Shown piece after piece: positions 1 through 64,000 of a DNA stretch of 64,000 nt. The stretch spans positions 1 through 64,000 of the forward strand of contig JAJFLC010000015.1 in assembly GCA_021772895.1 (NCBI GenBank). Reading direction: 5' to 3'. A program made the translations under genes and the position numbers. The stretch comes from Mariprofundaceae bacterium (GTDB taxonomy: Bacteria > Pseudomonadota > Zetaproteobacteria > Mariprofundales > Mariprofundaceae). Below the pieces are notes generated by a model. It did not search any database, had not been told where the DNA came from, and was given only the letters and a program-made list of their open reading frames with translations. Position 1 is the first letter of the stretch. Every line of letters begins with the position of its first letter.

Positions 1-1
1 T

Positions 2-199
2 GCCTCATGGCAGCGGGGAACAAACGAAAACACCAACGGTTTGCTCAGGCAGTATTTTCCAAAAGGGTGCGACTTATCAAAGGCAACGGACCAGATGCTT
101 GCCGAAGCGGTGAAAAAACTCAATCATAGGCCCAGAAAGTGTCTCGGCTACCAGACACCTTATGAAGTCTTTAACTTAGCCAAGCGTGGTGCACTTTGA
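2..199 (+). CDS. IS30-family transposase, C-terminal end (truncated by window edge)
   Basis: Reading from base 2 gives 65 residues ending at a TGA. The segment GTNENTNGLLRQYFPKG is the classic IS30-family block, and the Glu in GTNEN is the third residue of the DDE catalytic triad (family knowledge). It continues with KLNHRPRKCLGYQTPYEVF, also typical. The enzyme cuts and joins the ends of its own insertion sequence. Only the 3' end of the gene lies in the window, so intactness cannot be judged. The bases just after the stop (about 188-215) probably contain the right inverted repeat of the element, but the left end is needed to define it. It converges on the KAP NTPase gene. Confidence 0.88.
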   Translation, partial: ASWQRGTNENTNGLLRQYFPKGCDLSKATDQMLAEAVKKLNHRPRKCLGYQTPYEVFNLAKRGAL

Positions 200-231
200 A
201 ATGGAATTCACCCCCATTGTTATACGCTTTT

Positions 232-1593
232 TTATTTGACAACAAACATGCTTAGCTGTTGTGCAAATATTGGTATCAAACTTTCCCTGCTCACATTGTA
301 CTTCCACAAGGATTGACCAAATCCTTTTATTTCATCTTCCTCGGGAACTTCACTGAATTCTTTTTCGCTCAACAAGCTATATCTGACCCATTGCATTGAC
401 CAATATAACTTCCGATTTCGTTCACTTTCGTCGTCAAGATTATTTATTTTCAATTTATCGACTACATCGGCGTATGAAACCCTTCCATGCAACAGGTCAT
501 CGAACAGTCGCGGATCAATCACCTTAACAACTGCCAAGAACACCACAACTGGAACAAGCCTCAAATGATTCTCGGCACTTGCCCCATAAAATACGGCCAA
601 ATTTGTAAAAACTTTCTCTAACTGTCTCAAAGACAAGTTAAAGTGATTAGCTAGGGGTTCAGTGCAATCGACTATATTTCTGTCATCTCCCCAAGTATTT
701 AGCTCATGTAACTGAAGCAGTCTGTTCGTGTACTTGCTTAGGTCGTTGGTATACCTTTCGCCGGTATGCTTTGGTAATTTGGCCTCAATGTTTATAAATT
801 TTTGGAGATATGTGTGGGCATCAATATTTTGGCCATATACGCTTTTTATTGATTCTTCCAACTGCGTCTTATTCATGACCAGCAAAAACACAACATTTTC
901 AACTGAAAACAGGTGCTTTATTTTTTCTACAAGCTCTACAGCAAACGTGGGCTTGCATCTATCGAGTTCATCGATAATTACTACAAGCGGTTTTTCGCCT
1001 TCACTTTCTAGCTTTGATGGCAATTCCGACAAAAGCTCTCGAAAAGATTGAATAATCTCAATGTCCTTTGAGTGGTTTGAGATTCTTTCCTCTACAAACT
1101 TGCCAGCTAAATCTGATGCGGTTTTTGACACATCCCCCTTTATGTCTTTCAGTCCGTCAATATCCGAATCTTTAATGACTCCAAGAGTAGCTGCTTTAAT
1201 TCCGATCCGCGCAGACCAAGATAAAAGTTGGCCGCCAACTTTCTTGGATTTTTCTTTTAACTTGGCTATTTTTTCTTTTTGACCTTTTACAATTGTCTTT
1301 TCAGCATAATTTGTAATTGCACTTGCTACTGTAATAAAGGCATCATCGATGTAGTCATTCGCAAACGCGTCTATGTATATATTTGGAATACTTGATTCTG
1401 ATAGAAGCCCCTGCCACATTTTAACGAAAGTTGTCTTTCCCTCTCCCCATTTTCCATCCAACGATATCACTAGCGCATCGCTAGAGCGAGATACTAGATT
1501 TCTTAATGCTTCTCCATATTTCTTGCGATCCAAAATATCCTTAGCAAAGGATTCTCCGTCCTCAACAACTAATGATGGCGTAACAATTCTCAC
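232..1593 (-). CDS. KAP-family P-loop NTPase
   Basis: A 453-residue protein with Walker A GKWGEGKTT at residues 47-55 and Walker B LVVIIDELDR at 203-212, the pattern of the KAP (Kidins220/ARMS-PifA) NTPase family in the STAND/AAA+-related group. A long charged, helical insert (about 100-200) separates the two motifs, as in the family, but I see no clear pair of membrane helices there. Start is GTG, with an AGGGTGG-like ribosome site in front of it. The C-terminal half is helical with no further motif I recognise. Some bacterial KAP proteins act in phage exclusion (PifA of F plasmid). The gene stands alone beside an IS30 remnant and is more A+T-rich than the housekeeping genes that follow, which suggests acquisition. 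Defence is an inference only. Confidence 0.85.
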   Translation of the reverse strand: MRIVTPSLVVEDGESFAKDILDRKKYGEALRNLVSRSSDALVISLDGKWGEGKTTFVKMWQGLLSESSIPNIYIDAFANDYIDDAFITVASAITNYAEKTIVKGQKEKIAKLKEKSKKVGGQLLSWSARIGIKAATLGVIKDSDIDGLKDIKGDVSKTASDLAGKFVEERISNHSKDIEIIQSFRELLSELPSKLESEGEKPLVVIIDELDRCKPTFAVELVEKIKHLFSVENVVFLLVMNKTQLEESIKSVYGQNIDAHTYLQKFINIEAKLPKHTGERYTNDLSKYTNRLLQLHELNTWGDDRNIVDCTEPLANHFNLSLRQLEKVFTNLAVFYGASAENHLRLVPVVVFLAVVKVIDPRLFDDLLHGRVSYADVVDKLKINNLDDESERNRKLYWSMQWVRYSLLSEKEFSEVPEEDEIKGFGQSLWKYNVSRESLIPIFAQQLSMFVVK

Positions 1594-1767
1594 GTTCCAC
1601 CCTAACTATGTAATAGCATAACTTGCTTTTCCATCTATTACGCTCCTTTATACGGACTTGATTTCCATGACATTGCGTATTAAAGGTAAAACAAGGAAAC
1701 CTTGAATAGGCAAATGGTTCACCTCATTAAAGTTGAAAACAGCTTCAATATCAATCCATACGTTGAA
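1594..1767. other. intergenic gap between KAP gene and tadA
   Basis: An A+T-rich 174-base spacer. Both neighbours are on the minus strand, so it should hold the promoter of the KAP gene and the 3' end of the tadA transcript. I see no convincing terminator hairpin or open reading frame. Confidence 0.4.
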
Positions 1768-2253
1768 TTACTGTTTCCGTCGTTTTTTGAAAAATGCCTT
1801 CAGAAGATTTCCGCATTCATTGGCAAGAATGCCCGATTCAATTTTGGGTTGATGATTGAGTCGTTTGTCTGAAAGAACCTGAGAGAGTGACTCCACAGCT
1901 CCTGTTTTGGGGTCAATCGCACCATAAACCACACGGCCAATGCGTGCGTGAATCATGGCTCCGGCACACATGGTGCATGGTTCCAGTGTTACATAAAGGG
2001 TTGAACCGGCCAGTCGATAGTTGCCAATAGATTTACATGCATCACGAATCACACGCATTTCGGCATGGGCTGAAGCATCATGGGTTGAGATGGGTGCGTT
2101 GTGTGATGCAAACAATTGCCCATCTTTGGTAATTAATATCGCTCCGACAGGAACCTCACCTTTTTTTGCAGCAATTTCAGCCTGTTGCAGTGCCAGTTTC
2201 ATGTAATCAATGTCGGTTTTTTGCGCTGGATTCTCCTGCATGGTATGGCTCAA
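1768..2253 (-). CDS. tadA: tRNA-specific adenosine-34 deaminase TadA
   Basis: 161 residues of the cytidine/deoxycytidylate deaminase fold. Zinc-binding and catalytic residues are visible: HAE at 63-65 (His ligand and proton-shuttling Glu) and PCTMC at 92-96 (two Cys ligands). It converts A34 to inosine at the wobble position of tRNA-Arg(ACG), allowing CGN decoding; in bacteria it is normally essential. The first ATG overlaps the upstream permease stop by 4 bases (ATGA), implying coupled translation with the transporter genes. An ATG four codons in (MQENPAQK) would also give a complete enzyme. Length is usual for the family. Confidence 0.95.
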   Translation of the reverse strand: MSHTMQENPAQKTDIDYMKLALQQAEIAAKKGEVPVGAILITKDGQLFASHNAPISTHDASAHAEMRVIRDACKSIGNYRLAGSTLYVTLEPCTMCAGAMIHARIGRVVYGAIDPKTGAVESLSQVLSDKRLNHQPKIESGILANECGNLLKAFFKKRRKQ

Positions 2254-3092
2254 CGTTTAGCTGTTTTTGGGTCAAAAATGTCTCGCAGGCCTTCACCCAG
2301 CAGATTGTAACCCAGCACGGTGATAAGAATCGCTAAACCCGGATAGAGTGAAAGCCACCATGCGATCTGAATGTTGTCTTTACCTTCAGTCAGCATATTG
2401 CCCCAACTTGGATCGGGCGGCTGTACACCGAGTCCCAAAAACGAAAGTCCTGATTCAATCAATACAGCGCCGGCTACACCTAAAACGGCTGAAACAAGGA
2501 TTGGTCCGATGGCATTGGGAAGCAGATAACGCCAAATTAATTGGAACGAGGAGAGGCCAAGACTATAGGCTGCAAGTACAAATTCACGCTCTCGTAAACT
2601 CAGAAACTCAGCACGCACCAGGCGTGTAACACCCATCCATGATGTTAACCCAATCACAATCATGATGTTCCAGATTGATGGCTCAAGAAAAGCAATCACG
2701 GCAAGGATTAGAAAAAAGGTGGGGAAACAAAGCACCATATCAGTTAAACGCATAATAACCGCATCGACTCTGCCACCGTAATGACCCGCTATAGAGCCAA
2801 GAATAATGCCCACAAGCAATGCAATGCCAACGGCAACAAAACCTACTGCCAGTGAGACTCTGGCTCCAAAGAGCATGCGTGAAAAAACATCACGTCCTAA
2901 CGTATCTGTACCGCACCAGTGCTGCCATGATGGTGGAAATAGAATATCACGAACATTGATCGCTGCGGGATCATAAGGAGCGATAAGGGGTGCAAAGAGA
3001 GCCAGTAATATAATGATTGAAACCACGATGGCACCAAACGTTAATAGAGGGCTTTTTGTGAATACTGCTTTTATCGATCCCGCTTCCATCAT
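2250..3092 (-). CDS. peptide/nickel-type ABC transporter permease (OppC/DppC family)
   Basis: 280 residues with an N-terminal membrane helix (about 16-38), a periplasmic stretch containing the family signature WHWCGTDTLGRDVFSRMLFG (about 56-76), and five further helices. The cytoplasmic EAA-like loop (AYSLGLSSFQLIWRYLLPNA) contacts the ATPase. It is the second permease of an Opp/Dpp/Yej-type importer for oligopeptides or similar substrates. It overlaps the upstream OppB-like gene by 4 bases and tadA by 4 bases. No substrate-binding protein gene is adjacent, so the substrate cannot be assigned; the likely ATPases are at 32411-34383. Confidence 0.92.
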   Translation of the reverse strand: MMEAGSIKAVFTKSPLLTFGAIVVSIIILLALFAPLIAPYDPAAINVRDILFPPSWQHWCGTDTLGRDVFSRMLFGARVSLAVGFVAVGIALLVGIILGSIAGHYGGRVDAVIMRLTDMVLCFPTFFLILAVIAFLEPSIWNIMIVIGLTSWMGVTRLVRAEFLSLREREFVLAAYSLGLSSFQLIWRYLLPNAIGPILVSAVLGVAGAVLIESGLSFLGLGVQPPDPSWGNMLTEGKDNIQIAWWLSLYPGLAILITVLGYNLLGEGLRDIFDPKTAKR

Positions 3093-4069
3093 TTGCCACC
3101 GTGCCGGATGCGTGGATCGGCCCAGGCATATGAGAGATCGGCAAGCATGTTTCCAAGAAGTGTTAGAATCGCACCTATCACTGTAATGCCCATGACCAAC
3201 GGGTAATCTCTGGAAAGCACCGCTTCATAAAAGAGAAGTCCCATGCCTGGAAGTGAAAAAAGCTGTTCCACAATCACGGAGCCACCAATCAGGCCGGGAA
3301 TAGAGAGCCCTAAAAGTGTAATAATCGGTAACAGCGCATTTTTTAGTGCCAGACGATACATAATTGAGTGCTCTGCAATACCCATAGAACGTGCTGTTGT
3401 AACATAATCGGCTCGAATCACATCAAGCATGCCACTGCGCATAAACCTGCTCATGCCGGCAAGCCCACCAATGGCAGAGACAAATACCGGTAAAATCAGA
3501 TGTTTCATCAGATCAAGTTGTTGCTCTATAAATCCCATCTGTTGCCATCCATAATCATGCATGCCTGAAACAGGAAGAAGGTTTGTATTAACACCCAGCC
3601 AGATCATCAAAAGCAGGCCTAGCCAGAAAGAGGGGATCGCAAAACCGATAAACACAAAAAGAGTCATGCCACGATCAAACCATGAATTTTGACGAACCGC
3701 TGAGGCCACACCAATCGGAATGGCAATCACAAGAATGAGAAGTATGGCCAAAATGCTGATCCAGAGTGTGACAGGAAGCCGTTCAATGATTTTATCGAGA
3801 ACCGGCCGGGCATCGGCTGAAAATGAGTTGCCAAAATCAAGAATGGCCAACCTTTTCAACCAGTTCCAGTATTGTTCATAAAGCGATTTATCAAGGCCGT
3901 AATAAACCCGCAGTCGCTCGATATCATCCGAAGAGACCTTGGGGTTAAACTCATTGCCTACAACGCTGGGTTCACCCGGAGCCAGATGCATCATCCCAAA
4001 AGAGATGATGGTAATGCCAATCAATAATGGGACCATCCCGAGAAGGCGCTTGAGTGCATATTGCTTCAT
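3089..4069 (-). CDS. peptide/nickel-type ABC transporter permease (OppB/DppB family)
   Basis: 326 residues. An N-terminal helix (about 9-29) with the family motif PGEP is followed by a periplasmic domain and five helices, and an EAA-type loop (TARSMGIAEHSIMYRLALKNALLP) near residue 230. It pairs with the OppC-like protein encoded next to form the membrane channel of an Opp/Dpp-type importer. It is the first gene of the oppB-oppC-tadA unit and is divergent from the CDF exporter. I see no good Shine-Dalgarno sequence before the ATG. A YejB-like role is as possible as Opp or Dpp. Confidence 0.92.
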   Translation of the reverse strand: MKQYALKRLLGMVPLLIGITIISFGMMHLAPGEPSVVGNEFNPKVSSDDIERLRVYYGLDKSLYEQYWNWLKRLAILDFGNSFSADARPVLDKIIERLPVTLWISILAILLILVIAIPIGVASAVRQNSWFDRGMTLFVFIGFAIPSFWLGLLLMIWLGVNTNLLPVSGMHDYGWQQMGFIEQQLDLMKHLILPVFVSAIGGLAGMSRFMRSGMLDVIRADYVTTARSMGIAEHSIMYRLALKNALLPIITLLGLSIPGLIGGSVIVEQLFSLPGMGLLFYEAVLSRDYPLVMGITVIGAILTLLGNMLADLSYAWADPRIRHGGK

Positions 4070-4149
4070 TGGAGCGTACTGTAGAGAAGAATGCCGCAGC
4101 CTGTAAGTATCTTGTTATTCTCGACACGGACGCTAAGTTCCTCATAGAT

Positions 4150-5070
4150 ATGAACGATCAGCAGCATGCCCATCATTCTCCTGGCAAACACGCCCACCAG
4201 CATGGGCATCATCACCATGCACATCACAACCATTTGAATGCTGCACTGGTGCTTACAGCACTGTTTGCGATGGTTGAACTGGCTGGCGGACTTATTTCGG
4301 GATCATTAGCGCTACTCGCTGATGCAGGGCACATGGTTTCAGATGTGGCCGCACTTGCCATTGCCTCGGTTGCCGCCTACATCGCAAAAAAACCAGCTCA
4401 TAAGGGCATGACCTATGGTTATGGTCGCGTGAAGATCATTGCAGCCCAAATCAATGGGCTTGCACTCTGCTTTCTGGCTGGCTGGATTGTTTGGGAAGCC
4501 GTTGGCCGGATATTGGCACCACCTGAAGTGGCTGGTGACATTATGTTTGCTGTTGCGTTGATAGGCTTGATTGTTAATTTGATTGTATTGCGCTGGCTAC
4601 ATGATGGTGAAGATCTCAATACAAAAGCAGCCTATTGGCATGTGCTGGGTGATACGCTGGGTTCAGTTGCGGCACTGGCTGGTGGTGTGATCATTCTGAC
4701 AACGGGATGGATGCTGATTGATCCATTGCTATCATTTCTTGTCAGTGCGTTACTGGCCTGGGGTGGATGGCGACTGATTCGTTTGACCACATTTGAGCTG
4801 ATGGACGCAGTACCCAATGAAATTAATATGGATGAGATCAGGCAACAAGTCCGCCAGATCACAGGCATTTTTGATATTCACCATGTTCATATCTGGAAGC
4901 TGCCCAGTGAAGAGTTGGCTATATCTGCCCACATCAATTGCAGTGACATCTCTGAGTGGAACAACATATTGATAGAACTAAACATGTGCATGGCCGAATT
5001 TGGTATTACACACGCAACGTTTCAGCCGGAAGAGGGAGACTGTCATTCCAGTGAGTCAGCCTGCCATTGA
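4150..5070 (+). CDS. cation diffusion facilitator (zinc/divalent metal exporter, CzcD/ZitB type)
   Basis: 306 residues when started at the ATG at 4150; the longer open frame upstream adds 32 residues unlike the family. The N-terminus is extremely His-rich (about 13 His in the first 25 residues), a typical metal-sensing or chelating tail of zinc CDFs. Six membrane helices follow, with the two metal-binding motifs HMVSD (helix 2) and HVLGD (helix 5), the HxxxD/HxxxD pattern of Zn-type CDF proteins. The C-terminal ferredoxin-like domain includes the HVHIW block. It exports Zn2+ (possibly Co/Cd) in exchange for protons across the inner membrane. It is divergent from the permease operon. Confidence 0.94.
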   Translation: MNDQQHAHHSPGKHAHQHGHHHHAHHNHLNAALVLTALFAMVELAGGLISGSLALLADAGHMVSDVAALAIASVAAYIAKKPAHKGMTYGYGRVKIIAAQINGLALCFLAGWIVWEAVGRILAPPEVAGDIMFAVALIGLIVNLIVLRWLHDGEDLNTKAAYWHVLGDTLGSVAALAGGVIILTTGWMLIDPLLSFLVSALLAWGGWRLIRLTTFELMDAVPNEINMDEIRQQVRQITGIFDIHHVHIWKLPSEELAISAHINCSDISEWNNILIELNMCMAEFGITHATFQPEEGDCHSSESACH

Positions 5071-5132
5071 AGTTTTCTAAGACAGATAAAGCCCTTACAT
5101 TGCTTCTCTGTATCTGAAGCGTCAGGTCGGTT

Positions 5133-7039
<1,907 letters not shown>

Positions 7040-7071
7040 TCACACAATAAATACAAAATTAAATTAAAAGC

Positions 7072-7096
7072 GGCGGCAAGTGAATAACTTGCCGCC
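7072..7096 (+). terminator. hairpin downstream of thiC (terminator-like, no T tract)
   Basis: A perfect 10-bp stem, GGCGGCAAGT (7072-7081) with ACTTGCCGCC (7087-7096), and a 5-base loop, 32 bases after the thiC stop. No run of T follows, so it may stabilise or process the thiC transcript rather than terminate it. It also argues against the longer start (7080) of the next gene. Confidence 0.55.
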
Positions 7097-7151
7097 TCAT
7101 ATGCTCAGAGTCTATGCTAAGAAGTATAGAGTGAATTTTCAGGAGAAAGCC

Positions 7152-7607
7152 ATGCTCACTGCGCTCGATATTATGAATTCCAATGCCCCATACTGTGAAA
7201 TTGATACGCCTATTCAGGAGATCATCGAACGGTTTGCTGCAGAAGGCATCTCAGGCCTGCTTGTTGTAGACCCGGAGGAGCGCCTTTTTGGAATTATCAC
7301 CGAATCTGATCTGATCGACCAACAGGCAAGCCTTCACCTGCCAACCGCGATGGCGATTTTTGATATGGTCATTCCGATTGGTGAAGAGCGTTTTGAACAG
7401 GAACTGGAGAGAATGCAGGCATTAACTGCAGAAGATCTGATGGCCAGAGAAGTGAAAACGATTGTTTCAAGCAGTAAAATAGATGAAATTGCTGCGATTA
7501 TGAGCGAAAATAATGTTCATCATCTTCCTGTTGTGAATAATAATGTGGTGGAAGGTTTAGTCTCTAAACATGATTTGATCAAAGCTCTGGCAAAAAATCC
7601 AAATTAA
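7152..7607 (+). CDS. CBS-domain pair protein
   Basis: 151 residues from the ATG at 7152, which has AGGAGA 5 bases in front; the longer open frame runs through a hairpin and is rejected. Two CBS domains (about 5-60 and 95-150) make a Bateman module, seen in the repeats GLLVVDPEERLFGIITESDLI and HHLPVVNNNVVEGLVSKHDLI. Such modules bind adenosyl ligands (AMP, ATP, SAM) and regulate partners. No effector domain is fused, so the partner is unknown. It sits between thiC and tsaE on the same strand, 7 bases before tsaE. Confidence 0.88.
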   Translation: MLTALDIMNSNAPYCEIDTPIQEIIERFAAEGISGLLVVDPEERLFGIITESDLIDQQASLHLPTAMAIFDMVIPIGEERFEQELERMQALTAEDLMAREVKTIVSSSKIDEIAAIMSENNVHHLPVVNNNVVEGLVSKHDLIKALAKNPN

Positions 7608-7614
7608 TTAACCC

Positions 7615-8037
7615 ATGGAAAAAATTCGTCTGGAAAACGAAGCCGCTACGGTTGCTTACGCTTGTGAGTTGGCTAAGAATATAGAGGCAGGTCAGGTGAT
7701 CGCTCTTTCCGGTGAATTAGGAGCCGGGAAAAGTGTTTTTGCCCGAGCCCTGATGCGAGCGCTTGGCGTAACCGATGAAGCACTGCCCAGCCCAACCTTT
7801 GCTCTGATTCAAACTTATGATGGCACGAACTGCAAAGTGGCACACATGGATTGGTACCGCCTTGAAAGTGCCGATGAAATCGAGATGCTTGGTGTGCGTG
7901 AGTATTTTCATGCACCCTGGATATGCATCATTGAATGGCCTGAACGTAACCTTTCACTGCTCCCTTCTGAATCCATTATCATCGAAATTAAAACCGATCC
8001 AGATGATTTTCAACTACGTTATCTTGAACAAAGGTGA
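7615..8037 (+). CDS. tsaE: tRNA threonylcarbamoyladenosine biosynthesis ATPase TsaE
   Basis: 140 residues with Walker A GELGAGKS at 33-40 and the family block LPSPTFALIQTY, followed by HMDWYRL and IIEWPE. TsaE is the ATPase that works with TsaB and TsaD to make the t6A37 modification of ANN-decoding tRNAs; family members are 140-160 residues. It starts 7 bases after the CBS gene, so co-transcription is likely. Confidence 0.95.
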   Translation: MEKIRLENEAATVAYACELAKNIEAGQVIALSGELGAGKSVFARALMRALGVTDEALPSPTFALIQTYDGTNCKVAHMDWYRLESADEIEMLGVREYFHAPWICIIEWPERNLSLLPSESIIIEIKTDPDDFQLRYLEQR

Positions 8038-8105
8038 TATAGCCCACTGTAAACCAATTCATACCATGTTATTAATACCATTAAAGAATACAGATTCTTT
8101 GACGA

Positions 8106-8111
8106 TATAAT
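8106..8111 (+). promoter_or_regulatory. candidate -10 box for the minor pilin operon
   Basis: A perfect TATAAT lies 67 bases upstream of the first pilin start codon. No good -35 hexamer is seen at standard spacing, so an activator or an alternative arrangement would be needed. Confidence 0.35.
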
Positions 8112-8139
8112 AGTACGTGACGAGCAAAGACTATTGCTC

Positions 8140-8166
8140 CTTTCAAATGCTTTCAAATGGGGGGGG
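8140..8166 (+). repeat. tandem 10-bp repeat plus G8 homopolymer ahead of the minor pilin operon
   Basis: CTTTCAAATG occurs twice in tandem (8140-8149, 8150-8159). The last G starts a run of eight G (8159-8166) that ends 11 bases before the ATG of the first minor pilin and abuts its ribosome site (GAAGGTGG). Poly-G runs of this size are known slipped-strand sites in phase-variable surface genes; that role here is inferred. Confidence 0.6.
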
Positions 8167-8177
8167 AAGGTGGCGAT

Positions 8178-8639
8178 ATGCGCGGTTTTACATTGGTTGA
8201 AATGATGATAACGATTGCCATAGGAGCAATCCTGTTGGCTATTTCAGCGGGGGCTTATTCAAGCATTCGCAATGACTCTCTGGTTACTTCTGCAAGCGAA
8301 AAAACAACTACAGCACTTTATCAGGCACGACTTAGGGCGTTATCACAACGAAACAGCCAAAGTGTTACCATTGATTATTCCAACGAAGGCATGACGGATA
8401 GCCTTGGAAACAGTCATCTTTACGATTCTGTTAATCTACAAAACCTGCCTTCAGGCACATGCATACCCGGCGTTAGCGCTTCAGAAGCCATTACATTCAA
8501 ATCCAGAGGTGCTGCAACAGCTGCTATTATTAAAGTCTCATCATCTGCCTCTTCCAAAACAAATTATATTGTTGTCAACGGTATCACTGGAGGCGTACAC
8601 CTTTATAAAAGCTGTACAGGGTTAGGGATTCTTTCGTGA
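8178..8639 (+). CDS. minor pseudopilin, FimT/GspH type
   Basis: 153 residues starting at MRGFTLVEMM, a very short class III leader with prepilin peptidase cleavage between Gly3 and Phe4 and the conserved Glu at mature position 5. The N-terminal hydrophobic helix spans about 4-26; the rest resembles the GspH/FimT beta domain with two Cys (in TCIPG and KSCTG) likely to form a disulphide. The ATG at 8178 is preferred over one at 8157 because of its ribosome site and the leader form. It is the first gene of a five-gene operon (GTGA overlap with the next) that builds the tip or initiating complex of a type IV pilus. Confidence 0.88.
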   Translation: MRGFTLVEMMITIAIGAILLAISAGAYSSIRNDSLVTSASEKTTTALYQARLRALSQRNSQSVTIDYSNEGMTDSLGNSHLYDSVNLQNLPSGTCIPGVSASEAITFKSRGAATAAIIKVSSSASSKTNYIVVNGITGGVHLYKSCTGLGILS

Positions 8640-9031
8640 TAAGATCTGAAAAAGGGTTTACTCTCATCGAATCTTTGGTCGCACTTGTGGTGATTTCTAT
8701 AAGCATGCTGGCTTTAGCTTCGCTGTTAATTGGAAATATGAAAAGTACCACACAAAGTGAACGAAAAATTGATTATTCAGGATTAGCACAATCCGCGATG
8801 AATAATATGGTTGCGCTTGTGAAAGCCAATGGCACTGGTTATACGCAAGCCAGCGCTCAGACAGCACTGACGTCACAGATGGCAAATGTTACAGATTTAT
8901 ATAGTGCTATTGTGACATTAAACCCTACACCGACGGTACAGGGAACAACTGCCATAAACGTACAGTTCAGCTGGATGATAAGAGGTGATACCAAAACGCT
9001 TACACTACGATCTGCGGTGGTGACAGAGTGA
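8636..9031 (+). CDS. minor pilin, PilV type
   Basis: 131 residues beginning with a GTG that overlaps the previous stop (GTGA). Prepilin motif KGFTLIESL, with cleavage after Gly7 and Glu at mature position 5, then a hydrophobic helix to about residue 32. It resembles PilV/MshD-type proteins (the N-terminal block GFTLIESLVALVVISI is usual for them). It is likely part of the minor pilin priming complex with its neighbours. The C-terminal domain is short, with no distinctive motif. Confidence 0.86.
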   Translation: MIRSEKGFTLIESLVALVVISISMLALASLLIGNMKSTTQSERKIDYSGLAQSAMNNMVALVKANGTGYTQASAQTALTSQMANVTDLYSAIVTLNPTPTVQGTTAINVQFSWMIRGDTKTLTLRSAVVTE

Positions 9032-9756
9032 TTTATAAGAATAAACATACTCATTCTGAATCAGGGTTCACTCTGATCGAAATGATGATTGTGATGGTTA
9101 TCGCGCTGGTGATTTTAGGTGGTTTGCTGTTAAATTTTACGCAACAATATAGTGAATACAACTACCAAAGCAAACGCATCAATACAGTGCAAAATCTTGA
9201 ATTTTCAATGCGTTTTATGGCTGAAGATCTTCGCTCAGGACTCATTAGTCTTAGCACTACACCCACCGGGAACCCGACTGAAAACAACGCATTTGTGGGT
9301 GTAAATGCAACAACAGCGTTTACCTTCTGGGTTTGGGATGAAGATAACGGGGTCACAAACAACCGGGCACAACGAAAATATCTGCTATCTGGAACCGCTT
9401 TACGTTATGACAATGAGGCATCAGCAACCGATGATACTGGCAGCGCAAGCCGTGATATTCTGACGGATATTACTTTTTTTAAGATATTTCTTGATGGGAC
9501 AACCACAAGAGAAGTGTCTGCGGGTGTTCCATTTACCGGGATTCCAGATGCATTGGGCACATTGGTGGTGAATGATCCTTCCGGAACTCAACAGACAGTT
9601 AATGGCTACACAATCCTCATTGAGATGGCAGTGGATAGTGGGTACAAGCAAGGCTCCTTTTTAGATGTAAAGGGTGTTGATGTGCGTACAACAGCAGATA
9701 AACGAAAAAGGGTTTGGCGTTATACCCAGGTCTATCCAATGTCGGTGGTGAACTAA
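9028..9756 (+). CDS. minor pilin, PilW type
   Basis: 242 residues from a GTG overlapping the previous stop. Leader MIYKNKHTHSESG, then FTLIEMMIVMVIALVILGG with Glu at mature position 5. The length and the SGFTLIEMM...Q..Y..YNYQSKR pattern fit the PilW family, which in Pseudomonas and Xanthomonas cooperates with FimU, PilV, PilX and PilY1 to start pilus assembly. The next gene starts 2 bases after the stop. Confidence 0.88.
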   Translation: MIYKNKHTHSESGFTLIEMMIVMVIALVILGGLLLNFTQQYSEYNYQSKRINTVQNLEFSMRFMAEDLRSGLISLSTTPTGNPTENNAFVGVNATTAFTFWVWDEDNGVTNNRAQRKYLLSGTALRYDNEASATDDTGSASRDILTDITFFKIFLDGTTTREVSAGVPFTGIPDALGTLVVNDPSGTQQTVNGYTILIEMAVDSGYKQGSFLDVKGVDVRTTADKRKRVWRYTQVYPMSVVN

Positions 9757-9757
9757 T

Positions 9758-12412
9758 ATGAATGACAAAGAGATGAATTTAGAAAACAGTCATGAAAGTG
9801 GTTTTATTCTCATCACCGCAATTATGATTGTGGCTATTTTAACCATTGTGGGTACGACAGCGTGGTTCAAAACCAATATTCAAATGAAAGTATCTGTAAC
9901 CGTCTTAGAGTCGGAGCAGGCCTTTGCAGCAGGCAATGCAGGATTGGAAACAACCTATGCCTATTGGTCGTACGATCCTTATGGTCAGAGTGAATACACG
10001 GATGTTCAAAATGATATTATAAATGATACAACGGTTTCAGGCATTTATATTGATTTGCTTGACCCATATTCCATGGAAGACCTGCTTGCCATTGCCACAT
10101 CAACCTATTCAAAGACAGATGTGGATGACCTGATCGCCACAACAACAGGTATTCGTGTTTACAATGTTACCAGTTCGGGAATGACTGCGGTGGCGAATTC
10201 CGCCTGGGGAACATTTGACCCGCAAGTGGCTGTGTGGGCAACCAGTTTCAGCTCACAAAATGAGCCCAATTATCCTTACGGTGTGAACAATGCCAATGTT
10301 AATACAGGCAGTTGCGCAGACTGTAATCTTGTGGTCTATGCACTGGGTCGCTCCGGTAATGCCAGTCACCTCCTGCGGCAGACCTTCTCTTCAGTCAGTT
10401 TTAATATTACCGGCGTTTCAGCCATCACCAATGCGCCGGCCTACGACTCATTTTCAGAGATGTATAACGCCGTCTGTCCATACTCGACGCCCATAAGCGA
10501 TACAGCGAACACACCAGGTGCAAAAGGCGCAACCAATGGACTGGTTGTTGTTGATATTACACAATCGACCGATGGTAACGCTTTAAAATCCAATGCCAGT
10601 GTTGGACGCGCAGGAAAAGCATTTCGGAGTGGCGTCAACTCCAATCCGGCATTGACGATTGATAGTAATCCGGAGATTGTTTTTGACCCGACGGTAGAGA
10701 GCAGTACCGCCTCGCCGCAGGTCGACCATAATCAGCAATCACCCACTTCATCCAATTCTCCGTTTATTGAAGAGAACCAAACGCTCAACTGGTTCACATC
10801 GGCCAATAACCATCTCTTCAATCTCGATATCTATCGTGAAGCAGCCAACACCATCCGCACTGGCACCAAGGGCTGGACAACGGCAACGGAGAAGGGGATA
10901 GACTGGACGCTGGCAACAGACCGCGACGGCCCCTATAACCTTGCAACGGGTAACAGCGGCATACCGCGCTCCGGCACACTGACGGTGCGTGAATTCATGT
11001 ACAATGTTCAACGGGCCATTCCAATGTATGGCCTTGTCCGTGTTCTTGTCCCGACATTGATCGATTCCGGCGGCGATTTTGGTGCAGGTCTCGCATGCGA
11101 CACGGGAACAGACACATTTACCATCTACTCACAGAATCCGCAGGTTAGCCGTTATGGCGTTCTCTCTGCAGCGAACGTTTTGGCCCAGACAGGCGATGGC
11201 GGTTCTGAAGCTGTGGACATCAAAGATATGGATATATCAGCCTCGCCAGCCAGCACCACCAATGTTCAGGCCAAAGTGATTGTCTATGGCATGCTTTTTA
11301 TCGACTATTATCACGATTCCGATGACAACGGCCTCTATGATGCGGTCAATGACAAGCTCTTTACCCCGGTTGAATCGGTTGATATCTATATGAAAATTCA
11401 TATACCGCTGATCATTAACCCTGCACTGGATGGCACTGACTCAGGTCTTGCCGATGATTCTGCAACAGCCGGTAAGGATTACAGCCATGTTAGTGCCGCC
11501 AAAGGTAAGTGGTATGGTATGGATCTTGATAACTCTCCTGATGGTGAGATGGATCTGATGAGCATGCCCTATACTGACTCATCCGACCCTTCCATCTTTG
11601 AAGTGGCAGTCAGTAGTCGGGGTTTTGGTTCGGCGGGTTCAAGCACCTATTTCACATCCAAAGCGTCCGGGCGAAATGTGGCGGCCGGTTTTGTCAACAT
11701 GCTCTATGGTACAAACAGGGGGCATGCTGGCGGCGCAACGCTGGCCAAACGATTGGCCTACTACCTGAACACCAAAAAGGCGGCCTCCACCGCGCAGATC
11801 GCCGATTTCCCATCCAATTCGCTGGCCAGTTTTCAGGCATTTTATATTGGCAATAACGGTACAGGTACGACACCGGATGCGGCAGATGTCTATCACCTGA
11901 TCTCACCCAGTGGTTATGTGCATGGCTGGCGAAGGGCTTTTCAGGTCACAACCATGCCAGCAAATGTCTGGAATGATAATTTAATCGCTACCACTTCATC
12001 TTATTATGCCGAGCGAAGTCAGTATATGCACGTCAGCAGTGATGCCGATGGTGTCATGATCGATAGCGATTTTGCCGACCTGCCAGCCGAGATCTATTCA
12101 GGAGGACTGCTGGATATGCACGGTAATGTAAATGTATCGGGTGTGGTCTACACACCGATGCAGATTGAACTGGAAGCCAAAGATAACGGCAACTACAAAG
12201 GCACGGCTGATGAAGGACCTGCCCGGCAATATGTGAATGGCTCTCTGATCGGCGGCTTCGGCGTTTATGTACAGAATAAAAAAAATGGCAGCGTGAACGG
12301 TACCGATGACGGCCTGACCGTGATTGTCTATGACCCGACAGCGGTCGACAAGTTAAGCACCAATGCGCCCGAATCGGTTCTGGCCCGGCGCTACTGGCAG
12401 GCACTGCCATGA
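9758..12412 (+). CDS. giant PilX-like minor pilin with large C-terminal extracellular region
   Basis: 884 residues. The first about 65 residues match PilX-type N-termini: ESGFILITAIMIVAILTIVG prepilin helix and EQAFAAGNAGLE. PilX proteins are usually about 150-200 residues, so some 700 residues are extra. In the extension I see a CADC pair (in NTGSCADCNLVV, near residue 190) and two acidic calcium-loop-like motifs, DSDDNGLYD at 520-528 and DLDNSPDGEMD near 589. These recall PilY1 calcium sites, but no PilY1 propeller signature is recognised. The classical pilY1 gene is missing from the operon, so this protein may take its place. The next gene overlaps its stop. Confidence 0.75.
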   Translation: MNDKEMNLENSHESGFILITAIMIVAILTIVGTTAWFKTNIQMKVSVTVLESEQAFAAGNAGLETTYAYWSYDPYGQSEYTDVQNDIINDTTVSGIYIDLLDPYSMEDLLAIATSTYSKTDVDDLIATTTGIRVYNVTSSGMTAVANSAWGTFDPQVAVWATSFSSQNEPNYPYGVNNANVNTGSCADCNLVVYALGRSGNASHLLRQTFSSVSFNITGVSAITNAPAYDSFSEMYNAVCPYSTPISDTANTPGAKGATNGLVVVDITQSTDGNALKSNASVGRAGKAFRSGVNSNPALTIDSNPEIVFDPTVESSTASPQVDHNQQSPTSSNSPFIEENQTLNWFTSANNHLFNLDIYREAANTIRTGTKGWTTATEKGIDWTLATDRDGPYNLATGNSGIPRSGTLTVREFMYNVQRAIPMYGLVRVLVPTLIDSGGDFGAGLACDTGTDTFTIYSQNPQVSRYGVLSAANVLAQTGDGGSEAVDIKDMDISASPASTTNVQAKVIVYGMLFIDYYHDSDDNGLYDAVNDKLFTPVESVDIYMKIHIPLIINPALDGTDSGLADDSATAGKDYSHVSAAKGKWYGMDLDNSPDGEMDLMSMPYTDSSDPSIFEVAVSSRGFGSAGSSTYFTSKASGRNVAAGFVNMLYGTNRGHAGGATLAKRLAYYLNTKKAASTAQIADFPSNSLASFQAFYIGNNGTGTTPDAADVYHLISPSGYVHGWRRAFQVTTMPANVWNDNLIATTSSYYAERSQYMHVSSDADGVMIDSDFADLPAEIYSGGLLDMHGNVNVSGVVYTPMQIELEAKDNGNYKGTADEGPARQYVNGSLIGGFGVYVQNKKNGSVNGTDDGLTVIVYDPTAVDKLSTNAPESVLARRYWQALP

Positions 12413-12894
12413 TCATGCGTTATACAATACCGCTTATTTTCTTTATGGCGTTCACATCACCGTTGCCTGTATCAGGTGACCATATTCATCATTGGCGTGA
12501 TAGTAGTGGCGTGCTTCATTTCACCGATAACCCTTGTCATGTGCCCGCCCAGTATAGGCAGGGCAGCTCTATGGAGATTGAAGACTTTGATTCTGATGAT
12601 CAGGTGGCAAAGATTGAAGATGACGATGATGAAGAGTTTCATGGTCTGGAGCTGTGGAGTTATGTCTGCGCATCATGTCATCACACAGGGTTTGGTTTCA
12701 AAGGTGATAAAGTGGGACTGGGCAGAATCCTTGTTGACCGTACAACACGGTTTCCAAAAACAGTTGAGCAGATTGTATCAAAATTGAAACACGCTACATC
12801 AGGGCGTTTAAGCGACATGCCAAAAATTGATGTCAGTGATGAAGGTCTTCTAGGCCTTGCTGAATATTTACTGGATAAGGATACAGAGGAGTAA
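12409..12894 (+). CDS. exported DUF4124 / monohaem c-type cytochrome fusion
   Basis: 161 residues. A signal peptide (1-22) is followed by a DUF4124-like segment (HHWRDSSGVLHFTDNPC, 27-43), a very acidic linker (55-77), and a small cytochrome c domain with haem motif CASCH at 87-91 and Met137 (LSDMPKI) as likely axial ligand. DUF4124 is a short exported domain often found with envelope proteins. It should be exported and receive haem in the periplasm. It is translationally coupled to the giant PilX-like gene (ATGA), so it is the last gene of the pilin operon. A cytochrome in a minor pilin operon is unusual; electron transfer at the pilus base is an inference. Confidence 0.85.
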   Translation: MIMRYTIPLIFFMAFTSPLPVSGDHIHHWRDSSGVLHFTDNPCHVPAQYRQGSSMEIEDFDSDDQVAKIEDDDDEEFHGLELWSYVCASCHHTGFGFKGDKVGLGRILVDRTTRFPKTVEQIVSKLKHATSGRLSDMPKIDVSDEGLLGLAEYLLDKDTEE

Positions 12895-12955
12895 TACGCT
12901 TCACTTTTAACAATTTCTTCTTTGCCTATTCGAGTTTAGAGGCCAGACTTCTCTG

Positions 12956-14125
12956 GTGACTCGAGACCCAACATCTAAAAAATCAATACGTAAATTAGCC
13001 TGTGAGCAGGGTTTCGACCTCTGTTGTTTTACAAAACCTGCTTTTTCATCGCAGCACAAAATTCAACTTGATAGCTGGGTCGCAGCTGGCATGCACGGTG
13101 AAATGAGCTATATGGCTGAGGAAACGCGTGTGGAACGTCGTAAACAGCCAGAGAGCATGTTAGAGAGCATCAAAACGGTTATTGCCCTTGGTATGAAGCA
13201 TGTTCCACCACCTTATTCGCTTGACGAGGCCGAAGAGGTCAAAAGCTCAGGTGTCATTGCGGCGTATGCCCATGGCGATGATTATCATGATGTGATGAAA
13301 AAACGGCTGAAGGCATTTGCGCGAGATCTGGATGAGCTTTTAGGTACACATGATCAACGTGTCTACGTGGATACTGCGCCTGTGCTGGAACATGCATTGG
13401 CAGAACGGGCAGGGCTTGGTTGGCAAGGAAAACACACCCTGACCATCCATCGTGAACATGGTTCCTATCTCATGCTGGGCGAACTCTTCACGACAGCAGA
13501 AATTGAACCTGATGAACCCACCAGCTTCCATTGTGGCAGTTGCACAGCCTGTATCGATGTCTGCCCAACACAAGCCATTGTGGCACCGTTTGTGGTTGAT
13601 GCACGACTTTGTATTTCTTATCTAACGATTGAATACAGGGGCTTTATTCCTGAAAAACTTCGACCGCTTATGGGAAATCGAATTTATGGCTGTGATGATT
13701 GTCAGCTCGTCTGCCCGTGGAATCAAAAGGCGGAAGTAATCGAATTGGATCATCTTCAACCGAGGCATGAAAATATACTGCCAGCGCTATCCGCCCTATT
13801 TGAACTGAATGAAGAGGGTTTTCGGGAGCGTTTCCGCAAATCTCCAATGAAGCGACCGGGCAGGGCAGGGTTGCTAAGAAATGTAGCCATCGCCATGGGT
13901 AATTCGCAAAACATTGCGTTTGTCCCACAGCTTTTGATTGCGTTGCATGATAACGAAGCTTTGATTCGTGGGCATAGCGCATGGGCTTTGGCTCAGTTAT
14001 TTCCGTATGCGATGGATGGGGAAATTATAAATCAATTAACGTATCATTCGCATCAGGAAAAAAATAATGAGGTATTAGATGAACTGCATCTGGCCCTCAA
14101 AAACATTGGAGTTTTGAACGAATGA
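12956..14125 (+). CDS. queG: epoxyqueuosine reductase QueG
   Basis: 389 residues from a GTG start. Cobalamin- and iron-sulphur-dependent enzyme that reduces epoxyqueuosine to queuosine in tRNA, the last step of Q34 synthesis. Eight cluster Cys are visible: CX2CX2CX3C at 193-203, Cys219, and CX2CX3C at 246-253, as for two 4Fe-4S clusters. The family catalytic Asp lies in VYVDTAPVLE (Asp139). C-terminal HEAT-like repeats (about 310-385) bind tRNA. The ribosome site is weak. It overlaps gph by 4 bases and heads the queG-gph-thiE-thiD operon. Confidence 0.96.
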   Translation: MTRDPTSKKSIRKLACEQGFDLCCFTKPAFSSQHKIQLDSWVAAGMHGEMSYMAEETRVERRKQPESMLESIKTVIALGMKHVPPPYSLDEAEEVKSSGVIAAYAHGDDYHDVMKKRLKAFARDLDELLGTHDQRVYVDTAPVLEHALAERAGLGWQGKHTLTIHREHGSYLMLGELFTTAEIEPDEPTSFHCGSCTACIDVCPTQAIVAPFVVDARLCISYLTIEYRGFIPEKLRPLMGNRIYGCDDCQLVCPWNQKAEVIELDHLQPRHENILPALSALFELNEEGFRERFRKSPMKRPGRAGLLRNVAIAMGNSQNIAFVPQLLIALHDNEALIRGHSAWALAQLFPYAMDGEIINQLTYHSHQEKNNEVLDELHLALKNIGVLNE

Positions 14126-14781
14126 GTACGCCCAAAGCATTTATATTTGACCTGGATGGAACCCTCGTGGACGCACTGCCGGATATTCAGGCCAATGCCA
14201 ACCGGGCATTGAAACAGTGTGGTTATGATTTCCAAATGACACTGGCAGAGACACAGCCCCATGTGGGCGGTGGTGCACAGAAACTTGCTTCCAACGTGTT
14301 GGGCAAACCCATGGATCACCCGGATACCATGGCCATGTATCACGCTTTTGCTGATATTTATGAGAAGCATCCCGCTGATTTTGGAAAACCTTTTCCGGGT
14401 GTTATGCATACACTCAATGCATTGAAGGCTAAGGGTATTCCGATGTCTGTTGTGACCGCGAAACCTGCCAAAGCCCGTGTGAAAGTGTTGGACCAGATGG
14501 GTTTGACTCCATACCTGACACTGGCACTGTCACCTGAAGATGGTTTTGCCAAAAAACCTGCACCGGACATGTTAATCGAGTGCTGCCGGGCCATGGGTGT
14601 TGACCCTGCTGATACCGTTATGGTTGGCGATACACGTTTTGATGTGGAGGCAGGTTTCAATGCACATTGCCACACGGTCGCATTTGCCGAACACGGTTAT
14701 CAGGATGTGCCGGAAGAGTACGCAGCACGTGTTGTAAGCCTGTCGGACTTCAAGGATCTGTTGAAACTTCTCGATGACTAA
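14122..14781 (+). CDS. gph: phosphoglycolate phosphatase-like HAD hydrolase
   Basis: 219 residues of the HAD superfamily, subfamily I with a helical cap. Motif I DLDGTLVD (nucleophile Asp9, Asp11), motif II VTAK, motif III Lys in FAKKPAP and motif IV VGDTRFD are all present. The spacing and cap are those of phosphoglycolate phosphatases, which remove 2-phosphoglycolate made by RuBisCO or DNA repair. In an operon with thiE and thiD, a role as thiamine phosphate phosphatase is an alternative worth keeping. It overlaps queG by 4 and thiE by 8 bases. Confidence 0.85.
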   Translation: MSTPKAFIFDLDGTLVDALPDIQANANRALKQCGYDFQMTLAETQPHVGGGAQKLASNVLGKPMDHPDTMAMYHAFADIYEKHPADFGKPFPGVMHTLNALKAKGIPMSVVTAKPAKARVKVLDQMGLTPYLTLALSPEDGFAKKPAPDMLIECCRAMGVDPADTVMVGDTRFDVEAGFNAHCHTVAFAEHGYQDVPEEYAARVVSLSDFKDLLKLLDD

Positions 14782-15418
14782 TAAAATCACCAAAGCTATC
14801 ACTGGCATTTACGGCATTCTGCCTGCCGATCTTGCAATCGATGATCTGCTTAAACGTGCTGAAGCTGCGTTGAAAGGTGGAGCGAAAACCTTGCAGTTTC
14901 GCGATAAAAAGCAGGGATATAAACAGGCTTTAAAGTGGGGAAAGGCCCTGCGCGAGTTAACAGTCCAATATAATGCAAAGCTTATGATTAACGATTCGAT
15001 TCAGCTTGCCCATGATACGGGTGCTGATGGTGTTCATTTGGGGAAGGGGGATATTGAGAGCCTGACCCAACTCCGCCAACATGCAGGAGAAGGACTCATT
15101 CTCGGTGTCACGTGCCGTGCAGACGCAGTCTTTGGCAAAGAAGCACTTGAGAGTGGGGCGGATTACCTCTCTTTTGGTGCTGTTTTCCCAACCCACAGCA
15201 AGCCGGAGGTGCCTGTGATTGGCTTGCCACGCCTGCAAAAGGCCAAACAGCTCTTTCCTGCTGCCAATGTTGTAGCCATTGGTGGCATTACATTGGCAAC
15301 CATCCCGGCGATTAAAAAAACAGGTGTGGATGCAGCGGCTGTGATCTCCGGTCTCTTTGCAGCAGAAGATATTGAGGCAACAGCTCGGCAAATGCTTGAG
15401 GCATGGGAGTCGCGTTGA
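14774..15418 (+). CDS. thiE: thiamine-phosphate synthase ThiE
   Basis: 214 residues forming a TIM barrel. Recognised by LQFRDK near residue 43 (pyrimidine/phosphate site), LMINDSIQLA, GVHLGKGD, the LGVTCRA segment (usual family form LGVS.H; here His is replaced), SFGAVFPTHSK and AIGGIT. It couples hydroxymethylpyrimidine diphosphate to the thiazole phosphate carboxylate to give thiamine phosphate. It overlaps gph by 8 and thiD by 16 bases, so the last three genes of this operon are translationally linked. Confidence 0.95.
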   Translation: MTNKITKAITGIYGILPADLAIDDLLKRAEAALKGGAKTLQFRDKKQGYKQALKWGKALRELTVQYNAKLMINDSIQLAHDTGADGVHLGKGDIESLTQLRQHAGEGLILGVTCRADAVFGKEALESGADYLSFGAVFPTHSKPEVPVIGLPRLQKAKQLFPAANVVAIGGITLATIPAIKKTGVDAAAVISGLFAAEDIEATARQMLEAWESR

Positions 15419-16149
15419 AACCCGTCTGCCTGACGGTTGGTGGTTCAGATTCATGTTCAGGCGCAGGTATTCAGGCAGACCTGAGGGTTTTTGAGCACCT
15501 GGGAGTGAAAGGTTGTTCTGCTATTACCGCACTTACGGCACAGAACCCGGATCAAATTCTAAGTATTCATCCGTCACCCATCGAACATTTCCTCTTTGAG
15601 TTGGAGAGCATTCATCACTATTATGATATCGCCTGTATAAAAACAGGCATGTTGTTTGATGATAAACACATTCAAAAACTTTCCGACTTCCTGCACCGCA
15701 TACAATACAGTGCAGGACTGGTTATTGATCCTGTTTTTGTCTCCACATCAGGAAAAAGTCTGCTTGAAAAAAATGCAATTTCCGTCTTATTGGAAACTCT
15801 AACACCATTTGCAAGTTTGATTACGCCCAATCACGATGAAGCTCAGTTGATACTCGGAAAACCGATTGAAGACCCGCTCGAAGCTGCCAGTGAAATCATG
15901 TTGAAACTCAAAACCTCTGTATTATTAAAAGGTGGTGATCGTGATGGCGAAACCATTCATGATCTGTTTTGTGATGCATCCGGTGATGTCATGGTGTTTA
16001 AACATGCACGAAAAATTCTGAATAAAGAAAAAGCGCATGGCACTGGCTGCCGTTTAGCGTCTGCAATTTCAGCCTATATCGCTTTAGGGGAATCACTTGA
16101 GCAAGCTGTTCACAATGCTGAAGCGTGGTTGCAAACAACCTTACAATAA
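15403..16149 (+). CDS. thiD: hydroxymethylpyrimidine (phosphate) kinase ThiD
   Basis: 248 residues of the ribokinase-like family. N-terminal GGSDSCSGAGIQADLRVFEH (usual family form GGSDSSGGAGIQAD) and the C-terminal anion-hole and catalytic segment HGTGCRLASAISAYIA, which normally reads GTGCTLSSAI; the Arg in place of Thr is unusual. It phosphorylates HMP and HMP-P for ThiE. The chosen ATG overlaps thiE by 16 bases; a TTG four codons later would remove most of that overlap. It ends the operon; no clear terminator follows. Confidence 0.94.
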   Translation: MGVALKPVCLTVGGSDSCSGAGIQADLRVFEHLGVKGCSAITALTAQNPDQILSIHPSPIEHFLFELESIHHYYDIACIKTGMLFDDKHIQKLSDFLHRIQYSAGLVIDPVFVSTSGKSLLEKNAISVLLETLTPFASLITPNHDEAQLILGKPIEDPLEAASEIMLKLKTSVLLKGGDRDGETIHDLFCDASGDVMVFKHARKILNKEKAHGTGCRLASAISAYIALGESLEQAVHNAEAWLQTTLQ

Positions 16150-16433
16150 GTGACTTTAAATTGCTTTAAGGCAACAAATCTTTACTCAGACTTAAAATGA
16201 GTATTTAACATATGGATAACTTAAACTATAGTTAGCTTCGAAGGTGAAGGGGACTAGGAAAGCATATTGTGAGTTCCATGTTTAACCCTTAAATAACAAT
16301 AGCTTAAATAAGAATGCTTGCTGGTTACTTGGGAAATCCCAATGTTAATTACCTAATAATAAGTGAAAATTAATATTCATGAGTTGCCAGTCTAACAAAA
16401 CATATTAAGCTAAATAAAATTTGGAGTAAGGAA

Positions 16434-16775
16434 ATGGGATTAGCAGAAGTATTAATTAGTTTTGTGGCATTGATGATTGCAGTTTGGGCGTTAATGTTGC
16501 AAAGAAAGCAAATTATAAAAAACAGTAAAATAAATGCACTTGTTCATATGTCTTCGTTATTGAATCAAAAAATCGAGTTTCATTCAAAAATCATTGCAGA
16601 TTTAAAATTAAAAAAAGAAAATTGGAAAGGTCACGCAGAAAAGATCAATAATGACTTGAGACCATTAAAAGAAAAGATCGACTCTGTGCTTATTGACATC
16701 ATAGCAACATATGCTGATATGCCAAATTCAGAAACAATCAAAAAAATGGCCATTGGCGAAAGAAATGTCAGTTAA
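16434..16775 (+). CDS. small membrane-anchored coiled-coil protein, unknown function
   Basis: 113 residues. An N-terminal membrane helix (about 4-22) is followed directly by a basic stretch (QRKQIIKNSK, cytoplasmic by the positive-inside rule) and a long charged helix (30-95), probably a coiled coil. No family recognised. The ribosome site GGAGTAAGG lies just upstream. The gene and the 284 bases before it are markedly A+T-rich compared with thiD, suggesting a recently acquired or fast-evolving segment. The upstream spacer has a short palindrome TTGGGA-AA-TCCCAA near 16331 and no other clear feature. Confidence 0.6.
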   Translation: MGLAEVLISFVALMIAVWALMLQRKQIIKNSKINALVHMSSLLNQKIEFHSKIIADLKLKKENWKGHAEKINNDLRPLKEKIDSVLIDIIATYADMPNSETIKKMAIGERNVS

Positions 16776-16816
16776 CAAGTTCCTTTGCTAAAGATCTTCC
16801 ATAAGTCAGTCACAAA

Positions 16817-16833
16817 CGTTACCTTGTCACATA
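16817..16833 (+). repeat. matS-like site, copy 1 (upstream of MatP-like gene)
   Basis: CGTTACCTTGTCACATA, identical over 17 bases to a second copy at 17119-17135. The core GTTAC-CTT-GTCAC is a palindrome with one mismatched arm base; read on the other strand it is GTGAC-AAG-GTAAC, close to the enterobacterial matS consensus GTGACRNYGTCAC. It lies 13 bases before the MatP-like start codon, so binding there could repress the gene. Confidence 0.5.
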
Positions 16834-16846
16834 TTGGAGGTCTCTT

Positions 16847-17245
16847 ATGGCAAGACAGCGCTATGTTATTTCAGACAGTGACCGATGGTTTGTGATCCGC
16901 TGGTTAGAAAAAAAACTTAAAAACCCCACCTGGTTGGATGAGCACCGAACGTATAAGGCGGGCAGGGCATTTGAGTTGATTCAGGATAGTCATGTACAGC
17001 ATCCGACCGATAGTTTGAACCGCTGGTGTGAAACATGGTTGATGGCCGCTGAGTGGACACAGTTGAAAAATGCCGTCCGTGCAAGCCGTCGAAGGGCGAA
17101 AAAGCCTGAAATCAAAACCGTTACCTTGTCACATAATGCATGGTCTTTGCTAAATTATGTTGCAAACAAAGAAAACTGCACACTTTCAGAAGTTATTGAG
17201 CATCACTTGAGTCATGTGCAGCCAAATGCTGCTAGTGCGCCGTAG
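16847..17245 (+). CDS. MatP-like ribbon-helix-helix DNA-binding protein
   Basis: 132 residues. From memory, the middle and C-terminal parts line up with E. coli MatP: a helical bundle (LNRWCETWLMAAEWTQLKNA), the basic patch VRASRRRAKK where MatP has TIRARRKRH, then an RHH motif (KTVTLSHNAW, then LLNYVANKENCTLSEVIE) where MatP has KSIDLEFIVW...GKTLSETIV. MatP binds matS and organises the chromosome terminus. This version stops after the RHH helix and lacks the C-terminal coiled coil of E. coli MatP. GGAGG ribosome site. The 3' end overlaps the convergent DUF3467 gene by 14 bases. Assignment rests on visual alignment. Confidence 0.65.
   Translation: MARQRYVISDSDRWFVIRWLEKKLKNPTWLDEHRTYKAGRAFELIQDSHVQHPTDSLNRWCETWLMAAEWTQLKNAVRASRRRAKKPEIKTVTLSHNAWSLLNYVANKENCTLSEVIEHHLSHVQPNAASAP
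17119..17135 (+). repeat. matS-like site, copy 2 (inside MatP-like gene)
   Basis: Exact 17-base copy of the site at 16817-16833, located 302 bases away in the same orientation. Here it encodes part of the beta strand of the RHH motif (VTLSH). Two identical copies bracketing most of the gene suggest either paired protein-binding sites or a short duplication. Confidence 0.5.
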
Positions 17246-17519
17246 CATTGTCGGGCAAGCCTGCTGCAACCTCCTGAATTTCACCAAAACGTGCCTCATA
17301 TTTTGCAATATTTTCAAGCATCGCCTGTGCGACACGTTTTGCATGCGAAGGGGAGACGATGACACGGGCATTTACGGTTCCAACAGGGGGAGTCGCCAGA
17401 ATAAAATCCAGTACAAACTCCTCTTGCGTATGGGCAATGACCATATTGTTGGCGTAGGATCCTTTTTGCACCTCAGGGGCCATCTGAATTTGTAATTCCT
17501 GTGGGTTCTGTTCGCTCAT
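17232..17519 (-). CDS. DUF3467 family protein
   Basis: 95 residues. Recognised by KGSYANNMVIAHTQEEFVLDFI and ARVIVSPSHAKRVAQAMLENI, typical of the DUF3467 family, found in many bacteria and archaea with no settled function. No membrane helix or catalytic motif. Its start overlaps the mazG stop (ATGA), so it is translated after MazG; its 3' end runs 14 bases into the convergent MatP-like gene. Confidence 0.88.
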   Translation of the reverse strand: MSEQNPQELQIQMAPEVQKGSYANNMVIAHTQEEFVLDFILATPPVGTVNARVIVSPSHAKRVAQAMLENIAKYEARFGEIQEVAAGLPDNATAH

Positions 17520-18340
17520 GATTTCTCCATTTTTCTGCTTTCTAATTCCTTTTTTACTTCACAATAGAGGCCTTCCAATGCATGCAGGTCAAGCTTGGAA
17601 AGATCCTGTTGCCGCTCTTTTGCCAACAATTCAATGCCTCTGAAACGTTCTGAAAATTTTCGGTTGGTATGCATCAGACATAGTTCAGGATCAAGGTCCA
17701 CCTTACGTGCAAGGTTTACCAATGTGAAAAGAATATCGCCAAACTCATCTTCCAGACGATGTTTGTTTGATTCTTCCTCTGAGTGTTTATTGAACTCATC
17801 GGTAAATTCATTAAGTTCTTCATGTAGTTTTTCAATCACATCCCCGGTGTGTTGCCAATCAAAGCCAACACGTGCCGCACGTTTCTGCTGTTTTAATGCA
17901 TAAGCAAGGGCAGGCAGTGGAGGAATGCCATCCATCAGGCTTGTTCGCTCCGTATGCTCGGCATCTTTGAGTTGTTCCCATTGCTCAAGCACATCGGCTG
18001 GCTGTGCATCACCAAACACATGGGGATGCCGGTAGATCATCTTTTGGATCAAAGTATCGAAAACATCGGCAAGATTAAATTCGCCATGCTCATCGGCAAT
18101 AATGGAATAGAAAGCAATCTGAATAAGAAGATCGCCAAGTTCGCCTTTGAGCGAAGACCAGTCATTGTGCTGTACAGCCTGGTCGATCGCCTCAAGCACC
18201 TCATGCGTTTCTTCAAGTGTATACGTGCGAAGGGAGGAGATCGTTTGCTCATTGTCCCATGGGCACTCTTTACGTAATACTTTCATAAGCTCTTCTAACT
18301 TATCAAAAGGGTTGTCTTTATTTAATATTCTATCTGGCAT
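17516..18340 (-). CDS. mazG: nucleoside triphosphate pyrophosphohydrolase MazG
   Basis: 274 residues with two MazG domains. N-terminal ECPWDNEQTISSLRTYTLEETHEV carries the CPWD block and the EExxE-like metal site (ETHEVLEAI); KGELGDLLIQIAFYS supplies the second acidic pair. The C-terminal domain repeats it as EFGDILFTLVNLAR. It hydrolyses NTPs to NMP and pyrophosphate, cleaning abnormal nucleotides and, in E. coli, lowering ppGpp. It is first gene of a two-gene unit with DUF3467. The 159 bases between it and uvrB hold no feature I can name. Confidence 0.95.
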   Translation of the reverse strand: MPDRILNKDNPFDKLEELMKVLRKECPWDNEQTISSLRTYTLEETHEVLEAIDQAVQHNDWSSLKGELGDLLIQIAFYSIIADEHGEFNLADVFDTLIQKMIYRHPHVFGDAQPADVLEQWEQLKDAEHTERTSLMDGIPPLPALAYALKQQKRAARVGFDWQHTGDVIEKLHEELNEFTDEFNKHSEEESNKHRLEDEFGDILFTLVNLARKVDLDPELCLMHTNRKFSERFRGIELLAKERQQDLSKLDLHALEGLYCEVKKELESRKMEKS

Positions 18341-18499
18341 GATCTCTCTTTATAACTTTACATAATATCCATTATGCGACGTTTTATTGTTGTAAGCAGG
18401 ATGCGGGTTAAGTCTCTTTTGAACACGTACAAATACAAACTTACATGGATCCCTACACATCGGAAACGAAAATATTCGAATCCACCAACCTCTCTAACC

Positions 18500-20515
18500 T
18501 TAAGACTTTAGCTTTTCAATTTCATCACGATGTTTGGCCGCATCCTCAAAACGCAGGTCTGCGGCAGCTTCAGTCATCAGCCGCTCCAGCTCAGCAATGC
18601 GCCGTTCTTTTTCGGCTGGCGTGGTATATCTGTTTTCAGGTTCAGCCACTTCAGGGATATGCCCATAATCCATTTCATAGACAGAACCCAGAATATCCCG
18701 AATCTCTTTTTTCACTGTTTGCGGTGTAATGCCATGTGCCTCATTGTAAGCAATCTGCTTGGCGCGGCGGCGTGCAGTTTCATCCATCGCGACCTGCATT
18801 GAACGGGTGATCTTGTCCGCATAAAGAATCACGCGCCCTTCTGCATTTCGTGCAGCCCTTCCAATGGTCTGAATCAATGAACGGACGGAACGCAAAAAAC
18901 CTTCCTTATCAGCATCAAAAATCGTTACCAATGAAACTTCCGGTAAATCCAGCCCTTCCCGTAATAAATTAATACCAATCAGGATATCAAATTCGCCCAA
19001 TCGCAAATCTCGCAGAATCTCCATGCGTTCGATGGTATCAATATCAGAATGCAGATAACGTGCTTTCAAGCCCACATCACCCATATATTCACTCAAATCT
19101 TCTGCCATACGCTTGGTCAGACATGTTGCCAGCACCCGGTAGCCTTTAGCAATTATCTCAGTGGCGGCGGTTACAAAGTCTTCCACCTGTGTCGTGGCCG
19201 GTCGAATTTCAATTTCCGGGTCAAGCAAGCCTGTTGGCCGGATAATCTGTTCGGCAAAGACCCCGCCTGTCTTTTCCATCTCATAATTGCCCGGTGTCGC
19301 CGAGACATAAATAGATTGAGGGGTAGCGCCTTCAAATTCATGGAACTGTAGAGGTCTGTTATCCAGCGCGGACGGGAGGCGAAAGCCATAATCAACCAGG
19401 GTCTGTTTCCGGGACCGATCACCCTTAAACATGCCACCGATCTGTGGCACGGTGACATGTGATTCATCCAACATCACCAGTGCATTGTTGGGCAGATAAT
19501 CAAGCAATGTAGGGGGTGCTTCTCCCGGCAATCGCTCGGTCAGATGTCGAGAATAGTTCTCAACACCTGTGCAATAACCCACTTCCTGAATCATTTCCAG
19601 ATCAAACATGGTGCGCTGCTCAAGCCGCTGTGCCTCGACCAGTTTATTTTCGTCATGCAGCTCAGCCAATCTTTCAGCCAGCTCTGTTTTGATATTTCCC
19701 ATCGCCCGCACCAGCAAGCTGCGCGGTGTTACAAAGTGACTTTTTGGAAAAACAGTATATTTATGCAGTGATTCGATGCGTTTACCCGTTAATGGATTAA
19801 AACTCGATATGGCATCAACTTCATCGCCAAAAAGTTCAATGCGAATGGCAAAATCCTCGGCATGAGCTGGAAACAGCTCAATGACATCACCACGCACCCG
19901 GAATGTGCCACGATGGAAATCGATATCGTTACGTTCATACTGCAATTCAACCAGCTTGTTCACGGCGGTTCGTTGATCAACTTCGCGCCCTACTTCAAAA
20001 TATTGAAGCATGTTGGCATACGCTTCCGGACTTCCCAGACCATAAATACAGGAGACCGATGCGATGATAATTACATCCTCGCGCTCCAGCAGTGCACGCG
20101 TGGCCGAGTGGCGCATGCGGTCAATATGTTCGTTGATGGATGAATCTTTATCGATAAAGGTATCCGAGGCAGGCACATAGGCTTCAGGCTGATAATAATC
20201 ATAATAAGAGACAAAATATTCCACAGCATTATCGGGAAAAAACTGTTTGAACTCACCATACAATTGAGCGGCAAGTGTTTTGTTGGGTGCCATGATGAGT
20301 GTTGGTTTCTGGGTATGCTCAATTACACAGGCCATGGTGTACGTTTTCCCTGAACCCGTCACACCCAGAAGCGTTTGATGCTGCTCCCCTGCTTCTACAC
20401 CACTCACAAGCGCTTTGATTGCCTGTGGCTGATCGCCCCTGGGTTCAAAATCTCCGGCTAATTCAAATTGCATGGCCGCAGCATAATCAGACGCGCCTGA
20501 TTTGGCTTCATTCAT
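18500..20515 (-). CDS. uvrB: excinuclease ABC subunit UvrB
   Basis: 671 residues, full length. Walker A GVTGSGKT (about 51-58), the beta-hairpin region [12 protein letters not shown] used to open damaged DNA, DESHVT (motif II), [14 protein letters not shown] and QTIGRAARN (motifs V-VI), and a C-terminal UVR domain (about 630-665) that contacts UvrC. It is the damage-verifying helicase of nucleotide excision repair, loaded by UvrA. The gene is single. Upstream palindromes (20607-20646) could be regulatory, but no standard E. coli SOS box is visible. Confidence 0.98.
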
Positions 20516-20606
20516 TTTATATTTTCATGCATTCATATGTTTTTGGACGTTTTCGGATACATAATTAAAGGCATTTTCACAGCATTTTTACATATTCGCT
20601 GTGTTT

Positions 20607-20646
20607 TTTGCATGCAAACAGGGTTGGTTAACTTTCCATGACATGG
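20607..20646. promoter_or_regulatory. two palindromes upstream of uvrB
   Basis: TTTGCATGCAAA (20607-20618) is a perfect 12-bp palindrome, and CCATGACATGG (20636-20646) has perfect 5-bp arms around a central A. They lie 92-131 bases upstream of the uvrB start codon. The second is repeated exactly at 22778-22788, in front of an exported-protein gene. They may be protein-binding sites; no regulator can be named. Confidence 0.3.
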
Positions 20647-20666
20647 ATTCGAAACCTTGCTTATAA

Positions 20667-20704
20667 AACACAACAGACCCCGGTTTAACGGAGTCTGTTG
20701 TGTT
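20667..20704 (-). terminator. rho-independent terminator of the chemoreceptor gene
   Basis: AACACAACAGAC (20667-20678) pairs perfectly with GTCTGTTGTGTT (20693-20704); three inner pairs extend the stem after a mismatch. On the minus strand the hairpin is followed by TTTTAT, so it should end the transcript of the methyl-accepting protein 50 bases after its stop. Confidence 0.8.
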
Positions 20705-20754
20705 GTTTCAACGAATCAAGTCCGTACTTTCCCACTCACTTGAGATTAAAGCAC

Positions 20755-22512
20755 TCAGGCTGCAGTTCGAATGCCAGTCAGGAAATCATCACATTGATTT
20801 TTGACCATGTTAACCTTCTCATCCATCACATCCAGTGATGAAAGAAGATCAGATGATGATTCGCCAACCTGACCTGATGCACTGGATACATCATGGATCG
20901 CAACTTTAACAACATCCATACCACTGCTCGCCTCTTGTGCTCCGCGCGATATCTCGGCAACAGCCGCTGATTGTTGCTCCATCGCCGCAGCCACCATTTC
21001 GGTGTGTTCATTGATGCTTCCAATGGTCTTTGAAATACTCTCCAGTGCAGTCACAACAGCACCACTCTCCTGCTGCATATCACCAATCTGCTTCTCAATA
21101 TCGCCTGTGGCATTGGCTGTCTGCTGAGCCAGCTCCTTCACCTCACTGGCAACCACCGCAAAGCCTGCGCCTGCATCACCGGCTCGTGCAGCCTCAATGG
21201 ATGCATTCAAAGCCAGTAGATTGGTCTGCTCGGCGATTTTATGGATGGTATTGACCACCGTTCCCACATCTTCAGAGACCTGACTCAAACGGGTAACCAG
21301 TTCATTGGCATGCCCCGCTTCGGTTTCAGCCTGCTGTGCAATCTTCAGCGCATCCACCATGCGTTGGGTCACCTCTTTGATGGTGACACTGATCTCTTCG
21401 GTTGCGGCTGCCGTTGCCTCAACATGGCTAATGCCCTGATCTGTGCCTGCCGAGGCATTTGTGGACTGATTCGACAACTGACCCGACATGCTTGAAAGCA
21501 TGGTGGCATTTTTATGTACTGCTTTCATTTCATCAATGGCCGCCTGCACAAGGCCTGCCACCGATCCTTCAAACGATTCTGCCAATGCCATTTGATTTGC
21601 GTGTTTTTCTTCGCGAGATTTTACTTCCTGTGCTGCCTGCTGTTTTTCCAGCAGCAGTTTGGTTTCTTCCGCATCTTTAAGTGCGAGACGCATTTGATCC
21701 AGCCCCTTCATCACATGTCCAAGCTCATCATTGCTACTGGCAGCACAGGTAATATCCAGATTTCCCTGACCAATTTCGCTTAACACTGCCAACACATCTT
21801 TTGCATCGCGTGATACAAAAAAGCGCAGAGACCAACCGATAACCAGACTGAACAGAATCGCCAACACAGAGATCCAGAACATCAGCGTTTCGGCCTCATG
21901 TTCATGTGTTTCAGCATTGAGCAATGTATCTTGAGTAAATTTCTCAATTTCGTGCAACACACTCACCAACGAATCATTTACAACTGTTTCTGTTGTCTCA
22001 ACCTCTTCAATCAGCAGCTCAAGCTGATGCGCACTGGTTCCATCGTACGTTGCAGCAAAAACTTCTTCTGCAGCAGAAGTGAAGTGGTCGTGACTGCTTT
22101 TAATTTTTTTGAACACATCTTGCAGATGTTTCAACTCATCCAGTTCTGCTGTGCTGATGTGCTCTGCCAGCAGGCCTTCTGCGATCATGCCTTCAACCTC
22201 GACAATCTCTTTATCAACCTGATGCCCAAGCTCTGTGAATTTTTCAGTCTCGGCGGCTGCCTTGCCAGCATCCTTGCCAACACCTGCCAGGCGCAAGGCC
22301 CGTTCAAGGCTGATCGCCTGTTCAAGTTGATGGGTTTCAATGTTGGTAATGGTTGCAACAATTGGCATGTCACGCTCTGCGACACTTTCAATTTCGTAAC
22401 CGATCTGTTGCATCTTTCCTTGAATGACCCAGTTGCCTGCTGCGGTTATACCAACAATAAGTACCAATGCTGCCAATATCTTTGTGCCAATCTGCCAGTC
22501 TTTTATGTTCAT
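20755..22512 (-). CDS. methyl-accepting chemotaxis protein
   Basis: 585 residues when started at MNIKDWQIG, which has GGAGG 8 bases upstream; the open frame extends 41 codons further without family likeness. Membrane helix near 10-30, a helical periplasmic domain (about 35-205, four-helix-bundle type), a second helix near 210-230, a HAMP segment, then a long signalling coil with the conserved hairpin tip ([18 protein letters not shown]) that binds CheA/CheW. Ligand unknown. No che genes are nearby, so it is a stand-alone receptor. A strong terminator follows. Confidence 0.93.
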
Positions 22513-22829
22513 CGAGAACCTCCAGTGGTGGGTGGAAATTGTGCTGACACGATAGACATAAAGGTTTTTACAAAATGTTTTATAAGGTGTGTCACCAATA
22601 ACTTCATGCATAAGACTATCGGTATAAAATCCCATAACTTTAAAAACAGATTCATTTTATCATAAAGCATTGTGTTAAAAGAGAATATTTAACTCTTAAA
22701 TGCATCCTTAAACGAGTCACAACCACATGTGAAATCGCATCATGATGAAGGGGCTTGATAGGGAGTTTGACGCATTGCCATGACATGGTACCCTCAATCT
22801 GCAATATCAAATAATCTCAGGAGGGATCT
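22513..22829. promoter_or_regulatory. divergent spacer with candidate promoter for the 22830 gene
   Basis: TTGACG (22767-22772) and TACCCT (22789-22794), 16 bases apart, form a plausible but weak promoter 36 bases upstream of the 22830 start. The palindrome CCATGACATGG (22778-22788) sits in the spacer, where a bound protein would block RNA polymerase. The rest of this 317-base divergent gap is A+T-rich and shows nothing else I can name. Confidence 0.35.
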
Positions 22830-23324
22830 ATGAAACAAAAAATTATCTGGGCAGCATTGGCTTTGCTGATGCCAACCATGGCATGGGCGGCTGATAAACC
22901 CAATACAGAAACAGTCAAAAGTGTATTGAACTACTACCATACAGGTCAGGAAGTGATTTTATTGGAAAGTAAACTTTGCACCGAGATTATTAAAGATGGA
23001 GAAAATAAAAACGAATGCAGTGGCGAGCTATCAACACAACAGGTCGCTAAAGGTCAAAAAGTGTTCCTCTGGATGAACTATTTTATACCCGGCGACATGA
23101 CAGAAAAAACGACTGTATTGATGCAATTCAGCCGAAAAGGGAAAGTTTTTAGCAGCAAAGAGCTTTCCATGCCGCAATCCATTCGTTATCGCACCTGGCG
23201 CTTGTTGTCTACCCGTAAGACAGGTGACTGGTCAGTCAACATCGAGCAGGAGCAGGAAAACGGCTATCTGAGCCTTGGAACGGTGAATTATTCGGTTGTA
23301 GAGGCCGCAGCGACCATGGAATAA
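22830..23324 (+). CDS. exported protein, DUF2914-like
   Basis: 164 residues with a clear signal peptide (MKQKIIWAALALLMPTMAWA, cleavage after about 20) and AGGAGGG ribosome site. The C-terminal half (IRYRTWRLLSTRKTGDWSVNI) resembles the DUF2914 beta domain, whose usual pattern is RWRTWS.K....G.WRV.V. Two Cys in the mature part (LCTEIIKDGENKNEC) probably form a disulphide. Predicted periplasmic; function unknown. Transcribed alone. Confidence 0.7.
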   Translation: MKQKIIWAALALLMPTMAWAADKPNTETVKSVLNYYHTGQEVILLESKLCTEIIKDGENKNECSGELSTQQVAKGQKVFLWMNYFIPGDMTEKTTVLMQFSRKGKVFSSKELSMPQSIRYRTWRLLSTRKTGDWSVNIEQEQENGYLSLGTVNYSVVEAAATME

Positions 23325-23411
23325 CATCCGAATGTTGATTTCTTCTGCTTAGGTCGTCTTTTTTATCGTTATCTCAAGCTGATGAAAGAATCACAAGGAT
23401 AAACCAGACTG

Positions 23412-23457
23412 TAGTTTCCCGGTGTATCGTATAACACAACTACACCGGGAAACTACG
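23412..23457. repeat. long perfect inverted repeat downstream of the DUF2914-like gene
   Basis: GTAGTTTCCCGGTGTA (23412-23427) and TACACCGGGAAACTAC (23442-23457) form a perfect 16-bp stem with a 14-base loop. It lies between two convergent genes (ends 23324 and 23570). Neither side has a T run, so it is not a standard terminator, though it could stop or protect both transcripts. A pyrimidine-rich stretch with repeated TACCTCTTTAAA-like units follows (about 23478-23535). Confidence 0.6.
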
Positions 23458-23569
23458 GATATCAGAACATTTCATCTTACCTCTTTAAATTACCTCTTCA
23501 TTTCACCTCTTTGTTTTACCGCTTTAAATTACATCCATTCAAGCAGCGTTTCATGCACACCTGTTTCAC

Positions 23570-24043
23570 TTAATTTTCACCGTAAAAAAGTGTTGGATTC
23601 ACCTGCCAGCAGATTGACCAGTTTTGATCTGTTTTTTCAAGACATACCACACCTGCATTTCTGAAATGAATAATCTCCCGCGCAGGGTCTGCACATAGGA
23701 GAAGCCCTGCCAAACGCTGTAAATGAGGCAAATGACCAATCAACATCACATCAGAATGCATGGAAGCAAGATGCGCCGACCAGATGGACGGGTCTGCATT
23801 GGGATCAAGATCAAGTGCCTTTTCAATCGCCAAACCGCCCCATCCTTCAGCAAACATCGCGGCAGTCTGCTCTGCGCGCAATTTCCCACTATGCACAATG
23901 CGGACAGGCTTTGGCTTTTCAAACAGACTTAAAAAACCGGCCACACGTGTGATATCCTCTCTGCCCTGATCCGAGAGTGGCCGTTCAGAATCTTCATGTT
24001 TCTCTTTTGCCAAACCGTGCTGTGCCAGATAAAGACGCATCAT
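23570..24043 (-). CDS. sixA: phosphohistidine phosphatase, SixA family
   Basis: 157 residues of the histidine phosphatase superfamily. The active-site motif reads YLAQHGLA (usual RHG; Gln is common in SixA-like proteins), with ERPLSDQGREDITRVAGFL after it, a second His in HSGKLRAEQTA and the HLPHLQRLAG block. SixA removes phosphate from His in Hpt domains, for example of ArcB or PTS NPr in E. coli. Many hybrid kinases in this window offer potential targets, but none is linked directly. Start may be either of two consecutive ATG codons. Confidence 0.88.
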   Translation of the reverse strand: MMRLYLAQHGLAKEKHEDSERPLSDQGREDITRVAGFLSLFEKPKPVRIVHSGKLRAEQTAAMFAEGWGGLAIEKALDLDPNADPSIWSAHLASMHSDVMLIGHLPHLQRLAGLLLCADPAREIIHFRNAGVVCLEKTDQNWSICWQVNPTLFYGEN

Positions 24044-24182
24044 ACCTCCGAATTTCCTTAGCAGATGAAGGGGTGACCTTAACAGCAGATTAAGCCAGAA
24101 TCAGCGCCTAACTTACAACGTGTATCCTAAATCTCTGTGAAACGCATGGATTCAGAGGTTCTCATTGGCCTAAGGAGTATGC

Positions 24183-24935
24183 ATGGTCCGCATCAAAACA
24201 CCCGAAGAGATCGAAGCAATGAAACCCGCCTGCCAGTTGGCAGCCAATACGCTGATCATGATCGAAGAACATATTCGCCCCGGCATTTCAACCGATGATA
24301 TCAATGACATTGTTCATGATTATACGGTGAAACATGGTGCTGTTCCTGCGCCATTAAACTATCGCGGATTTCCAAAATCAGTCTGCACATCAGTTAATCA
24401 TGTGGTCTGTCACGGCATTCCAGGAGAGAAAAAACTAAAAAACGGGGATATCATTAATGTTGATGTCACCTCAATTTTAAACGGCTGGCATGGCGATACG
24501 AGTAAAACATTTTTTGTGGGTGAGCCCAAACCAAGAGCAAAAAAAGTGACTGCGGTTGCTAAAAAAGCACTGGAAATTGGTATCAGTGTTACCAAACCCG
24601 GCGCAACACTGGGTGATATCGGGCATGCCATTCAAAGCTTTGTTGAAGGTGAGAAATGCTCCATTGTGCGGGAATATTGCGGGCACGGGATCGGTCAGGT
24701 TTTTCATGAAGATCCGCAGGTATTGCATTATGGCAAACCCGGTGAAGGCATGGTGTTAAAAGCTGGCATGGTGTTTACCATCGAACCCATGGTCAACATA
24801 GGCAAAGCAGGCATCAAACTTTTAAATGATGGCTGGACGGTTGTGACCCGGGATAAATCTCTCTCTGCACAATTTGAACATACACTGGCATTGCATGAAT
24901 ACGGTGTTGAAATCCTCACCACACCATCACTCTGA
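24183..24935 (+). CDS. map: methionine aminopeptidase, type I
   Basis: 250 residues, pita-bread fold. The five metal ligands are recognisable in NVDVTSILNGWHGDTSKTF (two Asp), GHGIGQVFHEDP (His), FTIEPM (Glu) and SAQFEHT (Glu); HVVCHGIPG contains the substrate-pocket His. It removes the initiator Met from nascent proteins and is essential. It lacks the N-terminal zinc-finger extension of some homologues. The helicase gene follows 39 bases downstream on the same strand. Confidence 0.97.
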   Translation: MVRIKTPEEIEAMKPACQLAANTLIMIEEHIRPGISTDDINDIVHDYTVKHGAVPAPLNYRGFPKSVCTSVNHVVCHGIPGEKKLKNGDIINVDVTSILNGWHGDTSKTFFVGEPKPRAKKVTAVAKKALEIGISVTKPGATLGDIGHAIQSFVEGEKCSIVREYCGHGIGQVFHEDPQVLHYGKPGEGMVLKAGMVFTIEPMVNIGKAGIKLLNDGWTVVTRDKSLSAQFEHTLALHEYGVEILTTPSL

Positions 24936-24974
24936 ATTAACGTTTACAAAAACACCGAAACCATCTAAAACATT

Positions 24975-26225
24975 ATGAAATTTGATCAATATTATATTTC
25001 TGTTGAGATAAAAAAGAATCTGGAAAAACTGGGTTTCAGACGCCCGACAGATATTCAATTCAAGGCCATCCCATCCATTTTAAATGGTGAAGATGTGCTG
25101 GCTATTGCTCAGACAGGCACCGGAAAAACAGCAGCTTTTGCGATCCCTGTGATTGATAAAATCCACCGGCTTAAAAGCAGCAAACGCTCTTATGGCATCA
25201 AATGTATTGTCATGGCCCCAACACGTGAACTGGCCTTACAAATTGGTGAGGTTTTCAAAACGTTATCAAAACATACCAAGGTCAAAACATTTTCGCTGCA
25301 TGGTGGCATAGAGCAGGATGCACAGATCAAAAAAATTCAGGATGGTGTCGATATTCTGATTGTCACACCCGGCCGCATGTTTGATCTGATCAATCAGGAG
25401 GTTATCCGCCTGAATGCTGTGCATACGCTTGTTCTTGATGAAGCCGATCACATGCTTGATCTCGGTTTTATCGAAGACATCAAATACATCAAAAAAATGC
25501 TGCCACAACGGCACCAGACACTCTTCTTTTCAGCAACCATCAGTGATGAAATTCGAAAGCTTGCCTATTCTCAGGTTAAAAGTGAGGCGATTCGCATTCA
25601 GGTCTCTCCAAAAGACAAGGTTTCAAAAAACATCAATCATTCGGTCATCTTTGTTGAAATGGACGATAAACGCGCCTTTCTTGAACATTTCATCAAAGAA
25701 AACCTGGACAGCAAGATCATTGTCTTTGTTCGCACCCGGATCCGTGCCGAGCGTGTGGTCAAGGCTATGCAACGTGTTGGCATTGCTGCATCGCCGATTC
25801 ATGGAGAAAAAGATCAATATGAACGCGCTGAGATCATGCAGAGCTTCAGGAAAGGTGCATGCCGTATATTGATCGCAACGGATGTCAGCGCACGTGGCAT
25901 TGATATCCCTGACATCGATTTTGTGATCAATTATGACTTGCCGGAAAAAACGGAAAACTATGTCCACCGGGTTGGAAGAACAGGCCGGGGTATCAACAAA
26001 GGTACTGCGATCTCATTTTGCAGCTCAGATGAACGTGAACTTCTTGAAGAAATTCAGCAGTTTCTTGATAAACCGATCACAGTCCTTAAGTTAGGAAAAA
26101 AGGGTTATGCAGAGATCATTTCAGCACCTGATGAACCTGACAACTTGCGTGCACTGGTTGAAGAACATGATCAATGGTTAAATAAAAAACCAAAAAAGAA
26201 AAAATCAGCAAAACACAAAAAATAA
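24975..26225 (+). CDS. DEAD-box ATP-dependent RNA helicase, RhlE-like
   Basis: 416 residues with all core motifs: Q motif (RPTDIQ), AQTGTGKT (I), PTRELA (Ia), TPGR (Ib), DEAD (II, in VLDEADHMLDLGF), SAT (III), ARGIDIPDIDFVINYD (V) and HRVGRTGR (VI). A short Lys-rich tail (KKPKKKKSAKHKK) replaces the long extension of larger relatives and probably binds RNA. RhlE-type helicases remodel ribosomal precursors and mRNA. It converges with the cyclase gene, only 20 bases away. Confidence 0.94.
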   Translation: MKFDQYYISVEIKKNLEKLGFRRPTDIQFKAIPSILNGEDVLAIAQTGTGKTAAFAIPVIDKIHRLKSSKRSYGIKCIVMAPTRELALQIGEVFKTLSKHTKVKTFSLHGGIEQDAQIKKIQDGVDILIVTPGRMFDLINQEVIRLNAVHTLVLDEADHMLDLGFIEDIKYIKKMLPQRHQTLFFSATISDEIRKLAYSQVKSEAIRIQVSPKDKVSKNINHSVIFVEMDDKRAFLEHFIKENLDSKIIVFVRTRIRAERVVKAMQRVGIAASPIHGEKDQYERAEIMQSFRKGACRILIATDVSARGIDIPDIDFVINYDLPEKTENYVHRVGRTGRGINKGTAISFCSSDERELLEEIQQFLDKPITVLKLGKKGYAEIISAPDEPDNLRALVEEHDQWLNKKPKKKKSAKHKK

Positions 26226-26245
26226 CGTTGTTCTTTCACACCTGT

Positions 26246-27355
26246 TCATAGTCCATCTATACTTAAAATTTTGTAAGGCTGGACTGGCGATTTACGGTTT
26301 TTCAGAATCATTTCCCCTATCGGCTGCATTTGAATCTGATCTTTACATGCTTCATAGGTCTCTTTTCCTACAATAATCTCCTGCCCTGAAGCGATCTGCT
26401 CAAAACGTGCCGCGACATTCACTGTATCACCAATCGCAGTATAGTCTTTCCTGTTTTCAGAACCAACATTACCAATCACCACTTTGCCTGTATTGATGCC
26501 GATACCAATCTCTATTTGAGATCTGTTTTGAGCGGCTTGCAGATTCATCTTCCTGATTGTATCGATCATCTCCATGCCGGTACGGATCGCTCTGATCGGT
26601 GCCCTTTCTCCATAAGGGTTATCACGAAAAACAGCCATCAATTCATCGCCAACAAATTTGTCCAGTGTACCACCATATTTAAAAACGACTGGAACCATGG
26701 CCTCAAAATAATCATTGAGCATGGCGATGGTCTCTTTCGGTTCCAGATTTTCAGACAAGGTTGTAAAGTTGCGAATGTCTGCAAAAAGGACTGTTGCCGT
26801 ACATTCAACATTTTCGAAGCTGCGTTCTGAACGAATCAGTTCATCCACAACATCTTCGCCAACATAACGACTCAGATTTGCCCGTAAGATTGCTTCATCC
26901 CTGTATTTTTTTTCGTAAAGGCCAAGATCATTAATATAGGCAAGCATTCTTGCTGTATTCTCTTTTGAGTGTTGCCGATGTCGCTTCAACTCATCGACCA
27001 TTTGATTAAAATCCCGTGCCAGCATATAAACTTCTTCAACATCTGAGTCCCTAAACTCAAGTTTGTCTTCACTGCCAATTTGAACATTCATAGCAACCAT
27101 TTTTGCCACATACCTTAATCTTGAAGAAAAAGCCCTGACCATGAACGTACCCATCAGCACAAGCGACAGGGTTAACCCAAAAATTGCAGCAATGGTCTGG
27201 TTCATATTCGTGTTATTTTGAATCATCAGATAGATTCCAATCAAATAAGGAATCAAACAAATCAAACCAAATACAATCCACCATACACGCTGAAAACTCA
27301 GTCGTTTTGTCTTGTTTTGTTGTATTGCGAATGATTCCGGAATATGTGTTTGCAT
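26246..27355 (-). CDS. membrane class III adenylate cyclase with HAMP domain
   Basis: 369 residues. Two membrane helices (about 25-45, 53-73), a HAMP segment (about 74-125) and a C-terminal class III cyclase domain (about 180-369). Metal-binding Asp193 (FADIRNFT) and Asp237 (FVGDE), Lys233 (LDKFVGD) and the Asp in YTAIGD form the ATP-selecting Lys/Asp pair, so cAMP is the expected product. There is almost no periplasmic loop, so the signal may come through the membrane or a partner. Its start codon follows the PilZ stop directly, so the two are co-translated. Confidence 0.93.
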   Translation of the reverse strand: MQTHIPESFAIQQNKTKRLSFQRVWWIVFGLICLIPYLIGIYLMIQNNTNMNQTIAAIFGLTLSLVLMGTFMVRAFSSRLRYVAKMVAMNVQIGSEDKLEFRDSDVEEVYMLARDFNQMVDELKRHRQHSKENTARMLAYINDLGLYEKKYRDEAILRANLSRYVGEDVVDELIRSERSFENVECTATVLFADIRNFTTLSENLEPKETIAMLNDYFEAMVPVVFKYGGTLDKFVGDELMAVFRDNPYGERAPIRAIRTGMEMIDTIRKMNLQAAQNRSQIEIGIGINTGKVVIGNVGSENRKDYTAIGDTVNVAARFEQIASGQEIIVGKETYEACKDQIQMQPIGEMILKNRKSPVQPYKILSIDGL

Positions 27356-27718
27356 CTATTTGGTATTTCCAAAAAGATGTTCAAAAGCCAGCAAGTCTGT
27401 CAGACATAAACCCACAGAGGCTTTTGCAACCCCATCACCATCACGCTCCAGCTCACCCACCCAAACAACCTGTCCACTTCCATTCATACTTGAATTCAGT
27501 GCATCTACGGCAGGTAAAGATATTTTCAACTCGATCTTCTGACCAATAGTATAAGAGTCCGGATGTTCAGTGATCAGGCTGGCACCACCGCCGGAGATAT
27601 TGTTTAACTGGCTCTTTTCCGAAAACTCATTGCCATCGAAACCTACCCAGGTCACTTCAACATTGAGTGATACAGCATATCGTTCAAATTCTCGCTGTCC
27701 TTCATTTTCAGACGACAT
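27356..27718 (-). CDS. PilZ-domain protein
   Basis: 120 residues from the ATG at 27718, with GGAGT six bases before it; an upstream ATG adds 5 residues. The PilZ pattern is seen as REFERYAVSLNVEV near the N-terminus (usual RxxxR; here the Arg pair is less clear) and LNNISGGGASLI (usual DxSxxG; Asn replaces Asp). A C-terminal beta-barrel strand GQVVWVGE follows. PilZ proteins bind c-di-GMP; the altered motifs leave binding uncertain. It is immediately upstream of the adenylate cyclase gene, linking the two second messengers at gene level. Confidence 0.8.
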   Translation of the reverse strand: MSSENEGQREFERYAVSLNVEVTWVGFDGNEFSEKSQLNNISGGGASLITEHPDSYTIGQKIELKISLPAVDALNSSMNGSGQVVWVGELERDGDGVAKASVGLCLTDLLAFEHLFGNTK

Positions 27719-27873
27719 ATTGACTCCATGCATTCACCATAGTTCATTGATAAAACAAATGCTTTCTTAGGTATGCAAATATATGAAAGATTAGCAAGAA
27801 TCTCGCCAGATAAAATATTCGGAAAAACTGAGAAATTCGAACCATCGCTGAACTTCAAAAAACGGATGCTGAT

Positions 27874-28761
27874 ATGTATATGCTGCGTCGATGCTCTGTT
27901 TTATGGGGACGCGTAATTTACAACGGTTCGAGAGTGTGCAATGCTATAAATCAGATGCAATATCAAGGCAATGATAAATTCGACAATCCACTTCAGGAAT
28001 GGCTTAACCAGGCATTTTTTAATCTTCAAACCCCCTTGGGAAGAAAAACCAATATGCTGATCATGTTTTTGATTGCGATCAGTGTATTCATATCCATGGC
28101 TGGCACGCTTACCAACATTCCTGGTGATGTAAAAAATGCCATTTATTTTTTTGACAGGATTAGTACAACATGTTTTGCCGTTGAATATTTTCTTCGTATC
28201 TATTCGGCTCATAGCCGTCGTGGATACATGTTCAGCATTTACGGCATCATTGATCTGTTAACCTGGTTACCATTGCTTCTGTTTGGTCAGGTCACCATGG
28301 CTATTCGCCTGCTTCGTGTTCTCAGGCTCTTAAAATTGATCCGTTATCTCAGAGCAATGCGTCTCTTTTTTGCTTCGATGGCAGATATTGTAGACATCGT
28401 TTTTGTGGTGCTTGCAACGATTTGTATCATGGTACTACTGTCTGGAAATCTGATCCATCATATTGAACCGGAAACATTCCCCAACGCCTTTATCGGCTGC
28501 TGGTGGAGTTTGGTAACAATGACGACAGTCGGTTATGGTGATCTTGTTCCTGTCACGGTTTCCGGGAAGCTTGTAGCAAGCGTAACAATGCTGGCTGGCA
28601 TCACCATGTTTGCAGTGTTGACGGGTACGGTCTCCATCAAACTGTCGGAACACCTTAAAAAGAAAAACATATGCAATCATTGTAAAAAGGATACGCCCTT
28701 AGGCGCCAAATTTTGCCATTTGTGCGGCACGGAACAGTTCATTGGAAAAAAGACGGACTAA
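27874..28761 (+). CDS. voltage-gated-type potassium channel with C-terminal zinc ribbon
   Basis: 295 residues. Six membrane helices including an S4-like segment with regularly spaced Arg/Lys (MAIRLLRVLRLLKLIRYLR, about 142-160) and the selectivity filter TVGYGD at 218-223. After the last helix comes a short zinc ribbon with CX2C pairs at Cys267/Cys270 and Cys281/Cys284 instead of the usual RCK domain. The true start is uncertain: the ATG at 27874 or one at 27955 (MQYQGNDKF), neither with a strong ribosome site. It is divergent from the PilZ-cyclase operon. A role in potassium flux is likely; voltage gating is inferred from S4. Confidence 0.9.
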   Translation: MYMLRRCSVLWGRVIYNGSRVCNAINQMQYQGNDKFDNPLQEWLNQAFFNLQTPLGRKTNMLIMFLIAISVFISMAGTLTNIPGDVKNAIYFFDRISTTCFAVEYFLRIYSAHSRRGYMFSIYGIIDLLTWLPLLLFGQVTMAIRLLRVLRLLKLIRYLRAMRLFFASMADIVDIVFVVLATICIMVLLSGNLIHHIEPETFPNAFIGCWWSLVTMTTVGYGDLVPVTVSGKLVASVTMLAGITMFAVLTGTVSIKLSEHLKKKNICNHCKKDTPLGAKFCHLCGTEQFIGKKTD

Positions 28762-28776
28762 TCGGTTTGAAACTTA

Positions 28777-29397
28777 TCAAGATCGAATGAGTTTCATAAA
28801 CGCATCTCTGGATATCTCCTTAGCTCCCAAAGATTCAAGATGGCCAGTGTGAAACTGACAGTCGATCAGTTTCCACCCCTTCCTGTTTGCCCGCTCAATC
28901 AGTTTGGCCAATGCCATCTTTGAAGCATCGGTTTTTTTGCTAAACATTGATTCGGCAAAAAAGATGTGGTTTTGGAGCACTCCGTACAAGCCACCAATGA
29001 GTTTATCCGCTTCCCATACCTCCACCGAGTGAGCGTGGCCTTGTTTGTGAAGGTTTCTGTATGCATCAATCATCTCAGGCAAAATCCACGTACCTGATTC
29101 CCCTTTCCTCGGAATCTCAGCGCAGGTTCGAATGACGGTTTCGAATGCCTCATTCCATGAAAAGCGGTATTTCTGCTGCTTTAACCTGCGGCTGAGGCGT
29201 TTATTACAATAAAATTCTCGAGGCAACAGAACCATTCTGGGATCAGGTGACCACCAGAGTACCGGGTCACCTGCACTGAACCACGGGAAAATACCCTGAC
29301 GGTAGGCTGTCAGCAGTGTTTCAGCTTTCAGGTTCCCGCCCATTGCCAGTAAACCTTCATCTGTTGCCTCGGAAGGATCAGGAAATACAATGCTCAC
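28777..29397 (-). CDS. aat: leucyl/phenylalanyl-tRNA-protein transferase
   Basis: 206 residues. Recognised by the N-terminal FPDPSEATDEGLLAMGGNL, YRQGIFPWF, WWSPDPRMVL and the C-terminal LIDCQFHTGHLESLGA. It adds Leu or Phe from tRNA to proteins with N-terminal Lys or Arg, marking them for ClpS/ClpAP. The start overlaps the glycerate kinase stop by 4 bases. No clpS/clpA genes are in the window. Confidence 0.97.
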   Translation of the reverse strand: MSIVFPDPSEATDEGLLAMGGNLKAETLLTAYRQGIFPWFSAGDPVLWWSPDPRMVLLPREFYCNKRLSRRLKQQKYRFSWNEAFETVIRTCAEIPRKGESGTWILPEMIDAYRNLHKQGHAHSVEVWEADKLIGGLYGVLQNHIFFAESMFSKKTDASKMALAKLIERANRKGWKLIDCQFHTGHLESLGAKEISRDAFMKLIRS

Positions 29398-30491
29398 AGG
29401 CCTATCCTTTCGACATTGTTTTGTTTAAGACACATTCTTTCAGCCAGACGGCTGGCTGCCTGAATCAACAATATTTCAGCCTGTTGCATGGCCGCTTCAC
29501 GAGACATCAAATCCGGTGCGGCAGCCATCATCAGCTCAAAACAGGATTCAAGATCAGGGTACGCTTCTTTTTCAATACAACCGGATAGCAGAGCAGCCTT
29601 GATACCTGACTCTTTTGCCAGCAGCGCAACCCTGCAAGGTAGTTTTCCTTTCATCGTCTGTGCATCCGAACGCCCTTCCCCCGTAACGATCCAGTCAGCA
29701 CCCATGAGTTGATCCTTCAGACCCGAGACATGGATTGCATAATCCGCGCCGGAGATTGCCTCACCACCGAGCAACATCAGAGCATAAGCCAAACCACCTG
29801 CCGCACCGCTTCCATTTTTTAAACTCGGATCAGAGTCAAATGCATCGCTACACATATTTGAAAACCCGGCGATTGCATGATCAACCCGCCCCAACTCCGA
29901 TGTTTCAAGGCCCTTTTGAGGCCCGTAGAGCCTCGTAGCGCCCTCTTTTCCACACAAAGGTGACATCACATCAGCAAGGATTGTAAAACTGCATTGAGAG
30001 AGGCGGGCATCCATATTTGAGATATCGATTTGATGCAGCTTTAAAAGCCCTGTTAAGGTGGGTTCAACTTCCAGACCATCATGATCCACTGCCTTCAACC
30101 CAAGCTTCATCAACATGCCAAGCCCGGCATCATTGGTGGCAGAACCACCCAGTGCAATTAAAAAACGTCGTTTTCCATCATCCATTGCGTGTAGAATCGC
30201 TTCACCCATCGCTGAACTTCCACGCTGCCAGACCTGTTTTGAATTCATTTCAGATACATTCATGCCAATGAGTTCTGCCGACTCAATCAGCACCTGATCA
30301 TCCTCAAGGGTATGATTGAGAATGGTTTTTGTCCCCTCCCCACCATCAGCCAAAGGGCAAAGAATCACTGCGGCATCAGGAAGAATATTCAGAATTCCTT
30401 TTGCAATCGCTTTGGATGCCTGTTCAGCGGTCAAAGAGTCCTTAAATGCATCCGGCGCGATAACAACCCTGGATATCTCTGCTGCTGTCAT
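29394..30491 (-). CDS. glycerate 2-kinase (GarK/GlxK family)
   Basis: 365 residues. N-terminal VVIAPDAFKDSLTAEQASKAI and CPLADGGEGT, then LIALGGSATNDAGLGML, SGAAGGLAYAL and TGEGRSDAQTMKGK are characteristic of type I glycerate kinases. It phosphorylates D-glycerate to 2-phosphoglycerate, feeding lower glycolysis; it would match a phosphoglycolate phosphatase in a photorespiration-like salvage route, though gph is far away. It is translationally coupled to aat; the 40-base gap from the helicase gene suggests one transcript. Confidence 0.95.
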   Translation of the reverse strand: MTAAEISRVVIAPDAFKDSLTAEQASKAIAKGILNILPDAAVILCPLADGGEGTKTILNHTLEDDQVLIESAELIGMNVSEMNSKQVWQRGSSAMGEAILHAMDDGKRRFLIALGGSATNDAGLGMLMKLGLKAVDHDGLEVEPTLTGLLKLHQIDISNMDARLSQCSFTILADVMSPLCGKEGATRLYGPQKGLETSELGRVDHAIAGFSNMCSDAFDSDPSLKNGSGAAGGLAYALMLLGGEAISGADYAIHVSGLKDQLMGADWIVTGEGRSDAQTMKGKLPCRVALLAKESGIKAALLSGCIEKEAYPDLESCFELMMAAAPDLMSREAAMQQAEILLIQAASRLAERMCLKQNNVERIGL

Positions 30492-30531
30492 ACCTTAGCT
30501 CTGTAGCAGGAGATCAGGAACAACGCTTGTA

Positions 30532-32394
30532 TCACCCCTGCTCCTCAAAAAACCAGCGAACCTCGGCCAGATCGTCTCGAATCGGCGCTGGAGGCAAATT
30601 TTTCACCACCTCCCTGCCATAAAACTTCTGATAAAGCCGTGAATCAAGAATCGCCATCACACCACGATCTTCGTTGTTTCTGATCAATCGCCCGACCCCC
30701 TGCCGAAGTACCGCAATCGCTTCGGGCAATTGAATATCTTTAAATCCATTGCCACCATCCTCTTCACATGCTTTTACACGTGCCTGAAGCAGAGGATCAT
30801 TGGGCGGTGCAAATGGCATCTTATCAATAATCACCAGTGAAAGACTCTCACCGGGTACATCAACACCCTCCCAAAAGCTTCGAGTACCACATAAAATTGA
30901 GCTCGTATCCTCTCGAAATTGTTCAAGAATTGAATCTCGACTTCCGCTCTTCCCCTGAATCAACACATGATAAGGAACGCGCTCAGCCAGCTCGGATGAA
31001 ATTCGGTTCAACATCGAATATGAGGTGAACAATACAAATGCCCTGCCTCGGGATGCGCGCACCAGTGTTTCGATTTCATCGAGCAGATGTTCCTGACCAC
31101 GCTCACTGCGTGTATCAATCAAATGCCTTGGCAGATAGGTCATTGCCTGAGTTTTATAATCAAAGGGTGATGGGTGAAATGATTCCTCAGCCGTTTCAAG
31201 CCCCAGGCGGTTACGCGCATAATCAAATGAATCGGATACCCTCAATGTCGCAGAGAGCAATACAAAACTGGCCTCTCTACCCCAAAGATGTTCATTGAAA
31301 ACCGGTCCCGTCTCAACAGGTGCGACCACATGCCGTTTATGCTCACCTTCACCTTCCACCCAGGCAACAAAACCTTCCGAAGGTTTTTCTATTGCCCGCA
31401 TCTCCTGTGCGATCAATTCAGCACGCTCAGCTAACTTGGCAAGCTCTTCGTTTCGTTCCACACGGCTGCCAGCCATATCCATCAAAGGAGCCCACGCAGC
31501 TTGCAGCACTTTGATATCACTGTTTGGCCATGCATCAAGTGTCACACGCCCAGCTTCGATAATCTCCTTTTTCAACACAGTTTCATCAGCCAGCTCATCC
31601 AATGCTGCCTGCATGTCGTTGAGCCATTGGATCAACTTCATGCGGGTTAACTGAATACCAAAGTGCTGACACGCCAAATCTGCCAAACTATGTGCCTCAT
31701 CAAGCACATAGGCATCAAATACGGGTAAAATTTCTCCAAAATCGCCAGATTTCAATGCAGCATCAGCCAGCAGCAATGCATGATTCGAAATGACAACATC
31801 GGCTTCCTGTGCTTTTTGACGTGCTTTCATTAACGGGCATTGATTAAACTCTGCACATTTATTGCCCGTACACTGATCAGCCGTCGCAGTGACCATCACC
31901 CCGATACCTTTTTCAAACGCATCAAATGGAAGTGCTGACAAATCACCATCGGGACTTTCTTTGGCCCATGCCTGAACCTTCAGCAATGATTTTTTAGCCC
32001 ACATTTCAATTTGATGATTTGTGGTAAAGCTTTTCAACCGGTGCGGACATAGATAGTTACTGCGTCCTTTGAGCAACGCAATACGCCTGCGAACTCCCAT
32101 CGCAGCCTGCACAGCCGGAATATCACGATGCATAAGTTGATCCTGCAACGCTTTGGTATGTGTCGATATGAGAATTTTTTCAGAAGATCTTAATGCTGGA
32201 ATCAGATAAGCAAGTGTTTTACCCGTGCCCGTCTCTGCCTCAGCCAGCAAAACCTTGGCTTGAGAAAAATTATCTGCGATCTCTTCAGCCAGTTTGACCT
32301 GTTCATCACGATAAACATAACCTGCAAGGCCTGTTGCAAGTGGACTTTCCGGCTGAAAATCATTTACAACCTGTTCAGAAAACGATGGCGACAT
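30532..32394 (-). CDS. XPD-type iron-sulphur helicase, YoaA/DinG family
   Basis: 620 residues. Walker A AETGTGKT, DEAH box (VLDEAHSL), C-terminal motifs GTRSFWEGVDVPGESL and RQGVGRLIRN. Between motifs Ia and II lies the 4Fe-4S cluster segment, with Cys in YLCPHRL and in QCTGNKCAEFNQC. These 5'-3' helicases resolve R-loops, forked or G-quadruplex structures; YoaA also works with the replisome chi subunit. The length is closer to YoaA than to the longer DinG. It lies between the Opp-like ATPase genes and garK, all on the minus strand with gaps of 16 and 40 bases. Confidence 0.93.
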   Translation of the reverse strand: MSPSFSEQVVNDFQPESPLATGLAGYVYRDEQVKLAEEIADNFSQAKVLLAEAETGTGKTLAYLIPALRSSEKILISTHTKALQDQLMHRDIPAVQAAMGVRRRIALLKGRSNYLCPHRLKSFTTNHQIEMWAKKSLLKVQAWAKESPDGDLSALPFDAFEKGIGVMVTATADQCTGNKCAEFNQCPLMKARQKAQEADVVISNHALLLADAALKSGDFGEILPVFDAYVLDEAHSLADLACQHFGIQLTRMKLIQWLNDMQAALDELADETVLKKEIIEAGRVTLDAWPNSDIKVLQAAWAPLMDMAGSRVERNEELAKLAERAELIAQEMRAIEKPSEGFVAWVEGEGEHKRHVVAPVETGPVFNEHLWGREASFVLLSATLRVSDSFDYARNRLGLETAEESFHPSPFDYKTQAMTYLPRHLIDTRSERGQEHLLDEIETLVRASRGRAFVLFTSYSMLNRISSELAERVPYHVLIQGKSGSRDSILEQFREDTSSILCGTRSFWEGVDVPGESLSLVIIDKMPFAPPNDPLLQARVKACEEDGGNGFKDIQLPEAIAVLRQGVGRLIRNNEDRGVMAILDSRLYQKFYGREVVKNLPPAPIRDDLAEVRWFFEEQG

Positions 32395-32410
32395 AAAACG
32401 TTATCAGTGA

Positions 32411-33370
32411 TTAATCAGTGATCGGGTGTAAACAATGATAGCTATGCTCAGGATCATCAGACTGATCCAGACCATCAAAATCTGCACAGTCATCCTGTAC
32501 ATTTGAACAGCGCAGACGAAACGCACAACCTGTATCTGCAATGCCTTCACTCACTTCAGCAATTTCATCTTTCCCCGTTCGCTCATGTGGATAATCGATA
32601 GGCCGCGCGGCAAGTAACATCTTCGTATAAGGATGTTTTGGTGATTCAAATACGTCAGTGACAGTTCCTTGCTCCACCACACGCCCGGCAAACATCACAA
32701 GCACCCTGTCGGCAATATGCTGAACCACAGAGAGATCATGAGAAATAAATAGATACGAAAGGTTTTGTTGCGTTTGAATCTCTTTGAGCAGGTTCAGAAT
32801 CTGTGCCTGAACCGATACATCCAACGCAGATACAGGCTCATCCAGTACCAGTATTTTAGGTTTCACAATCAAAGCCCGTGCGATACCAATACGTTGCCGT
32901 TGTCCACCCGAAAACTGGTGCGGGTAGCGATCAAGTGCTTCTTCATCCATGCCACACTGTTGCAGTGTCTGTGCAACCCTGACACGGCGCTCAGCCTTGC
33001 TTAATTTCGGTTGATGGACACGCAAACCCTCACCCACGGTCTCAACAATTTTCATGCGGGGATTCAAACTGGCAAACGGATCCTGAAATACCATCTGGAT
33101 ATGTTTTCGTAACATGCGCAAGCGTTTGCCACGAACATGACTTATCTCTTTCCCCAACAGATGAATGCTTCCTTCATCCGCTGCAATCAAACGCATCACC
33201 ATGCGTGCAGTGGTAGACTTTCCGCTGCCTGATTCACCCACAATCGCCAGCGTTTCGCCTTCTTTCAAGTCAATCGATACGTTATCAACCGCTTTAAGTG
33301 CAGCTCCACCACCCCAAAGCCCCCCACGGCGAAAGTTTTTGCTCAGAGATTCAGCTTTGAGTACCGTCAT
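32411..33370 (-). CDS. peptide/nickel ABC transporter ATPase (OppF/DppF type)
   Basis: 319 residues. Walker A GESGSGKST, signature FSGGQRQRIGIARAL, Walker B ILVLDEPVSALDVS, and the C-terminal oligopeptide-transporter extension with a Cys cluster (CAFRLRCSNVQDDC). It pairs with the OppD-like protein to drive an Opp/Dpp-type importer. It overlaps the oppD-like gene by 4 bases. The only matching permeases in the window are at 2250-4069. Confidence 0.94.
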   Translation of the reverse strand: MTVLKAESLSKNFRRGGLWGGGAALKAVDNVSIDLKEGETLAIVGESGSGKSTTARMVMRLIAADEGSIHLLGKEISHVRGKRLRMLRKHIQMVFQDPFASLNPRMKIVETVGEGLRVHQPKLSKAERRVRVAQTLQQCGMDEEALDRYPHQFSGGQRQRIGIARALIVKPKILVLDEPVSALDVSVQAQILNLLKEIQTQQNLSYLFISHDLSVVQHIADRVLVMFAGRVVEQGTVTDVFESPKHPYTKMLLAARPIDYPHERTGKDEIAEVSEGIADTGCAFRLRCSNVQDDCADFDGLDQSDDPEHSYHCLHPITD

Positions 33371-34383
33371 ACTGTAGCCTCATCAGAGACTGACGGTTTA
33401 GGTGACGCCACATCGACATGTACACACCGTGCCTGATGCCCCTCATCTGACCATGCGTTTAACGACACACTTTCCTGGCACATCATATCTGCAAGCGGGC
33501 AGCGTTCGGCAAAATGACAACCTGTTGGCCAGTTTCCCGGTGATGGAACCTGACCTGTAATCACCGGTAATGCCGCACCCGGTTTATTTACCTCTGGCCT
33601 GCATCCCATCAATGCACGGGTGTAAGGATGGGTTGGCTGATCAAATATCTGTTCAACGGTTCCCGATTCAACCACCTGGCCAGCATACATCACGGCCACA
33701 TCATCTGCGAGCTCAGCCACCAAGCCAAAATCATGCGTCACAAGTAACATACTCAGGTTTTTCTGTTGTTGTAGACTTCGAAGTAACTGGATAATTCGTT
33801 TTTGCACGGATACATCCAGTGCGGTGGTTGGTTCATCTGCAATGATATACTCAGGGTTAGCCGCCATCGCCATCGCGATCAATACACGCTGACGCATGCC
33901 GCCTGAAAGCGTATCAGGATATTGATCCAGCAGACTTTCGGCATCTTGCATGCCAACATCCTGAAGCAATTGAATGACACGTTTTTGCACATCATCTTTG
34001 TTCATTTTCAGATGTAAGTTGATCACTTCGGTAATCTGGCTACCAATCGAGAAGACAGGGTTCAGAGCTGTCATAGGCTCCTGAAACACCATTGATACCC
34101 GTCCCCCACGAACTTTTCGCAACTCATTTTCAGGCATGGAAAAGAGACTTTGATCATCAAGCAGAATATCCCCATCGCTACGAAGTACGCCCTGATACTC
34201 ACCAAGCCTTAACATCGCCTGAGCCGTGATGGATTTTCCACAGCCTGATTCGCCTACAAGGCCCAATACACGGCCCGGTTCAAGTGTCAAAGAGATGCGA
34301 TCAACAGCCATAACCTGTTTGCCTTTAATCGGAACTGTTAATGATAAATCCTGCACATGTAGCATGGCGGGAGTGTGACGCAT
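33367..34383 (-). CDS. peptide/nickel ABC transporter ATPase (OppD/DppD type)
   Basis: 338 residues. Walker A GESGCGKS, signature LSGGMRQRVLIAMA, Walker B YIIADEPTTALDV, and the C-terminal extension with Cys in GCHFAERCPLADMMC. First gene of the minus-strand run oppD-oppF-yoaA-garK-aat. OppD/OppF form a heterodimer below the membrane. No substrate-binding protein or permease lies next to them. Confidence 0.94.
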   Translation of the reverse strand: MRHTPAMLHVQDLSLTVPIKGKQVMAVDRISLTLEPGRVLGLVGESGCGKSITAQAMLRLGEYQGVLRSDGDILLDDQSLFSMPENELRKVRGGRVSMVFQEPMTALNPVFSIGSQITEVINLHLKMNKDDVQKRVIQLLQDVGMQDAESLLDQYPDTLSGGMRQRVLIAMAMAANPEYIIADEPTTALDVSVQKRIIQLLRSLQQQKNLSMLLVTHDFGLVAELADDVAVMYAGQVVESGTVEQIFDQPTHPYTRALMGCRPEVNKPGAALPVITGQVPSPGNWPTGCHFAERCPLADMMCQESVSLNAWSDEGHQARCVHVDVASPKPSVSDEATV

Positions 34384-34439
34384 GCAGAGTCCGCTTTCCA
34401 GCGCTTATCAGTATTTCCTTTAGGCTAATTGAACAAGGG

Positions 34440-34769
34440 TCATTCAAGAACCTTACGGATCAGTGATTTGGCAACAAGAATTTCATGCAATTGTTCATCG
34501 CTGGGCAGTATATCAGCAAGCTTTGTCAATGTTTCACGCATCACAACATCACCATCAATAGTGCTATTTGCTGTTTGCCGAAGTACGGATGATACGATCT
34601 CCGAGACTTTTCTGATATTTCTTTCGAATTGAATTTTTTCAAGCGTTTCACGCAGCAATGCATGCTCTTCGATCACTCGGCGAATCGCCTCGGTATATTC
34701 TTTATCTGCATCATTTTTACATCGTGTTTCAAGAAACAAAACTGATTCTGCCAAACGTCTTGCAATCAT
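34440..34769 (-). CDS. small helical protein, unknown function
   Basis: 109 residues, almost entirely helical and charged, with no membrane helix, signal or motif I recognise. The pattern (IRRVIEEHALLRETLEKIQFERNIRKVSEIV, broken into several helices) suggests a cytoplasmic helical bundle. Start ATG has GGAGAG just upstream (in the reverse orientation). It stands alone, 56 bases upstream of the oppD-like gene on the same strand, so it could share a transcript. Base composition is like its neighbours. Confidence 0.6.
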   Translation of the reverse strand: MIARRLAESVLFLETRCKNDADKEYTEAIRRVIEEHALLRETLEKIQFERNIRKVSEIVSSVLRQTANSTIDGDVVMRETLTKLADILPSDEQLHEILVAKSLIRKVLE

Positions 34770-34899
34770 GGTCTCTCCTAAAGCGGATCATCATCCAAAC
34801 TCACTGGAGTATACGTGACAGACTCACTGTTTCAGGAATCCAGATCACACATATCAATCTATTAAATTAAAAATAAAAATGAAGTCAAAAAATAACAAC

Positions 34900-35466
34900 T
34901 CATGCAAGAATCAATTCATTTTCATCTGTATGTTCAAAAATTTTACCGTAGATATCCACAATGGTCGTTTGTGAATAAGATAGTTTTTCATTTTCGACTG
35001 TTATTTTTTGATAAAACTCAGTGGTTCGTGCTTTTTCCTGCATGAAAGGTGACTGAATTATTTTCCAATCATGATCATCGACATGGGCTTTGACTTCTAT
35101 AATCACATGATTCTCTATATCTTTTTGTCTACGGTATCCTCCACCCGCAAGCAGGCAAACCCCACGAGGTATCACCAGAGAGTGCATCACAACGTCCTCT
35201 CTTGGATCCCACATCCAGTAGCCCGTTTGATCATGAAATACTTCATCATTTGATTTGCGTTGAACGATTTGACGATAATGCAAAATCGATAAAACCTGTG
35301 ACTCCGCATTGGTCACATCACCAACGGCTGTGTAGGTGATCGTTTCATAATAAGGATTATTCTCTATGCCATCCGGATCTGGGGCCACATCAACGCCTTG
35401 TGCACCCTTCCAGACACCAATTAATCCTTTTAATGGGCCGTAATCCACCGTTTCTTTCGCGCTCAT
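34900..35466 (-). CDS. nitrobindin-like haem-binding beta-barrel (FABP-like) protein
   Basis: 188 residues. The opening GPLKGLIGVWKGAQG and the DQTGYWMWDPREDVVMHSLVIPRGVCLLAGG segment fit the nitrobindin/THAP4-C-like haem-binding beta-barrel family, in which strands form a ten-stranded barrel. Some members bind ferric haem through a C-terminal His and handle NO; here I cannot identify the haem ligand with certainty. Cytoplasmic, no signal peptide. It is divergent from the LapG-like gene across a 249-base A+T-rich spacer with no clear elements. Confidence 0.7.
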   Translation of the reverse strand: MSAKETVDYGPLKGLIGVWKGAQGVDVAPDPDGIENNPYYETITYTAVGDVTNAESQVLSILHYRQIVQRKSNDEVFHDQTGYWMWDPREDVVMHSLVIPRGVCLLAGGGYRRQKDIENHVIIEVKAHVDDHDWKIIQSPFMQEKARTTEFYQKITVENEKLSYSQTTIVDIYGKIFEHTDENELILA

Positions 35467-35715
35467 ATTTTATCCCCTCAATCATTTAATACGATAAAGT
35501 CTAAGTAATTGTTTTCTTACTCTGCGATATAAAAACAAGTATAGCTCAAATATTTTAAATCGGTGGATCAATGCTGTTATAAAGGAGTGTGCATTTGTAC
35601 CAGAAAATGTTGGCGATATACGATAACCCAAGATTGAAAACCTCACAAATACCACACTAAAATCCGGGCTTAATCCGCATCAAAATATTGCGATAAATAA
35701 TATTGATGCTGGACT

Positions 35716-36381
35716 ATGTATAACATAAATAGACATATAATAATTATTATCATGTTGGGAATCGGAATTTCCATCGCTGATGGCCTAAGATCCTCATCAC
35801 TCTTTTTAATTCACGCAGAATCGCAATATGACATGCAAGCTAAAAACCGTTTGCTTAGTTGGAAAAACTTAATTCAAGATAACATGGAAGAGAATGAGTG
35901 GCATAAAATCAACGCCGTAAACACTTTTTTTAATCAAATACGTTTTGTATCTGATGAAAGACACTGGAATAGAAAAGATTACTGGGCAACACCTATTGAG
36001 TTTTTAACAACTTATGGAGGTGATTGTGAAGATTTCGCTATCGCTAAATATTTTACGTTACTTGAACTTGGAGTTTCTGATAAAAAGCTGCGTATTACCT
36101 ATGTCAAAGCAATTCAATTTAATCAAGCGCATATGGTGCTCGCTTATTACGAAGAAGATCAAAATGAACCATTTATTCTCGACAATCTGAATAAAAAAAT
36201 ACACCCCTCATCATCGCGTAACGATCTTTTGCCCGTGTATAGTTTTAATCGTGAGAGCCTGTGGTTTGCAAAGAAAGAAGGCCACAACCAACGTATTCAA
36301 GGTGGTTCAAAACAAATTAATTTATGGCGTGATCTGAATATACGTATGAATATTGAGAAATACTCTAGATGGTCTCACTAG
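35716..36381 (+). CDS. LapG-like transglutaminase-type cysteine protease
   Basis: 221 residues with an N-terminal signal or anchor helix (7-21). The catalytic triad of the bacterial transglutaminase-like cysteine proteinase family is visible: Cys104 (GGDCEDFA), His139 (AHMVLAY) and Asp156 (ILDNL), with spacings of 35 and 17 residues, the same as in characterised LapG proteins (from memory). LapG cuts the N-terminus of large LapA-type adhesins and is held by LapD when c-di-GMP is high. No lapD or lapA is adjacent, so the substrate and controller are elsewhere. Gene is A+T-rich and single. Confidence 0.85.
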   Translation: MYNINRHIIIIIMLGIGISIADGLRSSSLFLIHAESQYDMQAKNRLLSWKNLIQDNMEENEWHKINAVNTFFNQIRFVSDERHWNRKDYWATPIEFLTTYGGDCEDFAIAKYFTLLELGVSDKKLRITYVKAIQFNQAHMVLAYYEEDQNEPFILDNLNKKIHPSSSRNDLLPVYSFNRESLWFAKKEGHNQRIQGGSKQINLWRDLNIRMNIEKYSRWSH

Positions 36382-36714
36382 CTAACCTCAATTAAAAAAT
36401 CAGAATCAAGGGGCAGTCTGGGCTTTCCCCGGTTTCATTGGACATGAATTCTGTCTATTCCTCCTCGGCATTTCCGGGAAGGCAGAAACCTAAGTCTTTA
36501 CAATGTCTTAATGGATATCTGACCAAGCTATAAAGGTACTTGTTTGCATCCCCTGTGCCTGACTTTAAGCAATCGTCAAATAAGCTGGATGCAGTGATTG
36601 ATAAACAATCGGATCAAAAAGACAAACATCTGTAAAATGAATAACTTTCTATTAAATAGAACGCTGTTAAGATGCGCGGCCATTTTACAGGTCCTTATGA
36701 CCCTGAGGTATTAC
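36382..36714. other. spacer between LapG-like gene and typA
   Basis: A 333-base gap. A stretch near 36412-36495 carries CTTTCCCCGG and CCGGGAAGG, which can pair with a bulge, and a GACA...TGTC inner pair around GAATTC. This could be a structured transcript end or a fragment of an insertion sequence end, but no transposase coding is present. The last 130 bases should contain the typA promoter. An in-frame extension of typA (from 36598) has no family likeness. Confidence 0.3.
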
Positions 36715-38535
36715 ATGTCCCGCAAAATTCGCAATATCGCTATCATCGCTCACGTTGACCATGGCAAAACCACGCTGGTTGATGAAATGCTAAAGCAGTC
36801 CAATACGCTGGAAGCGCGCGAAGAGATTGATGATCGCGCCATGGATTCCAATGATATTGAACGCGAACGCGGTATTACCATTCTCGCCAAGAATACAGCG
36901 ATTCAGTATGGCGACACCCTGATCAACATCGTTGATACACCTGGCCATGCCGACTTTGGTGGTGAAGTAGAGCGAATCCTTAACATGGTTGATGGTGTGG
37001 TTTTACTGGTTGATGCCCGTGAAGGACCTATGCCACAGACCAAGTTTGTAACCTCCAAGGCACTTGGTTTGGGACTGAAACCGATTGTTGTTGTCAATAA
37101 GATTGACCGTGAAGGTTCTGACCCGGATTCAGTTGTAGATAAAACGTTTGACCTTTTTGCATCGCTCGGTGCGACGGATGAACAGCTTGATTTTCCGGTT
37201 GTCTACGCATCAGCCAAAAATGGCTATGCCATGCTTGATCTCAGCGAAGAATCAGACAATCTAACCTGTCTTTTTGATACGGTTCTTCAGCATGTGGAGG
37301 AGCCGGGTGGTGATCCATCCGCACCGCTCCAAATGTTGGCCACAACACTTGATTGGGATGACTATATTGGTCGTATTGTCATTGGCCGTATAGCCAATGG
37401 AACCATGAAAACAGGCCAGGATGTCACTGTTGTTCATGCCGATGCATCACAATCTAAATTCAAAATAGCCAAAATCCTTGGTTTTAAAGGCCTGCATCGT
37501 ATCGAAGTTGAATCTGCACAGGCCGGTGACATTGTTGCTGTTGCAGGCATCGAAACAATTCATATTGGCGAAACCATTGCTAACCGTGAAAATCCGATTG
37601 CATTACCGGTTATCAAAGTTGATGAACCAACACTTTCGATGGAGTTGCACGTTAATAACTCCCCTCTGGCTGGAACCGAAGGTAAATTCATCACAACACG
37701 TCAGATTCGTGATCGTCTGTTCAAAGAAATTCGTACGAACGTAGCTATGCGGGTTGAAGAGACTGATTCAGCGGACATTTACAAAATCTCTGGGCGTGGT
37801 GAGCTGCATATTGGTATCCTGCTGGAAAACATGCGCCGTGAAGGTTTTGAAATGGCAGTGTCACGCCCAAGCGTCATCATTCGTGAAGTCGATGGGACTA
37901 AACAGGAACCCTACGAAAATGTTACTGTCGATGTGGATTCGGAGTATCAGGGCGCTGTGATTGAGAAGCTGGGCAAACGTGGCGCAGAGATGACACATAT
38001 GCAGGCGAACTCTGATGGAAACACCCGCATTGAATTTATGTGCCCTACCCGTGGATTGATTGGTTACACCTCTGAATTCATGACTGATACCCGTGGCACA
38101 GGTGTGATGCACCATGTTTTCCATGCGTATGGGCCATTTGTGGGTGCGCTTCCTGGCCGAACCAATGGTGTACTTATCTCGATGGCCGCAGGCGAATCGG
38201 TTGCTTTTGCTCTCTGGAAAATTCAGGAACGTGGTAAAATGTTTATCACTTCGGGTGTGAAAATTTATGAAGGTATGATCATCGGCATGAATAGCCGTGA
38301 TGATGATATGGTTGTTAACGGAACTCGCGAAAAGAAGTTAACCAACGTACGTGCTTCAGGTAAAGATGATTCAATTGATCTGGTGCCACCGCTGAATTTA
38401 TCGCTCGAACGTGCTATTGAGTTTATTGAGGATGATGAACTCGTTGAGATTACACCAAAATCGATTCGTTTACGTAAACGTATTTTACAAGAAAATGAAC
38501 GAAAACGTTCTGCGACTGCAAAACGCAACAAATAA
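36715..38535 (+). CDS. typA: ribosome-associated GTPase TypA/BipA
   Basis: 606 residues from [21 protein letters not shown], with GAGGT before the ATG. G1 AHVDHGKTT, the RGITILAKN switch [15 protein letters not shown] (G3), NKID (G4) and SA-type G5; then translation-factor barrel, EF-G-like domains III and V and the BipA-specific C-terminal domain ([12 protein letters not shown] onward). It works in ribosome assembly and stress or cold adaptation. Transcribed alone and followed by a strong terminator. Confidence 0.97.
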
Positions 38536-38540
38536 AAAAA

Positions 38541-38563
38541 GGGCGCTTTAAGCGCCCTTTTTT
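38541..38563. terminator. bidirectional rho-independent terminator between typA and the cyclophilin gene
   Basis: GGGCGCT-TTA-AGCGCCC (38541-38557) is a perfect 7-bp stem with six T after it (38558-38563) and seven A before it (38534-38540), so it can stop transcription from both convergent genes. Confidence 0.93.
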
Positions 38564-38581
38564 AATGACTTGAAAAATCAC

Positions 38582-39190
38582 TTATGGCTGAAGCGTTACT
38601 TTATTCATCACCGTGCCATTTTTCAGCTGATCAACCACATCCATGCCTTCAACGACCTGACCAAACACCGTGTATTGGCGATCCAGATGGGGTTGCGACC
38701 CGAAACAGATATAGAACTGTGAACCGGCAGAATCAGGATCAGATGTACGTGCCATAGCAACCGTGCCACGCACATGTTTCGTTTCATTAAACTCGGCTTT
38801 GATTGAATAACCGGGACCACTGGTTCCTGTGCCACTCGGATCACCACCCTGAGCCATGAAACCCGGAATTACACGATGGAAAATAATGCCATCGTAATAA
38901 CCATTGTTTGTCAGCACCTTGAAATTTGCCACCGTATTGGGTGCGACATCCGGCAGTAGCTGGATTTTGATCGAGCCCAAATCTGTTTCAATCACAACAT
39001 GAGAACCTTCGGGAAGGTTTTTATCACTGGCCAACGGTGCTTTTTTAGGTGCTTTACTCATCATCTTCTCCACTTTGTCTTTTGATAGTTTAGAATTCGG
39101 AACCGAATTATCATATCCTGCATTACTGCTTGCTGGCATCATCAAAAAGGCCGAAACAAGAATTGGAAATATCGTTTTTTGCCATTTCAT
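38582..39190 (-). CDS. exported peptidyl-prolyl cis-trans isomerase, cyclophilin type
   Basis: 202 residues from MKWQKTIFPI, preceded by AGGAG; the longer frame extends back into truB and is rejected. Signal peptide 1-24 (ASSNA). Cyclophilin core: FHRVIPGFMAQGGDPSGTG, then GTVAMAR and SAGSQFYICF. It speeds proline isomerisation in periplasmic or envelope proteins. It overlaps truB by 4 bases (ATGA), so it ends the long rimP-nusA operon, in the position where many proteobacteria have rpsO. Confidence 0.95.
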   Translation of the reverse strand: MKWQKTIFPILVSAFLMMPASSNAGYDNSVPNSKLSKDKVEKMMSKAPKKAPLASDKNLPEGSHVVIETDLGSIKIQLLPDVAPNTVANFKVLTNNGYYDGIIFHRVIPGFMAQGGDPSGTGTSGPGYSIKAEFNETKHVRGTVAMARTSDPDSAGSQFYICFGSQPHLDRQYTVFGQVVEGMDVVDQLKNGTVMNKVTLQP

Positions 39191-40086
39191 AATAGTTTCT
39201 CCTGTGCTGAGGGTAAAATTCGGGATGGATGCAAAACCATACGTTTCATACCAGGTTTCAAATCTGCGGTGCCGAGCAGGCAATGATCCGCAAAGACTTT
39301 AACAAAGCCTTGTAAATCATCATTCACTTGTATCCGTTGCCCCTGAAGAAAACGTTTGCCTTCAGCTGCTTCCAGATTCACATCAGAAAGATCACGTAAC
39401 CATGTTGAAAGTGGTAAAATAATATGTTCTTTCTTTTCAATGGCCTCGTCCATATCAATCATCATCGATGATGGCCATCCACCTGTAGAAAGCCTGCGCA
39501 AAGCAGTCACACAGCCTCCCATAGCAAGCTTCTTTCCGATGTCCCGCGCCAGCGAACGCACATAGGTGCCTTTGGAGCATTTAACTTTCAAAGAAACCAG
39601 AGGAAATTTAAAGTCCAGTAATTCAAGCGTATGCACAGTGACCAAACGAGCAACCATCTCAACATCTTTGCCTTTACGCGCCAGCTCATGAGCGCGTTTA
39701 CCATCCATTCGAATGGCCGAATAAACAGGGGGAACCTGCTCCTGTTCTCCGATAAAGCTCTGTACCACGTTGAGTAATTGCTTTTCAGTGATCGTGCCAT
39801 CAAAGCGCTCTGTCACTTCACCTTCACAATCCAGAGAATCGGTCTGGTAACTCAGATCAAAGGTAAATTGATACTCTTTTTCCGCATTCAAGCCCATTTC
39901 TGCAAAACGTGTCGCTTCTCCCAATAAAACAGGAAGCATGCCTGTTGCCAGAGGGTCGAGCGTACCGGTATGCCCTGCTTTTATTTTTTTCGAGCCTGAA
40001 GGTGTGAAAAGACGAATCACCTCGTTCACTGCGCGGCGAGATGTCCAGCCCAATGGTTTATCCAGAAATAAAACACCTGAAATCAT
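39187..40086 (-). CDS. truB: tRNA pseudouridine-55 synthase TruB
   Basis: 299 residues. Catalytic Asp in AGHTGTLDPLATGMLPV (about 37-53), plus KEYQFTFDLSYQTDSLD, VPPVYSAIRMDGKRAHELARKG and CSKGTYVRSLARDIG. It makes the universal pseudouridine of the tRNA T loop. It shares one base with the nrnA stop (TAATG) and overlaps the cyclophilin gene, so three genes are tightly coupled. Confidence 0.97.
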   Translation of the reverse strand: MISGVLFLDKPLGWTSRRAVNEVIRLFTPSGSKKIKAGHTGTLDPLATGMLPVLLGEATRFAEMGLNAEKEYQFTFDLSYQTDSLDCEGEVTERFDGTITEKQLLNVVQSFIGEQEQVPPVYSAIRMDGKRAHELARKGKDVEMVARLVTVHTLELLDFKFPLVSLKVKCSKGTYVRSLARDIGKKLAMGGCVTALRRLSTGGWPSSMMIDMDEAIEKKEHIILPLSTWLRDLSDVNLEAAEGKRFLQGQRIQVNDDLQGFVKVFADHCLLGTADLKPGMKRMVLHPSRILPSAQEKLL

Positions 40087-41072
40087 TAATTTTTAAGGTA
40101 GGAAGATACCAAAGGACGAACCTTCTCAGTCACCTCAGCAAGTGTACCGGCAAGTGTACAGCCTGCTGCATAGCGATGTCCCCCGCCATGCAATTCACTT
40201 GCAAGTTTTCCAACATCAATGCCATTCACGCCACGAAAACTGACTTTCCAGTGACCTTCATATTCAGGCCTGATAAAAACAGTGATCTTTACACCGGTAA
40301 TGGCGCGACCATAATCGATAAAACCTTCTGTATCTTCGGTGTCGGCAGCGGTTGAAACATACATGTCTTCTGTTACGTGCAACCATGCAGAACGGTTTTT
40401 ATCATTTAGCTGGAGTGTATCGAGTGACATTTTCAATAGTTTAAGCCGTTCATGACTATTGCTACCGTAAACCGCCTTTGATGCCACTGCTGGTTCTGCA
40501 CCTGCTTCAACCAGGGCTGCTGCCAGATGAAATACATCAGCTGTAACCGTTGAAAGTCTGAAGCTTGCCGTGTCGGTCAAAAGTGCTACATAGATCGCAG
40601 CTGCCATGGCAGGCGTAAGTGCGATGCCAAGCGATAATAAAAGATCAAAAACCATTGCACCTGTCGCACAATAAGTTGCATTGACGACATTCACCTGTCC
40701 AAAACTGTTGTTACTGGCATGGTGGTCGATGTTGATCAGTGTTTTTCCTTCAAAAAAAGAATCTGGCATACCGAGCCGATATTTTGCGCCACAGTCCAAT
40801 GAAACAATGGTATCCACAGCACCTAAATGAACAAAAACTTCGCCCATGCCTGCTTTCTCAGCGCCATCAAGATAACGACAGATACGCGGAACCGGATGCA
40901 GGTTATGAATCCATACCTTCTTACCTATGGCTTTGAGTGCGTGGAACAGGGCGATTTGTGAACCAATACCATCCGAGTCCGGGTTTTTATGCGTAACAAG
41001 AACGATGCCCTTTGCATCACCCAATGCCTTAGCAACCAGACTCCAGTCAGTTGTTGCAATCATGGCTTTCAA
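40086..41072 (-). CDS. DHH/DHHA1 nanoRNase / pAp phosphatase NrnA-like
   Basis: 328 residues. DHH-family motifs: VLVTHKNPDSDGIGSQIAL, DCGAKYRLG, NIDHHASNN (the DHH motif) and a C-terminal DHHA1 domain with HGGGHRYAAGC. NrnA degrades short RNA oligomers and dephosphorylates 3'-phosphoadenosine 5'-phosphate. A gene of this family between rbfA and truB is common in several phyla. It overlaps rbfA by 4 bases. Confidence 0.92.
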   Translation of the reverse strand: MKAMIATTDWSLVAKALGDAKGIVLVTHKNPDSDGIGSQIALFHALKAIGKKVWIHNLHPVPRICRYLDGAEKAGMGEVFVHLGAVDTIVSLDCGAKYRLGMPDSFFEGKTLINIDHHASNNSFGQVNVVNATYCATGAMVFDLLLSLGIALTPAMAAAIYVALLTDTASFRLSTVTADVFHLAAALVEAGAEPAVASKAVYGSNSHERLKLLKMSLDTLQLNDKNRSAWLHVTEDMYVSTAADTEDTEGFIDYGRAITGVKITVFIRPEYEGHWKVSFRGVNGIDVGKLASELHGGGHRYAAGCTLAGTLAEVTEKVRPLVSSYLKN

Positions 41073-41416
41073 GTGCGCTCTATCCTGCTTAGCAGATCCA
41101 TGACGGTACCACTTTTATCAAACGCATCATCCCATAGAAAGCGCAACGTTGGAAAACGCCGCTTAGGCAACGCCTTCCGCAGCTCATGTTCCAAATGAGG
41201 GCGTATTTTATTTAGTCGTTCTACAACCATTGCAGGGTTGCTCTCATCCATGCGATGAACAAAAACAGACATGCCTTGCCTTGCCTTGGAAGGCTCTAAA
41301 CGTGTGATGCTGATTCCAAGCAACGTTGGATCATCAATTTCCCGCTGCATAAGCGTCGTCAGAAGGCGATGAATGTCTGTTTGCAGACGGTTTTTTCCTG
41401 TGGGTCGGTTCGCCAT
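41069..41416 (-). CDS. rbfA: 30S ribosome-binding factor RbfA
   Basis: 115 residues with a single KH-type fold: RLQTDIHRLLTTLMQREIDDPTLLGISITRLEPSKARQ and the C-terminal LRFLWDDAFDKSG. It assists maturation of the 16S 5' end and cold adaptation. It starts 5 bases after the infB stop, the normal order. Confidence 0.94.
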   Translation of the reverse strand: MANRPTGKNRLQTDIHRLLTTLMQREIDDPTLLGISITRLEPSKARQGMSVFVHRMDESNPAMVVERLNKIRPHLEHELRKALPKRRFPTLRFLWDDAFDKSGTVMDLLSRIERT

Positions 41417-41421
41417 GTTTG

Positions 41422-44400
41422 TTACAGTGTAGCAGCAACTTCCTCAATAATATAAAACTCGAAGCTGTCTCCTACCTTCACATCATTGAATTTTTCAATG
41501 CCAATACCACATTCATAACCACTCTTAACTTCTTTCACGTCATCCTTGAAACGTCTCAGAGAGGCAAGGGTGCCATCATAGATCAGCACACTTTCACGCA
41601 ATACACGCACGTTTGAGTTACGGAGTGCATAACCATCCGTCATGTAGCAACCTGCAACCGCACCAATCTTCGGCACCTGGAAAACATCACGAACTTCCGC
41701 ACTGCCTGTGACCTTCTCAACCTTATCCGGCGAAAGCTTGCCTGCCATCGCTGCCTTGATGTCATCAATGGCATCGTAAATCACTTTGTAAAAACGGACA
41801 TCAACACCTTCAGTTTCTGCAAGCTTCTTGCCTTTTGTTTCCGGACGGACATTAAATCCAATCACAATCGCATTCGCAGCCGATGCCAACATGATGTCAG
41901 ACTCTGTAATACCACCGATTCCTTTAAGGATCACTTTCACTTCAACGTCTTCAGTTCCAGCTTTGACCAGAGATTCAGCCATGGCCTCAACAGAACCCGT
42001 CACATCACCCTTGATGAGAACAGGTACTTCTGCCATGCCGCTCTGCACTGCTGCAAAGAGATCATCAAAGCTTGCCTTCGTCTGTGTATCAACGCCCTGT
42101 TGACGCGCTTTCTCCTTACGATAAGAGATAATATCACGTGCCTGGCGTTCATTTTCAACCACAACGATTTCCTGACCTGCTTCAGGAACTTCTTCCAACC
42201 CAAGCAGTTCAAATGGAATCGATGGGCCTGCCGTTTTGTGCTGCACTGCATTTTCATCTACAAGGGCACGAATACGCCCCATAACTGTACCAACCACTGC
42301 AATATCACCCTTCTTAAAGGTACCGTTTTTCACCAAAACGGTTGCAGCCGGGCCTCTGCCTTTATCCAAACGTGACTCAATAACCACGCCTTGACCACGC
42401 CGTTCCGGATTTGCTTTCAACTCAAGAATTTCTGTCTGCAATGCAAGCATTTCAAGCAGGTCATCCAGGCCTTGTCCCGTATGAGCCGAGACAGGCACAA
42501 AGATCGTATCGCCACCCCACTCTTCTGAAACAACCTCATGTTCGGAAAGCTGACGCATGACTTTTTCTACGTCTGCGCCTTCTTTATCCATTTTGTTGAC
42601 GGCCACAATGATCGGAACGCCTGCTGCACGTGCATGGTTCAATGCTTCAACTGTTTGTGGCATCACACCATCATCGGCTGCAACAACCAGAACAGCCACA
42701 TCTGTCAATCTTGCACCACGCGCACGTAATCCTGTGAATGCCTCATGGCCAGGTGTATCAACAAATACAACACGTTCACCACTTTCTACCTTCACCATAT
42801 AAGCACCAATGTGCTGCGTGATGCCTCCGGCTTCACCATCTGCCACACTGGCTTTGCGCAAGGCATCAAGAATTGAAGTTTTACCATGATCTACATGGCC
42901 CATCACCACCACAACAGGCGGACGTGGTTTCAAGTTCTCTTCTTCCTCTTCAATGCGTTCAACAAGCGCATCTTCAACTGCAGCCTCGTTGATCACTTTC
43001 GCTTTATGGCCAAATTCTTCAACGATCAAAGCCGCTGTTTCGGCATCAACACTCTCATTGATGGTTACGGTCGATCCCATCTCAAACAACTTTTTAACAA
43101 CTTCGCTACCTTTAATCGCCATGCGGCTGGCAAGCTCACCTACAAAGATTGGATCAGTAATTTCAACTTCGCGGGTTACAAAATCTGCATCATCTTTGGT
43201 AATATGTTTGATTCGACCACGGCCACCACGGGCCAGGCGTGCCTGACGCTCCATCTGCTCCTCAGTCATCACCACATTACGATTGGAAGCATAATTGCGT
43301 TTGGCAGCCTTCTCTGCCGGAGATAACCGGCGTTTCTGATGCCTGCCGGCAGGTCCGCCTCCAAAAGCTCCGCGCCGTTTCACGCCTTCCGCAGGCGGTG
43401 CTACAGGCTGAGGAGAAACTGCAACTGAAGGTGAACGCCTTGGTCCGCCAGAAGCCGCCCCACCAGGTCTTGCGGCCCCAGAAGCTGTCCTCGGAGGGCC
43501 TGATGAACGCTCTTTTCGCCTTTCAGCGCGTTCAGTACTGATCTTTGCTTCAATCTGTTTAATCGAAGAACGTGGCGCTTTCGACGCTGCGATCTGCGCT
43601 GGCGTTAAACCACGACGAATGGTTGTACGTGGGCCTGAGTTGCTTGTGCTCCGCCCACCTTTGTCTCTTGCATCTGCCGGTGCACGTCTTGCATCTGCCG
43701 GTGCACGTCTTGCATCTGCCGGTGCACGTCTTGCATCTGCCGGTGCACGTCTTGCATCTGTCGGTGCACGTCTTGCGTCTGCCGGTGCACGTCTTGCATC
43801 TGCCGGTGCACGTCTTGCATCTGCCGGTGCACGTCTTGCATCTGCCGGTGCACGTCTTGCATCTGCCGGTGCACGTCTTGCATCTGCCGGTGCACTGGCA
43901 GGCCTGGAGTCACGATGGACTTCACGTTTAACAGCTCTCGATTTCGATGCTTCCGCTTTCTCTTTCTTTAATGTTTCAACTGCCTGAGCAGCTCGCTGAG
44001 CTGGAGAAAGTTTGCTGGCTGGCGTTTTAGCCTTTGGTTTTGTCGAAGCTTCAGGTGCAACTTCTTTAACAGGTGCCTTGCTCGGTTCTAACGCCGGAGC
44101 TGTAACCACCTCTTCAACCACATCACTAACCGGTGGTATACTTGCTGGCTGCTGACCTGGCACACGGCGGCGGCGAACAGCAACCTGTACAGTACGCCCT
44201 CGACCATCAACACTGCTGGCAGGACCACGTGTCTGGCCTGCAACCATCGGACGATTTAAAGTCAGGGTTTTACCGCCGGATGGGTTGTTGGTATCTTGGT
44301 GCTTTAAGGATGCCTTAATTTTTGCCGTGTCTTCATCGTTAAGAAGCGTCGTTGGCCCACTAACCACCACACTACAGTTCACTGCAGCACGTTGCACTTC

Positions 44401-44454
44401 TGCAACTGTAACACTTAGTTCTTTAGCCAATTCGAGGATGCGTTTGTTCGCCAT
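41422..44454 (-). CDS. infB: translation initiation factor IF-2
   Basis: 1010 residues. N-terminal IF2_N domain ([14 protein letters not shown]), a long low-complexity region including an 11-unit APADARR repeat (about 187-261), second IF2 N-terminal domain (about 427-480), then the GTPase: [16 protein letters not shown] (G1), [19 protein letters not shown] (G3), NKMD (G4), followed by domains II-IV. It places initiator tRNA on the 30S subunit. The N-terminal region is about 120 residues longer than in E. coli. The spacer from the YlxR gene is 21 bases. Confidence 0.98.
43670..43900. repeat. eleven 21-bp tandem repeats inside infB
   Basis: The unit reads GCATCTGCCGGTGCACGTCTT on the plus strand in 21-base steps; 11 copies with only a few single-base differences (TGTCGG in unit 5, GCGTCT in unit 6). 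On the coding strand it gives APADARR, with one APTDARR. Because the unit is a multiple of three, copy-number change keeps the reading frame. Near-identity at DNA level implies recent expansion. Confidence 0.95.
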
Positions 44455-44475
44455 GTAGTACCTTTACCCTGATTC

Positions 44476-45120
44476 CTAACTCATTTTCAACTCATGTGCC
44501 CGCTCATACCAAACACAAAACCGATGAAGCTTTACTGATATCGTCTTTGTCTCCAAAGCCGCTACAGAAACTTTATCTCTCGCAAAAGCTTCGGCAAGAA
44601 ACTCAGTAGAAAAACCGTGTAATACAAACGTTTTTCTTCCTGACTCCAACCGCTTCTCCGCGGCATCACTTACTTGCCGTGTAAGCGCATCACCCGCATC
44701 TGCTGCCAATAATACCAGCAAGGGCCCACTCTTCCACATCTGATGCATAATCGCATCTCTTCCCAACACCGCAGCAGCGCGATATTGCGAAAACAGACGC
44801 ATCAACTGTTGATACAGGCCATCCTGCATCCGTCCGATCAGTTTCGAACACTGTGGCAGTTGCACACTAAAATTCCTGCGCAAAGCACCAAGCCTCTTAT
44901 CCGACAAGTTTTCAAGACACCCCTGCTCCATACAAAGATAAGTGCCTCGTCCCGGTGCCTTTTGAAAAAGATCAGGCCAAACCTGTCCTTCATCATCCAC
45001 CACCAATCGTAACATCACTGTCTTCTCCACCTTATTTCGGCACATCAGACATTGGCGTTGATTCAGTTTCTTTTCGGCCTTCGGATCAGAACTTGAAACA
45101 ACATTGGAAAGCTTACTCAA
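44476..45120 (-). CDS. YlxR (DUF448) and L7Ae-like fusion, RNA-binding
   Basis: 214 residues. The N-terminal YlxR domain (about 18-100) shows RQCLMCR, VVDDEGQVWPD and APGRGTYLC; the C-terminal part (about 110-190) looks like an L7Ae/YlxQ-type RNA-binding domain (GPLLVLLAADAGDALTR). In Bacillus these are two separate genes between nusA and infB; here they are one. Role is probably in RNA or ribosome metabolism. It overlaps nusA by 8 bases. Confidence 0.85.
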   Translation of the reverse strand: MSKLSNVVSSSDPKAEKKLNQRQCLMCRNKVEKTVMLRLVVDDEGQVWPDLFQKAPGRGTYLCMEQGCLENLSDKRLGALRRNFSVQLPQCSKLIGRMQDGLYQQLMRLFSQYRAAAVLGRDAIMHQMWKSGPLLVLLAADAGDALTRQVSDAAEKRLESGRKTFVLHGFSTEFLAEAFARDKVSVAALETKTISVKLHRFCVWYERAHELKMS

Positions 45121-46582
45121 ACCAGCCGCTGGCCTCTCTTGCTGCCAAAATAAGTGCTTCTGCTTCTTCCCGATTCAAACCTTCAATATCTTCAATCTCA
45201 TCCACTGAGGCATCCGCCAGAGCAGCCACAGCCGCCATATCACGTGCAGCAAGCTGCTCAGCAATCTCACGGGTCATACCCGGCAAATCCAGCAATGATA
45301 CTGTGGATTCACCTTCTTCGGCCGAACCTTGAAGTGCTTTATCCAGCAATGCATTACGTGCACGTTTCTGAATTTCCTGAGCCAGTTCACTGTCCAGACC
45401 TTCCACAGAGGCCAGATCTTCAATCGCACAATAAGCCAGATCATCCAGAGCTACAAAACCCTGACTTACCAGCAATGAAGCAAAGTTTTCATCAACATCA
45501 AGCCCGGCCTGAAAATCCACTTTGGCCGATTCAACTTCATCGGTACGTTTCTGCTGCTCTTCACCCGACGACATAATTTCAATATTCCAGCCGGAAAGCT
45601 CCGATGCCAGACGCACATTCTGACCACGGCGACCAATGGCAATGGCAAGGTTGTCCTCAGCAACGGCTACTTCAATGGTACCTTTCTCTTCATCCACCAT
45701 CACACGTTCAATCTCAGCAGGCGCAAGTGCGTTCACAACAAATGCAGCAGGATCTTCTGTCCATTCAATGATATCGATCTTTTCGCCATGCAATTCATTC
45801 ACAACTGCCTGCACGCGTGCACCACGCATACCCACACATGCACCCACCGGGTCGACACTTGGGTCTGTAGAAATCACAGCAATTTTACTGCGGGAACCGG
45901 GATCACGGGAAATCGCCTGAATTGCAATCAAGCCATCCTGAAGCTCCGGTACTTCCTGCTCAAAGAGATTCAGCACCATGCCTGCATCAGAACGGGAAAT
46001 AAAAACCAATGGGCCTTTTGGTTGATTGCGTACTTCGCGAAGATAGGCACGTACACGATCACCCTGGCGAAATGATTCACGTGGCAACAAGTCTTCGCGG
46101 TACATCACCGCTTCACCACGACCAAGGTCAACATAAACATTGCCACGCTCTACACGTTTTACGATACCTGTAATCAACTCGCCTACACGCGGTTCATATT
46201 CAGCGACAACACGATCACGTTCGGCTTCACGAATTTTTTGGTTAATCACCTGTTTCGCGGTCTGTGCAGCAATGCGTCCCAACTCAATTGGTGGCAGTGA
46301 TTCACGGAATTCAGTACCCAGTGCTGCATTAGAATCAATTTCTTTACCCTGCTCCAGAGTCAAGTCATTCTCTTCCTCTTCAACCTCTTCAACCACAGTA
46401 CGCACATGACTAAGCTTCATTTCCCCAGTATCACGATCAATGATGGCCTCAATATTCTTATTCCCATAAGTACGACGAGCAGCAGTTCTGATTGCCTGCT
46501 CCATCGCTTCAATCACCAACTCACGGTCAACTGACTTTTCACGAGCCACTGCATCGGCTACCTGTAACATTTCAACATTCAT
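45113..46582 (-). CDS. nusA: transcription termination/antitermination factor NusA
   Basis: 489 residues. N-terminal RNA polymerase-binding domain, S1 domain (GELITGIVKRVERGNVYVDLGRGEAVM), two KH domains (ACVGMRGARVQAV and AIGRRGQNVRLAS), and C-terminal acidic repeats with helix-hairpin-helix (DLASVEGLDSELAQEIQKRA and DEIEDIEGLNREEAEALI). It controls pausing, termination and antitermination. It overlaps the YlxR gene; 77 bases separate it from rimP with no visible structure. Confidence 0.97.
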   Translation of the reverse strand: MNVEMLQVADAVAREKSVDRELVIEAMEQAIRTAARRTYGNKNIEAIIDRDTGEMKLSHVRTVVEEVEEEENDLTLEQGKEIDSNAALGTEFRESLPPIELGRIAAQTAKQVINQKIREAERDRVVAEYEPRVGELITGIVKRVERGNVYVDLGRGEAVMYREDLLPRESFRQGDRVRAYLREVRNQPKGPLVFISRSDAGMVLNLFEQEVPELQDGLIAIQAISRDPGSRSKIAVISTDPSVDPVGACVGMRGARVQAVVNELHGEKIDIIEWTEDPAAFVVNALAPAEIERVMVDEEKGTIEVAVAEDNLAIAIGRRGQNVRLASELSGWNIEIMSSGEEQQKRTDEVESAKVDFQAGLDVDENFASLLVSQGFVALDDLAYCAIEDLASVEGLDSELAQEIQKRARNALLDKALQGSAEEGESTVSLLDLPGMTREIAEQLAARDMAAVAALADASVDEIEDIEGLNREEAEALILAAREASGWFE

Positions 46583-46659
46583 TGTTTGTTATCCTCTTCC
46601 ATTCCATCTCAAACACAGTTTAATTTTTAATAAAACCAACACAACAGGGTTCATCCAGC

Positions 46660-47130
46660 TTATTTGCTTTTGCCGCCTGATACTTTCTTCCAGTTTACTG
46701 CACGCATCACTTTTTTCACTTCACTCATTGCAAAATAACGCGGCTCGCACCCTTCTTCCTGAATCAAAAAACCATCCTGATCCGGCCCAAGGTTTTCGCC
46801 TTCTATCGACTCAGCCTCTTCAAACTCCACCTGAATCCATTCATGTTTATAGCGTTCAAAATCAGCACTGGCTGTCAGCGGCCAATCCAATCCAGGTGAT
46901 GAAAGTTCAAGGCGGAACTTACCTTCAATCAAATCTTCCACATCCAGCTGCAAAGCCAGGCCCCGGCTAATCCGGGCCAACGAATCTGAATCCACACCGC
47001 CCTTGCGGTCCACAAGTACCTGAACAAGCTGATTCGCTTTGGCACCGCCCATGCGGACCTTAAGCACATCAACCCCAAGCTCTTCAGCAATAGGAGAAAC
47101 CAATTCAAAAACTTTTGATTCCAGACTCAC
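46660..47130 (-). CDS. rimP: ribosome maturation factor RimP
   Basis: 156 residues. Recognised by ELGVDVLKVRMGGAKANQLVQVLVDRKGG, DSLARISRGLALQLDVED and LELSSPGLDWPL. It is needed for assembly of the small ribosomal subunit. First gene of the minus-strand operon rimP-nusA-ylxR-infB-rbfA-nrnA-truB-cyclophilin; the promoter should lie in the spacer to its right. Confidence 0.96.
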   Translation of the reverse strand: MSLESKVFELVSPIAEELGVDVLKVRMGGAKANQLVQVLVDRKGGVDSDSLARISRGLALQLDVEDLIEGKFRLELSSPGLDWPLTASADFERYKHEWIQVEFEEAESIEGENLGPDQDGFLIQEEGCEPRYFAMSEVKKVMRAVNWKKVSGGKSK

Positions 47131-47511
47131 TTCGACCCCTCTGCTTCAAAACCACGAAGCCATAAAACAAAAAAAGCGAGCCACGGCCCACTTTCAACGT
47201 TGCGAATCATAATTATCCGCCTGTAAATTGCAAGTCGGGTATGCCAAATACAGCATCAATCATCCTTCTCCTCTTATTTTATGAAACATGAAAAACATAT
47301 AGGAGAGAGATGTTTCATTTTCGTGTATCAGAAAACCGTCAAAACTATCTATGGCTCTTTCAACCACCCATTACTTTAATTTTGATGTATCCATGTGTTT
47401 TTTTAGTGCAGGCGACTAAGGATATTCCAGCTTTTCCAGAGCACCCCTAAGAAACTAAATCAAGCAGACTATGAAGCTTTTTTTTAAGCCCGTTCGTTGC
47501 TGAGTAAATAC
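47131..47511. other. 381-base spacer between rimP and a hybrid kinase
   Basis: Should carry the rimP operon promoter at its left side. A short plus-strand open frame (47310-47450) with a good ribosome site is described separately. No transposon end, tRNA or strong terminator is visible; a T8 run at 47471-47478 has no convincing stem before it. Confidence 0.4.
47310..47450 (+). CDS. possible small hydrophobic peptide (46 residues)
   Basis: ATG at 47310 follows TAGGAGAGAG, a near-ideal ribosome site. The predicted peptide has a basic N-terminus, a hydrophobic run (ITLILMYPCVFLVQA, about 21-35) and an acidic/prolyl tail, like a small membrane peptide or a secreted one with a signal sequence. 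No homologue is known to me, and a reading frame of this length can occur by chance. Confidence 0.3.
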   Translation: MFHFRVSENRQNYLWLFQPPITLILMYPCVFLVQATKDIPAFPEHP

Positions 47512-49233
47512 TTACCGGGACGGGCCAGTAAGAAGTGACGTACGAATTTCGCGACTCAATTCAGATAGATTTATTGGTTTTTTAACAAGCTTAATTGTAT
47601 CACATTGAAGTTTAAGTTGAACGTCATCAAGCGAATCTTCCGTGATTAAAATAATAGCAAGTTGAGGCCTTATCTCTCTCATTTTGTATAAAATTTCAGA
47701 ATCAGATGTTTCTGACATGGCAAAACCTGAAAGCACAAGATTGATTTCATCCAGATTTTCCCGAAACAGGTCTATTGCCTGCTCACGATCAGTTGCTAAA
47801 AGAACATGGTACCCAAGGTTGCTTAATATCTGTGAAATGATATCGCGAATAATAGGATTATCATCCACAAGCAAAATTGTTGCATTCACTTCAGAGGTGT
47901 GAATTATTTGCTCAAAAGGCACATCGTAGTCTATCTCTTCTACCAGTGGAAAGCAGATAGTAAACGTGGTTTCTTTATTTTTTTCACTCTTCACCTGAAT
48001 ATCACCATCATGACTTTTCACCGTTCCATAGACTGTGGACAATCCAAGGCCGGTTCCTTGCCCTACCTCCTTTGTGGTGAAAAAAGGATCATATATTTTC
48101 TCCAAATGTTGTTTTGCAATCCCGGCCCCGGAATCTTCCACGATCAAATGCGCTGCATGAGAGGCACAAATATCGCAAGTTTTCGAATAAGTATGTGCTT
48201 CGACCTTTTTTTTACCCAAAGTGATACGAATAGTTTTTTCTTTTTTATCTCGCAAAGCATCCCGCGCATTATTTATTAAATTTAATAATAATTGCTGCAA
48301 TTCATTGGCATTGCCAAATACAAATAGCTCTTCATCAGTGATATCAGTGATAACTGTAATATCATCAGGCAACCCGAAACAAGCCAACTTTACCGTTTTT
48401 TTATAAAGCGCTGAAAGAGACAGGCTGCTTCTTTCCACACTATCATCGCTTGAAAAAACAAGAAGCTGGGAGATCATATCTATCGCACGATGTCCAATTG
48501 CCTGAATATCATCCAAATGCTTCATAGCTTTATTCGAACCCGGATCAATACTTGCCAAATAAACTTTGCCCAACATGCCTGTAAACATGCTGTTAAAATT
48601 ATGTGCTATCCCGCCTACCAATGTTCCGATGGCTTCCATTTTTTGTGCATTAACATACTTCTTTTGTAATAGTTGTAATTCTTTATTGGCTTTCTCCAGC
48701 TTATTGTTTCGCTCTTCTGCCAGATCAAATAACCGGGCATTCTCAATCACAAGGGGATTAAGTGTGTTTTCACTGTCATCTTTATCAGCAATCACCTCAA
48801 TGGATGAAACCTCTCGAGAGCTTTCAGAGAAATATTTTTCTTTAAGTTTAAGGGTTTTACCATACTTATCAGCAACATAAATTGCACTGGCATTGAGCGG
48901 GCATGATAAAAACGGATTGTTAGAAAATTTTTGCAGCTTTGCATAAGCATCCCGACCATACAAATCATGCCACAATATTTTCTCACCAATATCGGTCTCT
49001 TCCACATCGATGGAAGATGCAAACCCATTATTTACAAAAAACGTAATGACTGATTTAACATCTTCCAGGTTGCCCTGCTCTTTAAGTTTATAACCTTCAT
49101 TTGCAAGGTATTCAATGATTTCCCGGCCAACGTCTTTTAAGATTATTTCCTGATCAAAAATATTATATTTTGCCAGTGTTTTACCATAACTGAAAAGAAC
49201 AGCTTCATACAATGCTTCTTTAAATGGTTTCAT
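47512..49233 (-). CDS. cytoplasmic hybrid histidine kinase with degenerate receiver
   Basis: 573 residues, no membrane helix. The N-terminal about 165 residues form an unrecognised sensor domain, followed by a coiled coil, the H box GGIAHNFN (His211), N box [16 protein letters not shown] boxes DSGAGI and [11 protein letters not shown], and a C-terminal receiver. A CDIC pair lies between the N and G1 boxes. In the receiver the acidic pair (LLVDDN) and Lys (LVKKP) are present, but the phosphoacceptor Asp is replaced: the segment reads [11 protein letters not shown] where relatives have DLVLTDVVMPG. It is divergent from the cNMP-domain gene. Confidence 0.9.
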
Positions 49234-49450
49234 ATATTATTGATCTGTTTGATAAACATAAGTTCTTTATCGGTAAAAAACATCCGGAAATAAATAAAAT
49301 CAGTTTTTTTCAATTTATTTTAAAACATGCCGATATATCATCATACGCTTTCTAAGTTTTTGTTTCGGAAGTTTCATCTGAGAATGAAAAACATAAATAA
49401 TAAATTTGGTCTAATCTATGAAGAGAAGAATAGAGGAAGGAATATACTCA

Positions 49451-50518
49451 GTGGACAAAACTCAAACCAAAGAGCTGGAACATAAAGAAGTACTCTATCG
49501 TCAAATGGCTGACCTTTACCCTACAGAGCCAGAATACCTTCGGCGCCTCATCGAACTGCTATTGCAGTTGGACAAAGAACAGGAAGCCGTCAACAAGATG
49601 CGCCAGCTTGAAAAGCTTTATCAAAAACATGGTCTGAAAGATGTTGCAAAATCTTTAAAAGACCTGCGACAAAATATTTCTGACAATACAGATGATCTCA
49701 ATGCCACACTAAACCCGTTTCTTTCCAATATTAAACCCGAAGCACTGCATATGTTAATGCGTGGCGCCAAGCGCATTCAGCTCTCCGAAGGTGAAACACT
49801 TATCAAACAAGGTGATCATGACGATGGCATATATATTGTTCTCGGCGGTGAACTGGCCGTACTTGTGCTTTATCGAAAGCGTAAAAGCCCAACCATGATT
49901 CACATGCTCAAAGAAGGAGAGATTGTTGGTGAAATTGCGTTTCTTGAAGGCTCCGTACGCAATGCAAGCATTATTGCCAATACAAATGCATCCGTATTAA
50001 AACTCATGCACAAACGTATTCTTCAATGTCTGTTGAAATTTCCTGAAGTTGGTGATTCATTGCGCCATGAAAGTGAATTTCGTAAACAACTAACCGCCAT
50101 TAATGGTAATAGAATGCTGACAATGCTTCCTGATGAAGCTAAAGATCATCTGGCAGTGCATGCCAAGACGATTCATTACCCTGCCTTTTCGGTCATCTCC
50201 CGCTCAAAGAAAAATTTACCATGGATGGGCATCATGATTTCCGGTCTGGTGCGTATTGTTGCAGAAGATCGTTTGGGCCAAAGTCATCTGCTTGAACCCA
50301 TCAAGTCCGGCGATACCATTGCTGACATCGCTGCATTGCGTGAAGAAGCCATCGCAGCCGACATGATCACAGTCAATGACTCCGTCATCCTGCAAATTCC
50401 GGTTGAAATATTCAGAGAAGTCATGGACGCTAATCCGAGAATTAAAAATCGCCTGATTGAAAGTGCTGCGGAGCGGATTGCACATACCATGGTCTTCATT
50501 CAGAATAATAAAAGCTAA
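49451..50518 (+). CDS. protein with two cyclic-nucleotide-binding-type domains
   Basis: 355 residues if started at GTG 49451, which has GAGGAAGG ahead; an in-frame ATG at 49418 lacks a ribosome site. N-terminal TPR-like helices (about 10-70), then a cNMP-binding-type beta roll (IKPEALHMLMRGAKRIQLSEG onward) with cassette GEIAFLEGSVRNASI, and a second degenerate roll to the C-terminus. In CRP-type cassettes Arg is followed by Ser/Thr; here it is Asn, so cAMP binding is uncertain. No DNA-binding domain. It may adapt proteins to a cyclic nucleotide signal or be a structural relative. Confidence 0.82.
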   Translation: MDKTQTKELEHKEVLYRQMADLYPTEPEYLRRLIELLLQLDKEQEAVNKMRQLEKLYQKHGLKDVAKSLKDLRQNISDNTDDLNATLNPFLSNIKPEALHMLMRGAKRIQLSEGETLIKQGDHDDGIYIVLGGELAVLVLYRKRKSPTMIHMLKEGEIVGEIAFLEGSVRNASIIANTNASVLKLMHKRILQCLLKFPEVGDSLRHESEFRKQLTAINGNRMLTMLPDEAKDHLAVHAKTIHYPAFSVISRSKKNLPWMGIMISGLVRIVAEDRLGQSHLLEPIKSGDTIADIAALREEAIAADMITVNDSVILQIPVEIFREVMDANPRIKNRLIESAAERIAHTMVFIQNNKS

Positions 50519-50545
50519 GGATGCTCTGAAAAAGTCAGAATATCC
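50519..50545. terminator. hairpin between convergent cNMP-domain and OlsF genes
   Basis: GGATGCTCTGA (50519-50529) pairs with TCAGAATATCC (50535-50545) with one mismatch and one wobble, beginning at the base after the TAA stop. No T run follows on either strand, so termination strength is unclear. The 15-base start of this hairpin recurs almost exactly at 60798-60812. Confidence 0.5.
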
Positions 50546-50556
50546 ATGTAGACCTA

Positions 50557-52284
50557 TTAAACGGCCTCTATATATCGCTGTCGCTTAGAAGCCTTTATAC
50601 AACGCGTATCAACAATCAAATAACCATCGATACAATCACTGAAGGCCTTATCAAGACCAAAATCAGAAAAGCACACACCACCCTTTTCACAAAGCTCTCC
50701 GTACTGCTTAAACAGCGTCGGCACCGTTACATCCAATGCTTTTAGATAACTACGCAGCTTTTTGAAGTTTTCAGCATAATCATCACCGTTAAAGCAGGCC
50801 TCCATTTCAGCCAACGTCAGATTGGAGAGGCGATAAGGAACCAAAGCACTCATCCACTTTTCATCAGCTGCAAAATATTTGAGATAAAAATAGGCAAGCG
50901 CATCTCTGGCTGCTTTGGGATAAGCATGACTGATACTGACAGGCCCATACATGTAACGCACTTCAGGATGATGTTTAAGATACGCACCGATCCCCTGCCA
51001 TAAATAATCAAGAGCTCGGCTACCCCAATAACGCGGTTGCACAAAGCTACGACCAAGCTCAATCGCATGCGGCAAAACTTCATCACAAAAAGGTGCGGAA
51101 AACTTACATAACTCTTTCATATACAAGCCTGATATGCCCTGCTGATCAATAATATAACCACACTCACCCACACGATAAGCACCAACAACTTCAAGGTCCG
51201 CATCATCCCAGAGCACAATATGCCTGTAGTGCGAATCAAAACGATCCATATCCCGTTTATCGCCCGTACCCTCTTCGACCTTGCGAAAGGTATATTCCCG
51301 CAGCCGTCCTACCTCTCGAATCAACACCGGAGCGATAGCATAACCAGTCAGATAAATAGCTTTTCCATCCGCTGTCTGCCCAATCAGTTCAGACTGTTTT
51401 AATTCCTGACGAATCAGTTGCCTGCTCTCCGGGCGCGCGACACACTTTTCAGTAGCATAAATCCCCGGCTTCCCGTGAGCGATGCGGTAGAGATGTTTAC
51501 GAAACATTTTGGTCTGCTGATTCAACGACAAATCCGAACGCGCCAATACACGTTCACTCACCAATTCACCTACCGTGATTTTCAACCTGGCCTTCTGTGC
51601 CTTGAGCATCTCATAGGGTAACAACATGGTACTAAATGGCTTGTATAGCATTGATATGATATAAAACAGAATACTATTTCTGGCCTTGATATGAACGGGT
51701 AAAATTGGCGTCTGATTACGTTTGGCCATCTTAAGAAAACCGCTTTTCCAATGTTGATCGCGCACCCCCCATGGTCGAAAGCGGGAAACCTCTCCAGCTG
51801 GAAAAACAATCACCGCCTCATCATGTGCCAAAGCGTTCTCAATTTGTCTGAAACTATTACGCGATATTTTCCCGGACATATTATCGACAGGAATCAGCAT
51901 TTCCTGCATCTGAGGTGTGTCCATCAGAAAAGCGTTGGCCAGAATTTTCACCTTGCCACCTTGTCGCATCTGACTCACAAGTTGGATCAGTGCAAAAGAA
52001 TCAATTGCCCCCATCGGATGGTTGGCGATGATGATCACCTTACCCATGGCAGGAATGTTCTCCAGCTCCTTTTGATTGGCCGAATACGATACATCAAGCT
52101 TGTCGAGCACAGCATCAACAAATGCGATTCCTGCTTGATGATGCGACTGTAAAAATGCATTCACCTGCTTCTCATGTGACAACAATTTAAGCAAAGAAAA
52201 CGCAGGGCGTGTGATAAAATCCGGGTAACTTATAAGTGCTGGATAATTGGTTCTGATAGCTGATTCAAAATTCAACATCGGCAA
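50557..52284 (-). CDS. bifunctional ornithine-lipid-type acyltransferase (OlsF-like)
   Basis: 575 residues with two acyltransferase domains. The N-terminal PlsC-like domain (about 70-260) has ANHPMGAIDSF with catalytic His89 and Asp95 and FPAGEVSRF; the C-terminal GNAT/OlsB-like domain (about 300-560) has VVGAYRVGECG, LYMKELCKFS, ELGRSFVQPRYWGSRALDYLWQGIGAYL and MYGPVSIS. In OlsF of Serratia both steps of ornithine lipid synthesis are done by such a fusion (family knowledge). It would make phosphate-free membrane lipids. Amino-acid specificity cannot be seen. No PhoB box was identified. Confidence 0.85.
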   Translation of the reverse strand: MPMLNFESAIRTNYPALISYPDFITRPAFSLLKLLSHEKQVNAFLQSHHQAGIAFVDAVLDKLDVSYSANQKELENIPAMGKVIIIANHPMGAIDSFALIQLVSQMRQGGKVKILANAFLMDTPQMQEMLIPVDNMSGKISRNSFRQIENALAHDEAVIVFPAGEVSRFRPWGVRDQHWKSGFLKMAKRNQTPILPVHIKARNSILFYIISMLYKPFSTMLLPYEMLKAQKARLKITVGELVSERVLARSDLSLNQQTKMFRKHLYRIAHGKPGIYATEKCVARPESRQLIRQELKQSELIGQTADGKAIYLTGYAIAPVLIREVGRLREYTFRKVEEGTGDKRDMDRFDSHYRHIVLWDDADLEVVGAYRVGECGYIIDQQGISGLYMKELCKFSAPFCDEVLPHAIELGRSFVQPRYWGSRALDYLWQGIGAYLKHHPEVRYMYGPVSISHAYPKAARDALAYFYLKYFAADEKWMSALVPYRLSNLTLAEMEACFNGDDYAENFKKLRSYLKALDVTVPTLFKQYGELCEKGGVCFSDFGLDKAFSDCIDGYLIVDTRCIKASKRQRYIEAV

Positions 52285-52352
52285 CCTCCATGGTTCACAT
52301 GCAAGCTGCCATTGAACTATGACAAGACCATGTCAGTTATTTTGAATAACAT

Positions 52353-52385
52353 AAAAAGGCCTGCGAAAAATCACAGGCCTTTTTT
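52353..52385 (-). terminator. rho-independent terminator after the SDR gene
   Basis: AAAAAGGCCTG (52353-52363) pairs perfectly with CAGGCCTTTTT (52374-52384). On the minus strand the stem is followed by T residues. It lies 62 bases after the SDR stop, and separates that operon from olsF-like transcription, which starts to its left. Confidence 0.9.
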
Positions 52386-52447
52386 AGATCATTCAATCAA
52401 GCGCTCAACAGTTTTACGTTCAAAATTGCGAGTATAAGCTATCGAAT

Positions 52448-53368
52448 TCACATCACGGGTTCAGCCACTTCTGTGACGGGTGCATTTACCACCGCATTAG
52501 GGTCCATTGCCAGCATCTCCATGCCTTCAAGTACACCGCGCTGGAATGGTGCGACAGCGTCATTAAGTCCTGATACACCAAAATCTGTGCCCGAGGTTGT
52601 ACGCAATGGGCGCTGACCGTAAGGGGTATCAATCAATTTAGCGATATCGTCAGCAACAATTTTCGGGTTACAGTTTTCATCATTCTGCATCATTTCATTG
52701 AAGCCATTGGCCATTTGATCCGGTGCATCAAGCAAAGCACCATAAGATGAGAGTCCCGCTGTATCCGCAGGTCTAAGTGAGTTATCCATAAAAGCGGTAG
52801 CAAACGGGCCGGGTTCGATGAGAATGGAGTCAACACCATGGCTGGAAAGTTCATAGCGGTATGTTTCCGCCAGTGCTTCAACCGCAAATTTACTGGCATT
52901 GTAGATGCCAAAAAATGGAACAATGACCCTTCCGACAACCGAGCTGATATGGATAAGCAGGCCCGATTTCTGTTTTCGCATATATGGCAAAACAGCAAGG
53001 TTCATGCGTGCAACAGCAAAAAAGTTTACATCCATCTGCGTTTGCAGTTCTGTGATGGAAAGGCTCTCCATCAGTCCGAAATAGCCATTACCGGCATTAT
53101 TAATCAATACATCGATTCGGCCTTGCTCGGCAATGATCTGATTCACTGCAGAGGTGGTGGATGCATCGTTGGTAACATCGAGTTCGATGACGTGCACGTT
53201 ATCACCCAGCGCTGTAAGTTCTTTGGCATGTGCGGCATGGCGTCCGCTGGGGTCACGCATCGAGGCGTAAACAATATGATCCTGTTGTGCCAATGTTTCT
53301 GCGGTCGCTCGCCCAAGACCGGTTGCTGCTCCTGTAATCAATGTAACGTTTTGTTTTGTATGAGTCAT
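52448..53368 (-). CDS. short-chain dehydrogenase/reductase
   Basis: 306 residues from MTHTKQNVTLITG, with AAGGAG ahead of the ATG. TGAATGLG (cofactor loop), NNAG and catalytic YNASK are all visible; Arg in ASMRD after the second strand favours NADPH. The C-terminal part is longer than the simplest SDRs and polar. Substrate unknown. It lies 97 bases downstream of a TetR-type regulator on the same strand and should be controlled by it. Confidence 0.92.
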   Translation of the reverse strand: MTHTKQNVTLITGAATGLGRATAETLAQQDHIVYASMRDPSGRHAAHAKELTALGDNVHVIELDVTNDASTTSAVNQIIAEQGRIDVLINNAGNGYFGLMESLSITELQTQMDVNFFAVARMNLAVLPYMRKQKSGLLIHISSVVGRVIVPFFGIYNASKFAVEALAETYRYELSSHGVDSILIEPGPFATAFMDNSLRPADTAGLSSYGALLDAPDQMANGFNEMMQNDENCNPKIVADDIAKLIDTPYGQRPLRTTSGTDFGVSGLNDAVAPFQRGVLEGMEMLAMDPNAVVNAPVTEVAEPVM

Positions 53369-53465
53369 TCTTTTCTCCTTCGTGGTTAACATTGTGTACT
53401 GTTTTAAATGGCGTGTCAGACCGTCAAATCATCATGAAATCAAACTTCCAAAGTATGAGCACAAG

Positions 53466-54053
53466 TCAGGACACCAAAATAGTTCCAAACACCATGGCAA
53501 CATAATTGCGCAACGGCTGAACATTGCCCTCCACTTTCATGTGCAGCAGTGCCCCCTCCCATCCATTGAAGAGGAACTCAGCCATAGCTTTTGTATCGAT
53601 TGTTTGAGATATCTCTTTGTAGGTTTGTGCCGCTTCAAGCGTAGTTGCGATATCACCTTTTGAATGTTGCATAGCATGCTGAAGTATCTTCTGAAATGTA
53701 CTGTTCTGGTCTGCCATCTCCTGTGCAAAGTTGCCAACCATGCAACCGCCTTTACAGCCGTGCTCTTTGTTAAAGTATGTGATTTTTGACTCAAAAAAGT
53801 TTCGAAGTTTCGCCAGTGGTGTACACGTTTCATCATTGAAAATTGCATCGGAAACTGCTTTTGATTTTTGCATGTAGTTTTCCAGCACCTCTCGGCCAAA
53901 TGTCTCTTTGTTTTCAAAGAAGTGGTAAAAGGAACCTTTGGGCACCCCGGCAGCCGTTACAACTTCCTGTATTCCAGTGTGGTTGTAACCCTTCTCCAGG
54001 ATGATGGCCTCTCCAGCCTCAAGTAGGATTTCTTTGGTTGATTTTCCATTCAT
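53466..54053 (-). CDS. TetR/AcrR-family transcriptional regulator
   Basis: 195 residues. N-terminal helix-turn-helix (TGIQEVVTAAGVPKGSFYHFFENKE, about 26-50). The ligand domain contains HGCKGGCMVGNFAQE with Cys100 and Cys104, the position where NemR-type regulators have a reactive Cys in a GCLLGN-like motif (family knowledge), so it may sense electrophiles or oxidants. It precedes the SDR gene and has an operator-like palindrome 12-27 bases before its start codon, consistent with autoregulation of a two-gene operon. Confidence 0.93.
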   Translation of the reverse strand: MNGKSTKEILLEAGEAIILEKGYNHTGIQEVVTAAGVPKGSFYHFFENKETFGREVLENYMQKSKAVSDAIFNDETCTPLAKLRNFFESKITYFNKEHGCKGGCMVGNFAQEMADQNSTFQKILQHAMQHSKGDIATTLEAAQTYKEISQTIDTKAMAEFLFNGWEGALLHMKVEGNVQPLRNYVAMVFGTILVS

Positions 54054-54064
54054 GCGGTGAACAA

Positions 54065-54080
54065 TAGACCGGTCGTCTAG
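54065..54080. promoter_or_regulatory. putative TetR-type operator
   Basis: TAGACCGGTCGTCTAG contains arms TAGAC and GTCTA around CGGTC, and an inner palindrome GACCGGTC. It sits 12 bases upstream of the regulator's start codon, where binding would block transcription. A similar half-site (AGACCGTC) is in the gap before the SDR gene near 53430. Confidence 0.65.
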
Positions 54081-54426
54081 TAGCTGTCAAGTGCTGTCAT
54101 CTACATTCAAGAAAGTGTCGCCCATGCAAGTTATGACAAGAGATCGACAGATATAAAAAGGAGTGGTATAGAAGTGTGTACTTGGCTTCGATATCACTTA
54201 GACATCAAAATATTTTTTTCCCTATGATGGAAGGAAAGCTTTAAGTATAACCTTTTATTTCATGACGAACTGGCACACTAATAAGTCAGTCAGATCTATT
54301 TTCATTGATAGCGCATTATATTTCACGATGCGGTTGTCGTATCACTTCCAACTCTTGAAAATGCACCTGCAATAAAACTTAGTGTCCAGCCTCCTCAGGG
54401 GTTTCTACTTTAAATAGTATGCGAAT
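54081..54426. other. 346-base non-coding gap
   Basis: Lies between the TetR gene and the 3' end of the HD-GYP gene; both are on the minus strand. It should include the TetR/SDR promoter just right of the operator. The remainder is A+T-rich; I see no open frame, hairpin terminator or repeat that I can support. Confidence 0.4.
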
Positions 54427-55509
54427 TTACACTTCATTTTCCAGTGCGTGTTCCTGAAAAATACGCTCGAACTCGTCACCACATTGCTTAAATGCAGCGC
54501 GAACCATGGGGTCAAAATGCTTGGGATCAGTCCGACCATCACCATTCAGAATAATGTTCATGGATACCTGATGGGTAAATGGTCTTTTGTAAGGACGTTT
54601 ACTGCGTAAAGCGTCGTAGACATCACAAATACACATAATACGTGCTGGAAGTGGGATATCATGCTGGCTAAGTCCTTTAGGATAGCCTGATCCATCCCAG
54701 CGCTCATGATGACATTCGGCGATTTCCCGTCCCATGCGAATAAGCGGTGCATCTGAAAGTGATAACATGTGCCCGCCAATCTCAGGATGTTTTCGCATGA
54801 TTTTCCATTCATCCTCATCAAGAGGTCCTTCTTTAAATAAAATATGATCCGGAATACCGATTTTACCAATATCATGGAGGCTGCTGGCGTGAAACATAAG
54901 ATTGCAATAATCGTGGTCTTTTTCCAGGGCCTGGCATAACGCATGGGTATAATAGCTAATGCGTTGCACATGGGCACCGGTTTCATCATCACGATATTCA
55001 GCCACTTTTCCTAAAATACCAACCGTATTCACCAACGATTCCTGCACCTCTTTGGTGCGTTCTCCGACTTTTATATTAAGCTCTTCTTTATGATTCCTCA
55101 GTATATCATTGGCTCTTTTAAGCCGGATCATATTGCGCACTCGAATTTGCAATTCATTGGTATCAATGGGTTTGTTTAAAAACTCTTCGGCACCATTGGA
55201 CAAGGCCCGAATAAGTGATCTTTTATCATCCAGTGCAGTGACGATAATAATGGGTATTTCAGCTGTTTCCGGGTCGTTCTTCAGCTGGGAAGCCACCTGA
55301 AAGCCATCCATATCAGGCATCATTAAATCAAGTAAAATAACATCAGGATCAATGGTTTGAATGAGCGATAATGCGCTTTTCCCGGAAGATGCAGAACAGC
55401 ATTCATAGTCTTCAGCTTCCAGCCATTTTGTGAAGATACGGCGGTTTTTCTCCTCATCATCTACAATGAGAATGGTAGCCTTTTCCTTATCTATTAAATT
55501 TTCTGACAT
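54427..55509 (-). CDS. response regulator with HD-GYP c-di-GMP phosphodiesterase domain
   Basis: 360 residues. Receiver domain (about 10-130) with phosphoacceptor Asp61 (ILLDLMMPD) and Lys in FLNKPID; a helical linker; then an HD-GYP domain with HDIGKIGIP at 212-220 and HHERWDGSGYP at 267-277, all key metal and substrate residues present. It should hydrolyse c-di-GMP when phosphorylated, like RpfG. It is the last of three minus-strand signalling genes; the gap to the stand-alone receiver gene is 46 bases, so the giant hybrid kinase upstream is a probable partner. Confidence 0.95.
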   Translation of the reverse strand: MSENLIDKEKATILIVDDEEKNRRIFTKWLEAEDYECCSASSGKSALSLIQTIDPDVILLDLMMPDMDGFQVASQLKNDPETAEIPIIIVTALDDKRSLIRALSNGAEEFLNKPIDTNELQIRVRNMIRLKRANDILRNHKEELNIKVGERTKEVQESLVNTVGILGKVAEYRDDETGAHVQRISYYTHALCQALEKDHDYCNLMFHASSLHDIGKIGIPDHILFKEGPLDEDEWKIMRKHPEIGGHMLSLSDAPLIRMGREIAECHHERWDGSGYPKGLSQHDIPLPARIMCICDVYDALRSKRPYKRPFTHQVSMNIILNGDGRTDPKHFDPMVRAAFKQCGDEFERIFQEHALENEV

Positions 55510-55555
55510 AATAAATTTCCTGATTCGAACTGATTAATCGCGTATATTAAATTTA

Positions 55556-55921
55556 TTAGCATGGAAGATGTTCCAAAATTGTTTTTAATAGTTGCTGATA
55601 GCTAACAGGCTTGCTTAAGTAGGCATCGCAGCCTGCTTCAAGCACTTTTCGTTCGTCGCCAATCATGGCTGAAGCCGTTAAAGCGATAATCGGAATGTGA
55701 GAAAACTCTTTATTGGATTTGAGAATTTGCGTGGCTTCTAAGCCATCCATACCCGGCAGCTGTATATCCATAAGGATAAGATCAGGATGCTTCTCCTCTA
55801 TAAGCGCGATGCCTTGCTCGGCATCAACAGCCACAACTGTTTCATAATCATGCTTGTGAAGAATACTACAAACCAATCGCATATTAACAGGATTGTCTTC
55901 AATGATAGCAATAAGTGTCAT
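55556..55921 (-). CDS. single-domain response regulator (DivK/CheY-like)
   Basis: 121 residues forming only a receiver: acidic pair in AIIEDN, phosphoacceptor Asp52 (LILMDIQLPGMDG), Thr/Ser in ALTASAM and Lys in LSKPVS. No output domain, so it relays phosphate or acts by protein contact. It overlaps the hybrid kinase gene by 4 bases (ATGA), which strongly suggests a dedicated pair. Confidence 0.94.
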   Translation of the reverse strand: MTLIAIIEDNPVNMRLVCSILHKHDYETVVAVDAEQGIALIEEKHPDLILMDIQLPGMDGLEATQILKSNKEFSHIPIIALTASAMIGDERKVLEAGCDAYLSKPVSYQQLLKTILEHLPC

Positions 55922-58900
55922 GCTAATTCCTCCCCTTTGCCCTGAGTAATAATATGATTGACTTCATTCATAAATTCAAGCTGATTAAACTCAGCTTTCT
56001 GAAAGACATGGCTTACCTTATCTTTGAGATATTTGTGCTCTTTTTCACTTACGTTCTTGGCGGTGAGAATGACGATTGGGATATTGCACGTTTTTTCAAT
56101 CTCTCTGAGCCGCTCAATGACCTCAAAACCACTTAAATCAGGCATCATCAAATCCAGGAAAATCAAATCGGGCTGTTCTCTTTCGGCAATTTTTAATGCC
56201 TCAGAACCACCGTGAGCCTCCAGCAACTCAAAGTGATCACGAAGAATGCTTGAGAGCATCTTGATTGATTTAGGATCATCATCTGCCATGAGAACACGAG
56301 GGAGATGACTCTTTGAAGTTGTTCGAGACACAGCTTTAGGGCTGTCGTTGCTGTCGTTGCTGTCGTTGCTGTCGTTGCTGTCGTTGCTGTCGTTGTTGCT
56401 GTTGTTGCTGTTGTTGCTGTTGTTGCTGTTGTTGCTGTTGTTGCTGTTGTTGCTGTTGTTGCTGTTGTCGTTGTTGTCGTTGCTGTCGTTGCTGTCGTTG
56501 TTGCTGTTGTTGCTGTTGTTGCTGTCGTTGTTGCTGTTGTTGTTGTTGTTGTTGTCGTTGTCGTCAATCGGTAAAAAGACACTAAAGGAACTGCCTTGCC
56601 CTTCTTCACTTTCAACAGCAAGTGTCCCGTTATGCAGTTCGACCAGTTGCTTGGTCAGAGCCAATCCTAAACCTGTGCCTTCATGCCTTTTGGTCATTGC
56701 ATTTTCCAATTGATGAAAGGATTGGAATAACTGAGGGATATCTTCTTCACTGATGCCAATACCCGTATCGCTGACTCGAATCTCCAGCCAGTTCTCACTA
56801 CTCGAGCCGCCTGTATCGCTAACTTGATCCGCTGTTATGCGCTGTACAAGCAGGGAGACTTGACCGCCACTGGGTGTGAATTTCACAGCATTGGAGAGCA
56901 AGTTAAGCAGAACCTGTTTTAGTTTTCTAATGTCTGCAGAGATAAAGCCTATGTCGTTACGCATAAACAGCTCTACCTGAATACCTTGCTGAATCGCTTT
57001 TTCTTTGATGATATTAATACTGGCATTGGCAACTTCATAAAGAGAGATGTCTTCTACGATCAGCTCTAATTTTCCAGCTTCTATTTTGGATAGATCAAGG
57101 ATGTCATTGATGAGATCAAGCAAATGTTTTCCGCTGGTGAAAATATCGTTGCTGTATTCACGCTGTTCCTCATTGATCTCTCCGGCCAAACCGTCACGCA
57201 TAATTTCTGAAAAGCCAATGATGGCATTAAGAGGCGTGCGTAACTCGTGACTCATATTAGCCAAAAATTCAGATTTCATCTGATTGGCATGTTCAAGTTC
57301 AGTGTTTTTATTCGCAATTTCAGTACTTTGTTCTTTTAATTTTTCACTAAGATCCTTCATTGAGTCATATTGATTGAGATTATTTAAGGCAACACCAAGT
57401 TGCAGACTCAAGCGGGAGACCTGAAGTTCATCTGTATCTGATAATGGTTTGTTTGAAGCCAAAACCAGTGCTCCCAACGGGGTGCTTTGATAGCTAATGG
57501 GAGAGATGATAATATTACTGGGGGAAAGTATGCCAATACCGCACGGAATCTCTATATTACTTTCACTGCTATCCAGAATAATGGTTTTAAGATCTGCACA
57601 TGCCTGACCCATCAAACTATCGTCGACGTTAACCTGTTTCCGAAAAACATTTTTTAAACCATGTGAAGCAATGTTGTTTAAGGTGCCAGTCCAAGCATCA
57701 AGAAAATAGATGGATGATACAGGGAATGGATGATGCTCGGCAAGAATCGTTAAAATACCACGCATGGCCTTTTGGCGATCATGGGTAGAGCTAATAAGCG
57801 TGATCGCCTTATTGTACGAAGCATCGTATTCTGCATGTTTTTCCATCGCCAGATGTTGATCAGACAGTTCTTTTTCAGCCTCTTTTCGATCGGCAATATC
57901 GCGACATACACCAATAAAATGCATATCAGCTTCAACAATGGTTTTTGTAATGGCCAATTCCATAGGAAATATTTCACCATTGCGACGCAAACCAAACACC
58001 TCACGGCGAGAGCTCAAAATATGATCGCTATCTCCGCAGAGATATGCTTTCATATAATCATCATCCTGACCGCCATCAATGTTTGGCATTAATATTCTGA
58101 TGTGTTTACCAATATCTTCGCTTTCTACAAGGTTAAACATACGGATGGCCACTGCATTATAAGATGTGATGATGCCACTATCATTGATGGTGATGACACC
58201 ATCGGCAAGATTATCAAGGATGCTGCTTATCCTTGCAGTGCGTTCATCCACCTCCTCTTCTAAATGGGCCGTTAATTGAGATTGTGTTTGTGCAAATGTA
58301 TTGATACGGATAAACAATTCTCGCATTTCATCCTGTGCAGAACTCTCATCCAGTCGAACCTTTAAATCACCCGCCGCCATTTGTTCAGTAGCATCACTTA
58401 ACTTCATAATGGGACGAAGAACTCGATGGGAAATAAACAAAATGATAAGAAACAGACTGATAATACCAATGAAAAAAGCACTGATACTCATAATGTTACG
58501 CATGACATAGATCCGTTCAAATATCACATCTTCGGGTATTGCAAAGAAAAGGGTCCAGTAATGCTGCTGATTATCGGGATCGAAGAATATCTTCTGAAAA
58601 CCATCAATTTCCTCATGTTCTTTATGCCAGCGTATGAGTTCTTTTTGCGTGTCCAGCATAGGCATCATATCCGGCTCCAAATCTTGCAGCGATGTGCCTT
58701 CTAATTCGGTTAGGGTTGTTGCTACATCCAGATTCTCAGATTGTATGTATTGGCCATGTTTATCGACAATTGAAACGTCTATTTTCGAATCATAGTTAGA
58801 ATGATCAAACAATGCGTCAGCCAGGACAGTAAGCATTAATATACCACGGGGTTTTTGATTCTGATCTCTAATAATCTTGGCAATATCCATGGTTGCGGCC

Positions 58901-59463
58901 TGATCCTCTTCGATCAACGTATCTTTTTGATAAATATGGACGTCTGAGTAATACAATTCGTTTGGAGCAAGCTCCAGTATTTGTTTAAAATAAGTATCAT
59001 TGCCTTTGTTTTGCAGCTCTTTCTTTTTGACTCTGCTTACTGCCCCGTTGACAACGTCGATACGTAATAACTCCATACCGTCCATGTCAATATAACGAAG
59101 ATGTGCATAGGAATTTTTATGTTCGTCTGCAAAGGCTATGCATATCTGTTCAAGGCGTTGAAGCCAGGTATCCAGACTATCATCCGATAGTGGGTCAATA
59201 TCATTACCGGCATCCATTGCACGGATAATGCCCATAAATGGTGGTGTCTTGGATATAACCTGCAAATCTTTGTTAAATGAAATGGCTGTTTGCTCAGTAC
59301 TATGGGTGTAAGTAGATACGGTTGCAGAGGTTTGTTTGAGCAACCCCTGCGTTTGGGACTCAACACCTTGCTCAATACCCACATACGTCGTGATAGCCAT
59401 CGAAACGATGACCAAAGCACCCAGGATTAAAACGGTTTTGCCGCGCAGCCCTAATTTAATCAT
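55918..59463 (-). CDS. large membrane hybrid histidine kinase (Cache-HAMP-PAS-GAF-HisKA-HATPase-REC)
   Basis: 1181 residues. Membrane helix about 9-30, periplasmic double-Cache-like sensor (about 35-320), second helix about 327-350, HAMP, PAS (about 410-530, ending GVCRDIADRKEAE), GAF-like domain (about 555-700), H box NMSHELRTPLNAIIGFSEIM, N box LKQVLLNLLSNAVKF, G boxes DTGIGISEEDI and GTGLGLALTKQL, then a 76-residue Asn/Ser/Asp linker (about 966-1041) and a receiver with Asp in LIFLDLMMPD. It senses an external signal and can pass phosphate to the adjacent receiver and HD-GYP proteins. Such a linker is very unusual in a bacterial kinase. Confidence 0.95.
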   Translation of the reverse strand: MIKLGLRGKTVLILGALVIVSMAITTYVGIEQGVESQTQGLLKQTSATVSTYTHSTEQTAISFNKDLQVISKTPPFMGIIRAMDAGNDIDPLSDDSLDTWLQRLEQICIAFADEHKNSYAHLRYIDMDGMELLRIDVVNGAVSRVKKKELQNKGNDTYFKQILELAPNELYYSDVHIYQKDTLIEEDQAATMDIAKIIRDQNQKPRGILMLTVLADALFDHSNYDSKIDVSIVDKHGQYIQSENLDVATTLTELEGTSLQDLEPDMMPMLDTQKELIRWHKEHEEIDGFQKIFFDPDNQQHYWTLFFAIPEDVIFERIYVMRNIMSISAFFIGIISLFLIILFISHRVLRPIMKLSDATEQMAAGDLKVRLDESSAQDEMRELFIRINTFAQTQSQLTAHLEEEVDERTARISSILDNLADGVITINDSGIITSYNAVAIRMFNLVESEDIGKHIRILMPNIDGGQDDDYMKAYLCGDSDHILSSRREVFGLRRNGEIFPMELAITKTIVEADMHFIGVCRDIADRKEAEKELSDQHLAMEKHAEYDASYNKAITLISSTHDRQKAMRGILTILAEHHPFPVSSIYFLDAWTGTLNNIASHGLKNVFRKQVNVDDSLMGQACADLKTIILDSSESNIEIPCGIGILSPSNIIISPISYQSTPLGALVLASNKPLSDTDELQVSRLSLQLGVALNNLNQYDSMKDLSEKLKEQSTEIANKNTELEHANQMKSEFLANMSHELRTPLNAIIGFSEIMRDGLAGEINEEQREYSNDIFTSGKHLLDLINDILDLSKIEAGKLELIVEDISLYEVANASINIIKEKAIQQGIQVELFMRNDIGFISADIRKLKQVLLNLLSNAVKFTPSGGQVSLLVQRITADQVSDTGGSSSENWLEIRVSDTGIGISEEDIPQLFQSFHQLENAMTKRHEGTGLGLALTKQLVELHNGTLAVESEEGQGSSFSVFLPIDDNDNNNNNNSNNDSNNSNNSNNDSNDSNDNNDNSNNSNNSNNSNNSNNSNNSNNSNNDSNDSNDSNDSNDSNDSPKAVSRTTSKSHLPRVLMADDDPKSIKMLSSILRDHFELLEAHGGSEALKIAEREQPDLIFLDLMMPDLSGFEVIERLREIEKTCNIPIVILTAKNVSEKEHKYLKDKVSHVFQKAEFNQLEFMNEVNHIITQGKGEELA
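56341..56566. repeat. trinucleotide/9-bp microsatellite encoding an N/S/D linker
   Basis: About 226 bases made of GTTGTTGCT- and GTCGTTGCT-like 9-mers on the plus strand; on the coding strand they are AAC, AGC and GAC codons (Asn, Ser, Asp). There are no charged or hydrophobic residues other than Asp. Unit size divides by three, so slippage changes linker length without breaking the frame. Confidence 0.95.
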
Positions 59464-59917
59464 TTGCTTGATAACCTACAGCCAGCATCAACATCGTGAA
59501 AATAATCCACACCATCAGCATGCTTATAAAGCAAAATATCTCCCCCATTTTTTTTCAATCCCTTCAGATTCATGAATACTCTCTATGCCTACATTTCAAC
59601 ACAGCAAAAATGCCTGCGTTTATCTATCGCCGGAAAAGAAAAAAACTTAAAAATAGTCAGCATGTAAAAATCACAAACACCATTTTAGAAGGCTGGAGAA
59701 TCTTGACAAAAGAATGAAACAGGGCCTTACCATCAATACGTTTAAACCTTCCTCTCAAACAGATTATAAGCAAGAAAGCTTAACTTCACAAACCTGTGAA
59801 AAACGAGATGGAGAAGATATTTATAATGAATTTATCAATTAAATTTTTAAAAACCATTTGATAAACAGGCGTTTTAAAAGAAAGACAACCAAACTTAAAC
59901 AGGTAATAACTTCAGAA
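59464..59917. other. non-coding gap upstream of the hybrid kinase
   Basis: A 454-base A+T-rich stretch that should contain the kinase promoter at its left end. A 42-residue polar open frame (59714-59842) has no good ribosome site and is not called as a gene. A TTGACA at 59704-59709 has no matching -10 box at normal distance. Nothing else is evident before the terminator. Confidence 0.4.
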
Positions 59918-59947
59918 AAAAGGCCAGTGATTTCTCACTGGCCTTTT
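59918..59947 (-). terminator. rho-independent terminator after the OmpA-family lipoprotein gene
   Basis: A perfect 13-bp stem, AAAAGGCCAGTGA (59918-59930) with TCACTGGCCTTTT (59935-59947), and a 4-base loop. On the minus strand it ends in a T run. It lies 46 bases after the lipoprotein stop codon. Confidence 0.92.
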
Positions 59948-59992
59948 AAAATATACAGGCTGGCAACTCAATGCTTCAACTGCTCGCCAGCA

Positions 59993-60595
59993 TCACTGAA
60001 TAAGAAAAATTTCAATCCGACGATTTTTTTCGCGCCCTTCAGGCGTTCGGTTATCAGCCACAGGTTCAACAAATGAACGGCCTACCACATGAATGCGTGA
60101 ATCAACAATCTGTTCACCCCAGATCATGACTCTGGCCACAGAAGCAGCACGAGCTGCTGAAAGCTCCCAGTTATCAAGAAAACGCTTTTTAAGTTTGGGG
60201 TTCGTGATAGGCAACAAATCGGTGTGGCCCACAATTTTAATCTCAGCATCAGGGGCTCGTTTCAGACTTTTGGCAATTTTTGCCAGCATTCCTCTGCCCT
60301 TCTGGTTAATTATAATGGAGGTTGATGCAAACAATACATCCTGCTGCATGGTCATTTTCACTTCATGATCAGACAGTTTTTCAATTTGAATCCGCTGATC
60401 TGCAATTTCACTCTTCAAATCCTGTTCCATGGCATCATATGCCATCGTCAGTTTATTCAGCCGCTCAGCCAACACGTCGGCTTGTTTTGCCTTTTGCTGC
60501 ATAGCTTCGTATTCGCTCGGACTCATGGTTTTGCATGATGTAAGTGTCATAGCTGTTAATAACATCAGCAGACAAGCTATTATGGTTTTATTCAC
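59993..60595 (-). CDS. OmpA-family lipoprotein (peptidoglycan-associated)
   Basis: 200 residues from a GTG with AGGAGG ahead; the open frame extends 56 codons further upstream without support. Lipoprotein signal with lipobox LTSC (Cys about residue 20), a helical coiled coil (about 25-80), and a C-terminal OmpA-like domain (about 85-200) with VGHTDLLPITNPKLKKRFLD, NWELSAARAASVARVM and the closing NRRIEIFL. The domain binds peptidoglycan, tethering the outer membrane. A MotB-like or Pal-like role is possible; no partner genes are beside it. Confidence 0.9.
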   Translation of the reverse strand: MNKTIIACLLMLLTAMTLTSCKTMSPSEYEAMQQKAKQADVLAERLNKLTMAYDAMEQDLKSEIADQRIQIEKLSDHEVKMTMQQDVLFASTSIIINQKGRGMLAKIAKSLKRAPDAEIKIVGHTDLLPITNPKLKKRFLDNWELSAARAASVARVMIWGEQIVDSRIHVVGRSFVEPVADNRTPEGREKNRRIEIFLIQ

Positions 60596-60957
60596 ACCTC
60601 TCCTCCTATCATTCTGCTCATTCCAATCGCACCAAAAATCGAAAGCCCTCAACGATTCAAGTCGGATACAGACTGGATTCCTCCACCCAGAAAACTGTAA
60701 AATCACCCTGTTCCAGATGATTTTAATTATATTGACGCTCTCTTCCCGGATATTGATAGTCAAGAAACATTTTGCATCACAAAACTTATAAACCAGGGAT
60801 GTTCTGAAAAACTACGTGCATGTGGTTTTTCAGAATGCAAAAGCAAAAGCCCGGTTTTGACTTTGCTCATAAAATCACGCTTTGTTCATGAATTGTTACA
60901 GAAATGTTACTGGTCAATGCTATCAACACTGGATAGTTTTCCAACTATGGAGCCAAC
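60596..60957. promoter_or_regulatory. divergent spacer between OmpA-lipoprotein and FecR genes
   Basis: A 362-base gap that must carry the promoters of both genes. The inverted repeat at 60802-60835 is described separately. I do not see strong sigma-70 boxes; the rest is unremarkable. The ribosome site of the FecR gene is weak (ATGGAGCCAAC). Confidence 0.4.
60802..60835. repeat. perfect 11-bp inverted repeat in a divergent spacer
   Basis: TTCTGAAAAAC (60802-60812) and GTTTTTCAGAA (60825-60835) flank a 12-base loop. With the preceding GGATG it matches the start of the hairpin at 50519 (GGATGYTCTGAAAAA). It resembles ends of some insertion sequences or small non-autonomous elements, but no target duplication was identified. 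Confidence 0.6.
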
Positions 60958-61596
60958 ATGAAAAACCTGATTTTAGCACTCTTTGCAATCTTATTCCTGC
61001 CTTTATCATTCTCAATTGCATCTGCCGCGCCTGCTGTGGCCGCGCCGAACATCAGTCAGCTTCAAGGCATGGTTGTTATTCGTGGGAAAACCGGATTTCA
61101 GCATGCTTACCATGGTATGCAACTTAAAAAAGGTGATGAAATTCGCACAGGAAGAAGCGGTAGAGCTTATATCGATTTTCCTGATAACAGCCGTGTTAAA
61201 TTGGGTAGCCGTGCCCGTTTTGTTGTGCAGGACTGGCAGCAGGATGATGGTGTTTTTTCTTCCGCTTTAAAAATCTTTCAAGGTGCATTTCGTTATACTG
61301 CAAAAGCCATTGGCAATGGCTTACGCAAACGCAACACAACCGTGACAACACGTACGGCTGTGCTGGGTGTTCGCGGCACCGATTTTTGGGGCCGTGTGAA
61401 AAACGATGAGACTTTTTTCCTGTTAATCGAAGGCGAAGTTTCACTTTCGCCACGTTTTGGACAAACAATAACATACAACCATGCAGGTGCTGCAGTTCAA
61501 ATCACCGCAACAGAGATCTCTGCGCCGAAAGAACTATCGAGTGAAAGCATCGCACCACTGGCTGCCGAGACCGAAATCGCCGAAAGCACGCTCTAA
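60958..61596 (+). CDS. exported FecR-domain protein
   Basis: 212 residues. Signal peptide 1-23 (ASAAPA), then a FecR domain (about 33-165): GMQLKKGDEIRTGRSGRAYIDFPDNSRVKLGSRA is the typical core, and TTRTAVLGVRGTDFWGRV the second block. Unlike FecR sigma regulators it is not an inner membrane protein; soluble FecR-domain proteins of this form are periplasmic with unknown ligand. There is no FecA or sigma factor gene nearby. It lies between an OmpA lipoprotein and a c-di-GMP protein. Confidence 0.88.
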   Translation: MKNLILALFAILFLPLSFSIASAAPAVAAPNISQLQGMVVIRGKTGFQHAYHGMQLKKGDEIRTGRSGRAYIDFPDNSRVKLGSRARFVVQDWQQDDGVFSSALKIFQGAFRYTAKAIGNGLRKRNTTVTTRTAVLGVRGTDFWGRVKNDETFFLLIEGEVSLSPRFGQTITYNHAGAAVQITATEISAPKELSSESIAPLAAETEIAESTL

Positions 61597-61946
61597 AACC
61601 CGAGTAACAGTCTTCCAAAAAAGCAGGCCTGCACAGAAACAGTGTGCAGAAACGACATATAAAAAAATGTGCTTAAACATTCACATTGCTTGATGTTACT
61701 TCCTGCACCCCTGTTCATCTCATGCCAAACAGACCGGCTCTGCTTTAAGGCCCCCGCTGCCAAAAGAATACACACATTGATAAATGCTTTCCTTCTCATA
61801 ACACGATTTAAAAATGGGGAAATACCCGCTTATTTTACAGACAGGTTCAAAATTTAAGTTTCTGACGATAAAGCCGATAAATATGACCTAGGCTATCTTC
61901 ATGAGGTAGGGAACAATGGAATAAAGCCCAATTGGTTGGAGCATGC
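61597..61946. other. 350-base gap before the GGDEF-EAL gene
   Basis: Contains a 7-bp hairpin (CTGCACA 61629-61635 with TGTGCAG 61643-61649), 32 bases after the FecR stop and with no T run. The rest is non-coding as far as I can see and should carry the promoter of the next gene. Confidence 0.4.
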
Positions 61947-64000
61947 ATGTCAACAGAAAATACGTCAAAACCGGGAAAAGATGACCTCCTTTTTGCTGAT
62001 GTAAAATCATCCGCAGCAACTGATAAAGCAACTGATTCTGATGAATCAAAGGCATCTGACAAAGCAGTAACTACCGAGGAAAAAAAGGACAAAAAAGAGC
62101 CCGCAACAGATGAAAACGCACCATGGAAACTCATGGTGATTGATGATGATAAAGAGACCCACGATGTAACCGACATGGTGCTGAGCGGTTTTTCATATAA
62201 TGATCGTAAACTTCAGATCGTTGATGGTTATTCAGGTCAGGATGTGCGTCGTTTAATGGCCGAACACCCCGATACAGCCGTTGTACTGCTTGATGTCGTG
62301 ATGGAATCAGACCATGCAGGGCTTGAAGCGGTCAAATACATTCGCGAAGAGCTAAAAAATCATTTTGTGCGAATTATTTTGCGTACAGGTCAACCCGGTC
62401 AGGCACCTGAAACCGAAGTCATCACACAATATGACATCAACGATTACAAAGATAAATCTGATCTGACGGCTCTCAAACTCAATACCTCCATGATCGTGGC
62501 GCTACGTTCCTATCAGGATCTAAAAAAGATTCAAAACCTGGCCATGTCCAAAGAATCTCTGGAGCAGCTTGTGAAGGAGCGTACCATTGAACTGAAGCAG
62601 TCCAATATCAAGCTTGAGAATGAAGTGGAACAGCACTTGCTCAGCGAACAACGCCTGGCCGAAGCACAGCGAATCGCACACATTGGCAACTGGGAATGGG
62701 ATATCAAAACCGATGAGTGGGAGTGGTCTGATCAGATTTATTCGGTACTTGCCCTGGATCCTTCACTTAAACCGGGTCACAAACTCTTACTCAGTGCTGT
62801 GCACCCAAAAGATAGAGATTTGATCGAGAAAACCCATCAGCAGGCCATCCGTGAAAAAACACCTTTTTTCAATATCGAATATCATATTGCTAAAACAAAT
62901 GATTTGACCTCTTCACACTGTTTTGTCTGCCATCAGGGCGAAGTTACGCTCGATGGCAATGGAAATGTTAGCCGTATTACAGGTACAATTCAGGATATCA
63001 CCGAACGTCGTCAGGCCGAAGAAGGGATGCGCCAGCTTTCACTTGCTGTTGAGCAGACGGCGGATTCAATCATGATCACAGATGCAGAAGGCATCATTGA
63101 ATATGTTAATCCTGCGTTTGAGCTCATTACAGGTTATTCAAGAGCTGATGCAATAGGCCAGACACCACGAATTCTCAAATCGAATCGGCAGGGTAAAGTT
63201 TTTTACCAGCGCCTCTGGACACACATTATGGCTGGTAAAGTGTTCAGCGATGTGGTGATCAACCGTCGCAAAGATGGAAAGATGTATTATGAAGAAAAAA
63301 CCATCACGCCACAAAAAAACAGCCAGGGTTTCATCACCCACTTTATCGCCACAGGTAAAGATATCACCGAGCGCATGGAGGCCCAGCAGCGGCTTCACCA
63401 TCTGGCTCACCACGACTCGCTCACCGGCTTACCCAATCGTGTGCTTCTACAAGATCGCCTGAATCAGGCGATCGCCCGTATGCGCTGGCATAAACGCAGT
63501 GTTGGCATACTTTTTCTGGATGTTGATCGTTTCAAAATTGTAAATGACTCACTCGGCCATGATGTCGGTGATCATGTTTTGAGAGAGATAGCAGAGCGTT
63601 TCAGTGCCTGCATTCGTGACGGTGATACAGTGGCTCGTCTCGGTGGTGATGAATTTGCCATTATTCTGAATGATGTTGGTTCCAAAGAAGATATAAAACC
63701 ACTGGCAGATAAAATCCTTGAAGCACTGATCCAACCCTTTCTGTTTGAGGATCATGAGTTTTATGTATCCGCCAGTATCGGCATAGCCATCTATGCTGAT
63801 GATGGTGAAGACACCCAAACCCTGCTGAAAAAAGCCGACATCGCGATGTATCGTGCCAAAGCAAATGGCGGTAACAATTATCACTTCTATTCCGATGAGA
63901 GCGATGTCAAAAGCAGCGATCGTTTATTGCTGGAAGCAAAATTAAGGCAGGCTATGGATCGGGGTGAGTTTTTTCTTCACTATCAGGCACAGATGGATTT
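61947..64000 (+). CDS. REC-PAS-PAS-GGDEF-EAL cyclic di-GMP signalling protein (runs off the window)
   Basis: 684 codons are present and the frame is still open. The ATG at 61947 has GGAG five bases upstream. Ala/Lys/Asp-rich N-terminus (about 1-55), receiver (about 60-190) with LLDVVMESDHAGLEAVKYIREEL and ILRTGQPGQAPE, as in DUF3369-associated regulators, then a coiled coil, a first PAS (GNWEWDIKTDEWEWSD), a second PAS (about 360-475, GKDITERMEAQ), a GGDEF domain with intact ARLGGDEFA and an RDGD inhibitory site five residues before it, and the start of an EAL domain (FFLHYQAQMD). It may make and break c-di-GMP. The end, and EAL activity, cannot be judged. Confidence 0.93.
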   Translation, partial: MSTENTSKPGKDDLLFADVKSSAATDKATDSDESKASDKAVTTEEKKDKKEPATDENAPWKLMVIDDDKETHDVTDMVLSGFSYNDRKLQIVDGYSGQDVRRLMAEHPDTAVVLLDVVMESDHAGLEAVKYIREELKNHFVRIILRTGQPGQAPETEVITQYDINDYKDKSDLTALKLNTSMIVALRSYQDLKKIQNLAMSKESLEQLVKERTIELKQSNIKLENEVEQHLLSEQRLAEAQRIAHIGNWEWDIKTDEWEWSDQIYSVLALDPSLKPGHKLLLSAVHPKDRDLIEKTHQQAIREKTPFFNIEYHIAKTNDLTSSHCFVCHQGEVTLDGNGNVSRITGTIQDITERRQAEEGMRQLSLAVEQTADSIMITDAEGIIEYVNPAFELITGYSRADAIGQTPRILKSNRQGKVFYQRLWTHIMAGKVFSDVVINRRKDGKMYYEEKTITPQKNSQGFITHFIATGKDITERMEAQQRLHHLAHHDSLTGLPNRVLLQDRLNQAIARMRWHKRSVGILFLDVDRFKIVNDSLGHDVGDHVLREIAERFSACIRDGDTVARLGGDEFAIILNDVGSKEDIKPLADKILEALIQPFLFEDHEFYVSASIGIAIYADDGEDTQTLLKKADIAMYRAKANGGNNYHFYSDESDVKSSDRLLLEAKLRQAMDRGEFFLHYQAQMD

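Follow-up and report, generated by a model that had tools for sequence, protein, structure and literature searches.

In a 64,000-nucleotide stretch of a Mariprofundaceae genome (the window, which is the start of contig C7 in an assembly of 2.45 Mb that is 98.5% complete), four minor-pilin genes are followed by a gene for an exported c-type cytochrome, and pilY1 is lacking. This arrangement raises two questions: which protein takes the place of PilY1, and what a haem protein does in an operon for the tip of a pilus.

The operon in the window

All five genes are on the plus strand and have Pfam support, in agreement with an earlier note that placed four minor-pilin genes and an exported DUF4124-cytochrome at 8178-12894:

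8178..8639, plus strand: fimT/gspH-like minor prepilin (motif MR/GFTLVE; homologue on contig C11 48% identical)
8636..9031, plus strand: pilV-like minor prepilin (GFTLIE; GTGA overlap with fimT; C11 homologue 40%)
9028..9756, plus strand: pilW-like minor prepilin (GFTLIE; GTGA overlap with pilV; C11 homologue 47%)
9758..12412, plus strand: large PilX, 884 aa (PilX_N prepilin part and a long C-terminal module)
12409..12894, plus strand: DUF4124-cytochrome c, 161 aa (Sec signal peptide; ATGA overlap with pilX)

The products of fimT, pilV and pilW matched Pfam N_methyl with E-values of 1e-8 to 3e-7, that of pilV also matched TIGR02523 (PilV) at E = 2e-10, under the family cut-off, and the N-terminal part of PilX matched PilX_N (PF14341, E = 1e-7). 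FimT, PilV and PilW prepilin N-terminal motifs followed by a PilX_N protein characterize a type IVa minor pilin operon, and the fimT-pilV-pilW-pilX order was also found 5' of pilMNOPQ in relatives. An alternative fimT start exists at 8157; the ribosome-binding site (GGAAGG just 5' of 8178) favours 8178. The GTGA, GTGA and ATGA junctions were as previously described, but the gap between pilW and pilX, given earlier as two bases, is a single base (T at 9757). Promoter and terminator scans of the operon returned sites no more numerous than in shuffled sequences. The operon is flanked upstream by a CBS protein gene and tsaE, and downstream by queG and thiamine genes, the latter assigned by sequence reading.

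Two further pilin sets are present in the genome. The second, on C11, has its own cytochrome, lies directly 5' of pilM-N-O-P-Q-aroK-aroB and is divergent from a penicillin-binding protein gene. The third, on C6, has no cytochrome, which thus occurs in two of the three sets. A recent duplication of the C11 operon was considered and rejected: the window and C11 PilX proteins are only about 33-36% identical and are separated by long, well-supported branches. To judge from these sequences, the window operon is a second, diverged copy of the Zetaproteobacterial type IVa minor-pilin operon.

Pairing of the cytochrome with large PilX

PilX proteins are usually some 170-400 aa long. The 884-aa length of the window PilX had gone unremarked in the earlier note; its homologues in other Zetaproteobacteria span about 840-1044 aa. 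Taking large PilX as about 850-1050 aa, we compared 78 genomes of the class, comprising Mariprofundaceae, Ghiorsea and Zetaproteobacteria MAGs. The cytochrome gene adjoins 12 of the 17 large-pilX genes of the class. Conversely, a filter for small secreted CxxCH proteins, which recovers every positive tested, found none within 3 kb of 59 further PilX loci, 39 from other Pseudomonadota and 20 short-PilX loci of the class itself (some of these 20 stopping at contig ends). The difference gives a Fisher p of 2e-10, a value inflated by relatedness. Chance neighbourhood is ruled out by this pairing, and the earlier view that ties the cytochrome to the minor pilins held when the relatives' loci were checked.

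The same picture emerged per genome. Large PilX is present in 15 of the 78 genomes and the DUF4124-cytochrome in 16; 13 have both, two only large PilX, three only the cytochrome and 60 neither (Fisher p 2e-10, uncorrected for kinship). Outside the class, none of 399 phylum genomes yielded a DUF4124-cytochrome at E 1e-7. The cytochrome tree was mostly unresolved.

The usual arrangement is fimT-pilV-pilW-pilX-[cyt]-pilMNOPQ. The cytochrome gene is directly 3' of pilX on the same strand in both copies of the window's own genome (G000) and in G015, G022, G014, G019, G037 and G064; in G037, one PilX C-terminus is found at both of two contig ends (L057 and L017), which makes PilX and cytochrome a single locus in that genome. 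At these co-directional loci the two genes overlap by 4-19 bases or are separated by a 2-base gap. In the Ghiorsea group (G069, G072, G073 and G075) the cytochrome gene lies beside pilX in convergent orientation, and in G005, G010, G061, G062 and G065 it is found at other locations. Large PilX genes with no adjoining cytochrome occur in G009, G010, G061 and G076 and on C6 of the window's own genome. Because the cytochrome gene is convergent in four genomes and located elsewhere in five, the suggestion that cytochrome and pilins are produced in a fixed ratio is not supported.

The C-terminal module of PilX and the absence of PilY1

Two features within the large PilX bear on the identity of the tip protein:

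10781..12388, plus strand: PilX C-terminal module (about aa 342-877), a homologue of a secreted protein that other bacteria encode separately, where PilY1 would be
11315..11341, plus strand: EF-hand-like acidic loop DSDDNGLYD (PilX 520-528), matching Dx[DN]x[DN]GxxD as in calcium-binding PilY1

Profile comparison (hhalign) aligned the C-terminal half of PilX with the separate secreted protein over 387 columns at E = 1.9e-43. The place directly after pilX is the usual position of pilY1. In Sideroxydans, a separate homologue of the module directly follows an ordinary-sized pilX, and in a gammaproteobacterium it follows a pilX-sized gene; a third case, a homologue among the pilins, comes from an Ectothiorhodospiraceae MAG. 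These separate homologues were reached with the PilX profile, an earlier single-protein scan of genome contigs having given none.

PilY1 itself (PF05567) was detected in 55 of 200 phylum genomes, which shows that the search can find it elsewhere, and in no Zetaproteobacteria member among those listed. The PF05567 beta-propeller domain is absent both from the window PilX and from its own genome, and large PilX as a fused PilY1 was rejected at the sequence level. The operon does lack pilY1, as had been pointed out. Given the absence of PilY1 and the homology of the C-terminal module to a protein in the PilY1 position, we interpret large PilX as a PilX fused to an alternative tip module. It seems to replace PilY1, which points to a PilY1-free tip architecture that the class has in common with Sideroxydans and some gammaproteobacteria.

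The acidic loop occupies the same alignment position in 12/12 large PilX proteins compared. Eight of them retain the strict motif D.[DN].[DN]...D, two have E/Q at the last place and two carry an insert in the loop. The structure model of PilX was poor (pLDDT 47) and too weak to place the loop, and a search for a solved structural relative of large PilX found none.

The cytochrome and its candidate roles

The cytochrome contains three features of interest:

12481..12546, plus strand: DUF4124 core (HHWRDSSGVLHFTDNPCHVPAQ region), Pfam PF13511 at 17.9 bits in the window protein
12667..12681, plus strand: haem-binding motif CASCH (aa 87-91), CxxCH kept in 17/17 family members
12817..12819, plus strand: Met137, predicted distal haem ligand (SDMPK), with Met 40-46 residues past the CxxCH His in 17/17 (alignment near this Met uncertain in G019)

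In the window protein, the matches to Cytochrome_CBB3 (E = 4e-4) and DUF4124 (E = 4e-3) are both under the gathering score. When 13 family members were scanned, DUF4124 was found in 13/13 and Cytochrome_CBB3 in 12/13 at E < 0.01, with PF13511 E-values as low as 6e-11 in relatives. DUF4124 occurs in many unrelated proteins. The window protein has a Sec signal peptide, one CxxCH and no lipobox; it has neither an outer-membrane anchor nor a pilin part, and the chain stops at the last cytochrome helix with no C-terminal extension. By sequence, its closest PDB entries are cytochromes c6 and c552, and its fold model, of moderate quality (pLDDT 67), gave cytochrome c6 as the best PDB fold match, although weakly (E = 0.04). 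A CxxCH near the domain N-terminus, a Met ligand and a c fold place it among class I cytochromes c; the several haem motifs per chain of multihaem proteins are represented here by a single CxxCH. Additionally, no downstream Cys that might act as distal ligand is conserved among the 17 family members. From the conserved Met, the haem is probably redox-competent, and because the predicted ligand set is of the canonical His/Met type, a redox role in the periplasm is conceivable.

Both halves of the protein resemble domains separately shown to serve type IV pilus formation. M. xanthus encodes the periplasmic cytochrome c TfcP (Mxan_0363) in one of its three minor-pilin/PilY1 clusters. TfcP stabilises PilY1.1 by promoting calcium binding; it is absent from purified pili, was judged to be no electron carrier and has homologues reported only in Myxococcales (PMC8833165). 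TfpC (NGO0783) of N. gonorrhoeae, which has a DUF4124 match, is required for retention of type IV pili at the surface (PMC7593972). With moderate confidence, we propose that the window cytochrome acts in the periplasm to help assemble the large-PilX tip. FimT, PilV, PilW and PilX would make up the complex that primes a type IVa pilus and forms its tip; in it, the C-terminal module would fill the place of PilY1, putting PilX and tip protein in one chain. The cytochrome would be exported, receive one haem c and remain in the periplasm, acting transiently on large PilX to aid folding of the tip module, metal uptake or stability until incorporation into the pilus. The metal ion would probably be calcium, bound at the acidic loop. 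Analogy is our ground for the periplasmic location, for a contact with PilX and for a chaperone-like action: TfcP serves as the model for the cytochrome half and TfpC for the DUF4124 half.

In favour of an assembly factor are the pairing with large PilX, the touching genes, the absence of PilY1, the homology of the module, the acidic loop and the two precedents, together with the one pilin set of three that has no cytochrome, as in M. xanthus. Against it, the five large-PilX loci with no adjoining cytochrome keep the acidic loop region, two large-PilX genomes lack any cytochrome and three genomes have the cytochrome but no large PilX; the helical architecture of TfpC is unlike that of the cytochrome, DUF4124 is widespread and the PilX model is too poor to help. 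The Met found at the ligand position in 17/17, unlike the His/Cys pair of TfcP, speaks most strongly against reading the cytochrome as a plain TfcP analogue and may leave room for a gate that responds to redox state. Such a gate would sense the periplasmic redox state or exchange electrons with the pilin complex, pili or their tips being made according to electron supply. The invariant CxxCH and Met, the canonical c6/c552-like domain and a class of redox-gradient iron oxidisers (PMC5566968) are consistent with this; however, the haem is single, no partner redox protein adjoins, gene orientation and location vary, and the nearest precedent, TfcP, carries no electrons. On balance we find a gate of this kind rather unlikely. 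Its most specific form, in which the haem would signal periplasmic redox conditions to the tip module of PilX, a given tip would be built only when the electron supply suits it, and the iron oxidiser could thereby choose among three tips, is quite doubtful. Were a redox role true, electron supply could switch pilus tips.

The earlier note had suggested redox sensing or electron transfer at the pilus. In the extracellular form of the latter, a cytochrome on the pilus or its tip would connect the cell electrically with Fe(II) or minerals. The genetic link to a tip operon and the lifestyle of the class agree with this, yet the protein is monohaem, soluble and exported through a cleavable Sec signal, with no outer-membrane or pilin anchor, and the pilMNOPQ locus is without a cytochrome in most of the class, Mariprofundus-type genomes included. 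Furthermore, TfcP is periplasmic and absent from pili (PMC8833165), and conductive pili were considered improbable in a survey that covered 73 genomes of iron oxidisers (PMC5566968). We therefore consider extracellular electron transfer very unlikely; the cytochrome is more likely a helper for building the pilus tip than an electron wire along the pilus. It might also be a general periplasmic carrier, present by accident in a variable slot for unrelated secreted proteins between pilX and pilM. In class members with short PilX this slot does hold other secreted proteins, Cys-rich and of low complexity, many with the motif CHxPPGN...HGDxxGxC, and five genomes have the cytochrome gene elsewhere. 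An accidental occupant is nevertheless unlikely: the slot contains the cytochrome only where PilX is large, the pairing is 12/17 against 0/59, of the PilX loci only those with large PilX have it, its overlap with pilX is kept, and in the window it follows large PilX outside the pilM locus.

Comparison with known systems

Extracellular cytochrome nanowires of the OmcS and OmcZ type consist of multihaem proteins that themselves polymerise. They share with the present system only a c-type haem and a filament context, the window protein being monohaem and soluble. The PilX/PilY1 tip complex of type IVa pili (Pseudomonas, Neisseria, Myxococcus) is closer, with its FimT/U-PilV-PilW-PilX order and EF-hand-like loop; here, however, PilX itself carries the putative tip module, which does not belong to PF05567.

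TfpC, a periplasmic protein, resembles the cytochrome as an exported protein with a DUF4124 match, although the match in the window protein is under the gathering score. It differs in having a membrane helix, a proline-rich stretch, a charged C-terminal coiled coil and no haem in place of a cytochrome c fold, and its gene lies outside any minor-pilin operon with PilX. TfcP, like the window protein, is a small c-type cytochrome that has a signal peptide and one haem, with CxxCH present once. In both cases the gene sits among minor-pilin genes that overlap or are separated by short gaps, and only some of the three pilin sets of a genome carry the cytochrome. In contrast, TfcP has a Cys distal ligand where a Met is conserved here, and a charged C-terminal extension and no DUF4124, whereas the window protein has an N-terminal DUF4124 and no such extension. 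The client of TfcP is the calcium-binding tip protein PilY1; the setting here is one of minor pilins and a large PilX, with PilY1 lacking. Membership of either the TfcP or the TfpC family is not claimed, some defining features of each having been looked for and not found.

A literature search returned no paper joining minor pilins, a cytochrome and DUF4124. If the assembly role is correct, cytochromes would have taken on a part in pilus-tip construction at least twice: so far TfcP is the one cytochrome c known from experiments as a pilus assembly factor, and the pairing described here would be a second, structurally different one in a distant class. In this pairing DUF4124, a domain known from a pilus factor, is joined to a canonical cytochrome, and the protein tracks an oversized PilX.

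The cytochrome gene beside and away from large pilX

In four genomes of the Ghiorsea group the cytochrome gene is inverted yet still adjoins pilX, an arrangement in which the two genes are retained as neighbours without co-transcription.

Inverted cytochrome genes:
L045:3816-4334
L046:8269-8787
L047:11517-12035
L048:139-660

In genome G010 the large pilX occupies two reading frames (L049:6329-9419), reflecting either a frameshift or true fission. In another genus, the DUF4124-cytochrome gene lies remote from the pilins as the first of a tight cluster, whose other products are an uncharacterised protein of 273 aa and a hydrolase of HAD-like type.

Cytochrome-led clusters:
L014:6108-8256
L051:7499-9729
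L052 and L053

A DUF4124-like N-terminus also occurs in the protein at L021:4940-5509, where it is fused to an apparent aspartyl protease domain of the retropepsin type, with a VDTGAT motif.

The pilX-pilM slot with short PilX

Secreted low-complexity proteins occupy the pilX-pilM slot in short-PilX Zetaproteobacteria. Those listed below carry a CHxPPGN...AHLxHGDxxGxC motif and share a short C-terminal end (RExxG, then K/Q/E); Pfam revealed no convincing domain in those scanned.

Slot proteins:
L093:8700-9461
L095:4552-5094 and L095:5149-5964
L097:9002-9724
L098:9074-9841
L100:5407-5919

A separate homologue of the large PilX C-terminal half

Sideroxydans and gammaproteobacteria encode, near pilX or other pilins, a secreted protein homologous to the C-terminal half of large PilX, in which no convincing Pfam domain was found at the three loci listed.

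Secreted homologues:
L071:9161-11824
L070:316-1995
L072:4901-6697

This protein is a possible alternative to PilY1, the usual tip protein.
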